Source of the DNA: Phaeotremella fagi
Taxonomy: Eukaryota; Basidiomycota; Tremellomycetes; Tremellales; Phaeotremellaceae
Direction: 5' to 3'
NCBI GenBank assembly: GCA_001599715.1
Contig: BCHU01000007.1
Span: 501,586-565,585, forward strand
DNA length: 64,000 bases
The position numbers were made by a program, and so were the translations under genes. The notes beneath the pieces were generated by a model. The model made no database searches, was not told the origin of the DNA, and saw only the letters and a program-made list of their open reading frames with translations. Positions 1-64,000 of this stretch are shown piece by piece. Numbering within the stretch: the stretch's first letter is position 1; the number at the start of each line of letters is the position of its first letter.

Positions 1-1986
1 AACCACCGATTTAGGTAGAGCAATTTGTAAATCTTCTCTCAAACCCTCCCAATCGATTCCACCGATTTTCTTGTCGAAAAATCGATAACTCCTAATATCA
101 AGACCACAATCTCTTAGAATCGACGTATCCTCTTCGGGAGTTGGATCTGGGATATAAATGATTTTGTTGAGGGGTAAAATGGGAAATTTGGATAAAAAAG
201 TCGCTGCCAGACGTAAAGAACCGGTACTTGAGACTGTTTGGATGGACGCGATCTATCTGTCAATATCGTGTCAGAATTCTGACCTCACCTTTCCTTCTTT
301 ATACACAGGTGTTTCAGCTCCATAAGCGAATTTAACACCAGCATCAAGAAACGGTTGATATCCCTGAACAGGGAGAACTTCTCTCATGTCATGTTTTAAG
401 GTCTTCTCGACGTATCGTACGGTCGGTGGAATAAATATCTGATCGTTATCTTCTCTGAAACCTTGTAACGTCAAATTCAGTTTCACTGGATTGGGATCTT
501 CTTCGTATGCCGAATCAGTTTGTGCAGACCTGAATGTCAGCTTGAACATCCTGTTACACTCACATATCAGGTTGAGCGAGTGGGACCAATGACCAAGTCT
601 CTTTGATCTCAGCCAAACTAGCAGCGTCGACACCATTGGAACGACTCGCAGCGGAAAGCTGATATCAGCCATTTGAACTAGACCGCAACTCACCTGCTGT
701 AAAACATCCAGCAACAAACTACCCTGCTGATCCTGACTCATTCCACTGATACCACCGAGAGACGTAGCATTCAAGGTAAGTTGATTCAAAGCGTTGGCAG
801 CATCTTGTTGACCTAAATTAGCGGCTCTAGTCGCATGAATAATTGTATCCATCGCAGCAGTTGATGCTTGTTCGGGATTCATATTCGATCCTGAACGGAT
901 CAACGATTCCAATGCTTGTACTCTTCGTCCGAGTTCGTAAGTGATTGGTACATCCGCGTTATCACTGTGATATCAGTATAATCATAACGAACAGTGACAC
1001 TCACCGTTTGCGTTTCTTCAATGGGAAAATTGGGACTTCAATACGACACATACTAGCAACACCTCGTTTGATACTATACCGTCAGCGTTGACCTAGAACG
1101 AGTTACTCACCATCGTTTGCAGGGAATGGTACGGTCACACTGATGGTTAGTAGGGAAACGCAAACATCACTTACATGTTCTATAAAGTTAGTTGAAATCC
1201 AGAAGATTTGAACTCACGTTTCTAAAAGTCAGCTCTAATCGTTAATCACAAACTTACTCTCCTGTGACATTCTTAAACACCAATATCAGCCAGACGTCTC
1301 CGAAATACAGACCAAAATCAAATGCTCACCTGTACAACTCCTAAGACATCAATCAGTGATGAAACAAAATAACAAAAACGGAGTAAAGAAACTCACAAAG
1401 TAGTCCTATTCCTCTTCCTCTTGTACCGACTCCCATCCCCAAATCGACTCTCATAATCATCGTCATCGTCAAATTCCTGACCCCCTTCTTCACCTTCAGC
1501 CTCATCTCCTTGTTGTTCAGTTTCCCTGTTACCCAGATTATCGACGAATTCCTGGACCTGTTCTGAAGTTAAGGCGGGTGGTAGGTCATCGACATTCGAA
1601 TCATCTTGAGGTTCCTGGTTATCATTGGGATCTTCGTTATCTTCATTGGTTTCGTTTTCGTTCTCGTTATCGTTGTCGTTATCGTTGTCATTACCAATTC
1701 TGGATAACGCAGCTAGATTGGCTAAAGTAGCCGGATCGAATTGTTCGAATCCATCCCCATCACCCTCGTCGACAACACCTTCATCGACGATCTCTTCCTG
1801 CTCCTGTTCCTGTTCTTGTTCTTGTTCTTGAACCTGTTCTCCATGTCCAAGACCATGCCCATCTGACACTTCCTCATCATCATCCCCAATGTGAACGATA
1901 GAATCGACGAAAGCTTGAATCCCATCATCCCCCTCCCCCTCTGCCGACTGGACACCGATTCCCCCAGAAACGAGATTATCGGACAT
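1..1986 (-). CDS. Zn2Cys6 transcription-factor domain fused in frame to an aspartate-aminotransferase-like domain (3' end outside window)
   Basis: Eleven exons by eye: 1397-1986, 1330-1340, 1258-1271, 1218-1221, 1175-1179, 1111-1139, 1005-1073, 694-964, 564-658, 289-529 and 1-252 onward. The spliced frame is open for 527 codons. Residues 1-196 are acidic with Q/E and N/D repeats. Cysteines 199, 202, 209, 215, 218 and 227 form C-x2-C-x6-C-x5-C-x2-C-x8-C (read as SCTECHRRKQHC, then CDRTIPCKRC), followed by a basic stretch and a short coil (ELGRRVQALESLI), as in fungal Gal4-type regulators. From about residue 332 the chain matches the aspartate aminotransferase N-terminus: WSLVPLAQPD, NPVKLNL, EVLPVQGYQPF, IQTVSSTGSLRLAATF. 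The linking intron (659-693) is in frame and no stop separates the two halves. Several PLP-site residues differ from real enzymes, so I infer a metabolite-sensing nuclear regulator. The catalytic lysine would lie outside the window. Confidence 0.8.
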
Positions 1987-2520
1987 TATCCTAAAATCCG
2001 AAATACCCCCAAAAAACGTTTAGTCGATATGGAAATGAAGCTCTGGATACGCTGAGATCGATTATTTGGTTTTTAAGGTAGGAACAAGAATGGTATTGAT
2101 TGTTTTATTCGAGTAGGAAATTTCTTTAAATCTTTTGAATGGCGGTGTGTTTGTTTGTTTTGAGGATTTTTTGGGATTCAGGGTTCAAGATTTTTATTGG
2201 GCTGAAAGTGGCAATTCACTTTTCACTTTTCTTGGAGTCACTTAAGACTTCGATTGAAATCCTTATGCATTATCGGGGGTTATGCGATGCCTGAGGCAGG
2301 GGTCCATATTCACAGACACCCTCACTCAGCTCCAGAACTCTATCTTTCTATCATACAAGGGACAGATTGCCACGAGCAGACCGTACCAAAGCCGGTTCAC
2401 TAACACCCCTATCACCACTCATATGCAAACATTCCTACACAGTACTCGTACAACAAACAGCGTCAACACATATAATGGAAACCAAATCCTAATATACACA
2501 TCCTACTCCCGCCAAACAGA
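1987..2520. other. Intergenic: promoter side of the fusion gene and 3' flank of the zinc-finger regulator
   Basis: No convincing coding frame. The stretch should hold the promoter and 5' leader of the minus-strand fusion gene, then the terminator of the next minus-strand gene. The open frame at 2282-2668 (+) is mostly antisense to the neighbouring coding exon. Confidence 0.5.
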
Positions 2521-4029
2521 TCAGATCTCAACAGTAGCCAAAACATCTTTAACCAACTCCCAAACCCCTTCTCCAGAATCGATCAAAACCTTCCCCACCA
2601 ATTTCAAACATTCTTTGGCAGGTACCACCACCCAAAAGTATCTGTTCTCACCACTTTGCGTAGAGTGAATGAGATGCAATAAAGCAGTTAAAGCGAATGT
2701 TAAGACTACGTAGGCTGCTATTGATTCTTCTTCCATCATTTCGAAGAAATGGTTGGGTATCTGATTTAACCATTTTGAGATTGATATTATCGGTTCACGA
2801 TCTATGTGATGATCATTTAGAGTTTGGTTATGACGTGAAGTTGGTTCCCAACTTTCCACTAATAGAGAGATCGAGTTGATGGTCGTTATAACGTCATTCG
2901 GATTCTTAGGTTTATCAATAACCTTAGTTAGATTCCAGGGTAGATTCAGAATATTTTGATGAAACTCTTTAGGTAGACGTGATTGCCTATTTACCGATAA
3001 AGAGATAACAGCGTTTGAAGAGGAGTATTGAGAATTGTCTTCACCATACAACCGGGATTGTTTCAGCGTATGACAAAATCCCAAAACATCGAATTGAGGT
3101 TTGATCAAACCCATTCGATCCAGTTGAAAACCCAAAGTCCATCTCGAAAACCTGATCAAAAGGTTCATCTCATTCAACGCCAACCAAAATTCTCCAATAC
3201 CGTTATCGACCTGATCATCAATTGCTGAATAACTTTGGACGAAATCTTGATACGTGTTCGTCATTTTCGTGAACAGCTGGTACTTGATTTCCAGATTTCT
3301 TTCTTGGATTGCCAAGTGGGACGATGAGATTGTTAACAGACCATACATGATCCATTCGTTGGTTATTGCCAGTTGGATGATATCTTTTGTCCAATAATCT
3401 GAATTTCCCTTTGGGTGGGTTAACAACTCGCTAACCTCCTTGATGTAGTGATGGAAATATTTCATCGACTCTAAATCGATTGTCGGTTTCTGAAAATCAG
3501 ATGTCAACGAGTGAGAGGTTTGATTTGAGGTGGAATCATTCTCTAACAGATTTCGATCATGATTAGGTTGATCTCCATCATCCACCTTTGAAACTTCAAA
3601 ATACCGAATCTTATTCCCCCTAAAGAAAGTCTGCATCAAAACCCTAACAGCCATACTTTCAAACGAAGAATCACCACCACCAGAATCATCTTGATGAATT
3701 TCAAAATGTTTCCTCATAACTTTTCCACTAACGAATAAAGATCCACAACCATTTTTCAAACACTTGAAACCATCCAGCAACCCCAACCCATCTATAGGTC
3801 CAGGTTTATTCGTGGGCACCGAAACATCATCTGGATCGCTTATATCGAGTCTACTGAATTCTTTCAATAGATTCTGTCGGTCTTGACGATAGATTTTATG
3901 TTTGAGGAGATGACTGCTCAAAGCTGATTTTTGGATTGCGTATTGACATTTCAGACAGATTAGGATTCGATGTTGAGGATGATATTTGAAATTGTCTTTG
4001 GTGATCTCGTTGGTTCTTTCTACTGGCAT
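2521..4029 (-). CDS. OrsD-like zinc-finger protein with fungal transcription-factor-type C-terminal region
   Basis: An intronless 502-residue protein with its start at 4029. Residues 15-45 (YHPQHRILICLKCQYAI..SHLLKH) resemble the C2H2-like finger of OrsD / 'orsellinic acid biosynthesis cluster protein C' (DUF3505) proteins. A second CxxxxC..HxxxxH finger follows near residues 88-112 (FKCLKNGCGSLF..KHFEIH). The middle region (MKYFHHYIKEVSELL..., ITNEWIMYGLLTISSSHLA) looks like the start of the regulatory domain found in Upc2-type fungal regulators. It is probably a nuclear regulator. It diverges from the reductase at 4394 with 364 bp between them, so shared control is possible. The target is unknown; the fungal-TF assignment of the C-terminus is family recognition, not proof. 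Confidence 0.7.
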   Translation of the reverse strand: MPVERTNEITKDNFKYHPQHRILICLKCQYAIQKSALSSHLLKHKIYRQDRQNLLKEFSRLDISDPDDVSVPTNKPGPIDGLGLLDGFKCLKNGCGSLFVSGKVMRKHFEIHQDDSGGGDSSFESMAVRVLMQTFFRGNKIRYFEVSKVDDGDQPNHDRNLLENDSTSNQTSHSLTSDFQKPTIDLESMKYFHHYIKEVSELLTHPKGNSDYWTKDIIQLAITNEWIMYGLLTISSSHLAIQERNLEIKYQLFTKMTNTYQDFVQSYSAIDDQVDNGIGEFWLALNEMNLLIRFSRWTLGFQLDRMGLIKPQFDVLGFCHTLKQSRLYGEDNSQYSSSNAVISLSVNRQSRLPKEFHQNILNLPWNLTKVIDKPKNPNDVITTINSISLLVESWEPTSRHNQTLNDHHIDREPIISISKWLNQIPNHFFEMMEEESIAAYVVLTFALTALLHLIHSTQSGENRYFWVVVPAKECLKLVGKVLIDSGEGVWELVKDVLATVEI

Positions 4030-4393
4030 CTGTGGTGTGATTCTGATTCGGTGGTTCGGTGATTTGATGGATCATTCATCGATATTGGTCATTCAAATGG
4101 ACAATATACGATTCATTGGACTTGTTGCTTATTTAAGAATTGGTTTGTTAGGTGGGATTATTTGCTTACGGCATATAATTTGATGTGGCATTCTTGGAAT
4201 GTTATATGTGATTATAAGGCCCCTGAATATCGATTCCATGCTGATTATTCGCATTTGCATCGTATCGCTAAGCAAGAGATCATGCCAAAGTCAACGAGAA
4301 AAAGCTATAAAGGTTGTCGCAAATTCGTAAAATCCCAACTCATCTTCTCAAGAATAACCAAATAATTCACCTCTCTCGTGTTAAACAACCAAA
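4030..4393. promoter_or_regulatory. Divergent intergenic region between zinc-finger regulator and MDR reductase
   Basis: A 364-bp gap between two divergent starts (4029 minus, 4394 plus), so it must hold both promoters. I see no strong TATA box or palindromic operator. Short open frames here look like noise. Confidence 0.5.
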
Positions 4394-5501
4394 ATGTCTA
4401 CCCCAATCAACAAAGCCGCACAACTAGTCGAAGCTGGTACACCATTCCAAATCGCTGAGGTCCCATTACCGACCCCAGGACCTGGTGAGGTTCTCATCAA
4501 GAATTCAGCCATCGCCATCAATCCCGTTGATTCTCATCAGAAAGAATCCGGTGTTTTCGTTAAAAATTGGCCTGCGATTTTAGGTAACGACGTCTCCGGT
4601 ATCGTTTATCAAGTTGGTCCTGATGTCACTCGTTTCAAGGAAGGTGATAGAGTTATTGGGTAAGTTCGTATCCTTTTAGGAGTTCTGGTCTACTAATCAA
4701 TCTAACAGATTATCCCCACAACTGCTCACTGGTGATTCCAAACATGGGGCATTCGCTCTTTATACCGTACTGCCAATTTCGATGGTAGCCATTCTACCAG
4801 ATAATCTCACTTTCGCTGAAGGTGCCGTCATTCCCATGGCGTTAGGTTCATCACTCAGTGCTTTCTACACCAAAGAACCTATCCCTATAATGCCAGGTGT
4901 CACTACCCCAGTATTCGGTTTAGGTTATCCAACCCTAACACCGTCGGTCTCCAACCAAACCCTCGTCGTTTACGGTGGTTCATCATCAATCGGTTCAATG
5001 GCTACTCAAATAGCTACAGCCGCTGGTATCAAAGTGATCTCAATCACCGGATCAAAGAATTTCGAACTCAGTAAACTCTGTGGAGCGGTTGAAAGTATCG
5101 ATTATAAAGATGAGCAAGTGGTTGATAAAGTCGTTCAAGCTGTTGAAAAACATGGAGGTTTCATTGGTATACTCGACGCTATCTCCATTCCATCAACTTA
5201 TGAGATTGATTTATCTATCATCTCGAAACTCAAGGTTGACCATCGTGTTCATTTGGTTACTAGTCATCCGCCACCTAGTCTTCCAAAGGAATTGAACGTT
5301 GACACAGGAATGATCTTCGCTGTTATGGACGTCGCACCAAAAGTTTGGGAAGACTTTATTACTCCAGCTTTAAAAGATGGATTGATCAAACCTCTTCCAG
5401 CACCATACATTGTTGGTAAAGGATTAGAGAATGTTGAGATTGGTTTGGAAATGGTTAAGAAAGGTGTTAGTGGGATGAAGATCGTCGTTGATCTAGAGTA
5501 G
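4394..5501 (+). CDS. Medium-chain dehydrogenase/reductase, trans-enoyl-reductase type
   Basis: Two exons, 4394-4659 and 4709-5501, give 352 residues. The N-terminal GroES-like half has PTPGPGEVLIKNSAIAINPV and LGNDVSGIVYQVG. After the intron comes the Rossmann nucleotide-binding stretch (VVYGGSSSIGSMATQIA), which ends with ITGSKNF. The cysteine ligands of zinc alcohol dehydrogenases are absent, which fits the zinc-independent quinone/enoyl reductase branch (ToxD-like trans-ER of secondary metabolism, also found in standalone oxidoreductases). It should reduce an activated double bond with NADPH in the cytosol. No polyketide synthase is visible nearby, so the substrate is open. Confidence 0.85.
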
Positions 5502-6073
5502 AGATCGCCGATTCCGACTTAAAAGTTACTTGAATCGGTAATTTAAGGTTCCGGATATTACGTGACTGTGTGTGTGTGTTCTTTTTTGCTTCAGGCACGA
5601 TTGAATTGGTGGTGACTAAATTAAATGTGACGGTTGATGTGTTGATTTGATTGATGGTGACTGATTGATTGATGATTAATTGCAGTTTAAATGTTCCTTA
5701 TTGCATACAATTACAATCAGTATGTTTCAGATGCATGCATGTACGGTAACTGAAAAGGAAGCATGGAATGAAGGAAGCAAGGAATTAAAAGTTTAAACTC
5801 AACCTGCTGATCTTACTCCCTTCTCACACCTATTCTTCATTCTTACTTTCACTCTTATTCTAATTCTGACCAGCTTAACTGGAACTAACTTGAGCACCAT
5901 TTTAGATCTCCACTACCACACACTAGTTCCAGTCACACGCTCATCTTCATATTTCACATCATTATATCGTTATCATATTCCTACTGTACATGGGTTTATG
6001 GTTGAATCCATAGCGTAACCATACTTCAGTTCTCATACTACACCTATCCCCACCTCGACATTCTACATCAACA
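5502..6073. other. Intergenic between reductase and DUF6534 gene
   Basis: Non-coding by inspection. It holds a short GT dinucleotide run near 5568-5580 and pyrimidine-rich sequence just before the next start, as expected for a 5' leader. Confidence 0.5.
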
Positions 6074-7571
6074 ATGTCATCTTCATCAATAACTTCAGTC
6101 TCAGTACCAGATAACTTTTCAATCGTACGTGTTTCCACTTCTCAAGTGGCATCAATTGACCTCTTTCCATCAAGTTTGGTCCTATAGTCATAGGAATTCT
6201 ATTAAGTATATTCGGTTGCGGTATCCTTCTTGTAAGTATCATATCAATCAAAAACTATACTCACTCTGTATCAGTTACAAGGGATCTATTATTTCTATAC
6301 TTATCCAGATGAATCAATTGGTCGGAAAATTCTCGTAGGTCAATATTGCACAGATCATCATTTGTATATTAACAGAGTCTTTAGTTATCGGTACGTTCAA
6401 CTCAGATGATCAAATTAACTTTCTAGCTCGTGCTTTCTCTCAACATTGCTCAAACAATGTCAGATTCATCCCGACTACTAAAACTCTGTGTCTATCACGC
6501 CGGAGATATTGTCTATGTAAATCAGAGTGAAATCACAATCCAGCTAATACCACGCAGTTTCTCGACATCCACGCTCGTCCAGAAGACATCCTATCACCAA
6601 TACTCTCAATGTTCATTTGTACCATCACCCAGATCTTCCTCGCCCATCGATGTCTAGTGTTCGCAACCATCACCCGAACCCCGACACAACGTTCTAGTCT
6701 CGCCAGTAAAACTTGGATTGGGATTTTATGGGTGTTACTGGTTAGCGGGATTGGAGTTAGTTTTGGAGCTGGTTTAGGGACTGCCATTGAATTGACTGTA
6801 AGTTTGGGGTTTTGGACTTTGTACTGATGATTTAGAAATTGCCTTCTTAGTGAGTTTAAATGACGACTTTGTCTTATGAGAAGTGTTTATGCGAGTCGAA
6901 CGATCGATACCGAGGGAATATTCCCTACCCTGACGACTGTTTGGTTATCGTTCTCATTGGTAGGTTCTTTTTGTAAATGTAGCTAACTGCAGGTTACCGA
7001 TATTCTTCTATCTGTTATTATCATATACGAATTGAGGAGTGCGGTTGTAAGTTTATTGTCATTTTGTATCTGACATTCTAGGGTGGTGGGAACCGAATGA
7101 TCACTGCTTTGATTCAAGTATCATTCCAATCTGGAGCTGTCGTCACGGCACTCCAATTGGTAGCTTTGATAGCCTACCTGAACACGTTAGTGAATCGTCA
7201 ATACTAGGGCTGACCTGATTAGTATGACATCCTGGTCATCTTTCCCACCGATATTCATATCCAAAATCTACTCCATCACGCTACTAGCCTCACTGTCTCT
7301 ACCAAGATCAGCCTCCAAACCTCGTTCAATCAGACCGCAATTCGCTGCACTATCAGTCCCCCGAGTTCTCAATTCATGGATCACTCGTAACGTCGATAAT
7401 CCACATCACGGGGATGTTGTCGGTACCATGTCGACCTCTGAATTAACTGGACAAAAAGGGATGCGATCTAGTTACAATTCAGGTGATGGACACAAAGATG
7501 ATATCCCTTTGGCGGTTAATATTCGAAGAGAAACTGATACTACTGCTGTTGGGGTTCTTGATATGGTCTAA
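6074..7571 (+). CDS. DUF6534 seven-helix fungal membrane protein
   Basis: Many short exons. It starts MSSSSITSVSVPDNFSI; the next exon encodes FGPIVIGILLSIFGCGILL, then LQGIYYFYTYPDES. Further exons give FLDIHARPEDILSPILSMFI...QIFLAHR, WIGILWVLLVSGIGVSFG, LTTVWLSFSL, VTDILLSVIIIYELRSAV, a helix from IQVSFQSGAVVTALQL, and finally SKIYSITLLASLSLPR followed by a soluble tail. The order of helices and the final 'SKxYxxxLLAxL' motif match DUF6534 proteins of basidiomycetes, whose function is unknown. Splicing between about 6320 and 6560 could not be resolved into one clean frame by eye; this may be an odd intron, a sequence error or a disrupted copy. Confidence 0.7.
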
Positions 7572-7776
7572 AGGGTTTAAGGGATTCTCTAATGATAACG
7601 ACAATTGTATATAAATTAACAAGCATTATTCTACTCTACTTTCTTATCATTCATGCCAGTGCCACATTATGATTTCAGGTTGTATAGGTAGGTATTCGTA
7701 TGTATCAAGTTTCAATTTCTACAACCTGTATTCAACCCTCTACTTTCAGCGAACATCACATCGACATGATCATAGA

Positions 7777-9126
7777 ATGTCAACGAAATCAACAATCATC
7801 ACGTACGTGATACCACTAGCTATACTAGCTGGTATAGTAATAGCAGCAACAGCCCAAACCGAAGTCGCCCATTACTTATCAACCCAAAAGGATTATTCCC
7901 AACCGTATTTCACCTTCTACCTAACCCATTCAACATTCACTCTAATCTTTCCAATCCATCTCCTATTCTTACGAATAATAAGACCAAAAATACCTTTATC
8001 GACCTATAAAACCTTGTTATACGAAGTGATCAAAGATGAATTAGGGATATCGACACCGATCAAACAATTCACTTACAGGGTGATATGGTTAACCGTGTTA
8101 GTTAGTTTACCGGCGTTGAGTTGGTTCGTTAGTATGGCTTTCACGTCGACTATTGAGGTCACTACTTTATACGCTACCAGTAGTTTTCATGCTTATTTCT
8201 TTTCGATGGTTTTGATGAAAACTCCGTTAAGTCGGTTGACGGTTGGGAGTATCTGTGTTGCTTTTGGTGGTGTTGTGGTGATTACTTTAGATGGTGGTGG
8301 AAGTGGTGAGGACGATAGTGCTAGTAACAGGGTCTTAGGTGATGTGGTCATGATGTTAGGTGAGTCAATTGTCGAACATTTCTCTGAGAATGGTGAAATT
8401 GATCAAACCTAATCTCCTTTTAGGCGCCATAATCCTAGGACTCTACGAAGTAGTCTACAAACTAACCCTCCCCGAATCCCAAGGCGGCATAACGAAACCC
8501 TACACTCCCCTAGATACCAATCCAACCACCCCGGAAGAAGAAGAACCCGAAGAACACGAATTCCAACGTGGACGTCAAATCCCCCTCTCACCAACGAATC
8601 ATCAACGAAGAGCCTCCTCAGCCCATCTACTCCCTTCATCAACCAACACAAAATTACCTACAGCTCTTCATGCGAATTTCTTGACTTCTTGTTTGGGATT
8701 CGCTACTTTTGTTTTTTTATGGATTCCAATACCTTTTTTACATTTTACTGGGATAGAGCGGTTTAAGATGTTTGATTTGACGATTTTGGGGGGGTTGGAA
8801 GTCGTTGCCTGGGGTGGGGCTATTTATGTGAGTCCTGTTTTTGCATTGAAGTTGGACCTTGGCTGATTGATTTGATGAATAGAATGCTGGTTTGATGGTA
8901 TGTCCCAATCACTAATCTCCTTTTACAATTAACTGATTATTGATCTCAGGTATTGATTGGTATATGGGGACCAACGACTTCATCAGTAGCGAATCTCCTG
9001 ACTATAGGTCTTGTAGCGTTATTTGACGCTTTTTGGTTAGGTTCGATACCTAGTTTACAAACGATCGTAGGAGTTATCATGATCTGTGCTGGGTTTGGAG
9101 TTCTCTTATGGGAAGGAGAGGGGTAG
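7777..9126 (+). CDS. SLC35F-type nucleotide-sugar/solute transporter
   Basis: Exons 7777-8359, 8424-8827, 8883-8897 and 8950-9126. It is hydrophobic throughout with about ten helices: IPLAILAGIVIAATAQT, FYLTHSTFTLIFPIHLLFL, WLTVLVSLPALSWFVSMAF, then TTLYATSSFHAYFFSMVL and LTVGSICVAFGGVVVITLDG. After an acidic cytosolic loop come more helices, ending FWLGSIPSLQTIVGVIMICA. The pattern fits the SLC35F1/F2/F6 (DUF914) branch of the drug/metabolite transporters. The third exon is only 15 nt (NAGLM). An in-frame ATG is also present upstream at 7669, but the 7777 start begins directly before the first helix and is preferred. The substrate is unknown. Confidence 0.8.
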
Positions 9127-9393
9127 GGGTATCGTACGAATATTGTAATGAAATAGATGTATAGATGGTATTTTGTATTACTTGCTTTATCCTGTCGTAC
9201 AAAGCACTCATGTCTTCGAGAAGGATATGTTAAACTCATCCTTATAATCAACTCTCTACAACACTTCACTTGAGTACAGACTTCGGAATGATGAAAGGAC
9301 GAAAACCTATTTCAATCTCAATTTCTTTCACAAATTATATTCAAGACAACAATCCACACTGATTTGTCCACTCCACTACTTCCACTTAGTAAG

Positions 9394-9834
9394 ATGTCTG
9401 AACATACATCTCAGAAAAATGCTACACCCGAAGATATGGATCCAGAGGAACGATTGCTGGTTAACTGGAACAATTTCATAGCTGAATCCCAAGATTTTAC
9501 AAATGGCATAGAAGAATTATACACCCTCACCAATAAATATCGGTACGGCACCAAACCAGCATTATCTACCCGAAGAAGACTTCTAGATTCGATAGACTCA
9601 CTGAAGGATGTTCAAAAGAGTCTAACAGAGAGTTCCGAAATCTTTGAAGAAGATTTAACAGATTTCCAAGAGAAGAGTGAGATTTTTCGTAGAACGCTTA
9701 AAGAATTTAGTCAGAGAATTGACAAAGGTCAATTGCTTGATGAGGATACTTTTTGGAAGAAGATGCGAGAAAGTATTGGGAGTGGGGAGGCAGATGATGA
9801 GTTGTGGTGCTGTGATCAGGAGGAGATTGTTTGA
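9394..9834 (+). CDS. Small helical coiled-coil protein, paralogue of next gene
   Basis: An intronless 146-residue acidic protein of unrecognised family. The ATG at 9394 is the first in frame. Residues from about 25 to 130 are strongly helical with heptad-like spacing: RRRLLDSIDSLKDVQKSL, FEEDLTDFQEKSEIF, LKEFSQRIDKG. No signal peptide or membrane segment is visible. The downstream gene at 10246 aligns over the central part (R-x-R-L-..-SI-..-LK and KEF/KES-..-ID-..-G), so the two are likely tandem duplicates. Confidence 0.7.
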   Translation: MSEHTSQKNATPEDMDPEERLLVNWNNFIAESQDFTNGIEELYTLTNKYRYGTKPALSTRRRLLDSIDSLKDVQKSLTESSEIFEEDLTDFQEKSEIFRRTLKEFSQRIDKGQLLDEDTFWKKMRESIGSGEADDELWCCDQEEIV

Positions 9835-10245
9835 TTCAGATTAGTGTATAGGAAATCGACAATGTTTACTGTTACATGCAAGTTAACCTTATCGATGATG
9901 ATGACAATTCTTGTTTGCTTTACACACATTGGCAATTTTTTAGGCACTAGCCCTACTGTGATCCATTTCGATTTTCGATATCACTTCACAATTGCTGTTT
10001 TCATACCCGAAACCTGGAACGCCTTTGTTATCGATATCTAAAGACTCACTACGTCTTTGATTACTCAAAGAAGTCTCCAAAACAAAGGGAGAAAATAAAT
10101 GAAAACAAGGCGTGATCAGAAGAATAAATCCTTTCTTTTAGCACGAATAATAGCATTGGAAGGATGTTGGGACTATAATATCTTCCCAATTTCTTCTAAT
10201 AACTCTTCAATTCTTTATCAAAACTCTCATACAGCTTTCTTAAAG
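9835..10245. other. Intergenic between the two coiled-coil paralogues
   Basis: AT-rich. An in-frame upstream extension from 10099 would add 49 residues to the second paralogue, but the ATG at 10246 matches the compact start of the first copy. I see nothing else. Confidence 0.45.
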
Positions 10246-10620
10246 ATGTCCAAGTCAGAAACACAAGAATCAACCCAAACAAAACCCACAAAACATATCT
10301 CAGTCTACAAGGGCAACGACTTACTCTCCAAAATAGAAATCGAATCAGTGATCAAACAATGCACTGCAATCGAAAAGAAGAATCCATATTCAACAAAAGA
10401 ACAAGATGAGGAGTGTCGTCAAAGATTACGCACCTCGATCGAAGAGTTGAAAAGTTCGATCAAAACGGCTGAAAACGAGACTACCGATTGTCAATCTGAG
10501 CTACAGAAGGCTTTCGATGATTTTGAATCTGCTTGGGGGGAATTTAAGGAGTCTATTGATGTTGGTTTTGTCAGAGAGACTAAGGAGTATCTTGTAGACG
10601 ATGATGGGAATTTTTTGTGA
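10246..10620 (+). CDS. Small helical coiled-coil protein, second tandem copy
   Basis: An intronless 124-residue protein of unrecognised family. The Q/T/K-rich N-terminus (SKSETQESTQTKPTKH) is probably disordered; residues 30-110 are helical with RQRLRTSIEELKSSIKTAE and FDDFESAWGEFKESIDVG. These two blocks line up with the gene at 9394, supporting a tandem duplication, though overall identity is low. It is probably soluble. A longer in-frame start exists at 10099. Confidence 0.65.
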   Translation: MSKSETQESTQTKPTKHISVYKGNDLLSKIEIESVIKQCTAIEKKNPYSTKEQDEECRQRLRTSIEELKSSIKTAENETTDCQSELQKAFDDFESAWGEFKESIDVGFVRETKEYLVDDDGNFL

Positions 10621-11087
10621 TCGTGATTTGATCAGCTTTCTTGTAGGCTACAGTAGATAGCAGCGGATGTATTTTTGGAGATGTCAAGGGAAATGCAAAA
10701 AGTAACGAGTTTCTTGAGTCAGCAAAGATTTCTTCCGATATGTCGCTGCAGACAACTACTCGTAATGATAGTACCGACTCAGGTGAACAACTATCTCCTT
10801 TATGTTTGAAATGCATAGCTTCATCCCTGTCGTCCTCGTCATGGTTCCTAGAACAAAGGAGAATAAGGTATGATTGGGGATGATGGATGAATTGCCACTT
10901 CCCCAGAGCCACCTTTATTTTTTGTTTACGAAGAACAGTTGGATGTTGAATATTGCACGTTCTAACCTTGTTAAGATCTCATCCTTCACTTCACATTTGT
11001 GCATATAGTTCTAGTCGATAGTAAGGAATCAAGCAGGTGATGGGATCCAACAACTGATCCCTTTTTATCACCATCTTTTCCAACACA
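10621..11087. other. Intergenic upstream of the alpha/beta hydrolase
   Basis: No supported gene. The minus-strand frame at 10580-10912 overlaps the 3' end of the upstream gene, has no family resemblance and looks like chance. Confidence 0.45.
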
Positions 11088-13613
11088 ATGGATCTTGAAC
11101 CGCTCCCGAACGAGTCGTATCCATTGGTCATTGATGAACGTAAGCCTGATCGGGGATATCGTATCGCACTTGGGTTCATCGTATCGATATGGATGATAAC
11201 ACCGGTATCATGGTAAGTAACCATCTCACTCGACAGAATATGGCTAATAACATCACCTTGATTCAGCGTTTATCTCATATGGTTCTGTTTGACATCCAAC
11301 CACGGACTCATTGGATCGATCGTTGCTGTGTACGCATTGATGGAGACGGTCTTCGCAATCTATCATCATTATCTCGTTCGAGTCGTTCAAAAGATCAAAC
11401 CAGAATCAACTCTACCACTTGAAACTAGACATCAATTATTTCTACGAGTTCTTCATGCAGGTTTATCGTTCCCAAACCCATCTCCATCACCTGCCGAGGA
11501 TCCGATGGAAACCTCCATAGGTGAAACCCAACACAAAGAAACATATGGTCTTAGAACTCGTTCAGGTCGATCAGTCAAATCTGAGAAAGATGCAGTTCCT
11601 GTTCCTCCTTTGGTGGAAACCAATGATGGTAGAGAGCAACGATTACGGAACGAAATTGAAAATGGGAATTTACCTTTGAAAGCTGTCGTTGGGATAATGG
11701 ATGCTGAGGGGAATCCAATTATGTTAGAATATCACGATAAACGAGCAATAGAATTCAGAGAAAGATTGAGAACATGGTGAGTACCCTTTCTATAACATTT
11801 GTTGTCAAATTTAAAGATTTATAACTGATGGTACTATAGGTTCAGTTACGCCCCTTGGGACACTATTCGTCGTGAAAACGTAATGATCTGGTTGGCTTGG
11901 TCATGTTTCAATCAAAATCTACAAGAAACCAAAGCGAACAAAGATCATACTACTTTTCTGCAAACTTCTTTAGATCTGTTGGAGGCTAGGACGGGTACTA
12001 GATTTCAAGAAGGTTATAACCCTGAAATCAAGATTATGAGATTAACCATGGATCCTGTCAATGTGAGTATTTGGTGGACTTGATCGTTACTTATACGTTT
12101 AGGCTAAGGGTAGACCGTTGATTCTATATTCGATATCTAATTCTATCAATTGGTGGTTGAGGAATATCGTCTATCCAAGTCAAGGGATGAGTTTGGTAGG
12201 TGAAAATCCCAGGACACTGCTGACGCTCAGCACACTGAAGGAGCTATCGAGTAAGTCTTATTAGAATTCATAGCTCATTTTAGTTATTTAATACGTATAC
12301 CCAAAGGGTGGACTCCTGAAAAGGGCAGAAACCATCCCAACGCTATGCCAGTGATCTACCTACACGGATTAGGTTTCGGTTTAGTAAGCCCAACCCCTCT
12401 ATCCATACACCCATTACTGATTGACATAGATGCAAAATCATCTCCTAATCAAACATCTAATCAAATCCCTCCCAACACATCCACTAGTAGTCCCAATAGC
12501 CCATCACACCGGCCAAGCATTCTTCCATCATCGTCATCTACGTCCTTGGACCCGTGAAGAGCTCGTCGGCGGTATCAAGAATATATGTTTGAAATGGGGT
12601 TTCTGGGAGGAACCGCAGCAAGGTAACGGTGACGATATCGATGTCGGGGGTGTTTCTTTGTTAAGCCATTCTAATGGTAGTGTAGCTCATGCTTGGCGTA
12701 TGTCACTCTTCCTGCTCTGGAGTTTCAGCTGATTTGGGTCATTTAGTCGTGAAAGATTGTCCGAGTTTGGCGAGACGGAGTACTTTTGTCGATCCGGTTG
12801 TTTTCTGTGTTTGGGAAGGGGGTGAGTTTAGCGTTGACTTCAGGATGGACTGTTCTGATCATGAGTAACAGACTTATGTCATGCTTTCTGTTATCGTAGA
12901 CCGACTACAGTAAGTGTTCAGGGTATACGCACAAACATATTCCATGCTCATCAACTATTCTAGGCACTCGAAGTTTTGTTATATTACTTCATCGCTTCTG
13001 AAGTAGGGATCGCTTATTATATACAAAGGGTGAGTCAGGACTCGCACTCGCGATATCGATCTTAACTGATTGTTCCCTTGGATAGAATTTCGATTGGGCT
13101 GAAAATGTACTTTTCCTCGATCAAATTCCTGACGCTTTGGATTCAACTAAGACTGCCATCTTCCTTGGTGCACAGGATATCATCATTGACACTGCTGTAA
13201 GTTGCTTTTTCTTTCGAACTGTTGGGACAATATTGATAAAAAATTGAAGAGAGTTAGGAGATATCTCGAAAGACGTAAGTTGATACATGTTACTGTATAG
13301 CTATAGCAGCTAACCCCACACAGATGGTATGCAAGAAGGTCTACATTGGGATCCAGACGGTGGACATGGAGATGGATTATCTGGAGAAGCTAGAGATAGA
13401 GTTGCAATGTTCGCTGGAACAGGTTCCACAAGAGGATGGGAAGGATGGTTATCGAAAGGTCGTCGAAGACATTCTCTTGGTCAAGATTCAGATCCCAGAC
13501 AATCGAGTACATGGGATAGTGGAGAGATAACTGAAGAAGGGGAAGCGGAGAAGAGTGATAGTGAGAATACGTTTGTTGATGATTCATTGGATAAATTGAT
13601 GGGTTCTGATTAA
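11088..13613 (+). CDS. Membrane-anchored alpha/beta hydrolase
   Basis: A multi-exon gene; the first exons are 11088-11212, 11267-11778 and 11840 onward. The N-terminus has two membrane helices (YRIALGFIVSIWMI...SCVYLIWFCLTS and GLIGSIVAVYALMETVFAIY). A charged linker follows, then FSYAPWDTIRRENVMIWLAW. The hydrolase core shows AMPVIYLHGLGFGL (oxyanion region), the nucleophile elbow LLSHSNGSVAHAW (S-H-S-N-G), IFLGAQDIIID (acid) and DPDGGHGDGL (catalytic His). A serine esterase or lipase on an internal membrane is likely. The acidic C-terminal tail is disordered. The substrate is not predictable from sequence. Confidence 0.8.
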
Positions 13614-13775
13614 TTAGATGTTTGATTTATAGATAGATTAGAATAGAATTTTTGTTTTACATTGATAGTTTGAATTTCATTTAGAGAGTCTATACAAAAA
13701 CTTTGAATTGGTATTTTACATGTAGCTATTTCCTCCTTTCTTTTTTTACAGCATATGGTATCGATTCTATAGTCT

Positions 13776-14790
13776 CTACTTTGAGTGGGTGTTGAACAAA
13801 CGATCACCCTTGTGATGGATCAATGAATAACTCTTTATTTATGGAAAAGGATACTCACCGAATCACCTAATCCAGGAGAGATATAACCTTTCTCAGTGAG
13901 CTGATCATCAACAGCTCCAATATAGATCTGTTTTCGTCAGCTTTCATGGATCAGTCAACACCAAAGCTCACCTCGACCTCAGGAAACTCTTCGATAATCC
14001 TATCAACACCAACTTTAGATCCTAAAACACTAATAATCTTGATTTGGGATTGAACCAGACCCCAATCGGTTAACATGGTGAGTGCAGCGGCGGCAGTTCC
14101 ACCAGTAGCGATAAGAGCTAAACGTATCTTTAGTGGACATCCAAAAGAGTGATAACTTACGATCTAAGAGGAAGACTAGGTCTGCTGTGACTTCTGAAGG
14201 GAGTTTGGAGTAGTATCTAAAGTACAAAGGATTAGTTTTGGGTATATGGGAATTGAGTGGATTGGACTTACTCGATCGCTTGGAGGGTGGCTTTATCTCT
14301 AAATAGACCTAGATGGAGGACTGTTGCGTCTGGGAATAAATCGAGGGCACCTGTTGGGGGTGTTGAATACAAGTTGAAGGTGGTAATTGAGTGAGTTGAC
14401 AACTCACCATCCGTCATCCCAATTCCAGCTCTTAGGATTGGGGATAAACCGATACGAAGTGGGATAGTGTAGCCTGTAAAAGGAGCTATTGGGGATTGGA
14501 GCTAACGGACGATATCAATGAATGATGGAATGATAGTGACTTACATCTGGAACAGCTGCTAAAGGGAGTGTACGTGAAGCTTCATACATGAGCATTGATC
14601 TGTATAAGAGTTGGGTCAGAGTGGATACCAAATAAGAGACTCAGACTCAGACTCACCCTACGGCTTTGACACCTTCTCTGAAATCTTTGGCTGGGAGATC
14701 ATGAAGTCTGAGTTGAGTTAGTTTTGATAGGATAAGTGGATGGGAGGAGATGTGGATTCTTGGGGTTTGGGGTAGTGGAGTTGATGACAT
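13776..14790 (-). CDS. FUR1: Uracil phosphoribosyltransferase
   Basis: A minus-strand multi-exon gene starting at 14790 (MSSTPLPQTPRIHISSHPLI) and ending GDRLFNTHSK. It carries the UPRT core: SPILRAGIGMTDGAL-like sequence, TVLHLGLFRDKATLQAIEYY, the PRPP-binding loop DPLIATGGTAAAAL, then IKIISVLGSKVGVDRIIEEF, and the uracil-binding C-terminus GYISPGLGDSGDR. It makes UMP from uracil and PRPP in pyrimidine salvage in the cytosol, and in fungi it is also the step that activates 5-fluorouracil. Its 3' end converges on the alpha/beta hydrolase with only about 160 bp between them. Confidence 0.93.
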
Positions 14791-15125
14791 GTTGGGGGTT
14801 TAGTTGAAGATATTCTAGATGTGGAAGAAAGAATGATGTGATAGTATAATGGGTAAATATTACTATATCGAACAGAACAGACAGACAGAGAGCAACGTTG
14901 GAAGGCGATAGGTGACTCAATTCAATGTCCGAGCAACTCAGCTCATCCATCGGGTTTCGGATTTCATCAAGGGAGATCAAGTTTTCGGGAATTGGTTTAT
15001 ACAGACAAAAGAGAGGCAATGAACGGTGGCATTAGAATCAAAGGTCTTCTATCATTGACTACTGTATACATCGACCTCCGTCCAGTAAGAGACACACCTA
15101 CAGCACCCCTCTCATTCCCACAGCA
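14791..15125. promoter_or_regulatory. Divergent region between UPRT and the first small-family gene
   Basis: About 335 bp between a minus-strand start (14790) and a plus-strand start (15126), so both promoters are here. No recognised motif; overlapping open frames are short. Confidence 0.45.
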
Positions 15126-15953
15126 ATGCCAACAAGACCTTTCTCATTATGGTCAAACGATATCGCACCCGAAGATGAAGCCTTTGATTCGTTCCATGAC
15201 TTGGCCCATACAGGAGCCAACGTCATATACAATAAAGATCCGAAAATTTCAGATCTGTTGATTACGTTTGGGGAGCCAAATTCATCCCTTCCACCCGAGT
15301 GGCCAAGGACTGACAACGTGGATAATCCGGACAACACGGAAGGTGTAGTTGATTCCAGTGCGAATCGGTGGGAAACGGCTTTCAACGTGATTCATAGAAT
15401 GGACAGTTTTTTGCTCCATGTTCCAAGTTTATCTGATTCGGATAATATCTATATACACGTTGAGATGATAACTGAAGGTAAACAGTATACGGATTTCGGT
15501 ACCACCACATCCAACCCAGAGTCAAATCCAATTCAAAATCAGAAAGATAAAGTGAAATGTCGAGTATTCAACCTATCCAAATACCAAGTTAACAGCTCTA
15601 GTTCTGCACACAAAGCAGAGAGCAAAAAAACTTCAAACTGGTGCAGCGAAGCATTCGAATTCTACATCCAAGCACCCCACGAGATTCAATTCAACAAAAA
15701 AAAGCAAAACGACCCAACCTACACTGACGAATTCGAGTTGAAATTCTCTGAAACAGGTGAATTCTCTGATCAACCCCAGAAAACATTTTTTACTTTGACG
15801 GCAGGGTTGACTAGACATTTCGTGGTTGATATCGAGTTTGTTGATTCGGTTTTGAGTTTTTTAGAAGTTAAAGATGAGGACTCTGTTTTGGGGGGGTTGG
15901 GGTTCGATGTTCCTCAGATAATGAGTTTTTGGAATTTAAAATCGGGGCAGTAG
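15126..15953 (+). CDS. Unrecognised protein, probable member of a three-gene tandem family (copy 1)
   Basis: An intronless 275-residue protein with no signal peptide, no membrane segment and no family I recognise. Blocks that resemble the two downstream genes are FLLHVPSLSDSDNIYIHVEM (compare FCLRIESKNDSEQYLVVKF) and SEAFEFYIQAPHEI (compare NDFDVEISGPFMEF), each followed by a beta-type stretch. Predicted beta-rich. The relation to copies 2 and 3 is weaker than theirs to each other. Confidence 0.65.
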   Translation: MPTRPFSLWSNDIAPEDEAFDSFHDLAHTGANVIYNKDPKISDLLITFGEPNSSLPPEWPRTDNVDNPDNTEGVVDSSANRWETAFNVIHRMDSFLLHVPSLSDSDNIYIHVEMITEGKQYTDFGTTTSNPESNPIQNQKDKVKCRVFNLSKYQVNSSSSAHKAESKKTSNWCSEAFEFYIQAPHEIQFNKKKQNDPTYTDEFELKFSETGEFSDQPQKTFFTLTAGLTRHFVVDIEFVDSVLSFLEVKDEDSVLGGLGFDVPQIMSFWNLKSGQ

Positions 15954-16329
15954 ATTGAGGGTTTTGCTGGTTGGATTGGGTGGGGCGGGGTGTAAACACA
16001 ATGTAATGTGTTTTTTCGGGGGAACGTAGCCTTCGCATTCTAGTCTTCAGTATGTAATTTTTTGAAATACAATAAACACCATCACCTGGCTTCATCCTTT
16101 GAATGACAATATCTTCTTAACATATTACTGGCTGCTTTTGAAAAGTACAGTATATTTCGTACTGATCGAACAACAGTCTTTTGTCTTTGAGACTGAGTTT
16201 GAATGCATTCAAGAAGTTATCAAGATAACGAATTCCACTTGATTCAGATTAGATTTCTTCTTTCTTCCTCCTTCATCCATCCCCCCACAAATTCAACATA
16301 CAACAGCAGAGATAATTAAATTTCAAAAA
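15954..16329. other. Intergenic between small-family copies 1 and 2
   Basis: No gene seen. CT-rich sequence near 16255-16285 precedes the next start, as in a typical promoter/leader. Confidence 0.45.
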
Positions 16330-17040
16330 ATGTCTTCATCGTCTACCGACCTAATATCTCCTCCTTCACCTTCAGAGTTGAATCTAGACGACTATGAAGA
16401 GGAAGAATTCTATCTCACCTGTGATCCAGGACTGGGGATTCTTCTACGAATGGGAAGATATTATCAAGCTCACATCAGCCATATCACAGTCCCGACTGAT
16501 GCTGAGGAAGATACAATTGATGGTACATGGCCATACGATATACCTGTCACCCATCAACAAGGTGTCGATTGGGACACGTTCTGTCTCAGGATAGAGTCGA
16601 AAAATGATTCTGAACAATATCTGGTCGTTAAATTCGATGGTTTAGTTTCATTGATCAAACAAGGTTCTCACCCAAACCAAGATGATTTCTATCCAGTTCG
16701 AATGTCATATATTTCACATCCAGAAAAGGAGCATGATGTAGACAGAACCACTGGATTCTACATCAGTAACGATTTCGATGTTGAGATCTCTGGTCCGTTC
16801 ATGGAATTCATGGAAGAATGTACCAACGGTTGTAAATCACCTACTGAGTTTACGATCAATTTACAAGTATCCAGTAGTCGTACTCAACTTCAGGTCTCCA
16901 TGGCTAAACTTTTCAAGATCAAGACTACAGCTTTAAACAAGTGTTATCAACTGGTGGTTCCAGATGATCTGGCTTCTGGAACTAATGCATCAACTCCATT
17001 CGAAGCTCGTGCTTTTAACTTCTTTCCTAGTCATGAGTAA
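16330..17040 (+). CDS. Unrecognised tandem-family protein (copy 2)
   Basis: An intronless 236-residue acidic protein. A serine/proline-rich start (SSSSTDLISPPSPSELN) is followed by an acidic patch (DDYEEEEF). The family core is VDWDTFCLRIESKNDSEQYL, VVKFDGLVSLIKQG and ISNDFDVEISGPFMEFMEE, with a C-terminal block LQVSMAKLFKIKTTALNK. Copy 3 has the same order: IDWDTFCVKV, EYLAIKLEGLGSQIS, MSKGFTAVISGPHMSLI, then KVAMTERLQAL. No known domain was recognised; probably an intracellular beta-rich protein. Confidence 0.7.
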   Translation: MSSSSTDLISPPSPSELNLDDYEEEEFYLTCDPGLGILLRMGRYYQAHISHITVPTDAEEDTIDGTWPYDIPVTHQQGVDWDTFCLRIESKNDSEQYLVVKFDGLVSLIKQGSHPNQDDFYPVRMSYISHPEKEHDVDRTTGFYISNDFDVEISGPFMEFMEECTNGCKSPTEFTINLQVSSSRTQLQVSMAKLFKIKTTALNKCYQLVVPDDLASGTNASTPFEARAFNFFPSHE

Positions 17041-17718
17041 CTTTTCTAGTATTGTGAAGCTATTCGATCTTTCTTCTTGTTGGTGAGGTAAGAATCCTGG
17101 TGGATTGAGGGGAGGGGCGACTTATGATCTATACTACAGTACATACCTGAAATGTGATGGATGTTTTCCTTTACAAGTGAGAATTACCTCATACCTCATG
17201 CCGTGATCAAAACCAACATCGAAGTATTCCCGTACCTCAGTCCGTTCATCTGTGTATTGACCCATGGTGATTAATTGGGATCGGGGTTTTGAAGTTAGAT
17301 TGATTCGGACGGGGTTGGACGTGCACCCTCTGAGAACGACAGCCTTCGTATTCTTATTTCCGAACTGAATCGCCTGGAAATGCAAAAAAAAAAATTAAAA
17401 AAATTACCATGCTGTGCATATTTCTCCTTTCAGTCGATCATCATTATCTTTTCACCTATTGTCTATTGTTCTTGCTGATATCCTTTGACGTCACGGTAAA
17501 ATATTTTGTCTGGGCTCTTCGGAGCTACTTTATGTGACGATCTATCACCGAAGAGGAATTTCTTTTATTTCCATTTTAATCGGAGACTGAATCTGTAGCA
17601 ACAGACGAAGAAAAATCAATACTCTCTTTTCTCCCCTCGTACAACCACTCCCCAACTGTAGTAACCAACTCTAACAGACTGAATCAATCGCCAGCTTCTT
17701 CCCCTCAAAATAAATAGA
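17041..17718. other. Intergenic between small-family copies 2 and 3
   Basis: A 678-bp stretch with an A-rich run near 17385-17405. The 83-residue minus-strand frame at 17134-17385 has no recognisable motif and is not called. Confidence 0.45.
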
Positions 17719-18477
17719 ATGTCAACAGGAAGTGATGAAACTCCCAGTGAATGGAGTCAACAAGATACCGTTCATCAAGCAGGCATTTCAAAACCAAGTG
17801 AGACACTTTATCTCGAGCATCTCAGAAAAGGGCGATGGTTTCAAATGCTCCGCAGAAATGTCAATCTTCGACACTCTCAAATGGAGACCTCAAGTCCATC
17901 TCAGTTTCAGGTTCAACAACTGCCCAAGATCGAACAACCACCCACGATCGATTGGGATACGTTCTGCGTCAAAGTATCAGAGGATAGAGAATATCAAGAG
18001 TATCTCGCGATAAAACTAGAAGGTTTAGGCTCTCAGATCTCGAACCAGATCTGTCAAGAAGATCTCGATCAAAGTCATACAGTCGAAAACAAATATCTAT
18101 CATGTGATGATCAACTTCCGACAACGGAGAGTCCATGGTGGATGAGTAAAGGTTTTACCGCAGTCATCAGTGGTCCCCATATGAGTCTCATCAAACAAAG
18201 ATCCATTCTTGGTAACGATCAAATCTTCGAAATGAGAATGTCAACTCGTTACGGATCAAGTTTCCCCCTAAAAGTCGCAATGACTGAACGTCTACAAGCC
18301 CTCACTACAGATCAACAACCCGGTCTACAGCTTATCGAACCCTACTATAAAGGTACTCTTCATTCAACAGACGAATTCTCTTTGCTCAGTTTCTACAGTA
18401 CACAGCCTTCTTTCAAACAAGATCCTCAAGTCTTGGAGGATCATGAGGTAAAGAATATCTTGGAGTATTGTGATTGA
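17719..18477 (+). CDS. Unrecognised tandem-family protein (copy 3)
   Basis: An intronless 252-residue protein. It shares with copy 2 the motif (V/I)DWDTFC(L/V)(R/K)(V/I), the following E(Q)YL.(V/I)K.(D/E)GL..I block, the V/EISGP motif and a C-terminal hydrophobic block, in the same order and spacing. No signal peptide or helix is seen. I cannot name a function. The three copies on one strand within 3.4 kb point to local duplication. Confidence 0.7.
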   Translation: MSTGSDETPSEWSQQDTVHQAGISKPSETLYLEHLRKGRWFQMLRRNVNLRHSQMETSSPSQFQVQQLPKIEQPPTIDWDTFCVKVSEDREYQEYLAIKLEGLGSQISNQICQEDLDQSHTVENKYLSCDDQLPTTESPWWMSKGFTAVISGPHMSLIKQRSILGNDQIFEMRMSTRYGSSFPLKVAMTERLQALTTDQQPGLQLIEPYYKGTLHSTDEFSLLSFYSTQPSFKQDPQVLEDHEVKNILEYCD

Positions 18478-19088
18478 ATGGTGGTTGCCCGTCGATGACA
18501 AGGTTCATGATGACTTGATGGGGAAGCTTCGGGGGCTTGGCTTGATTGATGTTGGGTGTAGGATAGGTTGATTTAGTCAAGTCAGTAGTTGTATGAAGAT
18601 GTTCAGATTTTCAAAGTAGTTGTCGAAGAAATCACAGTGCCATCCAATCCTTCCCCTTTGATTTTGCCACTTGGTCGCTTGAAACGCGTCGCGCTCTTGC
18701 TTACGCTTTTGCTGCCGCAGTAAGAGGTTGCGGGGGAAGGAGGTGTTGTTATTGCTTTTTGCTGTGCATCCCTATACTCATTTATCACAAACCAACTTCT
18801 CATAGCATTGCAATTCGTATCATACACACTCTTTAAATAACAAAACTTAATCAATTTAACCAACAAAAAAATACAATAATCAAAGGAGTGACCACGACAA
18901 CGCACGAACACCAAAAATCAAAACTAAAACACCGCTTTATACAACATCTTCTCCTCGTTGTCTAGGAGATAATCACCCAGTGACTCTGATTTCAATTCAG
19001 ACCAGTCATCAGACCTAATCCAAATAAACAAAACAAAACACATCCATCTAAATCTAATCATCTACATACATCTAATTTACTTCTCACC
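18478..19088. other. Intergenic upstream of the PLC-like gene
   Basis: No supported gene. The minus-strand frame at 18603-18914 (103 codons) lacks any family resemblance. The last 150 bp before the start are rich in A and C, as in a leader. Confidence 0.45.
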
Positions 19089-20473
19089 ATGTACATCCTC
19101 TCTTTACTCACCACTTTAATCGCATTGTCCTCTTCAGCACTAGCCGCAACAACTTGTAACGGACATTCGGAATTATGTTCAAGACTCTATTCCAACGTTA
19201 CTTTCATTGGTGCTCATGATAGTTACGCCGTTGGATCTAGCGTTATTGACAATCAGGATAAAAGTGTGACTGCTCAATTGGTGAGTTTTTGAGGTGTTTT
19301 AGGGATTCCATTGGGCTAATTTTTCAGAACGATGGCATTAGAACTCTTCAGATTCAAACGTGAGCTGTCTTCCTTTTCAGGAAAAAACTTGAGCTGACAA
19401 CACGACAGACATAATTCTACAGATGGTATTCACTTGTGTCACACTTCATGTGTAAGTTACTCCAAGCAAATTTATGCTCATCTGTCAGACACTGCTTGAC
19501 GGAGGATTATTACAAAGTTACCTGTCAAACGTTACTTCCTGGGTGAAAGCCAATCCTACAGAAGGTAAGACCATGAAAATCAAATCCTCTACTAAACTCC
19601 AGTCATCACCTTGGTCATGGTCAACATAGATGATCTCGCCCCAACAGCTTTCCAATCCGCCTTCGTTAATTCAGGATTATCAAAATATGTCTATTCACCT
19701 GCAGCAGCTACTACCTCACTCTATGCTTGGCCGAATTTGGGTACACTGGTTGATGCTGGAACTACCGTTGTTGTGTTTATGGACTTTGAAGCTGATTTCA
19801 CTTCGGTTCCTTATATCATCGACGAATTTTCTAACATGTGGGAAGACGCTTATGGTGAGTTGATGACTGGATTGGTCAATATTGATCATGTAGATGTTAC
19901 CGATCAAACTTTTGGTTGTGCCGTTAACAGATCCAGTGGTTCACCTTCAACCACTCTAATGATGGTTAACCATTTCCTCGATACTGTGAGTACAACTCAT
20001 CGGTTCCTCACTGATAATCAGTCATACAATCTCGGTACAACTCAACTTCTCATCCCCAATAAAACCAAATTAAACCAAACAAACGCTGCATCAGGTACAG
20101 GAAGCATCGGTCAGCATGTAACAAATTGTTATCAGCTTTGGGGGTGAGTTGCGGCGTCGCATTCGTGACTAGATAAAACAACTGACAAAAATAAAGTCGA
20201 AACCCCAATCACATCCTCCTCGATTTCTACGACTCCAACGCCAACGCACCATTCACCCTTGCCGCCTCATTGAACGGTGTATCAGCACCAACGAACACAG
20301 TTTCTTTAGGTCCTGTCGTTGCTTCATCAACATCATCCACGGGTTCTTCCGGGACAGCTGTGGTTTCTACTAAAGCTTTGAGCGGAGCTCCAAGTCTCGA
20401 TTTACCTGGTTGGAGTGTTTTCGCTACGGTAGCTTTATCTTTGGTTGGAGGTTTCTTTGGTGTTCTGTTATAG
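19089..20473 (+). CDS. GPI-anchored PLC-like phosphodiesterase
   Basis: Multi-exon. A signal peptide (MYILSLLTTLIALSSSALAA) is followed by CNGHSELCSRLYSNVTFIGA, then HDSYAVG, which holds the first catalytic-type His. The exons QLNDGIRTLQIQ and HNSTDGIHLCHTSC (second His) come next, then LLDGGLLQSYLSNV, VVVFMDFEADFTSVPYIIDE, FGCAVNRSSG and GTGSIGQHV, and finally HILLDFYDSN. This is the TIM-barrel PLC-like phosphodiesterase family of fungi (PI-PLC X-like). The tail is Ser/Thr-rich and ends in a hydrophobic segment (WSVFATVALSLVGGFFGVLL) with nothing after it, typical of a GPI-anchor signal. So it is a cell-surface or wall protein; the substrate is unproven. Confidence 0.87.
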
Positions 20474-21344
20474 ATTGATGGATTCACTTGCTGGTCAGGA
20501 GGGATTATAACGAATGTATGCATATACTGTTGGGATAGAGAATGGTGGTGTGGCAGATGGCTACAAGTATTGTTCTTATATTTTGAATCGTCCTTCGAAA
20601 AGTTGTGTCTCTTGGATTCATTCAGACATACAATTACTCATTCTTACGAGCATCTTTCTGTATGTCAGCAAAATCACCTCCACATCATCAGAACCATGGC
20701 CGAGGGCCTACGTCGGAGGTAATTTATTAGTGTTTCAGCTGTGTTTCAATCATCAATCATCATCATCATCAGTGAAAGATGTAACAATTTCTCATCCTCA
20801 TTCCTCATTCCTCCATACTACCAAGTACAGTACAATGAGAATAAGGACGGACTGGAACTGCCGTTCTCTTTGCTTACTGAACTAACTACTGCTCAATTTG
20901 CTCCCTAGTTCGCTATTTTGATTGTAATTCTCCTACTGTACTTACCTTTAACCTCGTGTTTGGAAAGGAGGTCAGAGGTTATTCGCTTATGCTTGGATCT
21001 AGATCTAATCACATTTGAAAATCACATCAAATTCAATCCATCAAATTATCCCAAAAAAAACGGCGTTCTGCTCCAACACTTTGTCTTGATGGTCAAGTGA
21101 ATGAACGAAAAGAAGATCAACTTGTATTTTTAGACAAAAAGGAAAAAATACACTCAACATCGGCCTTCCACTCACTCAACTTGATGGGGATTGGGATTTG
21201 AAATCAAAAACGGAACGACGAATTTTCTTACGCCCTTGCTGTCGGTATCTACTCAACCTGCTGTACTCTGAGTCAGCATCCCTTCATTCTTTCAACACCT
21301 CTTTTCTTTACTTTATCAGTCTTAATCAGAAATTATCACCACCC
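20474..21344. other. Intergenic upstream of the RhoGEF gene
   Basis: An 871-bp gap with a short ATC-repeat near 20752-20772. Open frames here are short and of biased composition; I see no gene. Confidence 0.45.
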
Positions 21345-24300
21345 ATGATGAAACTCACGAAATCGAAAACACGTTCGAATTCACGACCACCACCTTTACC
21401 TCTAGTCAACATAACTTCCTCATCATCAATCAATCTCTCGACTACACAAGCGATTCCTGTAACAGCACCGCCAACAATTTCATCAAACGCCATAACGTAT
21501 CTCAACAGGTTCCGATCATCTTCCTCACAAAAAGTTAACAATATCACCGATACGATTGATGGTGATTCAGAACAAACCAGAGATCATCAACCACCGCCAT
21601 CATTCTTCAATTCGACTTTCGGTCTGAACAGAATGAAAAGTTTCAAAGGTAAAAAAAGAAATCTCTCAGGTCCTGCAACAGGTTTTTCTACATCTCAATC
21701 ATTTTCTCCGCAATCGTATTCGAAGGAGACTCCAGTGGATGTGGCTCCTGTGGAGTCTCAGTCGCAGTCTATTCTTGGCGACACCTTGGCGACTTCTCAG
21801 GAAGTTGGTAACGTAAAGGAAGGGTTTGTTGGATCTGACGATGATTCGTGAGTACAGTATCTTCGAGATGATTACGTTCATGTTCACTGAGTCTTCCTTC
21901 AGAATGTCGACGAAGACGTTTGGTGCTCAAAACGAAGATCCATCTATGACGTTACCTACACCCAATTCCTACGAGCCAGAACAACCTCCACAACTCAGGG
22001 ATATTGCAGATCACAATCGAGTCATCCAACTCGCAGAAACATCTAACAACATTGAACAAGGAATAACCCCCATGTCACCTGAGATTGACGATAGCAACTT
22101 CAAGACGGACGACAACGGTACTAGCTCCAAAAATGGCACCAATTGTAAACCGAAATTGGCGCCACAATTGAATTCATCCAACCAATCTCTTCCCTCTTTC
22201 GATAGTCGATCTTCATCCCAGAAACCACTTATTGGAACCAACGCTGAAGGGGATAGAACGAAACCATCTGGTAAATCACTTCTACCTCCTCCAGGTCTTG
22301 TTCGAAAATCTTCACGGAAATTGATAAAGAAACGTCCTGAATCTACGGTTTTTCAAGTCGAATTGATTCAAAAATTGGGACATGATCGTAATTTGGGTCT
22401 GGAGGTACCAGCAGAAATTGTGCTGGATGATGGAACAAGTAGAAGTGGATCTCCAGTCGAATCTTCCCATTTATCAGCTGGACTTAATCGTAATGGTTCT
22501 TCGTCGACTGCTTCGTCAGCTGCTGGTCCGCTTACGGAGGAATTGACCACTACAGTCACTCCTCATATTGTCACTTTAGGTGATCATGACACCAATGCCG
22601 ATGAAATGCAAGAGATTTCTATACCTGATCAAGGCGATCACGGGAAAGGGATTGACCCCAACCACAGCAAAGATATCTCTTATAGCTTCGGAGAGAATTT
22701 TGATAGGTCAGTCTCACCAGTCTTATCAACTATCGCCCCGACTATCAGTTCGATGTCAACGATCAAGCAGAAGAAGGACGAATATTTGAACAAACCCCCG
22801 GCAGAAAAGGAAAGAAGACGATCAGTCACTTTTGATAATCTACCGCTGGTCGATCAACTTTTAATAAATCAAGACGAGATACCCTCAGTTCGACCTCCTG
22901 TTAGAAATCGTTCAAGTTCTCTTGGAGGAGTTTCATTCGCCACATCATCGATTTACAGTGTCGCTGAAGTCGCTATAGCAAGTCGATCGATTTTGACTGA
23001 AGCTAGAACCGTACAACTATCACCTGAAAAACAGGGATTCGATCATGGTTCTACACTCGTAGACAATGAAATTGGTTATGATGATTGGCAAAATCACTCG
23101 CCCAAGATATCTAGAAACAACTCATCATCTCCCAAGACTATCTCTCATACTAGACAAAGGTCATTAACAACCAGACCAGCTCCCCTTCCACCCCATCTAG
23201 AAGAGAGAGGACGAAGAGAAAACAAATCCAAAGAAACCTCTTCATCCCCAACGAGATTCCCACCAAAGATTCCGAAAAGGGATTCATCAAGGTCAATCGT
23301 CAAAATCAGTGAGAATCAGAGTGTCGATGAGAATCATGGTAAAAGTAAACGTATACAACGACAGGGTAGTTTGAAGAGGTTGTGGAGGACTCTAAGTGGG
23401 AGGGGTCGACATGAGGAGAAGAACTTGAGATCTCTCGAGATACCAGAATTCGCTTTAGGAGGTGAAGTCCAGTGTTCGTCTCCTGATATCTCTGTAGGTC
23501 AAGATTCAAACGAATTTTTCTCCATGGGTAGTGGGTTGAAGAAAGCAGCTTCTCTTGGACGACCTCGACTTCCGAAAGTCTCTTCGAAGTGGGAGACTAA
23601 AGAGATCCAAGGTTCTCAAGATAGACAGACTTTACGAGCGACATCACCTAGTTTACCATCTATCAGATCTCATACATCATTCTCAACCCATCTCGCCTCA
23701 TTCTCAAAAGATGATCTCAGCACAGCGACCAGAACCAGGACCAAACCAATCCATCCATGGGATCGGGATCTAAACACCAAGTCGCCACTCCCAACAATCA
23801 TGATCCCTCCACAAACCCTTTCCCCAAATCAACCCAGACAAAGGGAAAGACCACTCTCATCAATCAGTCAAGAGAAACGACGAAAATATCGTCAAACACT
23901 TATCGAAATCAAAGATGATTCAGTCTTTCAAAAAGTTTTAGAAGATCTCGCTAGATTAGGTGGGGAGCCTGCTGACGAGGATGGCCCTTTGGATATTGAC
24001 ATCTATGGTGAACATGATTCTTTGGACGGCGATGATATTTTGGGTGTCGAGTTTGATGAAAGTGATAAGAAGAAGAATTTTAAAAGTTGGTTCGTTATTC
24101 GAGAGATGGTTCAGGGGGAACGTAGATATGGAAGATTGTTGGCTAGGGGTGTGGCTGTGAGTTGGAATTCTGATTCACTGTAGGATACGGTGCTGAAACA
24201 TTTGGTTAGACTGTTCGAAATGCTGCCAAGGAGGCTAGTTCGACAGAATTATCACCGGGAACACCGCCACTTCCAGTCAATCATCCATCAATCATCACCC

Positions 24301-25156
24301 AGTATCTCTCACCAGATACCTCACCAACTTCCCCTTCGAGAAATGGTAAACTTCGAAGACAAAAGACATCATTACCACCACCAGAACCGTATCCAATGCT
24401 CAACCTCTCACGTCGTTCTCTCCAATTAAATCGTCATCCCACCACGATCCCAATTCAATCCTATCAACCACAACTGAAACCTATCGAAACGATCTTAAAA
24501 AGGTTACCGCCACTTTTAGCTATCTCATTAACCCTCTCCTCGAAATTCGAACATGATCCTTCACCGTTCGGGATCGCTCAATCTTTCATTTCGATGGAGA
24601 AGGAACTTTTTAAGGAGATAGGTAATTGGTCGAGTGAGATTGGGAAGTTGATTTTTAATGGGAGAAACGATGGGACGACGATTTCGGATTTTGGGGAGGT
24701 TGAGGGTGATAGATTACCTAGACGAAGTTTTAGTGAGATCAATAAAGGGAAGAGTATGATTGATGTCGATCAAGATTTGAGATTAGGTTTTACGGATATA
24801 GTGAGCATAGTTCTATACTCTATTTTAATACAACTAACAGCTTAATAGTTGATAATGCCTATCCAAAGAGCGACGAGATACAAACTCTTATTCCTCGGTA
24901 AGTCAACCACCATCCATCCAGAAGAATCCCAAAACCTATAATTGACATTACTTCAGAATTAATCAACACTCTGCCGAAATCTTCGAATAGAACTATTGAT
25001 CAACTGGGGAAAGCTCTGAAGATTTCAGAAAATTTAGCGAGGGAGTGTGATGAGAGACAGAAGTTTGATTTGAATTTGTTGAGGAGCGGCGGTGTCGGTG
25101 GGGCTCGACCAATTTCTTTCGCTGCTGGTACCAATACCAGCCAATATCAATGGTAA
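21345..25156 (+). CDS. RhoGEF (DH-domain) protein with long disordered N-terminus
   Basis: First exon 21345-21847; the second, beginning at 21902, runs to about 24150; three more exons follow. The first ~770 residues are Ser/Pro-rich and basic, with scattered possible phosphosites. The Dbl-homology domain starts at FKSWFVIREMVQGERRYGRL (the CR1-like E-R-R-Y motif). It continues past a 54-bp intron into a long insert, then LLAISLTLSSKFEHDPSPFG, and ends with the diagnostic CR3 motif IMPIQRATRYKLLFLELINT. No PH domain follows; the protein stops at NTSQYQW. It should activate a Rho/Cdc42-type GTPase at the cell cortex. The insert between CR1 and CR2 is unusually long. Confidence 0.82.
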
Positions 25157-25569
25157 TGTGAAATAAAACGGTTCGGTCATCATTGAACGGTTATACGATC
25201 CAACTGTGGGAAATGTTTGATTATTTGTAAATTGTACTGTATTTGTACTGTATATACAGTAGTAGTTTGATTCTCTACCTCGATACCCATCAACATACAT
25301 CGATACCCGTCAACATACCATACCCACTTGTACTTTATATATATCGTATATCTCATTCTCAACCAAACCCCATTGATTCAATCATAATCCCATTTGTATT
25401 GATAACACATTCTGCTTTTCATGACGTACTGTAACGAAGAGAGTTGGCTTGACATACTGTATATAATGCATTCATCGTTTATATTTTCTACCAATCCAAA
25501 GAAGGAAAACGCTACTGATTCAAATTTACCACCACTTCTATTCGTATCCACTTGAGGGATGTATTGGAT
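25157..25569. other. Convergent intergenic region
   Basis: Lies between the RhoGEF stop and the glutathione reductase stop, so it holds two terminators. Contains a short tandem repeat (listed separately). No gene. Confidence 0.5.
25281..25320. repeat. Two-copy 20-bp tandem repeat
   Basis: Two adjacent 20-bp copies (25281-25300 and 25301-25320) beginning cgataccc differ at two positions. It lies in the convergent spacer, with no evident role. Confidence 0.85.
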
Positions 25570-27597
25570 TTATCTCATGGTAACGATTTCCTCGGCTGAA
25601 GTTGGATCTAAAAACCTTATTAGCAAGGTTGACACAATAAGAATGAAGCAACTGGACGTACGGATAGCAACGGTCGAATCGAAATCATCTTTAGTAGCTC
25701 CCATCTTGATTGCAACAGCGACTAACCACCAGTCAGTTGAATACTTTCTATCAACTCGAAACTCTCAACTCACATCCTTGTAAAATTTCATCACTGCCTT
25801 CACCAATGATATGTAAACCAACAACAGTTTCTTCAGGTCCTACACAAACCAATTTATAGGCTGTTGGTGATTTATGATCATCAGCCAAGAACGATTGGGA
25901 CAATCCTCTGAACTATGAGAAAGTTAGATTTGGATTATAACATGTCATATTGGGTGACTCACTGAAGTAGTATAAATCTTGACTTTGTCGTCACCGAATT
26001 TCTCACGGGCTTCTGGTTCACTCAAACCAACAGATCCGATTGTCGGATGACTATTCCCAATCAGCACACTCACCCCAACTCAAGTTCAACGTAAAAGAAC
26101 CTACGAGAAAACGACACTTGGGATATTGGTATAATCAAGTTTATCATCTTTGAATTTTTCAGGACCGAACAAACGATTACTCAAACGACGACCGGCGGCG
26201 ATGGCAACAGGAGTCAACAAGACTTTACCAGCGACGTCACCTAGTGCGTAAACGTTTTCGATCGGGGTTTCTTGATAGTCGTTAACGATGATATCACCTT
26301 TTTTGTCTAACTTGATGGCTTTGACGTTCTCAAGACCCAAGTGTTCGGTGTTGGCGTGTCGACCTATAGCCCAAAGAAGGACGTCGACTTCGAGTGGAGT
26401 CTCGGAGGAATCTAGATGAACTAGTAATGATCCTGATGAAGTTTTTTCAACTTTTTTCACATTGGAGTTTTTGTGGAGCTTCAATCCGGTTTTCTCTGGT
26501 TCACGGATCAGCTCTGGTCTGTGTGTGTTTTTTTTTGTAAGATGAAATTCTGACTCACCCATCCAAGGTGTAAGAGTGTCTTGAAGTAATGGATCGAAAG
26601 ATCTCAAAACTTTATCTTTTCTGATGACGACATGAGTCTCTGTACCCAAAGAATTGAAAACCCCAGCGAGTTCAACGGCGATATAACCAGCACCGACAAC
26701 AGCGACTCGTTTAGGTTGCTCTTCGATATCGAAGAAACCATCCGAGTTGATCCCGTAGGATGCACCTGGGATCTGTTCGTCGGTTGGATTACTGGGTCTA
26801 CCTCCAACGGCTATCGTGATCTTCTTAGCTTTGATGGTGTAAGATTCACCGTTGAGTTCAGTGATCTTCAATTCGTTTGGTGAGATGAACGAAGCGGTTC
26901 CCTCGTGATAATCGACTTTATCGTTGACCAAGTTTCTTTCACTTGAAGTTGTGTCAATATCTTTCAATGAATTCATTGATTGGACTTACTAAATTCCATT
27001 CAATCTTTTGATATAAGCATCACGTTTATGCTTGAGGGTCGTCCAATCGAATTTGTCAGCCAACGCAGAAGCTTGTTCATCATCACCGAAAGCGAATCGA
27101 GGAGCTTTACGGATGGTTTCAGCAACGTCCGCGGTGTGCCTAGTGGATGTTAGTTGTGGTGTGATCGCTTCTCTGGAGGTACAAACTTACCACATGAGTT
27201 CTGATTGATGGGACAAGGTCAGTGTTTACATATTTCAGACTAGAAATGATCATACTCTTTGGGACACAACTATATAGAGAGTTAGTTATCTGAAGTAGTC
27301 CACGAAACACTGTACTCACCCAACGTTAACACAAGTACCACCAAGACGATAAGTAGCTTCAACCAAACCGACTTTAGCGCCGTAAGAAGCAGCTCGTCTC
27401 TATAAATTCGTCAGAACTATCATCCATTGATCAGATCAAAAGTTAATACTAACAGCAGAAGCTAAACCACCACTTCCACCACCGATGACGAAATAATCAC
27501 TAATCAAAAATCAGTGAACTGTCTGAGTAATCAGTTGACTTGACTTGACTTACTAAACCCCCTTCTCCTCAGCTTGAGTTTTATCGAGTGGTGGCAT
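25570..27597 (-). CDS. GLR1: Glutathione reductase
   Basis: A multi-exon minus-strand gene starting [14 protein letters not shown]. The FAD-binding motif [16 protein letters not shown] is followed by the redox-active disulfide [13 protein letters not shown] (C-x4-C). The NADPH-binding motif is [17 protein letters not shown], then comes the second FAD motif [20 protein letters not shown]. The C-terminal interface motif [14 protein letters not shown] carries the catalytic His. It reduces oxidised glutathione with NADPH. No mitochondrial leader is visible ahead of the ATG at 27597, so this start gives a cytosolic form; yeast makes the mitochondrial form from an upstream start, which I cannot confirm here. 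The intron after LTPWM ends deep, at the ag before AAAACCGG, restoring [10 protein letters not shown]. Confidence 0.93.
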
Positions 27598-28203
27598 ATT
27601 TTTAAATTGTGTAGTAGAGAATAAACGGTTGTAAGAAGTGGAATTGATGTGTGAGAATTGGTTGTGTATAGGTCTAGGTTTGAGATTGGATCTAAGAGAC
27701 AGTTGTTGAAATGATGAGCGGACTAGGACCGCTGTGAATGATTTGTTCAGTTTGAATGATTGTTCCTTGTATCGTCAGATTGAATATTGACGATGTTGGG
27801 GGAATAAATGTTATGAGTATATATAGCCTACAGATGCTGCTATGCTGCTGAGTAAGGTAGATTGCGCAATGGATTGGTTGTCTTTACACCCACAACTCGA
27901 ACGCCGCTACATGCTCTACTTAACTTCATTCACCGACGCCACTAGATTGATTCCGCTAATGTCTACGTCTCCTGTGTAACGGAGGAACTTTGGACGCTAT
28001 TGCTACGCTGACACAACAGTAACCGGATGATATAATGCTTAAGCTTATGCTGAAGGCCATGCCCCATGCGAGTAGCATATGACTTGTACCCTCAAACACA
28101 CGGCATCAAACTCAAAGCTCAAAAACCAATCTGGTGAAAATAATCCATCTCTCATAGTACAAACCCCCCGACTCTCCAAATCCAATACCAAAGCCAAAAC
28201 AGT
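27598..28203. promoter_or_regulatory. Promoter region of glutathione reductase and 3' flank of eL21
   Basis: A 606-bp spacer. The minus-strand reductase promoter must lie here. I see no certain stress-response element and no coding frame. Confidence 0.45.
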
Positions 28204-29062
28204 TTAGATAGTGGTTTCGTCTGAAGAGAACAAGACATTATCAGTATGAAACGTAACAACGTAAAACCCAGATCGTAACTCACAAGGAAGAGCGGTCAAT
28301 GTTTGAGGAAGGTTGTTCTTGATTGAGACCTGTCTACTTTCACGTGGTTGAGCAGGTAAACGTTTGAGTTGAACGAATTCTCCCTTCTCCTTGGCCTCCT
28401 TCTTCTTAAGAGCGTTGGACTTGACACGGTCAAGGAATTCTTGACGACATTTGGAGTGTTTGACGTGTTCGACACGGAGGTTGACACGTTTCTCGAGGTA
28501 ACGACCGTTGACGACTTTGTAACAAATAACACCGACGGCTCTTGGGGTGACGTTGTAAACGATACCGGTTTTACCGTGGTAGACTGGAGGTGAGTTAGTG
28601 AGAGTTCAAGACGAAAATCATCACATGATTTGAGATATTTTGTTCAGTTAGAAGACTTTACTTACATTTGTGGGGCATACCCTTTTGTTGGGAAGCGTTG
28701 GCCTTGATGTCAACGATATCACCGACACGGTAGGTAGTGAGGAAGGTTGAGAGATGGACAGCTCCGTGTTCTATTGGGTGTAATTGATTTCACAAAAGAT
28801 CCAAAAAGACGATTTAAAGTGAAATGAAAAATTGTCCAAAAAATCCATTTGAAGCAAATCACATCGATCCAAAAAAGAGACCAAGACGAATAATCCATAT
28901 AGAATATCCAGTAGAAAAGAGATGAGGGGAAAGAAGATAAAAACCATCAGCATTTTCCTACACAGCGAACTTTTTCGTCCTCCAAGAGAATAAAAACCCA
29001 CCCTTGAAGTTCCTCTTGAACATATGACGCGTACGCGCCCTCATACCGAAAGAGTGAGGCAT
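28204..29062 (-). CDS. RPL21: 60S ribosomal protein eL21
   Basis: Starts at 29062 with MPHSFGMRARTRHMFKRNFK, then a 230-bp intron. The next exons are EHGAVHLSTFLTTYRVGDIV, DIKANASQQKGMPHK, and YHGKTGIVYNVTPRAVGVIC. The protein ends NLPQTLTALPYETTI. Match to eL21 (formerly L21e) is clear over the whole length, about 160 residues, as usual for the family. Highly expressed cytosolic large-subunit protein. It is divergent from the uS4 gene. Confidence 0.95.
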
Positions 29063-29695
29063 TTTGTCGAATTAACTAGAGATCAGTGAGTTAGTGGGAT
29101 GTTTAACGTTGATTTGAAGATTTTTGGTTGGGTTGAAAGGTTGTATCGAATGATAATTCTGAGATGAAATTGGGATCGTTGTAATCTATATCTCTCCCCA
29201 GAACTGACTTCTGCGGTGTCCAAATATCCTTATATGATATGTATTGTCCCAAGATGAATCCGATATGAATATGAAAGATAGCTTACCTTTTGTTGATGGT
29301 TAAGTTGGTTAAGTTGACGATGAAGGGAGAATTGGGTTGTATAGCGATGGAAGGGAGGGAGAAGGTGCAGCCAGCGGGATCAAATTCTTTAACCATTAAA
29401 CTGTCGGATATAATGATTAACACCGATAATTTCGTTCCAACAGGTGTGCCACCTGAGAACCTGTCGGTATTACGGCGTTATTGACAAATCTTTGTACCAA
29501 GAGTGAATGTGCCACGAAACGCTGTGGTCAGGAGTAGGTAGAAAGTTAATTGAACAAATCCAATCCAATTTTACTCTTTCTTTCATTCAGCAAATAAAGT
29601 CAGTTTATATCCTTATATCAAAGTATAGTATCAATACTAACCATTAGTTATCACTCTCACTCACTCCCTCAACTCATCATTTCAATTACCAACAG
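29063..29695. promoter_or_regulatory. Shared divergent promoter of eL21 and uS4
   Basis: A 633-bp region between two ribosomal protein genes transcribed away from each other, a layout that favours joint regulation. T-rich and C-rich stretches flank both starts. I did not identify a specific factor site. Confidence 0.6.
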
Positions 29696-30754
29696 ATGCC
29701 AAGGTACGTTCAATCTCGTCTTCCCAATCGATCAAGTTTTTTTACTAACCTTCAACCTCAACCCTTTAGTGCACCAAGAAAGCAGTCTAAGACTTACAAG
29801 GTCCCAAAAAGACCATACGAAGCTGCTCGTCTCGACGCTGAGCTCAAGGTGAGATTTTGTTCTGGTTTATCTGGAGTTTAGATGGATATCGACATGGAAA
29901 AAAATTGGATTTCAGGGAATGATTCAGTGATGGTATTGGTGGACGGCTGGGAGATGGTCTTCTGATCTTGGAATCGACCAAGGGATTCACCGTATCTCTA
30001 GGATTATGGAATAGACGTTGGAGAAGAGAAAGGATCGATGATAAATTACCCCAATTGAGAGAATTTACTGACACCTCGACAGCTCGCCGGAGAGTACGGT
30101 CTCCGTAACAAACGTGAAATCTGGCGTATTCAATTGACCCTTTCCAAGGTATGCTCCAAACGTTCTCATTTATACAGATTGAATTCTAACCAACAACACT
30201 AGATCCGTCGTGCCGCCCGTGAACTTCTTAAGCTCGACGACAAAGACCCCAAACGTCTCTTCGAGGGTAACGCTCTTATCCGTCGTCTCGTTAGAATCGG
30301 TGTGCTCGATGATACCCGTATGAGACTCGATTACGTTCTTGCTCTCAAGACTGAGGATTTCTTGGAGAGAAGATTACAAACTCAAGTTTTCAAACTTGGG
30401 TAGGTCATCATAATACTTTATTTCAGTTCGTTTTACTGATTACCGTGAATCCATTACAGACTCGCCAAGTCAGTCCACCACGCTCGTGTTCTCATCCGTC
30501 AAAGACACATCCGTGTTGGTAAACAAATCGTCAACGTTCCATCATTCGTCGTTCGTCTTGATTCGCAAAAGTGAGTCCCAAAAATCTCATCTCAAACCTA
30601 CAACTCAAACTCAAACTAACATCACCTCAGACACGTCGACTTCTCTCACTCATCTCCATACGGTGGAGGTCGTGCCGGTCGTGTCAAGAGAAAGCGTGCC
30701 AAGGCCGCCGCTGGTGGTGATGGTGAAGACGCAGAGGAGGAGGATGACGAGTAG
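29696..30754 (+). CDS. RPS9: 40S ribosomal protein uS4 (S9)
   Basis: First exon only 8 nt (29696-29703), second from 29770 ([20 protein letters not shown]), then a 230-bp intron. The S4 core follows: [40 protein letters not shown], and the RNA-binding S4 domain [20 protein letters not shown] and [20 protein letters not shown]. It ends in [11 protein letters not shown] and an acidic tail, as in eukaryotic uS4. Small-subunit protein near the mRNA entry site. Confidence 0.95.
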
Positions 30755-31083
30755 ATGGTTTCTCTCTTATTAAAACTTTCTCTTATGTTTGAGGGTTAGG
30801 AAGGAATACATCGAGGTTTCTTCTTTGTACGATTGCACCGTCGGTATGCATTCGCTGCCATGATCTATGTGTGGGTGGGGGTGTTAAGTTTGTTGAGCAT
30901 CAGCATCAGCGGGACCCAACATGAGGTTCATATACTTTGCCATTCAGTGGTAGCATTATAACAATCTGCATTCAAAGTACAATCAAGATTCGACACAACT
31001 ACCCAAAGCGTTCTTTAGCCATCGCTTTGAACCTAATCATTGCCGTTAAAATCATGACAAAAGAGCAGACAGACAACTCAAAC
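30755..31083. terminator. Convergent 3' region of uS4 and the SCI1-like gene
   Basis: A 329-bp spacer between two converging stops; no gene seen. It must hold both polyadenylation regions, though no clear hexamer stands out. Confidence 0.4.
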
Positions 31084-32328
31084 TCACATCTCCATAGTCG
31101 AATTCTCCTTACTTCTCCTCTCAGCCAATCTCTCCCGATCAGAATTCAACTGATCATTAAAAGCTATCTCCTTCTTCTCCATTCTTCGTTTCAAAGCAGC
31201 ATCCCGAGCGGCAATCCTAAAGCAAAATCCTCCAGTCAATTCCAATCTTTGCAATGAAAACACAAAAACACGACATACGCAGCTGTGAAACCACCATCAC
31301 CACCCATCAAGGTCTCTTCATCAACCTCCAAACCCATAGCACCCCTTTCAGAATCGTGTTCCCGATTAAAAGCGTTCCTAGCTTTTCGCTCTTCGAGTTT
31401 CGCCTCTCGACTACCCCCAACGGCTTTCGGTACGATCTCGTTGATGTTCTCGTAGGTTCTCTTTTGGGTTTGTTTTCGTTGGAATCGGGATTCTTCTTGC
31501 AGTTTTTCTTGGATGTATTGTCTTTCTGAGATTGTTGGGGGGTTTGGGCCGTGGATGTTCTGGGAGGTTGATTGGATAGCTAGATCATTGTTTTCAGGGG
31601 TATGTGTTGGGTTTTGGGATTGATCTTTATCCGAACGAGATCTTTTACTGTAAGATATTTGTTAGATTCGTTTACTTTACTTCAGTTCAAGTTCCAGTAG
31701 CAATTCACTACTTACTGCGTGGTATCATGTTTTGAAGACCTTTTTGGGAAATAGAATTTACGTGGTAAGATACCTTCGTTCCATCTCTATTCGAAATTCA
31801 TCAACAGTGTCACAAATACAATATCAAGACTTTACATACCTTGACAAATTTCATGAAATATCTATCAGTCTCCTCAGTCGAGAATTCATCCAAATACTAT
31901 CAAAAAAACACATATCAACGACTAATCAATCCAAAAAGAATGAATCAACATACACGTCCACGTTCACTTTTCAACCAATACCTGAATTCATCCTTCTTCA
32001 AATGATAATCGTTTTCGTCGATCTCTGTCAATCCCTTTGATCTGAAATCAAAGATTGAATCAGAGGATTCTGAATCTGGCGTTCGTTCTCTACGTTTCTT
32101 ATGTCTTTTGCGGTGGTGGGAGTCTTCTTCATCTTTGATTTTTCTTCTTGGTGAACGAGACCGAGATCTGGATCTTGCGGTTTTGTCTTCCCTCCTCTTG
32201 CTTTTTTCTTTTTCTCTGTTTCGATCTCGATCTCGATCTCTTTCTCTATCTCTATCTCTGTCTTTACTTATGTGTTCGTCTCTATATCTATCCCTCCCCT
32301 CCCTTTCTCTATCTTCTTTGTATGGCAT
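31084..32328 (-). CDS. RS/RD-rich nuclear protein, SCI1-like
   Basis: Starts at the ATG at 32328 (MPYKEDREREGRDRYRDE). About 90 residues of alternating Arg-Asp/Arg-Glu and RSRSRSPRR are followed by the conserved core ENDYHLKKDEFRYWLKSERG, then YLDEFSTEETDRYFMKFVKR and WNEGILPRKFY. This core is shared with plant style cell-cycle inhibitor 1 (SCI1) and related fungal/animal proteins. After a variable region the C-terminus is helical and charged (IAARDAALKRRMEKKEIAF). The RS/RD tract suggests a nuclear-speckle or spliceosome-associated role, which is inference. Confidence 0.7.
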
Positions 32329-32725
32329 TTGACGTTGCAAAATGTTCGACAAGATTAACGAAGGAAAGACTCATTCGGTTATCAGCTTTCCGGGCGTACA
32401 AGTAAAGCGTAATGTGGCAAACCAATAGATCAATCGTCTTCCTCCCAATCTCATCATGTAAATAGCGAAACAACCAAAGCTCCATAGTCTGGTTCTGAGT
32501 ACTAAAAAGGCCAAAATTTCAAATTGCCTCAATCAACTGAATCGCTGAATAAAAACAAATTCCCAATCTGGCAAATAAATCAACGTAAAAATCCCGATGA
32601 CAGTTAAGAATACCTAAATCCAACCAAATACGCAATACTTGTATTTTCGTCCAACATTCAAATGAATAAGGTAGGTGGGTATACGCATCTCCCGTGTTAT
32701 TTCTTTTAGTTGGTCTGAATCAACT
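32329..32725. promoter_or_regulatory. Upstream region of SCI1-like gene (minus) and of U6 (plus)
   Basis: About 400 bp shared by an RNA polymerase II gene and a presumed polymerase III gene in opposite directions. A weak AT-rich element (ttatttcttt near 32697) sits about 30 bp before the U6 5' end and could serve as its TATA box. Confidence 0.4.
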
Positions 32726-32850
32726 GTCGTCCCCCCAAGGGGGGGGACATATGTTTAAATTTGGAACGATACAGAGAAGATTAGCATTTCCTCTGCATAA
32801 GAATGAAACTAAATAATTCAGAGTGGGAGTATTCGAAAGAGTACAGATAT
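32726..32850 (+). ncRNA. U6 spliceosomal snRNA
   Basis: The diagnostic U6 core is present: GGAACGATACAGAGAAGATT, containing the ACAGAGA box, then AGCATTTCCTCTGCATAAGA ending in ATGA. In the internal stem-loop a C-G pair of the yeast sequence is replaced by U-A (CCTCTGC..AAGAATGA), a compensatory change that argues for function. The 5' stem-loop is C6-AA-G8 followed by ACATATG, the usual place. A T5 run at 32850-32854 fits polymerase III termination, so the 3' end is about 32850. U6 is the catalytic RNA of the spliceosome. The gene itself has no visible intron, although introns in U6 are known from some fungi. Confidence 0.93.
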
Positions 32851-32854
32851 TTTT

Positions 32855-33269
32855 GGGTTGAGGTGGAGTACAGATATCTGGATTCTTGGTGCTGGAACTG
32901 TGGTTCGATGTAAATATCTTCAATTGATGGAGTCTTTAGTGTTGTAGGAGATGTTTTGGACCGACAGGATCTAATTCACTTGGTTTTACAGCGCTGAGAC
33001 AAAGCATGTTTCGATTGGCATTGTCTGAATGTTCTCACATAAGTATCATAATTCGACAATTCATACATCAAGAAAAGACAAAACGAAACGATACAAAAGA
33101 GAATTATTGATATCAACCTATGTACTCATATGTAAAGGAACAGACCAATTTGTGGATACAGTACATGAAACTAAATTGACAAAGGGAAGATAGGCGAGAA
33201 GGAAGAAAGATATATTTAAAATAGCTAAGCAACTTCGAGTGGCTCTAACTTGTTTTCTTTCGAAAGTAT
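32855..33269. other. Intergenic 3' of U6 and of the sugar transporter
   Basis: AT-rich and non-coding by inspection. The U6 terminator lies at its left edge and the transporter stop at its right. Confidence 0.5.
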
Positions 33270-35846
33270 TTAATGAACTCCACCTGGAGCTGAGATCATT
33301 GCATCAGCCTCTTTCTCTTCGATACTGAGTGTGACTTCAGTTTCCCTGAATTTCCTTGCTGGGACATGTTGTTCAAAGAGAATATCCAGTTCTCTAAAGG
33401 TTCGACCTGGAGACGACGGATAGTGCATCAGTGTCGATTACTGTAATGACAGAGTTAAGAAAGACATACCTTTGCATTCTGGAAGACGGAAATAGGTCCA
33501 GATCAGACAGCCGACACATGAAACGAACTATTACACCTTATCAATGACTCATCCAGGTATGGAGACGTGAAACACTTACCCAGAAGAAACCAGCGTATCC
33601 CTTCCAATTCCAAGCTGTAGGATTGATCATATAAGTGTTCAAAATACCAGCGACGATTCCAACAATGTTATAAGTGATACGAGCCAATCCAACGGTTTTA
33701 CCGCGTAATCTTGTAGAAGAGACTTCTCCGACTATACAATAGGCTAATGGCTATTTTTTTCTTCTTGTCAGTTTGGTTATCGTTAAAAAATTAGCTGACT
33801 TACACCGACTGTGAAGTCGTAGGTGAATACCCATAAGAGGATAAGCGCGGCTTGACCCCATTTGGCACCTGGATGTGTTGAAGCTGGGACAGCGATGATT
33901 CCAACGAGTAAAAGGCTATATAACGAATTAAAATTAGATGATTAAAATATAAAGGAGGCAGTAGGGTTGACTCACAGTATGGAGAGAACTGTGAGACCAC
34001 CCAAATAGACTTTTCTTCGACCGAAAAACTAATTTTTGTCAGTGATAGATTAGAGTAGAGTAACAAGGGTGAGATTTACAGTCATGGTGATCCAACTACC
34101 ACATGTTCCAACGAACCCTATAGCATATTGTCCTAAATTGAACTTGAAGGAATCGGAAGTACTAAGACCAGCTTGAATTTCATTGTCAGCTTTTTGCATC
34201 CTACAGAGATGGGTCGACGACCTACCTTGTTCAAAGAAATATGTTCCTTGATTACCGAAAGATGAACCTGAAAGCACTTGGATTGCCCAACCGATACAAG
34301 CGATTTCAGTTCGACGAAGATCGGTTCCTTTGAAACAATCCTACAATGCCACGTCTCAGTTGGGGTTCAACTGCAGGTGGTATGGACAACTTACCCAATA
34401 GCTGACACCAGGAGCGTTTTCAAGTTCATGTTGATTAGTACGAACCTGTCGAATCAGTATGGGGTAGTAGATCTGATAAGATGGACCTACCATCATAGCA
34501 ACAGTTTTGTTTGGGTCGGCCCCTGATTTACTTAATCTCTGAACAGCTTTTTTGGCTTCTTCGAGTTTCCCTGAACGGACTAACCACCAAGGGGAGTCTT
34601 TGGAAATCCAAATCAGCGTTGTCGCTCATGCCTTGCTTGGATAAAGCCAAAACCTACCTGGGGCAAGAGTTGCAATGATGAACAACGGAACTGGCCAAAT
34701 CCATTGAATGGCAAATGGGATCTATTGAATATTAGGATTGTGTTCAGGTTAGATAACAAAGTGTTTACCTTGTAAGCCCATTGATCGGTTCTTGATTGAA
34801 CACCAACTAATACACCTGCAGCGATGAATTGCCCGATGACCCAACAAAGATTTACGTAGGTGGTGAGATAACCTCGAAGAGCTACTGGTGTAACTTCTGA
34901 TGCATATGACACAGCCGACTATGTGTTGTCAGATCGAGGTTAAAAGGTTTAGAGAGTTCCACTTACACTAGAGAATGCACCCCATGGTAAACCGCAAAGT
35001 AACTAGACACTCGAACTCAGCCTGTAACTCTATATAATCATTTGACCAACTCACCTCTCCAACGAAAAGGACTTGGATATTTGGAGCACTAACATCAGTA
35101 CCTGACCCTTTTACAGTAAACTCACAAGAAGACGATAAACACGAAAGCTGCCATCAAGACTAATGAGATTTGGATGGTGTGGCGATAACCATATCGATCT
35201 TGAAACCACGAAGCGAAGAAAATGCCACTAAGAAATTAGCTGGGGATGCTGAGCTTGGACCTACAAAATGTTTCCAACGGTCGAGGCTTGACCGATGGCT
35301 GTTTGCCAACTGAGATGTTGTTAGTGACGATTGATATGAAAGGGGGATTGCTTACGCTGGTTCGAGTTGATAGCCGTCGACATCGTTTCCTGAGTATACC
35401 CCGTATTTCTCTCTGATATCGTTAGTCCTGAAAGTGGCTGGTATTTACTCACCTGAATACTGGTAAACCGGTTATACTACCAAGAACTGTCGTTTGAGGT
35501 AAGCAAACAAGAAAAACAGGACTTCACGCAGTACTCACGCGCAGTATCGTATCCCTCCCTAAACAACAGGTCAATAAGATATCTTTGAAAGTAAAGAAAC
35601 TACACACATGATAATACAAAGACTGATGGCGAAAGACCAAAAAATGGAATTAGGATATAATTTGAAAGCACCACGCCAACCCAAAGCTCTTTCAGCTTCT
35701 TCCGCAGCGACAGCGTCTTTAAGGATATCTTTCCATTCTGCCGCACTGGTCTCTAGACCTTCTAATTGAACGTTATGATCGGTTCTGACGTTCTCAATTT
35801 GTTCAATATCACTTCTACCTTTCTCACTTATATCTAACTTTGACAT
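33270..35846 (-). CDS. MFS sugar porter, alpha-glucoside/maltose permease type
   Basis: A minus-strand gene with about a dozen small introns, starting at 35846 with a soluble tail ([18 protein letters not shown]...). The 12-helix sugar-porter fold shows [20 protein letters not shown], then [20 protein letters not shown], the family motif after helix six ([20 protein letters not shown]), and [18 protein letters not shown] followed by [20 protein letters not shown], typical of alpha-glucoside:H+ symporters such as MAL11-like permeases. It ends SAPGGVH. Plasma membrane. No glucosidase or MAL activator lies next to it, so the sugar is inferred from family only. Confidence 0.87.
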
Positions 35847-36762
35847 GATGGTTTATACTACTGTAATGGGTTGTACAACTAGACTTTGGTGTGCTTAAGA
35901 ACAAGAAATGGGGAAGAAAGAGTTTCACGATGACGTTCACACCACCTCTTTATACATTTCCATTTCCTTTTCGTGACGACTGGGAATAAGCCCTACGGTG
36001 AATTGAAAAAGTCAGGTGGGTCCCATTTTGGGTATTTCACAAATACGAATGATGACCTTTTCGCAGCGCTTCTAATAATTTCATCGTTCAGGAATGGTGC
36101 GCAATGAGACGCCTCCCACTTTATACCCCTAAGTAGCATATCACCCTTGGCCCCTCAGTTCCTCACTTTATTTAGCACAGGTTACATTGTGGGGCTCTCT
36201 GGAGGTATGCTTTAAGTCTATTTTTATCCTGACGTTTACGGAGATTTCACAGCCGTTTTTATCGGCAGGGAGACATACCCATGACACTAGTGGCTTGAAA
36301 GTGTGAAGTTTAACGAGGATTGCATCATTTCGGTTTATCTTCGGTTGGTCTTTCGATCCCAACGGCAAGGGTTATTCACTCTGCGTTGTTTGATTTCAAC
36401 TTTGTGGTGTGGGTGTCGACGTTGACATTCAGGTTTCATTTATGATACTAATTTGTAAATTGTAATTTGTAACTGTAACTTACTTGCAAACGGAGAGGGG
36501 CCTCACCGTCGGGCGGTTTATTGATATCCCATGAGAGATGGGGTGATTTGACTTGGCATTACGAACATGACTAGGTTTAAAAATACAGCTAACAACACAG
36601 AATACAGTAACTAACTAAGCGAGGTGAAGGTGACAAAGGTCAGGGTGAATGGTTCAAGAATTTAAGATATCTACTACTACTACAATGATGACTACCGTCT
36701 CCACACTTCTCACTCGTCGCCATCTCTCCTTCTTTCACAAGTTTACCACTCTCGTCCTACAC
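35847..36762. promoter_or_regulatory. Long upstream region of the sugar porter
   Basis: A 916-bp non-coding stretch. Near the gene are two TATA-like ctttata elements (about 35948 and 36119) and C-rich blocks (36105-36160) that could be carbon-source control sites; this is inference. The right part is the 3' flank of the next minus-strand gene. Confidence 0.4.
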
Positions 36763-37251
36763 TCATGGCATTAACCAACTCTTTTGAACCCCCATAGAAT
36801 CGCTGTTATCTAGTGAATGACCCATGTGTTCGACTTTCGGACCAATACCCAGACCTAAACCCGAAGCCGAATGTGATGATGAAGGGAAAGGGAAAGAACC
36901 TAATTCGCAAGCGTTAACGTATGGTGTAGGTGGACGGTGAATTTTGGGTGAAGCAGGTAAAATATCATGTAAAGATGACAATGAAAACGGAACAGATTTT
37001 CTGTGTTTATGACCTTTTTTGAATTCTTTTGGTTGGTTGATATCGCCCGTCGGGACAGGGGTAGTTTGTTGAAGATCAATGAATGAAGGTGTAGTGATGG
37101 GCGTGTTATGTTGTGAGACTATAATCTTTGGTGTTGGGATAACGGGGGTTTTCGAATTTTGGAATTCTTGTGGGTGAGATTTGAAAAATAAGAAGAAACA
37201 TATGGTCATCATCAAGAAGACCAGATCTAGGGTGACGGTGATGAGATCCAT
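36763..37251 (-). CDS. Small single-helix membrane protein, unknown function
   Basis: An intronless 162-residue protein. The N-terminus DLITVTLDLVFLMMTICFFL followed by FFK forms one membrane helix right at the start. The rest is a Ser/Pro/Thr-rich cytosolic or lumenal tail with a basic patch (KKGHKHRKSVPF). No family recognised. Order and codon use look coding; no paralogue nearby. Confidence 0.55.
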   Translation of the reverse strand: MDLITVTLDLVFLMMTICFFLFFKSHPQEFQNSKTPVIPTPKIIVSQHNTPITTPSFIDLQQTTPVPTGDINQPKEFKKGHKHRKSVPFSLSSLHDILPASPKIHRPPTPYVNACELGSFPFPSSSHSASGLGLGIGPKVEHMGHSLDNSDSMGVQKSWLMP

Positions 37252-37893
37252 CTTTAATTAAAATTGAATTTGGATACCTCGTGTTGATCGGTAGCTATAG
37301 CGGTATTTATGTTTTAGGGGCGTAACGTCGATTGTCGTAAAAGACCTTCACCTCGAGGCAGGACATGATAAGTGTTTCTTACCTCTTTGTATCAAAATTT
37401 GATGAACAACAGATTATCTTTCCGTTCATTAAAGACTCCCTCGGAGATCAGCATCAAAGGACGTTGAAACGTTATACTCAGACACTATTGTTTGTGGTAA
37501 AAGGAAACCGGGTGAGACACATTACCTTCCTTTGCATGTGTAAAACCTCGATCCGCGACGGTTGAAGGGATCAGATCGAGTCGTGGGAATGATAAACCTC
37601 CTTTGAATCAACAAAAGAGAGTATCCATCCCAGCAACCTCGCCACTCGGTAGCAATCACTTGAAATTCGTGTTTTAGCTACTGACCTCGTTGTCTTCCGG
37701 GAGTTGTTGTTAGATTCTTTAGACCATTTTGGTAATGTCTTGATCAAAACGTTCCCGGGTATGTCGGTGGATATGTAGTGATTATTGACTCTCGGATGCA
37801 TATAAATGTTGGGCAATGTCAGAAGTTCAATCTTTTCAGATCTTCCCCCCAGCTTTATTCGTTTCTTAGTCAGTTGCATACAGATATCCTAAG
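37252..37893. other. Divergent intergenic region
   Basis: A 642-bp region between a minus-strand start (37251) and a plus-strand start (37894). The 102-codon minus-strand frame at 37571-37879 is not supported by any motif. Confidence 0.45.
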
Positions 37894-38755
37894 ATGCCAG
37901 CAGATCCTCCTCCTCATACTTGGTGGGATCCGTTCACAACTTATCGTAAGTGGATCGTTCTCTGTCAGAGGTCTTCTAACCAAACTGATGTCTAGAATAC
38001 ATGTATCCCGATGAGAGATCTTGGCAGACTTCGTACGTTCACCACCCAGTCATTAAACGATGTTTCAACTCTCTTTAGGGATACAGATGACGAATGGATA
38101 AACTGGCATTTACAATCTGTAAGCGAAATAGCCAGGGAGTATCACATCACTGAGTAAAACTATGATATTTAGGAGATCAACATCTTTCTTGGACTGTCAG
38201 TGATCATTATGTACATCCATCGTCATGCTGATCGAACCTCGTTACTCTCTATCACAGACTTGGCTGGCCTAACACTTTAGCGGGAAACATGGTCAATATA
38301 ACACTTTCCGAAGGTTTCCCCAAATGGACTCATGTAAGTATGACTTGCTTCTATCATCTGCTAAACTGATTATCTGCAGGAATTTTGTTTTTGGTTCGAT
38401 AGGTGAATCTCGTTTTTTAAACTGTAAACTTCTATTAATCCGTTCCAAGGGATGTCACTACTGAAGAATGTGACGAGAGAGCTCTGTACACTGTCGGAGC
38501 TCTCCTGCAAGCTTATCATACTGACATCGTGAGTTTTGAGTCGAAGCTGAAGATGATACTGAAATTGATTAGGTGGACGACCATGGAGAGAACTATTCTG
38601 CGGCCTTTCTTCTCCCCTGCGCCAGAGCTATTCGAGAGGTAAGTTTGGGGGTTTGACCGAAGAGTGTTGATAGCTGGTATAGAGAGTTAGAGACGATCTG
38701 GGTACTCAACCTTGGGATGATGAGTATGAATGAAGGTGATGATGTTTTTGGCTAG
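37894..38755 (+). CDS. Small intron-rich gene of unknown function
   Basis: Assembled by eye from about ten exons; every junction keeps frame. Reads MPADPPPHTWWDPFTTYQ, then EYMYPDERSWQTSDTDDEWI, NWHLQS, INIFLGLLGWPNTLAGNMVN, EGFPKWTHEFCFWFDRDVTT, EECDERALYTVGALLQAYHT and DDHGENYSAAFLLPCARAI, ending MNEGDDVFG. About 165 residues, rich in Trp and acidic residues, with no signal peptide. No family recognised. Each exon is only 20-90 nt, so length-based gene finding misses it. It lies directly upstream of the telomerase gene on the same strand. Confidence 0.6.
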
Positions 38756-38916
38756 ATGGCTATGGGAACTTATGTATGAAACGCCAATTTCAGTTTGGTG
38801 AACCCTGAATATGTTTGTTTTCGTTGTTGATTTTTGTCGTTCTTATATCTTCTTTGATGATAATTCAATTTACATGATCATCAACCAATCGTTATGACTT
38901 GATCATCTCTGCGAAA

Positions 38917-41900
38917 ATGTCAACAGAGATTGACAAACTTATCAATCCAAATCCCAACATCCATCATAAGACACTTTCAGCGTATTACGCGAAGACAATT
39001 TCATTGAAGTATTATCTTCAGTCATCGATACCAAATTTCCAACAAGTCTTCCCATCTGATATCCAAGAGTTCAACGAGTTGATAGAAACCACTCTATGCT
39101 GTATCAGAGATTCTGAACTTGAGCTTGTCCTTCCTCAACCCGGACCTAATCATGGATCACAGCAGGAAGCTATTGATCGCGTCTTTCGAGAGATTGGTAG
39201 AAGAGGAAGGAAACTTGGTGAAGGAACTAATGTCTTGTTAGCTGGGAATAGGGTATGTTGTATCCTTACAACTATGCCGTATATGAACTTAGTTTACAGA
39301 ATCCCTCGACACATATAGCTATCAACATGAACAGACCTCAAATGGAGAATCGACATGCCAACAGTCCAAGTTCTATCCTACGAGGTTTATCATGGAAAAT
39401 CATTCGATCAAGGTGGGTCCAAGACTCGAATGTTCTGACTAGATTCTAGACTTGGGGATGCAGGATTTCGACACCTACTGATACACACCTCTCTATATCT
39501 ACCTATCGGAAACAATTGCTATATGCAATTAAGTGGTGTGCCAATATACGATTTGTACGATCTTGCCCAATCGACTCCAGCTCAATATCCTGGTGGGAAG
39601 CGGAAGGATCATTCAGATGGGTTAGTTTCACGGAAAAAAAGAAAATGTAGAAACTCGGTTGTCACGGATGAAGTCAAGGGGGTCAAGAAGTCGGAAACGT
39701 GAGTGACTTCTATCGAATATATACTAATCAAATCCATCAGTGCTGCTGAAATCTATATTACTCGCCAGATCATGTTCTACGGTCGACCCAATAAGACCAA
39801 CAATGGCAAATACGTCAGTGGACTACCTTCAAATCGTATGTCCAATCATAGTCAATTTATTGACATCAAAATCCAGATATTCTGAAGAAAATCGGAAGAT
39901 TCAAAAGATCAAACCCAGATATCAAGTCTTGCGTTACGATAATACACGCAATCTTCCCATCTTTGTTTTCGACTGTGTCTGGAGCTGGATTGGGGTCTGA
40001 TTGTCCGGATAATCTAAGGTTCAAAGGCAGTGATCGTAGATTGCTTGGTATGATTGGTGCGGTTAGGGAGTTGATCGTCAGACATTCAAGGACTGATTAT
40101 GGGAGCTTGTTACGAAGGTGTCTGGATAGATTGGTAAGTTTCCTTGAACGGGGTGAAGAAGACTGATGGTCGTTGTAGAAAGATACTGCTTCAGTGAATA
40201 CCTGAATCATCCCCGACGAGATATTTACTGATAAGTGCAGGATCACTTTCCCAAAATCTCCCTCCCTGCTTCTGACAGGTTCTTGACACAGACCTCGGTT
40301 GTTGGGACAACTTCTGGTCAGAATGGATTTTTTGATGATGTGAAGAAGGAGAATTTGGATCGAAAATTTGATGCAGAGATCGTTCCTCCGATCCTTGAAT
40401 CTGTCCCCCATACACAGGTTAGTGATTCAACCCTCGCGTCTGACAATCTAGGTCTGTAGATTTGTATCGACAGTCCTCCGATCGCTATTTACACCATCTA
40501 TCATTGGAAGTGAACACAATCTGAGTGTCATCGTAAAGCGTAAGTCGTGCTTACTCTCCCTTGCCAGTCATTAATGTGAATTCTAGATGCCCATACTTTT
40601 GTTCGCGCAAAACAATACGAAGCCATCAATCTTCATTCTTTGATGCAGGACGTCAGAGTGAACGATTTCACTTGGATTATCCTTGATCAGGAATCTGATT
40701 CGTCGGTGCCACCTCAAGAGATGATGAAGCGACGCCGTATGGTCGAAAAGTTCGTTCGCTGGATCTTTCAGGATTTTCTCGTACCCTTGTTGAGAGTAGG
40801 GCTGCTACCTCCATCATAGCTGACCTTACCAGAATTGCTTTTACATCACCGAAACCGCTGCGACACGTTATGAGACCATTTACTATTCTCATCAAGATTG
40901 GTCTATAGCTACCACGCCACATTATCGTCAATTGCAAGATAAACTTTTGGAGCCTCTTGACGAGGTAAGTTGAACTATTATCAACTGTCCCCAAATTAAC
41001 TTGGTGCAGAATGGGAAGCGACTGGCTTTGAGTGGACCATTAGGTGTTTCAGCTGTTCGTCTAATCCCCAAACCAGAAGGCTTTAGACCAATAGTCAATC
41101 TCGGGAGACGCATTGTGAGTCATGGAAACGGGTCTGATTCTTACTGGCAGTCAACTCAAAACATACCTGGAATGCCGAACCTTTCAACTGCCAAATATAC
41201 GACTGCAAATCAAATTTTGAGAGGTATACATCAAATCCTGACGTATGAGAAGGTGAGTTGTATCGTGAAATGTTACGAAGTGGACCTGACTTGGATTAGG
41301 ATCGACAACGTGGACTACTTCGATCTTCTTTGATGGGAACGAATGAAATTTTCGCACCTCTTCAAGAATTGAAACAGGAATTATCGACGATCCATGGGAA
41401 ATTGTTAGTCCGAAAATGGTCATCCAGCTGAATCAGACTGCAGGCCACGATTGTATTTTGTTAAAATGGATATCAAAGCCGCTTTTGACACTATCATCCA
41501 AGACAAGATGTTGGAAGTGGCTGAATCGATATTAGACAAGGTCAGTCTTCGTCTGATGCTGGTACGAGACGAACTCTGATGATTGAAAGAATTACGATTA
41601 CTGCGTTTTACTCTATTGTCTTCTCTTGCCTCCGGCGAGTAAAGCCTCTCAAGGATCCGCTAGACGATTATTCAAATCCAGGGCTGTTGTTGATGGTAAG
41701 TTGTCAGCGTACGTTCTCGCACTGACGACAGAAAATCAGTCGTCCGGTTTTGGGGACCACGCGAAAGAAATCGCTTTACCACTGAGAAATGCTGTTGTCG
41801 TCGATCTCGTGAGTTTGTCGTAATTGATGGCATATTGACCATCGCTTAGGTTAGAAGACGGCAGATTACGAGGGAAGCTTGCATGTCGCTTCTCAGAACA

Positions 41901-43230
41901 CACATCAAGAAGAATGTTTGGCAGGTTGGTCGAATGAAACATTTGGTCGAGCCATATTAACACGACGTATAGATACAGGACACCTTCTACAGGCAAAAGA
42001 CAGGGATACCGCAAGGGTCCAAATTGTCCAGTCTGCTCTGTTCATTCTTCTATGCCTACATGGAGAACGAACATTTAGCTTGGATACGTAAACCCGGTTC
42101 AGTAAGTCCTTTTTGGTAACAGTACTAACAACATTCAAGCGACTTATCCGATACATTGATGATTTCCTATTCGTAACGGATGATTACCATTTAGCCAAAA
42201 GATTCGTCAGAGTCATGGACGACGGTTTCCCGGAATACGGAGCTTTCGTCTCGAAAGGGAAGACGTTGTTATCGTTTGAATACGCTACAGGAAGTCAAGT
42301 GGCACCGATTTGTTTGGTACAAAAGGATGGGAGTTGTTGTATGTTCAAAATGTTTCAAGTTGATTTGAGCTGATGGCGGTGCCCAGTTTTCCCTTATTGT
42401 GGATTTTTGATCGATATGACTACTTTGGATATCAGTCTTGATTGGAATAGGGTTTTAGCGACGCGTGGGTGTGCTTGATTTTTCTTGGATCTGTTTGCTT
42501 AGCCTATGTAGCCGTTCGACAATCTTTTGCGCTGCGGAACAGTCGTCGTAGAGGATCGTCATTTGTAGGATGGTTCAGTAGGTGAGTAACCTGTCGCTGT
42601 ACTGAAACCATACTGATGAACGATAGACAATTGGAGAATAGAAACCATGTCGCCTACGTAAGTTATAGATGCTATGAATTGGAAGCAAGTCTGAATGAAA
42701 TAGCTCGACACGGTACATAATCAAAATACCATCGTCTATTTCAACATCTACATGAATTTCGCACTCACATCAATGAAAATCCCAATTTATTTCAACAATC
42801 AAAAGGGAATTTTGATGACTGATCAAAAAGCTAAATTCATTTTTGGTAGGTTCTAAAAGTCGCAGTGTACATGTGACTGAACAATGATAGATTCGATTCG
42901 TTTATCTGTGGAATATACTTTCAACGCGGGTCGAGCGAGGGTGTTGCATGCTTCCAGAAAATCAAAGAATAGTAGAGATCATTATAAGATTCAAAAATCA
43001 GTTTTCATTTTGTGAGTCATTTAACTGCGTAACTTTTTATACTAACCAATGACAAAAACAGTTTAGCAATGACGGCAGTTAGAAATACATTGTTCAACAA
43101 ATTCAGATTCAAAAGGGTTGTTCATTTACTTGATGTTCATCTTGATTACCGACAATATTATGGTATGAGCCGAAGATTTGGTGAAGTTTTCAAAAGGGCC
43201 CAAACGATTTTGAAAGATATTAGTCATTGA
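38917..43230 (+). CDS. TERT: Telomerase reverse transcriptase
   Basis: A single gene split by many short introns, starting MSTEIDKLINPNPNIHHKTL. The N-terminal TEN/CP region is SILRGLSWKIIRSRLGDAGF, then RHLLIHTSLYLPIGNNCYMQ, LSGVPIYDL. The RNA-binding region includes RQIMFYGRPNKT and SNHILKKIGRFKRSNPDI, followed by the reverse-transcriptase motifs: 1/2 (VRLIPKPEGFRPIVNLG), A (FVKMDIKAAFDTIIQDKM, catalytic Asp, 41460-41500), B' (QKTGIPQGSKLSSLLCSFFY, from 41993), C (RLIRYIDDFLFVT, 42140-42180) and D (EYGAFVSKGKTLLSFEY). The primer grip FPYCGFLID and thumb region (NAGRARVLHAS, RNTLFNKFRFKRVVHLL) end at 43230. All three catalytic aspartates and the motif order are intact, so it should be an active nuclear telomerase subunit. 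Confidence 0.92.
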
Positions 43231-43578
43231 TAGACATCGTTGCAGAGAATCTCGAAACTGTACAATGTTGTAGATAGGGAATACATTGATAGGTTGTTTA
43301 ACATTCATCATAACTTTCGTTTCGGTATTAAAGATTGTATGTATAAAATGTGATTTTGGGTTCGTTACAAGGTCGTAATATGGATAGAAGAAAACATTGA
43401 GGAAATAACATTAGGATTTGAAAATCAGGTTGGGGAGATGATGGCGATGTACAATAGATTACTTTTAGGGTGCGAAGGAAGAACAAGATGGAGGTTGATC
43501 GAAGAAGGAAAGGATATTAAAGCATCAAACATTAACTAACCAACAAGGTGATGAAAAATCCCCCGTAAACAAGACAAT
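43231..43578. terminator. Convergent 3' region of TERT and the AGC kinase
   Basis: 348 bp between the TERT stop and the kinase stop on the other strand; non-coding, A/T-rich. Confidence 0.4.
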
Positions 43579-46500
43579 TTAGATATCATCATAAGCCCAT
43601 ACAACAGGTGGAGTCCTAACCAATTCGACTCTAGGTGCGACATCAAGATGTCCAGGTTCCGAAACACTACTATGATTCGAAGTCGAAGAAATCTGTGATG
43701 ACCCACCACCACCACCACCTGAACGGACGTCCTTGTCCCGTTCTCGTTCAAGTAAAGAGCGAACACCGTTAAAAGATCTGGTCATTGAATTCGATAAACT
43801 CTTCTTGTTATGTTTCTTATCGATCGATTCGGACGATTTACTGAAGAAAGATCTTGTACGGGTTATACCCACTGGTTTGGATTTGGTTGATTTAGATCGC
43901 CTCAATCCATCTTTATTCGGTGAGGTCGATGAGTTTGTTTCTGTAGATATCAAAATTTCTTGTTCCTGTTCTGGTTGATCTTGATCTCGATTGGGTACAA
44001 CTACAGATTCAGACGTGTTTGGTAGAGGCAAATTCGATCCTGAACCGGTCTCCAAACCTAAACCAGAAGTTTGATTACCATCAGTATTAGGATCCAGATG
44101 AATATGGTTGATACCGGGATGACCATCCTTTTTATGAGGTCTTGGAAACGTCCTTAATTTCTCCAAAGCCCTTTTGGTACTTTCAAAAGATTTATTCGTG
44201 AACCCCCCACCACCGGGATGACCGTTTTTATCGTTATGTAAATGGATTTGATTCTGGCTGGATTTGGTTGGACTAGTTTCTCGTGATGATGAACTGTTTG
44301 ATGAAGCTTTATAAGATCTTCTCAGAGACGACAGAGCCATTGTCGAAGGTCTTCTTTTTAACGCTGAGACGAACCTGTTACTGAAAAATGACGGTGCCGT
44401 GTTGTGGATATAACCGTTCGGAGCTTCTGCCAATCCTTCACTATCGAGTTGTTCCCATTCCTCATCATCCAGTTGAGTTATCGTTCCATGTAATTCAACT
44501 GATAGTCTCGCCATCGGAATCGTATCCTCTGAAGGTAATCTTGGATGACGTCTGATGATTCTAGTAGGTGATCCGATACCTGGTGATGGGACTGAGATCA
44601 TGTCTGATACTGATAAACCACCAGCTGGAAGACCTTGGGGAAGGTTCTTCGTTGTCTCGTGCGAATGGCTGTAGCCATGTCTGATTATTGGAGTTGGTCG
44701 GGCGGCTTCAGGAAGATCTACAGGTTCGATCGTACTGGGTGATTTAGGTTTCTTCGACTCCGTCAAAGGTGGAAGGGGTGATGGGGCTAAATCGAGAATG
44801 GTCGGTTCAATAAGCGGTGTAGGTGGTTCAGATGCAGGGATGACATTGGTTTCTGTAATGACATCGGTGTCGGGAATCTCATGGATCGAATTCGTTTTTG
44901 GTGAATCTTTGACTTCCGAACCGATACCAGCATCTTCATCGGGCCCCTCTCCCAATATCTGATCCTCTGACGCTTCCCGAACAACCTTTCCAATAGATTG
45001 TGGACTCACACGTCCTCCATTAACCTCCTCATCTAAATCACCTTCATCCTCAGACCAATCCTTGGACCAAGCGAAACTTTCCAATTCCTTTCTAAATTTA
45101 GCTTGTTCAAAAGCATAAATCCCGTTATCGTTAAGAGGAGTTTTTTTACTATTCTGTTCGTGAGAGAAACCTTTTACTCCATGTGTCGACATGTCGATTG
45201 ACGGTGGTTCGTCTAGACATAATCTTGGGAAATACCTTGTGTTGTATTCTGCTGTTGAATGGATTTGTAGGCCGTGGGGGTCTTCGTACCCACCCTCACG
45301 AACTGTTTCCCACTCTCTACAAGGATTTCAATTTAGTATACGGGGTAAGTGTTAATAGCTGTACTGACATTTTTGAAAAGTATGCATGTTGTTTCACGTA
45401 TGGTTCTGTTAATCGCCACAGTGGATTCTTTTGCAACAACTAGAAGCAAAGATCAATATCGCCTCATGAGAAAAGGGTCACTCACGGAATCTATGAAATG
45501 CCATGTGATGGGATCCAGTCCATAATAGCTCGGCGGTCTTTTAGCCATCTGTGGTTCTGAAAACAACAAATCCCATGGGTCGCAAGTGATCCTATTCCAG
45601 AGAGCGGTCTATGGAATCAATCAGTTACTAGAGAGTTGTATCATCTACCTGTGGTTCATCCTCGTCTTTCCTGAACGGTGCTCGACCTATCATACATTCT
45701 AGTATGATACAACCGACTGCCCACCAATCGACTGCATAAGTGTATTCTCCTCTTTGCAAAACTTCAGGTGACTGGGATACCAAGTCAGTAAAGTCAATTC
45801 CATAAATACTGCAATCTCACCAAGTACTCTGCTGTTCCAACCTGCAACACAACCAGAGTTAGAAATGAGTCAAAACAGCTTGAATCACTCACAAAACTGT
45901 ACGCTCGATCAACAGTCAATCGTTCAACTCCATCCGAATACATTCTCCAACTTCCTAACCCGGCACCAGCCCAAACTGGAACGAGGGGATCATCAAGTGA
46001 AACCCCTATAGGTTCAGGATCACCTCTATAAGGGAATTTCCTGGATAACCCAAAATCAGCTAGAACAGCATGACCTCTAGCGTTGAGAAGAATATTCTCC
46101 GGTTTCAAATCACGAACGATGATTCCATGTCGATGACTAGGTTGATAAGAGAGTGATCTTATGGTTTGTGGACTTACAGATCTTCTAATCCTTCTACTAT
46201 ATCAGCAGCATAAAATCTCGTCCTGTGATGACCTAGAATCCCATCTTCCTCCATTTGAGTAGCTAAATCTCCACCGGGATAGAATTCCATCACTAGATAA
46301 AAATTCTCTCGATCTGTGAATGAATAATGTAATTTGGCGATAAAAGGATTATCAGGTTCTGAGATAGCTATTCGTTTGAGAATCGACATTTCCGTTAATG
46401 TATGTGTCAATTCGTCGTGTGATAAAACCGATCTTTTGGATATAGCTTTCATGGCATGGATGGTATTCGTTTTGGAATGTTTCACCAAAAGGACCTGAAT

Positions 46501-46847
46501 GCGTGTTTTTAGCTAGACCAACAAGATAGATATAAAAGGAGGCAACTTACTCTGCCTGCACAACCTATACCAAGAGTATGTATCAATTCGAAATCCTCTA
46601 ATTTAACATTTGGTCGTTTTGGTGAACCAAGCGATAAATTAGATGGGAAAAGTGGGGATGATCTCCTGATCGATGTACGAGAACTTGATCTTGAATTTAG
46701 ATTTTCGTCTTCAGCATCGGATAAAGGTGTGTATTGACGATTCGAGTTTCGTGGTGAAAACTGTTGTCTAGGGGATTTGGGTGGAAGACTAGGAGGTGGA
46801 GAGGGTGGTAAAGGAATTTCATATGGGACGGAAGTCAATGAAGACAT
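43579..46847 (-). CDS. AGC-family serine/threonine kinase with long C-terminal tail
   Basis: Starts at 46847 with a proline-rich head ([18 protein letters not shown]). The kinase domain shows the Gly loop GIGCAGRV, lysine [27 protein letters not shown], catalytic [19 protein letters not shown] and GTAEYLAPEVL. An insert of about 35 residues sits between DFG and the T-loop ([20 protein letters not shown]). The kinase end reads [10 protein letters not shown], then through an intron joins [18 protein letters not shown], an AGC C-terminal extension. This exon continues directly into a 537-residue frame ([13 protein letters not shown]...), so that frame is the tail, not a separate gene. The tail has a hydrophobic-motif-like FAWSKDW and long Ser-rich stretches, and ends VVWAYDDI. 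Probably a cytosolic signalling kinase; the exact subfamily was not identified. Confidence 0.8.
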
Positions 46848-48076
46848 GTATGATGAATTTTATCGTTGGGTTTTATGTGATTGATAGAATTTGTTTGGAT
46901 ACTGGTTGGAAAGCGAAGTGAAAAGCCTTCTTTTTACCTTTACGACTGAGTTGAGAGACTTCTTTCCACTGTCGTCATGTAGAGATATCACTGAATTGCT
47001 CCTTTTATTTCGGTTTCGCGGTGGTGGTAAGATGAATTTCGGAGTATGCAGAGACGATCAACGATTGGAAGACTTTGGTGGGTTAAAGGAGGAGTGACGG
47101 TGTAGATAAGGAGGAGGATGGACTATGACGTTTTGATGGGGAGATGAGAAGATTTGGGGTGCTCTTGATTGATGTGAAGTTGAAGTGCGCGAGGTCGTAT
47201 CTCTTTATCAATGTTCTTTGTCGTTAAATGTATTAGTAAGAAAAAGGGATATAAAAGTAATGTGTATTGTAGTTGAAACGTTTGAACAAGTAAGTGATTA
47301 AAGTGACTAGACGTTGATTTGTAGCTTGTGCTTTTAATGATCAGTGCAGATAAGTAGGCGAATAAACAGCGTGTTAAGTTGAAGGTAGGATTGTTATAGA
47401 CAAGAGTAGAGGACTTACTATCCTATCCTCGATACTTAATCCCCTTTCTCTCTCTTCCATTTGATAACCCCTTTGTAACTGATACTCGTACTACTCAAAG
47501 GTAAGTCAACGTCGTCTAACCCAAGTGGCTAGTAACAAAACAGTGAAATTTCCAAATCAATGGTAAGTAATCTTGTGGGTCCGTGTTACATATATTTCCC
47601 ACACACACATATCTTTGAATCTCCATTCATCACCACCTCGCTTATCCAGATTCTCACATTCCCACAGATACATCTACTTAGAATCTCGTACTGTGTCTTG
47701 TATCTTAATTATACCTATACCTATTGTTGTTTTTACTTCACTGTACCTCGTAGTGAAGAAACGCTGAAACCCGCTCCTATTTCAGGGGGTGTGTTATTGA
47801 AAAAATGACGTGGCGTGGCACCTAAAAAGAAACTGACTTCAGAATGTCAATCTGTGTATACCGTTAACACTATCAGGAAGACGATTGCTGTGTTGCAAGA
47901 GGTATGAAGAACACAATTAGAACAATGGCAAGACGATGAATATATTGATCTTCAAATCAAACAAAGATATACTCGTCACAGGCCCGCCTCAATCCAGGCC
48001 TTTCATTATAGATACAACAATTACATATACGGATTCCAAATGCAGTGCCAATCTTCCAGATTGACCCTTCGACTCA
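46848..48076. promoter_or_regulatory. Long upstream region of the AGC kinase
   Basis: A 1.2-kb gap with no gene that I can support. The left part is the kinase promoter and leader, the right part the 3' flank of the EED gene. Open frames at 46891-47097 and 47560-47808 are short and featureless. Confidence 0.5.
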
Positions 48077-50141
48077 CTAACCATTCAATCTATAAACGAA
48101 AACGCTCAATCGTTCGCCAACCCCAACAACCCATTTCCCACCTCTAGGACTAACGCAAGTCATGTGAACGAAAACTCCAGATCTGGGATACGAAACACCA
48201 CCCTGTCTTTGAGTCTTCTTAACAGCATCCGTCCAAATCCCATGAAGATCCAATATCCAAGGATAGAAATTCGTTTTCGTTCTCTCGACAACTGGATTTT
48301 TGATTTTCTGTAAAGGTGGAGTGCTAGTGTTTGAATCATTCGTACCACCTAAAGAAGCTCTTGTCATTCGTCTCGACGCTAGGTTGATCAACTCAAGTTC
48401 GGTCATTGACGTAGATGACATTGATCTTTGAGGAGTTGCGTTTGGTGTCGAATTGCTTGAATTCGTTGATTCGCCCTTTTTCGATGTTCGCTTTTTGGTT
48501 AGTATAGTTGATTCTGATTCAGGTTCAGGTGGGAGTTCGATTTCAGGAGGAGATCCGAGTTTAGCCAGTTTGAAATTGTACAATTGAATTTGATGGCTAT
48601 TCGTACCCTCTGTACCGATAGCTATCATCGTTCCCCTGACGGCGTTCGGGTTATTGAAAAGATCATCACTCGGATCGGGATGGTAAGACGGATGTAAACC
48701 GAATCTTCGATACCAAAGATCGACTTTGATAGGGCATTCCAATAAGATCTGAAATGAATCTAACACTGTCAGTGGAGTTCTGAAGTCTAAATTAACGTCG
48801 AATTACAACTTACGAGATTTATACCAATCAGTCTTTTGAGCATAATCCAGAGTCAACGGTTCGATACCATCTTTTTCAAAGAATCGATCCATCCCCAGCC
48901 ATTTCCAAGTGATCATCACATCGAGAGATTTGGAAACTAAAGTGCTGTCACCAAGCCTAATTAAACATCAAGTCAGTACTGCTCACGAGTGCTTGAATCC
49001 ACGTACCATTCGATCTGATCAACCAAAGAACAATGTATCCGATTCGTCGAGAACAACGGGAAATGTATCAACACAGGTCGATAACCTTTCGGTACTGGAT
49101 CTGGAAGTTCTGTAAGAGGTGGTAAAGGAGGTAAAGGCCAAATTTTGACGGCGTAATCAGCTCCACAAGTTGCTAGAGCTGATCTCCACTGATGGAATGA
49201 CAATCCAATAACATGAGCTTTATGACCTGCTGGACCTTCACCAGCGAATATCGCCACTACTGTTGTTCCCTCATCTGCATCGCCCATTGGATAATTTTCA
49301 TTTTTCATTTGTCCATCTTCTAAATCTGAATCTGAAAAATCTTTCCCTCTGATGTTCCACAGCCGAGAGGTTTTATCTGCAGATGACGACGCAAGGATAT
49401 GGGGTTTCGACGGATGGAATTTGAGTGATAGGATTTCCTGTTGTTGTGATGATCAGCATCATTTAAAAGAGTTACCAAACTCACCTCTCCATGCCCGATC
49501 AAAGTCCTTACTAATTGTTGAGTCAAAGCGTCAATTATATAAATCACTCCCAATGACCCAGCACAAGCCAGAAGCGGATGGAAGGTAAAAGGATCGAAAG
49601 ACCATGTTACATGATACAAATCTTCCTAAAGAGGTTTCAGTGTCAAGTCTAACGTAATGAAAATGGATTTAAAACGTACGTTTGGTACTTCAATGGTGAA
49701 GATCTCCTGCCAAGGATTTTCATCACTACATTTGTAGACAGATACCTGAGATATACTCATTAAGCCAGTTGTTGACAGCAAGAGCGATTGAAAACTTACA
49801 TCATGTTTGGATACCAACGCAACGCAACCATCCCAAAAATCCCAATCTACAAGTTTAGGTTCATCAAGTACAGTCCCAGGAGAATAAAGTGGTCGATGAA
49901 TTCCAGTCCAAGGGAAAAATTCCGCACACACGTAATCATCACGATCTTTTCCTTGGGTTTGCTATTGTGTCACAGATTAACATTGGAAAACGATTTGAAG
50001 GGGGTGACTTGCCAAAGAGAAATGTTTCAAGGTGTAAGGAGGAATTTCTTTTTTTGGATGTCGTTGAGTGAACCAATTCCCTCTTTGATTTGATGGACCT
50101 GGGGAGCTTTCTGCTTCACCTTCTGGAGAGAAAGAGCTCAT
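48077..50141 (-). CDS. EED1: EED/ESC-type WD40 Polycomb subunit (PRC2)
   Basis: Starts at 50141 (MSSFSPEGEAESSPGPSNQR). The first intron (49962-50012) begins with GC rather than GT, and its removal restores the frame into DDYVCAEFFPWTGIHRPLYS. WD40 blades follow: VSVYKCSDENPWQEIF, LYHVTWSFDPFTFHPLLACA, GSLGVIYIIDALTQQLVRTL, IGHGE, ADKTSRLWNIRGKDF, ALATCGADYAVKIW. The EED signature is the stretch YRPVLIHFPLFSTNRIHCSL followed by VDQIEWLGD (animal EED: [21 protein letters not shown]). A Ser/Thr-rich insert interrupts the last blades before VHMTCVSPRGGKWVVGVGER. EED reads H3K27me3 and stimulates the EZH2-type methyltransferase. Cryptococcus retains PRC2 with Eed1, which fits. Confidence 0.88.
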
Positions 50142-50915
50142 TAGTGGACTATGGTTTTATGACATGATGTCAACGAATCAATCAATCAATCCCTCTGACA
50201 TCTTAGTTTACGCTAAGTTACGGTAACCATGTCAGCCTGACAATTTGACTTTTTCAATGTCAGACACAGTTTTCTGTAGAAGTATAAAACTGTTTTTTTT
50301 GGTCTGAACTGAACTTCATTAGGTGTAACTTGAAGAGTGGAGTGGAGTTAAGTACCTAGATGCACTCTCACTCTCAGCACCTTGTTACAAGTCAATCCCC
50401 ATGCATGCCATGCATTGACTTGCTGTTCTCCTTCTACTTTACAAGTACCTTAATTTACTTTACAACTTACGCCCAGACGCGTCTTTACGATCTACCAGAA
50501 AATTATGGTTATTCTGTGACAGGAACAGGAGAAGGAGAATTTAACTACCCCTTAATACTTACTGTCTTTTAATGCTTTGAACACGAAACAGGGTTGGTTA
50601 CGGTACCCGAGGTCATTTATTGTACAGTTTCGTGGTAACGAGGGACGTCGTAGAGATACTGCTGTTAGTTGGATACGTTAAAGATCTACTTCTACATCTA
50701 CACCTCCATCTCTACTCCTTTTCTATTACTTTCTTCATCTCCCGACGTCCTCCTCTTCACCTTCTAACGAATACCCATCTTACGCTTAGGTCGTACAGAT
50801 CACCTCACCTCACGTTTAAGTTCATTACACTCTTTAACAACACTGCTCTTCAGCATTTCATTCACCCAACCACCCAATCGAACCAATTAACCAACCTGAC
50901 AACCAACCAAGCACA
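50142..50915. promoter_or_regulatory. Divergent region between EED and the CAP-protein gene
   Basis: 774 bp between divergent starts. Contains C/T-rich runs at about 50695-50740. No gene seen. Confidence 0.45.
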
Positions 50916-51959
50916 ATGAAGTCAATCTTATCAACCCTCCTTATTTCCCTTTTAACGATCACCACCACAGTCTCAGCGAGACCAACCAACTGTACAGTCA
51001 AAGGTTCTAAAGGTAAACATCATCATAACGGGACCCAACATGGTGTTTCCGGTACCATGTCATCGAGTAGTAGTATCGCCACTATCCCAAGTTCAACGCT
51101 CAGTTCAAGTGTTATGGCTGCTACAACCTCAGCCGCTGCTTTAGTAAATGTTCAAAGTTCAGTTACTACCTCAACCTCAACTTCAACTTCATCAGCAGCT
51201 GTGACGACTGGTACTGGAACAACCTCCGATGGTGAATACACTCCTGACCAATATGTCGCTCTTCATTCAAACTTTAGAGCTCTTTATGGTATGTACCTAA
51301 AAGATTGAACATCAGTCTGATTTGGCTTTAGGCGCAAACGCCGTAACTTGGAATAACACTCTTCAAACTTTCGCTAAACAAGTTGCTGACACTTGTGTCT
51401 TCGCTCATTCGTAAGTTATCAACCACACATTCTACCTTACACTACTGACCAACAAAAACATAATAGGGGTGGACCATACGGTGAAAACATGTAAGTTTAA
51501 TCTCATCCGATGGATCATATTCTGATCGACGTCAACAGCGCCGCAGGAGCTGGTGGAGGTTACAACGTCACTTCAGGATTCCTTTCATGGTCAAACGAAG
51601 CGTGTAAGTATATCTCCTATCCGTGTACAAGATAAACAATTCAACTGATGAACGTGAACAGCATTGTACAACTGGAATTCACCAGGTTATTCAGAAGCAA
51701 CAGGTCATTTCACCCAGGTGAGTTTCAAATTCATTCTCTCATAACACGATTCAATATTCTAAAAATTTATGTACTCGTATAGGTGGTGTGGAAAGCTACG
51801 ACTCAAATTGGATGTGCAATGACCAATTGTGCCGATGGAACCATTTTCAAAGGATACGGCACATCCGAATACATCGTCTGTGAATATTATCCAAGAGGTA
51901 ACATCGTCGGTGATAACGATTCATACTTCATCGCCAACGTTGGTACTTATCAGGGTTAA
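50916..51959 (+). CDS. Secreted CAP/PR-1 family protein
   Basis: Signal peptide KSILSTLLISLLTITTTVSA, then a Ser/Thr-rich linker likely to be O-glycosylated (to about residue 105), then the CAP domain: EYTPDQYVALHSNFRALYG, VTWNNTLQTFAKQVADTCVF, HSGGPYGENIAAGAGG, SLYNWNSPGYSEATGHFTQV, VWKATTQIGCAMTNC and EYIVCEYYPRGNIVG. The His and Glu of the CAP cavity and the paired cysteines are present. Related to yeast Pry1, which exports sterols and fatty acids; the function here is inferred. Extracellular or cell-wall protein. Six exons with introns of about 50-70 bp. Confidence 0.92.
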
Positions 51960-52318
51960 CCCCCCGGTTTGTATTCGAGCGGCAGTTGAACTTCCGTTTG
52001 TTGGACTTTTGGATTGAATCCTTCTAACAGTAAGAGTTACATTATACCCTCTGGAATGTGCTGGACATTTTTCGAAGTTTCATGACTTTTTTTGACGATC
52101 TTGTATAAAAATTCTTTTATACGCTCGATGCGATTAGTGTTTACGGTTTGTGTTGGTTATGGCTGCGTTCTACTGATCTACGCCAAAGAAAACTTGACAC
52201 GTTACTGAAATCCATCGATTGGAACTACCTCTCAACTATCACAGCGCACATTATATAGGGTATCACTTAAACTAATCAAGGTACCAAACCAATCCTTTTC
52301 ACCTACATCACACCCCAT
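51960..52318. terminator. Convergent 3' region of CAP protein and dienelactone hydrolase
   Basis: 359 bp between two converging stops, non-coding by inspection. Confidence 0.4.
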
Positions 52319-53458
52319 CTACTTGAATAGTTGAGAACGAATAAACTCGGTAGCAGCCGAACCAGCTTCCTCAAAAGCTTTCTTCGTAGGTTCATGACCT
52401 AAATTAGGACGAGCCGCGAAACCATGAACGGTTTCTAAAGAAACACATCAACCACAAATCTAAAGCGAAAAGATAGATAGGTAACTAACCAGGATAAACG
52501 ATCACGTCAAATTCAACATCTTTCTTCTCAGCGAAAACACCTTTAACTTTATCGATCTCAGGTTGTTTGAATCTCATGTCATGACTCGCTAATTGCCATA
52601 ACGTCGGTTTACTGATTTTTTGATATAGATCGATAGGTTCTGGACTTGGATGGGCGATAACTCCAGCTACTAATTTGTTATCTGATTTCGACATGAGATG
52701 GATGACCATACTTCCACCACGGCAGTAGCTGTGAATTTATCTCGACATCAGAGGTCGTATCGTTTGATGGTGAAGAGGTTGACTTACCCAACCGCAGCGA
52801 TATTTGTATATCCCTCAGCTTGAAGATCGTTGACCGCCTAAAACGAGACCCCCTATTTAGTAACCCAGATAAAACGTGTTGGGAGACCAACTAACCTTCT
52901 CGCAAAGTGGTACAACACTCCCGTTAAGGACTTTCGGAACGTAAGGGATGATTCTCAACATGTTGATTCCATCTCTGATAGAAGCGAACCAAGATTTTTT
53001 GGCGTTTTCACCAGGGTACGATTCGAGTATTGGATCAAGGATGTTGGGTCCAGGTCCGTTGGCTAGAGGTTGATGATCAATCGGTGTTCATTTCAACTTG
53101 GTTAGTTGGATCGCTTGGACTCACGAATGTAATCTGGAACGAAAACGTTGATCTTCAATTTCTCAGCGAAAGTGTCAGCCATCAATTTCCCATTTGGCTA
53201 TTAAAGTACAAGTTCGTTAGTGTCCAAAGTAATGATTTACGTTCTATAGTTTCAATTGGGACTTACGATAAGAAGACCAAAGACATCGGTGAATAAAATC
53301 AAAGCTGATTTCTCATCTGCGACATGTCCAGTTTGGGGTTTCGCATGGTATCTAGCAACTTTACGTGTTTCGTTGATTGGTTCGATAACTCCTGTGGGTG
53401 TACCTGGGAGATCTTTACCTTTGAGACAACATGGACCAATTGGGAAGAATTCTGTCAT
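52319..53458 (-). CDS. Dienelactone hydrolase family protein
   Basis: Starts at 53458 (MTEFFPIGPCCLKGKDLPGT). DLH features: ALILFTDVFGLLIPNGKLMA, NVFVPDY, then TNIAAVGYCRGGSMVIHLMS with the Cys nucleophile in the elbow G-Y-C-R-G-G. The acid is in LWQLASHDMRF and the catalytic His in ETVHGFAARPNLGH. It ends RSQLFK. The Cys-Asp-His triad is that of dienelactone/carboxymethylenebutenolidase enzymes. A cytosolic hydrolase of lactone or ester compounds; in fungi these proteins often have unknown natural substrates. Six exons. Confidence 0.9.
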
Positions 53459-53874
53459 GGTAGCTGGGTTGTTATAGTGTGTTGTGCAATACAAAGTCTA
53501 ATTAGAAACGTGAGAATTGGGAAATGGGAAAAAGGGAAGGATCATGTGAATAAAAGTCAAGTATTTATACTTTAAATCTTACAGTGAATTAATTGGCTTG
53601 GCTCTGCGGTTTAGACCACTCTAATACATGAGACTGACTTTATCATGGATTTCGCTGCAACTTGTGTTCTAATCTTATCTCTCCAAAGGACCCAAAGGAC
53701 CCGATCACCGATATCCATGCGTGGGGCAGGTCTATAAAAAGACAACGGCCGAAGGGGAGGGAGTATTGTTTACGTAAGGATTTACTACCTCAACACTCGC
53801 GTGTCTATGTTGAGCAAATGTAACCCAACTACTTACAACCACCACCACTGTATACTCAACAACACCATCCCTCA
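53459..53874. promoter_or_regulatory. Divergent region between dienelactone hydrolase and Rpn13
   Basis: 416 bp between a minus-strand start (53458) and a plus-strand start (53875). No recognised motif; the minus-strand frame at 53732-54094 is antisense to Rpn13 exon 1. Confidence 0.45.
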
Positions 53875-55196
53875 ATGTCCACACTAATCTCGATCCCAGC
53901 AGGTAGATGTATACGCAGATCTCCAGATCAAAAATGGGTAGATCCACAACCTGAAAAGGGTTTGATCGAATTGAAATATGAAGATGATTTAATGCATCTC
54001 TGTAAGTTAATTTGGGGTTAAGTATCACTAACCCACTATAGGGTGGAAAAGTCGTACAACAGGTGCTGTAGAGGATGTATGTCTCCTCTCTCAATTAGAT
54101 CAAATTATGGCTAACTTTGTTAATAGGAACTTATCATCTTCCCTGGTGAAGCAACTTTCTCAAAGGTTACTCAAGTACGTTGATTCAATTTAATAATCAA
54201 GGGAGTTCTCATCCTGATCCTCCACAGGACCCATCTGGTCGAACCCACATTCTCAAATTCTCTTCATCAGATCAAAAGTATTTCGTAAGTCCTCTTAATT
54301 CAAATTCGGTCAAATATTCACCACACCCCATAGTTCTGGTTACAACGTGCGGATTCTGGTACCGATCTACGTGCAGCTGTCGATATCAATGAACTGCTCC
54401 AAGACCCAACTTATCGGTAAGCAGGTTGATTACATGGGATTCATCGGCAAGCTGACACACATTCCAGAGTCGGAACCGCGCCCCTTCCAACCACCGCAAT
54501 GCCAGAAACACCAGTTGCACCTTCCCCGGAAAGATCCTACCCACCTACACCAGGTGCACCTCGTCTCTCTCACCCAACCCCAGGTCCACCATCAGCAGCT
54601 TCAGCTCTTCGTGAACAGATTCAAGCGACTCCAGCACCTGTCCATGGTAACACTGGTGATTTGACTGCTACTACCGCCGCTGCTGGACCTAGTTCGGGAA
54701 TGGACATTGATACCAACCCAACTTCCTCTACTCATGAAGAAATGGCTAGATTGTTAGTCCAATGGGCTCAACAAGGTGGTATGGGTAGTGTTTCAGAGGG
54801 TATGTGATTCTTTCTTCGTATCGACTCTGAGAATTCTACTAAGTCGAAACAGACGCCCATCTAACCGATATCCTGTCACCAGCAAACATCACAACCCTCT
54901 TGAAAACCAATCAAAACCTCCCAAAAATCCTCATTCCACTCTTACCCCCCTCCCTCGAAATCCCAGAGACCGCCTCGGCAGATCTATTGATTCCAATCCT
55001 AACAGCTCCGCAAATCACCGACGCGGTCGCGAGTTTGGATAACGCTTTACGTAGTGGTGGTCTTCCAGGTGGTATGATGAAGGATTTGGGACTTCCTGAA
55101 AACGCTGGGAAGGGGGTTAAAGAATTTTTAGATGGTTTGAAAGGATTGAAAGTCGATGTTCAGGAAGATGAGAGTGAGGCTATGGAGACGGATTAG
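53875..55196 (+). CDS. RPN13: Proteasome ubiquitin receptor Rpn13
   Basis: MSTLISIPAGRCIRRSPDQK, then WVDPQPEKGLIELKYEDD and HLWWKSRTTGAVEDELIIFP; this is the Pru (PH-like) domain that binds Rpn2 and ubiquitin. After a Pro/Ser/Thr-rich linker (GAPRLSHPTPGPPSAAS) the C-terminal DEUBAD domain appears: DAHLTDILSPANITTLLKTN and SADLLIPILTAPQITDAVAS, which in other species binds the deubiquitinase UCH37/Uch2. So the full, two-domain form is present, unlike the S. cerevisiae protein, which is Pru only. Nuclear/cytosolic 26S proteasome. Several short introns in the Pru part. Confidence 0.9.
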
Positions 55197-55474
55197 GATT
55201 GAGAGTGGTCATGGTATTGGTTCTGATGAGATTGGTGTGATGAATGGAAAGTTTCAAATTCATTGGAAGTCTAAGATATTATTGATTCCAGACATTTTTC
55301 ATTCATTCATTCTTTCTATTCTATTTTCACTATTTACGGACTTCAACAAGAACAGTCATCTATTTATCAGCTAGAGGTAAATAAAATTGACCACAGCTTT
55401 CGGAAATTCAATCTAAAAATACAGTCAAGATGTCACCAAGGACGAGGTCCAATGAATTGAGAAGGCTAACAGGA

Positions 55475-56653
55475 CTAATCAGCTAATGACACCTGTAATC
55501 AAAACGATTAAATGACTTACATGCATAGCAGGAATCGCCGAATAACCCTATAAACGCAAAACAATCAAAATCAGTCTGTAGTCAAGGTATTCAACATCTG
55601 ACATACAGGATTAATGAATCCGTTCGCAGGCGGGAACATTCTTTTCCAACTGTGAAGAATTGGATTCATCAGTCATGTGGAGAACATATTAATGTTATAA
55701 GAGATGGAGACATACTAATTCTGAGTGACTGGATCCCTCGCACCCCCAATTCTCGGTAGCGGTTGTGATGGCTGTTGAGGCGGAACTGCCAGCTTCATCT
55801 CTGGCGGATGGACATCGGTGATGTTCCCATATTGATTACTCGGTTGGGGGTAATGGCCTTGGGATTGGGATTGAGAAAATGACGGTGAAGGTGAAGGTGG
55901 CGGTGAAGGTGAAAACGGCGAGATGGGGTTCGTTTTGCTGTAATCAGGTCTTTTCTTTGTAAATTTTAGGTTTTCAGAGGGTAGATAAGCTATCGTAGGT
56001 TCAGATTGTTTTTTCGTTGATGAATAATAACTTTTTATTTTGGTTGATGTTTGAGTTTGAGTATGGGTTTGGCTTGTCGGTAGATGTTCCTGTTGTTGTT
56101 GATAGACTATTGGGGTTAACGGGGTGATAGGTTTATTCGATTCTGTACCTGTACCTGTACCCGTACCAGATGAAGAACATGTACAAGTACATGTACAAGA
56201 TTTTATACTTTTATTGAATTTCAATTTCTGATTGTCGACACTGAAATCGTTGGTACTTTTATTTCGAACTACTTGATTTTGATGTTTACGACAATGACCG
56301 GATGATTTCGGTATGGGAATGGTGGTAAGTTCAACTGAAGCTGGTGCAGATTTGTAACCACCATTTTTGGTTTTACTTTTGGGGTTGTTGATGTTGTAAG
56401 AAGTCGATTCTTGTGGAATAGGATTTGAAGATGGTCGATGATGTGTAATTGATGAAGGTGGCGTAAGACTTGGACTTGGTGTAGTTGAATTTCTCCAACT
56501 TAAAATCCGAAGTTCCTGAACTGGATGAAGACATCGACTTCCTAAACCCGATTCTCCCCCTTGCTGATCATTAGAACTATGATTGATATCCTGTAAAGGT
56601 GAAATACCAGGTCGGATTCTTTGTTGAAGATCCTGTGGATACGTTCGAGGCAT
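55475..56653 (-). CDS. Disordered protein with conserved spliced C-terminal tail
   Basis: The main exon starts at the ATG at 56653 and runs down to 55717. It is low complexity: Ser/Thr/Pro/Gln-rich, including a Cys-Thr repeat (CTCTCTC) and a Gly-Thr repeat. Three short exons finish the protein: YWKRMFPPANGFINP, GYSAIPAMH and VSLAD, joined in frame and ending at 55475. The tail is well ordered in composition and unlike the rest, suggesting the functional part lies there. No domain recognised. I treat the upstream in-frame TTG at 56710 as non-start. Confidence 0.6.
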
Positions 56654-58869
56654 TTTTGAGAAATTTCGTTGGTTGTTGTGATGATCTATATTTTTTGTTG
56701 GAGCGAGCAAAATCCTAATCCGATCTGATCGGATGTCTAATATTCGTTTTTGTGGTGCGGTGTTGACGACAAAGGGTTGGTTGACGGTATTTCTTTTTCT
56801 CGTTAATCAAGAATTTTATAGTGTTTGTAAATAATTAAGTTAAGTCCTTCCTACTTTAGATTACTACTTCTTTCAATCGAAACTTCTGTATCTATGTATT
56901 TTAGATGTTAGTGAAAGAATGTTTGGTGGTAAAGTGTCCAAATTAAAATGTGGAAAGGGAATGAAGAAAGATCAGATAAGATAATCGATTACTGTATCTA
57001 TATCAACACTCGTTTTCGGGATATTACCAAGATATTCCCAGACTCTCAATCACGCAATATGAAAAAACGCATTCACCGTCTCTTATCTAGTCTTTGTCTG
57101 TTCACGCCTCCACCCCGATAGCCTTCTTGACCCAAAAAAAAACACACCACAAAACTCCGACCCGGACAAAAAAGTAAATTACAGAGAACTTTTTCACTCA
57201 CCTGGTGTGTCACTATTTTCTTGTTGTGGGTAACCTTTGTTCGAGGTTGAGTGTTCTTTTGATTTATGATATTTTGAAACCTTTCCGGGGGTTTGTTTTG
57301 GTGTACCGCCACAATGGGAGGGGTATCAATGGAGGGTTACGGTGAAAGGAGTGATGTCAGCTGAGAATCATTTCTTGTTTCTTTCATTGGTAGGGTGGGA
57401 ACCGATTTAAAGGATCGTTGTACAGGTGTGTCAGTAACATTTTTGCCACAACGACTGCTGTGAGGGATACAATGTCCTTCATTCGGCATGTGATCTTCGA
57501 AACGTTGGGGTGTGTGCGGTATCAATTACCCCCTGGCCTTCTTGTCTTCAAATCTGGGTTTTACAAGATCTGAGATTAGAAGGTCTGATATACCATGGAA
57601 ACCAAGAACGTGGATACGTACTGCGTTGGATTGGGTCAAGCCTTCCAAATCACATGATAGAAGGCAAGAAATCTCGTCCGTAGATAAGATATGAATATCG
57701 ATCATACCACCCCGCGGCCGTAGAATTACATCACCTAACAAACCATCCCCACCACTTTCAAAACTGACATTGAAATGACACTCCCAGGCAATCAGATTAG
57801 ATTCCCGAACCAAAAGCAAAAAAACACGTTCTTGATTCAAGCAACATTATCCAGCCATCGAATTGACCTGAACCACGAGACTAGAACTAGAACATTGTTC
57901 GAACGTTAACACCATGTCATAGTTGGCTGTATCGCTAGTCGGTTCTCGAATGAAAGGCCTAAATGCAAGGTTTGTCCATATAAAACGAGTAGGTATCCAC
58001 ATGTGTTTATTCATTAGCATTTTCCTTGTTCATCAGTGACAATCAAATCCACACAGATTCTCCCTCGTCAGTTCATCAAATCCTCTGATCACGTTCTCAT
58101 ACAAAGGAACTTTTCCCCCCCTTGCACTCCGTTGTCGTCGGGTTACAGTCGTACCGTATACATATATATCAGTACTGGGTCATCTCTTGCTTTCTTCATT
58201 AATCTGATCTTTCACCTTGCTTTATACGAAATTTTTAGTTGAACATCTTATCTGTTCATCGTGGTATTAAAATATAATATTATCAAATAGGTGAGTAACT
58301 CATTTATCCCACGGAGGCAATCCCTACGCTTTGTTGGGGGTGTTGGATTGAGGGGAGAATGGAGTATGGAGAGCTGGATGGATGGAGAGTATGGAGGAGA
58401 GTATGTTGACTCTACCTTGACGCTACCGAATCACTTACCTCGCTCACGTCAGCGGCGTCCAGGAAAATTAACCCTTGATGACGCTGTTAATGATAGTTTA
58501 CCCTTAACTCATTTCATTCTTTTATGAAACGAGTTAATCCATGGGAACAGAATTGGAGGAGTGTAGGCTGTGGTAGTGTGCATATGCTCAACGTGTACTG
58601 ATAAACGTTAACCCCCCTTATATAAACTCAACTTACCCTTCAACCACCGACGTTATTTTCCCTTCCCTTCCCTTATCCTGCTTCCGATTGCGCCCTACCA
58701 AACTACTCCGGATCACTTTCCCATTCCATCAAAATATTTAATATATTCTGATCCAATCAATCCAATCGGTTTGTTTCAAACGTTTCCATCATCGTCTTGA
58801 TCCCATTTCCAAACAAATTCAACCCCCTTTTCTGATCATCACTACAACCAAACAACTGCTTCGTACACG
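56654..58869. promoter_or_regulatory. 2.2-kb region between two divergent genes
   Basis: The longest gap of the window. Contains a purine-rich GGAG-repeat tract near 58355-58405 and C/T-rich runs near 58660-58685 just upstream of the phosphatase gene. Open frames at 57073-57312, 57526-57840 and 58291-58527 lack ATG support or any family resemblance. Likely holds long leaders for both neighbours. Confidence 0.5.
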
Positions 58870-61093
58870 ATGAGCGCTCCAGATATGTCAAACAAAGATC
58901 ATCCAAGCGCTAAAGCACCCAAGAAGACCATGGTACGTAACAATTCTTAGTTACGATCCTTTTTTGATCATATGAACAAAAATCATGATTATATCGTTCC
59001 TATCACATGGGCTAACAAGGCACTTTCTTCATAGCTCAACTTGGGTAATCTACCACCCAAGCTCAAAGCTGGCGAGATCAAGAGTAACGCCAATGTGAGT
59101 AGATAACAAGTGATACTTTCGATCGAGTTTGGGCCTTACGATTCTGTTTAGGCTTACCCAAGAACTCCATCTCGTGTTAACCCAAGTAAGTCCACTCATA
59201 AGTTGATCGCACCTTTCACTGACCTGTTACTCAGATCAACCTCCATGGCCTGCATGTATGTCACCTCAACTACATTCAACTATTTAGCTGACCCCCGAAA
59301 GACCGTGGTTATCATGAATACTCTTTTGCCCACGTAAGTTCGATCGTGTAATCTCTTCATACCTGGAATCATTCTCACAATCGAATAATAGGCCACAATG
59401 GGTGTCCGTCTCCCAACGATTCTCGGTAAAGGAATCGACGACGTTCACAAGACTCTTAACCAAGAATCTGACGAAGACAGAATCTTGGATCTCGTCGGTT
59501 GTATCCACAGATTGGAAGATCTTATGGGTGATCTTCAAGGTAATTCAAAATTGAGACCTATCATCGATGACGGTGCTGGTGATATCGCTCTTTGGAACAA
59601 GGTTAGTCACTGGTCCCAATCACAAGTCGATCGAGAACTGATTTAACGTTTCCCTAGGAAATCGCCAAATTCTTCAGAGGAAAAGATTTCATGAACGCCC
59701 CATGGTTGTTCGCTGAGGCTTACAAATACAGAAGACTGAGAGAGTGTTTCTCTCTCAGTAAATACTGGGTTGACTATGGTAAGTTAGCGAGATCACAGTT
59801 GACGAGCTCCAACTGACCTAACCTTCAAGACGTCTTCTTCCGTCAAAAATGTGATACCTTCTCCCGATCCTCCGAAGCTGTCTTCGAGCTAGCCTCCCGT
59901 TTCTCATCTCCTCATCAAGAGGATTCGAAATTGAGCGCCGAAGCTCAAGCTGAAAAGAAGAAACTTCTTTTCCTCGAATTAACTCAAGGTAAGTTTGAAA
60001 ACCTTCTAGACGTTCTCCGCTTACAGTTTATTAGTTTGTCTTTGGGGTAACTCGACCGATTTGTCACTTTTGATCGACATGACTGAAGAGGATATCAAGA
60101 AACTTCAATCTACAGGTGGTGATGCTCTCGCTGCAACTGAAAAGAACATTCTTGGTAATCACTTGCATAAACTCGCTGATTACGTTATGACCATCAAAAA
60201 CGGTCGTATCGATTTCGTTCTCGATAACGCTGGTAAGTCCTTTCTTGAATTTATCTTTGATAGCGGTTGATTGACACTGTGGATTAGGTTTCGAACTTTA
60301 CTGTGATCTCGTTTACGCCGATTGGCTCATCCAATCCGGTACTTGTGACAAGGTCATCTTCCACGGTAAAAAAATTCCTTGGTTCGTTAGTGATGTAACC
60401 AAGAAAGATTGGGATTGGTGAGTCGTGGTTATTGATTTGAAAAGGATGGAACTGATGATGTTTTTCAGGATCCTTAACTCGTGTGTATACGGTTATCTCT
60501 TCCCTGAGAACTCTGAAGAGGAGATGGATTCACTTCGTGAAATGGGTAGACGTTGGAAGCAATACGAGAAAGAGGGTAAATGGAAGTACGAGGCTCATCC
60601 ATTCTGGTGTACCGGATACACCTTCGTGAGTTGGCCGTGTTTACTTTTGAAAGCACCAAGATTGGCCGTGTTTACTTTTGAAAACACCAAGCTAATCACC
60701 GTAACAGTGGGACATCCATTCCGAAGCTCCAGATCTTTTCCAATACCTCTCTGAATCCAATCTAGTCATTTTCAAGGGTGATTTGAACCATCGTAAGTCA
60801 ATCTCAAACCTAAATTCCACATCCAACTAACAAACCAAACAGGTAAATTGACGTATGATTGTCACGCCCCACTCGACACACCATTCAACATCGCCATCGG
60901 ACCACTAGCCTCTGAAGCCGGTGCACCCCCAGTCTGTTCACTCCGAACCATCAAATCAGATGTTGTCGTCGGTATCCCAACCGGTGTAGGTGAGAAATTA
61001 GATGAGGAAGAACCAGGATGGAAAATCTCTGGGAAATACGCTGTCGTCTTACTCTCCGAAGGTCGTCCCAACGAGAAACCAAACTTCTCTTAA
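58870..61093 (+). CDS. DUF89/ARMT1-type damage-control phosphatase
   Basis: Nine or more exons; start [19 protein letters not shown]. The DUF89 fold shows [15 protein letters not shown] helices ([18 protein letters not shown]), [20 protein letters not shown], then [20 protein letters not shown] with the metal-binding [22 protein letters not shown], and [10 protein letters not shown] with the second metal Asp. Human ARMT1 has the same DNAGFEL and KGDLNYRKL motifs. Metal-dependent phosphatase of damaged sugar phosphates or related metabolites; yeast Hrt2/YMR027W is the orthologous group. The methyltransferase activity first proposed for ARMT1 is disputed. An intron holds a 31-bp duplication. 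Confidence 0.9.
60631..60691. repeat. 30-bp tandem duplication in an intron of the DUF89 gene
   Basis: Copies 60631-60660 and 60662-60691 (each begins ttggccgtgtttac) differ at one base and are one base apart. They fill the intron after the exon ending [10 protein letters not shown], so the splice junctions are kept and the protein is unaffected. Confidence 0.9.
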
Positions 61094-61368
61094 AGGGCGG
61101 TCACCATGAAACAGTTAACAGTTTCTCTTTTGTAGCTTTTTGTAGATCACGTCGTTTCGATTAAAAAAATTTATACAGATTGTGTTTTTTTGTGGATATC
61201 GTTTTTGATATTTGGTTTTTGTATATGCTAAATATTCAATGCAAGATTTGACAAATAGATTCTATTACTGTACCACGCCGTGATTTAGGAAAGGGGCTGT
61301 ACTGTAATAACGGAATGCATGCCCAGATATAAATGCAAGATAACTCGGAAGAAAGATGAGACCCCAAA
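61094..61368. terminator. Convergent 3' region of the DUF89 gene and the DHA2 exporter
   Basis: 275 bp between two converging stops. T-rich runs near 61165-61185 could take part in 3' end formation. Confidence 0.4.
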
Positions 61369-64000
61369 TTATTTCTCAATCTCATTCAGAGGAGTTTTCA
61401 CGTTCGTAACCACCCTCTGCTTGTCCTGATCATTGACCAAGGTATCTTTACTCTCCCGTTCATTGATCTCCGAATCGACCATCTGTTCCTCAGCGTTCGG
61501 ACTTGGGTCTTGGGTATTGGGTATTGACCTTGGAATCAGTTTCGGTTACAGTCTCGACAACTGGTTCCGCTTCTGGTTTTTGTGGACCACCAGATCGATT
61601 TAATGAATACGATCTCGTCCAGAGTGTCATCTATAACATTGACATCAATATTGCAATACTCGTATTTTAGGAAAGAAGTAATTGGACATACCAAAAAAGC
61701 TAGTAGGAAAAGAGCCATGCTGATAATCCAACATATCTAGAGCGTTTGATCAATCGGATTCTCAATCATGACAATTCACAGGGATTTAACTTACTCTCAA
61801 CGATTCGGCGAAAGCTGTTAAAACAGCATCTTTAGTTGGACCTTCTGGTAGATCATGTAACTTGTTGTAACCAGATGTACTAGTTGGAACATCGAATTCT
61901 GTTCCGTAACCAGGTATCTGTGAGAACCGAGATCGTAACCCAGTATTCAGAATAGCCGTGAAAACCGCAATACCTATATCCATTTCTCATTAAAATTGTA
62001 ATTGATTTTTGGTGGCAGGAGGAGATGAGTACTTACCGACACTACCACCTAGTGATCTAGTCAAAGTCCATGCTGAGGTCACAGCAGCCATGTCTTTTAA
62101 TGGCATCGCTGCCTGTAGGATCAGGAGGGGACTTTGAAGTGATAAGCCAACCCCTACTCCTGGGATTACCAGGAGACCCTCTTGAACACTGTAGGGTAAG
62201 CCATATTGGAAATAACGATACATCAGTCCATAGCCTATGGTGGCTATCGCGTATCCTGTCCAGACTACTGGTCTGATTATACGAAGTCTGGAATTTATTT
62301 GACCGGCTAACATGAGGCGTCAGTATTTGGTTCAGGACATAGTGATATAGTAACGTACCGACTACCGTCATCCAGGCTACACAGCATGCGAACGGTAATA
62401 ATTGAACACCTGAATTTAACGCATCCGATCCCCTGACACCTTGGAACAGTTGAGGTAGCAGATAATTCGTAGGAATGAATGAGGTTGCGTGTACTAGAGT
62501 AATCCAATTTCAGGATTTCTTCCAAAACAACAAGAAGAGACGTACGCGTTGAACCGATCAAAAAGAACAGAGTCGTTCTGTTTTTGAACATTCGCTGTGA
62601 TAAAATGAGTTTCTGGTTTGTCTTTGTGATGAAAGTTTGGAAATGGACTTACAGCTGGAATGATAGCGTTTCGTTTGGTAAGTAAGAAATTGACGACTGC
62701 AGCAGCAAAGGTCACTGCTCCAACTACGATGACAGCTATGGCAGATGTGTTACCAAATCCGTCATCTGCAGCGATCGAGAATCCAACAATTAGAAGTGCT
62801 CCACCGACCATGACCAGGAAACTGACAACAGTGTCAGTTGTGATTCCAATACGAAGGCAGGTACAACTTACAGACCGACAAAATCGAATGTCTCTCTTAG
62901 CATTGCGAACGTGTATTTCTTTGTAGGATTCAATTTGAGAGTGAGTACTAGTAAGACAAATGCTATTCCGCAGGTTGGTAGATTGATGTCTGAAATCGTT
63001 GGTTAGAACTCGATTCGAAACAATGCAATTGACTTACAGAAACACCATCGCCTGGAGATGTTAGCTTTAGGCTGACTATTAAAGCATTTCAGACTTACCA
63101 TGTCGCCTTTTGAGTCAGTAGACCACCGAGAATAGGTCCAAGAACCGCTGCTACACCCCATGACATTCCCATGAAACCTTGATAAACCCCACGTTTATTC
63201 AATGGTACGATATCGGCTAAAATGTTGTTAGATTTGGAAATTGGGATTGAGTTTTGTTACATACAAACGACGATGTTACTAAGTACTGTTAGTACAAGAA
63301 AACCTCACTCGTAAGGGACTCACGTCAATCCAATGATCGAACCACCACCCAGACCTTGGAAAGCACGAGCAACAATCAACCTAAATATCCTTGAGCTGGA
63401 TTTCCCATTCGACAGAAAGACTGCAGCTCACCAAGTCATATTTTTAGCGGCACCGCATAAAGCTGAAAATATTGTGAAAATGATAATAGCAGCGTATAAC
63501 ATTGGTTTCCTGCCTACGATATCTGAGACTCTACCGTTGACTGGGGTGAGAAGTGTCATGGCCAATTGATACGCTGTTCCGACCCATGAGTATTCTGATG
63601 GTGTGGCGTTGAGTTCTTCAGCGATCGTTGGTAGAGCTGTAGCAACGATCTTTCGATAGGGTTAAGTGGGGATCCTATGGTTCATGTGACAAACTCACCG
63701 TTTGATCTAATGCACTTAAGAATAATACTAATCCGATGCTGTCCAAATTGTTAGATCCAAACTGATCAAATTAAGTGTTTCACTCACCATGGCATGACGA
63801 TCTTTAGATTATTATCCGGAAGCGCATCGACAACTGCAAACGATTATTTAACATTAATTTACACCAAACAGATATCAACCTACATTGATCACCTTCGGTC
63901 AATCCACTACCCTTCTCCTTCTCCTTTTTCCCAACAGTGGCACTACTACCTTTCCTAGGTTTCTCACCAGTAAACCCACTCAACGTAGCAACACTCCCCT
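61369..64000 (-). CDS. MFS exporter, DHA2 (14-helix) family; 5' end outside window
   Basis: Minus-strand, reading in from the right edge with a basic tail, then FVDALPDNNLKIVMPW, IGLVLFLSALDQTIVATALP (the DHA2-type motif D1), NGRVSDIVGRKPMLYAAIII (motif A-type loop), LIVARAFQGLGGGSIIGLTN (motif C-like region), RGVYQGFMGMSWGVAAVLGP and a further run of helices to about 14. It ends with a hydrophilic Glu/Lys-rich tail and stops at 61369. Such proteins export drugs or small toxic compounds by H+ antiport across the plasma membrane. The start codon is not in the window. Confidence 0.88.

What the first reader, a model, noticed from the sequence alone, without database searches (positions are those of the whole stretch)
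1..1986. Zn2Cys6 DNA-binding domain fused to an aminotransferase-like domain: a possible eukaryotic counterpart of MocR/GabR regulators
The spliced frame stays open for 527 codons, running from an acidic N-terminus through a complete six-cysteine zinc cluster and coil into an aspartate-aminotransferase fold. The typical fungal middle homology region is missing, and the aminotransferase sits where the effector-sensing part would be. Bacterial MocR proteins join a winged helix to a fold-type-I aminotransferase that senses PLP or amino acids; a fungal Zn2Cys6 version would be an independent invention of the same idea. I know of no described example, but I could not search.
Basis: partly seen in the sequence, partly recalled or inferred. 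Interest (0 to 1): 0.92.

Follow-up and report, generated by a model that had tools for sequence, protein, structure and literature searches.

The report
Zinc-cluster regulator with dead aminotransferase
A fungal gene with named relatives in two orders of yeast-like fungi is predicted to encode one protein that joins a DNA-binding-type zinc cluster to an aminotransferase fold whose catalytic residues have been replaced, so it is likely a gene regulator built from a retired metabolic enzyme.

Summary
The fusion holds up as a gene model and goes further than described. With its 3' end fetched from the same genome, the minus-strand gene has 15 exons and encodes 857 aa: acidic N-terminus, complete CX2CX6CX5CX2CX8C zinc cluster, family-specific helical linker, whole aspartate-aminotransferase (AAT) fold, long C-terminal helix. 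Homology-guided splicing recovers the same 14 introns as the hand model. All 33 relatives in the first database search carry the AAT domain; 13 of 33 also match the zinc-cluster model. Many of the rest look like gene-model errors around tiny exons (seven lack exactly the three residues encoded here by a 4-nt and a 5-nt exon), but eight models start after the cluster, so there it is unverified.

The MocR mechanism is not supported. The PLP lysine is Ala, Thr or Ser in 34 of 34 sequences, and D222, R266 and R386 are replaced in 34 of 34, while three intact AATs lie elsewhere in the genome. The AAT part is a pseudoenzyme of one origin in the tree. Likely mechanism (inferred): the dead fold took the place of the usual middle homology region as dimerisation/regulatory module of a zinc-cluster regulator. 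DNA binding, dimerisation and any ligand are untested.

The parts
1397..1986 (-). exon 1: ATG, acidic low-complexity N-terminus, two conserved short helices, basic stretch before the zinc cluster
   Evidence: spliced model; same donor
1696..1740 (-). conserved motif FDPATLANLAALSRI (aa 83-97), predicted helix in the acidic region; possible activation or contact motif (inferred)
   Evidence: consensus of 33 relatives; helix H142-154 in the P0001 model; coordinates
1534..1572 (-). conserved motif LTSEQVQEFVDNL (aa 139-151)
   Evidence: consensus LTREQVQEFV; coordinates
1046..1336 (-). six-cysteine zinc cluster, aa 199-227, CX2CX6CX5CX2CX8C, split over exons 2-7
   Evidence: PF00172 E=3.3e-6; pattern; coordinates
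1330..1340 (-). exon 2 (11 nt)
1258..1271 (-). exon 3 (14 nt)
1218..1221 (-). exon 4, microexon of 4 nt
   Evidence: branch-site-like motifs
1175..1179 (-). exon 5, microexon of 5 nt; exons 4+5 = 9 nt, in frame, encode K-Q-H between cysteines 2 and 3
1111..1139 (-). exon 6 (29 nt), cysteines 3-4 and part of 5
1005..1073 (-). exon 7 (69 nt), end of zinc cluster and basic stretch
694..964 (-). exon 8: helical linker, found only in this family
   Evidence: linker search: 22 of 22 hits are family members; helices in P0001 model at pLDDT about 61-73
659..693 (-). 35-nt intron between linker and aminotransferase-like part
   Evidence: the contig ORF P0045 ends LQQVS at the same place, as a read-through of this donor would give
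564..658 (-). exon 9: end of linker and start of the aminotransferase fold (WSLVPLAQPD)
289..529 (-). exon 10: aminotransferase fold
1..252 (-). exon 11, part inside the window: aminotransferase fold; continues outside to -80, followed by exons 12-15 to stop at -1146 (L002 6840)

Best explanation
The spliced gene model encodes one protein in which a complete Zn2Cys6 zinc cluster is followed by a whole aspartate-aminotransferase fold whose PLP-binding and catalytic residues are replaced, and it likely works as a zinc-cluster transcription regulator in which this dead fold would serve as the dimerisation and regulatory module in place of the usual middle homology region, without PLP. Shown by sequence: the frame, the zinc cluster, the fold by homology, the loss of catalytic residues in 34 of 34 sequences, the single origin of the pseudoenzyme in the tree, and intact AAT paralogues elsewhere in the genome. 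Inferred: that the protein binds DNA; that the fold still forms the AAT-type head-to-tail dimer and so holds two clusters at a fixed spacing; that the acidic N-terminus with its two conserved short helices activates transcription; that any input comes through a remodelled surface or pocket or a partner protein rather than PLP chemistry.
Against: No DNA-binding, dimer or expression data. 20 of 33 relatives show no PF00172 match at E<=0.01 and 27 of 33 lack the full six-Cys pattern as annotated; I read this as gene-model error, but the DNA of those species was not available. Some cofactor-site residues persist (T109 and R292 in 34 of 34, S107 in 32, S255 in 23, Y225 in 11 of 34), so binding of some phosphate or carboxylate ligand is not excluded. 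The dimer was not modelled; AlphaFold2 confidence is low for the cluster and middling for the linker.
Confidence: 0.6

Rival explanations
1. The pocket was remodelled into a sensor for a metabolite other than PLP (for example a dicarboxylate or phosphate compound), and ligand binding switches the regulator, as proposed for enzyme-derived fungal regulators.
For: R292, which in AATs contacts the substrate side-chain carboxylate (recalled), is R in 34 of 34; T109 34 of 34; new near-invariant acids D143 (33 of 34, E in 1) and D257 (31, E in 3), S266 34 of 34, H at 297 in 31. Precedent: QutR-type repressors are thought to be inactive proteins that still bind the inducer (PMC10512348, passages).
Against: Six classical pocket positions drift more than four fifths of the domain's columns, which is not what a shared ligand pocket predicts; no ligand data.
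Confidence: 0.25
2. MocR/GabR-like PLP or amino-acid sensor.
For: Same overall plan, DNA-binding domain plus class I aminotransferase fold.
Against: PLP lysine, D222, R266 and R386 replaced in 34 of 34; GabR works through an external aldimine of PLP (PMC6522883, passages). Different DNA-binding domain.
Confidence: 0.05
3. Two neighbouring genes fused on paper: a zinc-cluster gene and an AAT gene.
For: No cDNA of this species; 8 of 33 database models start downstream of the cluster; the junction needs a 35-nt intron.
Against: Same introns by homology; relatives read linker into AAT in one exon (P0036, P0037, P0040) and both domains in one frame (P0026); no ATG-led AAT start at the junction was seen in the sequence; the linker was found only with the AAT domain (22 of 22).
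Confidence: 0.03
4. An aminotransferase-derived protein in which the zinc cluster no longer works, for example a cytoplasmic scaffold.
For: Many annotated relatives lack a readable cluster.
Against: In the six relatives with a full pattern the cluster is almost unchanged, and the window adds a seventh; basic stretches flank it.
Confidence: 0.07

Closest known systems
Bacterial MocR/GabR regulators (GntR family)
   Same: DNA-binding domain N-terminal to a class I aminotransferase-like domain; AAT-type head-to-tail dimers (PMC5320631, passages).
   Different: Zinc cluster instead of winged helix; eukaryotic; PLP lysine and other PLP contacts lost in 34 of 34; extra linker domain and C-terminal helix.
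Fungal quinate regulators QutA/QutR and TanX/GaaX (AROM-derived)
   Same: Fungal regulators built from inactive metabolic-enzyme domains; QutR resembles the C-terminal half of AROM and is thought to be catalytically inactive but inducer-binding (PMC10512348, passages). That QutA itself is a Zn2Cys6 activator carrying AROM-derived domains is partly recalled: the passages show only that it is a Zn2Cys6 activator.
   Different: Different enzyme (aspartate aminotransferase), different lineage, cluster and pseudoenzyme in one protein.
GAL4-type Zn2Cys6 transcription factors
   Same: CX2CX6CX5CX2CX8C cluster followed by a basic and then helical region.
   Different: No middle homology region hit; an AAT fold lies where it would be.
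Aspartate aminotransferase (class I)
   Same: Whole fold, about a third identical to solved AATs.
   Different: Catalytic and cofactor residues replaced.

Membership tests
Fungal Zn2Cys6 (GAL4-type) regulators | six-cysteine binuclear cluster | tested here: met
   PF00172 27.5 bits against cut-off 21; full pattern
Fungal Zn2Cys6 (GAL4-type) regulators | middle homology region (common, not obligatory) | tested here: not met
   no PF04082 or PF11951 hit up to E=0.1
Fungal Zn2Cys6 (GAL4-type) regulators | zinc and DNA binding | not testable with these tools
   needs purified protein
MocR/GabR | GntR-type winged-helix DNA-binding domain | tested here: not met
   DNA-binding-type domain found is PF00172; no GntR hit in the Pfam scan
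MocR/GabR | class I aminotransferase-like domain | tested here: met
   PF00155 E=5.5e-25; fold matches
MocR/GabR | PLP binding through the active-site lysine | tested here: not met
   lysine replaced in 34 of 34; the residue was tested, binding itself was not
Aspartate aminotransferase (enzyme) | K258, D222, R266 and R386 present | tested here: not met
   all four replaced in 34 of 34; present in the two canonical sequences used as reference
AROM-derived QutA/QutR regulators | homology to AROM domains | tested here: not met
   Pfam scan shows no shikimate-pathway domain; similar in concept only

The most novel reading that the evidence does not exclude
A eukaryotic class of zinc-cluster/aminotransferase-fold regulators, invented once in an ancestor of Tremellales and Trichosporonales, in which a dead AAT became a PLP-independent sensor and dimer clamp, and in which DNA binding can be switched by splicing: exons 4+5 (4+5 nt) encode in frame the three residues K-Q-H between cysteines 2 and 3, so skipping both would give a full-length protein without a working cluster. 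Seven of 33 database proteins (P0003, P0004, P0006, P0009, P0019, P0020, P0021) have exactly this form, which may be annotation error or real isoforms.
Probability: 0.12. Interest if true: 0.92.

Novelty: new variant of a known kind. Interest (0 to 1): 0.72.

Why it matters
It would show that nature fused a DNA-binding domain to an aminotransferase fold independently in fungi, and then discarded the PLP chemistry on which the bacterial version depends. It also shows a way in which regulators hide: the database entry that includes Cryptococcus neoformans (P0024) and seven other models start after the cluster, and several entries are named as aminotransferases, so surveys that pick transcription factors by DNA-binding domain could miss them. 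Whether the C. neoformans relative is in the published deletion library (155 genes chosen by DNA-binding domain; PMC4391232, passages) was not checked.

Tried and rejected
Two-gene explanation: rejected. PLP sensor: disfavoured. PV-1 (PF06637) hits at the C-terminus: under its cut-off for the window protein (15.3 against 30.1 bits); 16 of 33 relatives match it at E<=0.01; I take it as similarity of charged helices. Structure of the zinc cluster and linker from P0045: mean pLDDT 57, too low for a fold search, none run. No GabR/MocR chain appears among the 50 rows shown of the structure comparisons; that does not exclude it.

Papers: ten searches, the cap. Searches (356 papers hold at least 4 of 6 terms, 20 listed; 1 paper; 292, 15 listed; 61, 12 listed; 0; 0) showed me no description of a zinc cluster joined to an aminotransferase fold; some searches served background. 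I saw listings, and passages only of eight papers. Most subscription papers are not held, so absence from print is not shown.

Homologue searches scored only the candidates sharing most words (7996 and 7992), so relatives outside the named fungi are not excluded. P0038, P0039 and P0041 were not read; the eight fragments P0036-P0042 and P0045 are not in the tally of 34. The tree used 16 of 34 family members and 7 canonical AATs.

Residue numbers follow pig cytosolic AAT and are recalled; titles attest K258, D222, H143, H189, Y225 and R386. Orders were looked up for Vanrija, Dioszegia and Cutaneotrichosporon; those of other genera are recalled.

Full report
What was checked. The window is G000:C7:501586-565585 of a 22.6-Mb genome. 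With the neighbouring stretch the gene is complete: 15 exons, 14 introns of 34-58 nt, 857 aa, stop at window -1146. Two relatives aligned to the DNA with a splice-aware dynamic programme give the same 14 introns; all 14 have a CTNAY motif 10-22 nt from the 3' end against a background of 26% per 31-nt window. The zinc cluster is split over six short exons, two of them 4 and 5 nt. Tiny exons are known in this group: the C. [quoted passage not shown]

Anatomy. Acidic residues 1-185 with two conserved short motifs; basic stretch; cluster CTECHRRKQHCDRTIPCKRCIKRGVASMC (199-227); helical linker to about 350; AAT fold to about 757; charged helix to 857. Pfam finds PF00155 (E=5.5e-25) and PF00172 (E=3.3e-6) and no middle homology region up to E=0.1. 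The AAT part matches mitochondrial AAT end to end (1ama, E=1.8e-76). The model of P0001 from Kwoniella pini (mean pLDDT 66.5, pTM 0.50; AAT part mostly about 85-96; linker about 61-73; N-terminus disordered) matches solved AATs over the whole fold.

Relatives. The first search gave 35 proteins: 33 family members and two canonical AATs. The named members are Tremellales and Trichosporonales; P0018 and P0026 are unnamed. All 33 match PF00155 and 13 match PF00172 at E<=0.01. Six of 33 keep the full six-cysteine pattern; seven lack exactly K-Q-H, the residues of the two microexons; eight start after the cluster; the other twelve are disrupted in other ways (I read four of these twelve whole). I infer gene-model error for most of these, in line with the finding that many fungal regulators without a DNA-binding domain in databases are prediction errors (PMC10141177, passages). 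In Kockovaella (P0031) and Papiliotrema (P0033) even the linker is missing from the model, so the fusion is unverified there. A second search with a profile gave 42 proteins, ten of them new: eight fragments and two canonical AATs. P0045 carries cluster and linker in one open frame and ends LQQVS, where the window gene has its 693-659 intron. A search with the linker alone gave 22 hits, all family members, all with PF00155.

A dead aminotransferase. In 34 of 34 sequences (33 plus the window) K258 is A (28), T (4) or S (2); D222 is M, V, I, L or S; R266 is S; R386 is C (29) or S (5); Y70, G108 and W140 are also replaced in all. N194 is replaced in 33, with a gap in one. T109 and R292 are kept in 34, S107 in 32, S255 in 23, Y225 in 11. 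Several pocket positions (70, 108, 140, 189, 194, 222) lie in the most variable fifth of 397 columns, while D143, S266 and R292 are among the most conserved. Loss of the lysine alone would not prevent PLP binding; loss of the lysine, D222 and R266 together makes it unlikely (inference). The genome has three canonical AATs with the lysine, on contigs C4, C9 and C12. In a tree of 16 family members and 7 canonical AATs the family is one clade, 100/100, on a long stem of 1.63 changes per column: one origin, then fast change, then conservation.

Mechanism. I take it to be a zinc-cluster regulator whose dimerisation and regulatory module is a dead AAT. AATs and MocR proteins form head-to-tail dimers (PMC5320631, passages), and in GabR dimerisation of this domain enables DNA binding (PMC6522883, passages). 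Shown: frame, domains, residue losses, single origin in the tree, conservation. Inferred: DNA binding, dimer, activation, PLP independence. Against a pure scaffold stand R292, T109 and new conserved acids; against a shared ligand pocket stands the drift of the other pocket residues. I weigh scaffold over sensor, without excluding the latter.

Known or new. Bacterial MocR gives the plan, the fungal Qut/Tan/Gaa regulators give the principle of a regulator made from an inactive enzyme (PMC10512348, passages). A survey of fungal regulator families lists zinc-cluster combinations with other DNA-binding domains; its text has no occurrence of 'aminotransferase' (PMC5415576, passages). My paper searches showed no description of this combination, within an incomplete library. 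I call it a new variant of a known kind.

Noticed in passing
window 2524-4038, minus strand: Neighbouring open frame of 505 aa matches OrsD (PF12013, E=2.5e-20) and Fungal_trans_2 (PF11951, E=2.4e-6): another possible regulator next to this one.
   Followed up: partly
window 4388-5501, plus strand: Zinc-type alcohol dehydrogenase-like gene (PF08240 and PF00107).
   Followed up: no
P0035 (Kwoniella dejecticola I303_108100): Database protein with an HpcH/HpaI aldolase domain (PF03328) in front of a canonical AAT with its lysine: another AAT fusion, real or a gene-model artefact.
   Followed up: no
window 1218-1221 and 1175-1179, minus strand: Two consecutive microexons of 4 and 5 nt inside a zinc cluster; together in frame, so joint skipping would keep the reading frame.
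   Followed up: partly
L002 6840 to about 7160, minus strand (outside the window): The last helix of the AAT fold runs on into a conserved charged helix of about 100 residues, predicted as one long helix in P0001 (833-954).
   Followed up: no
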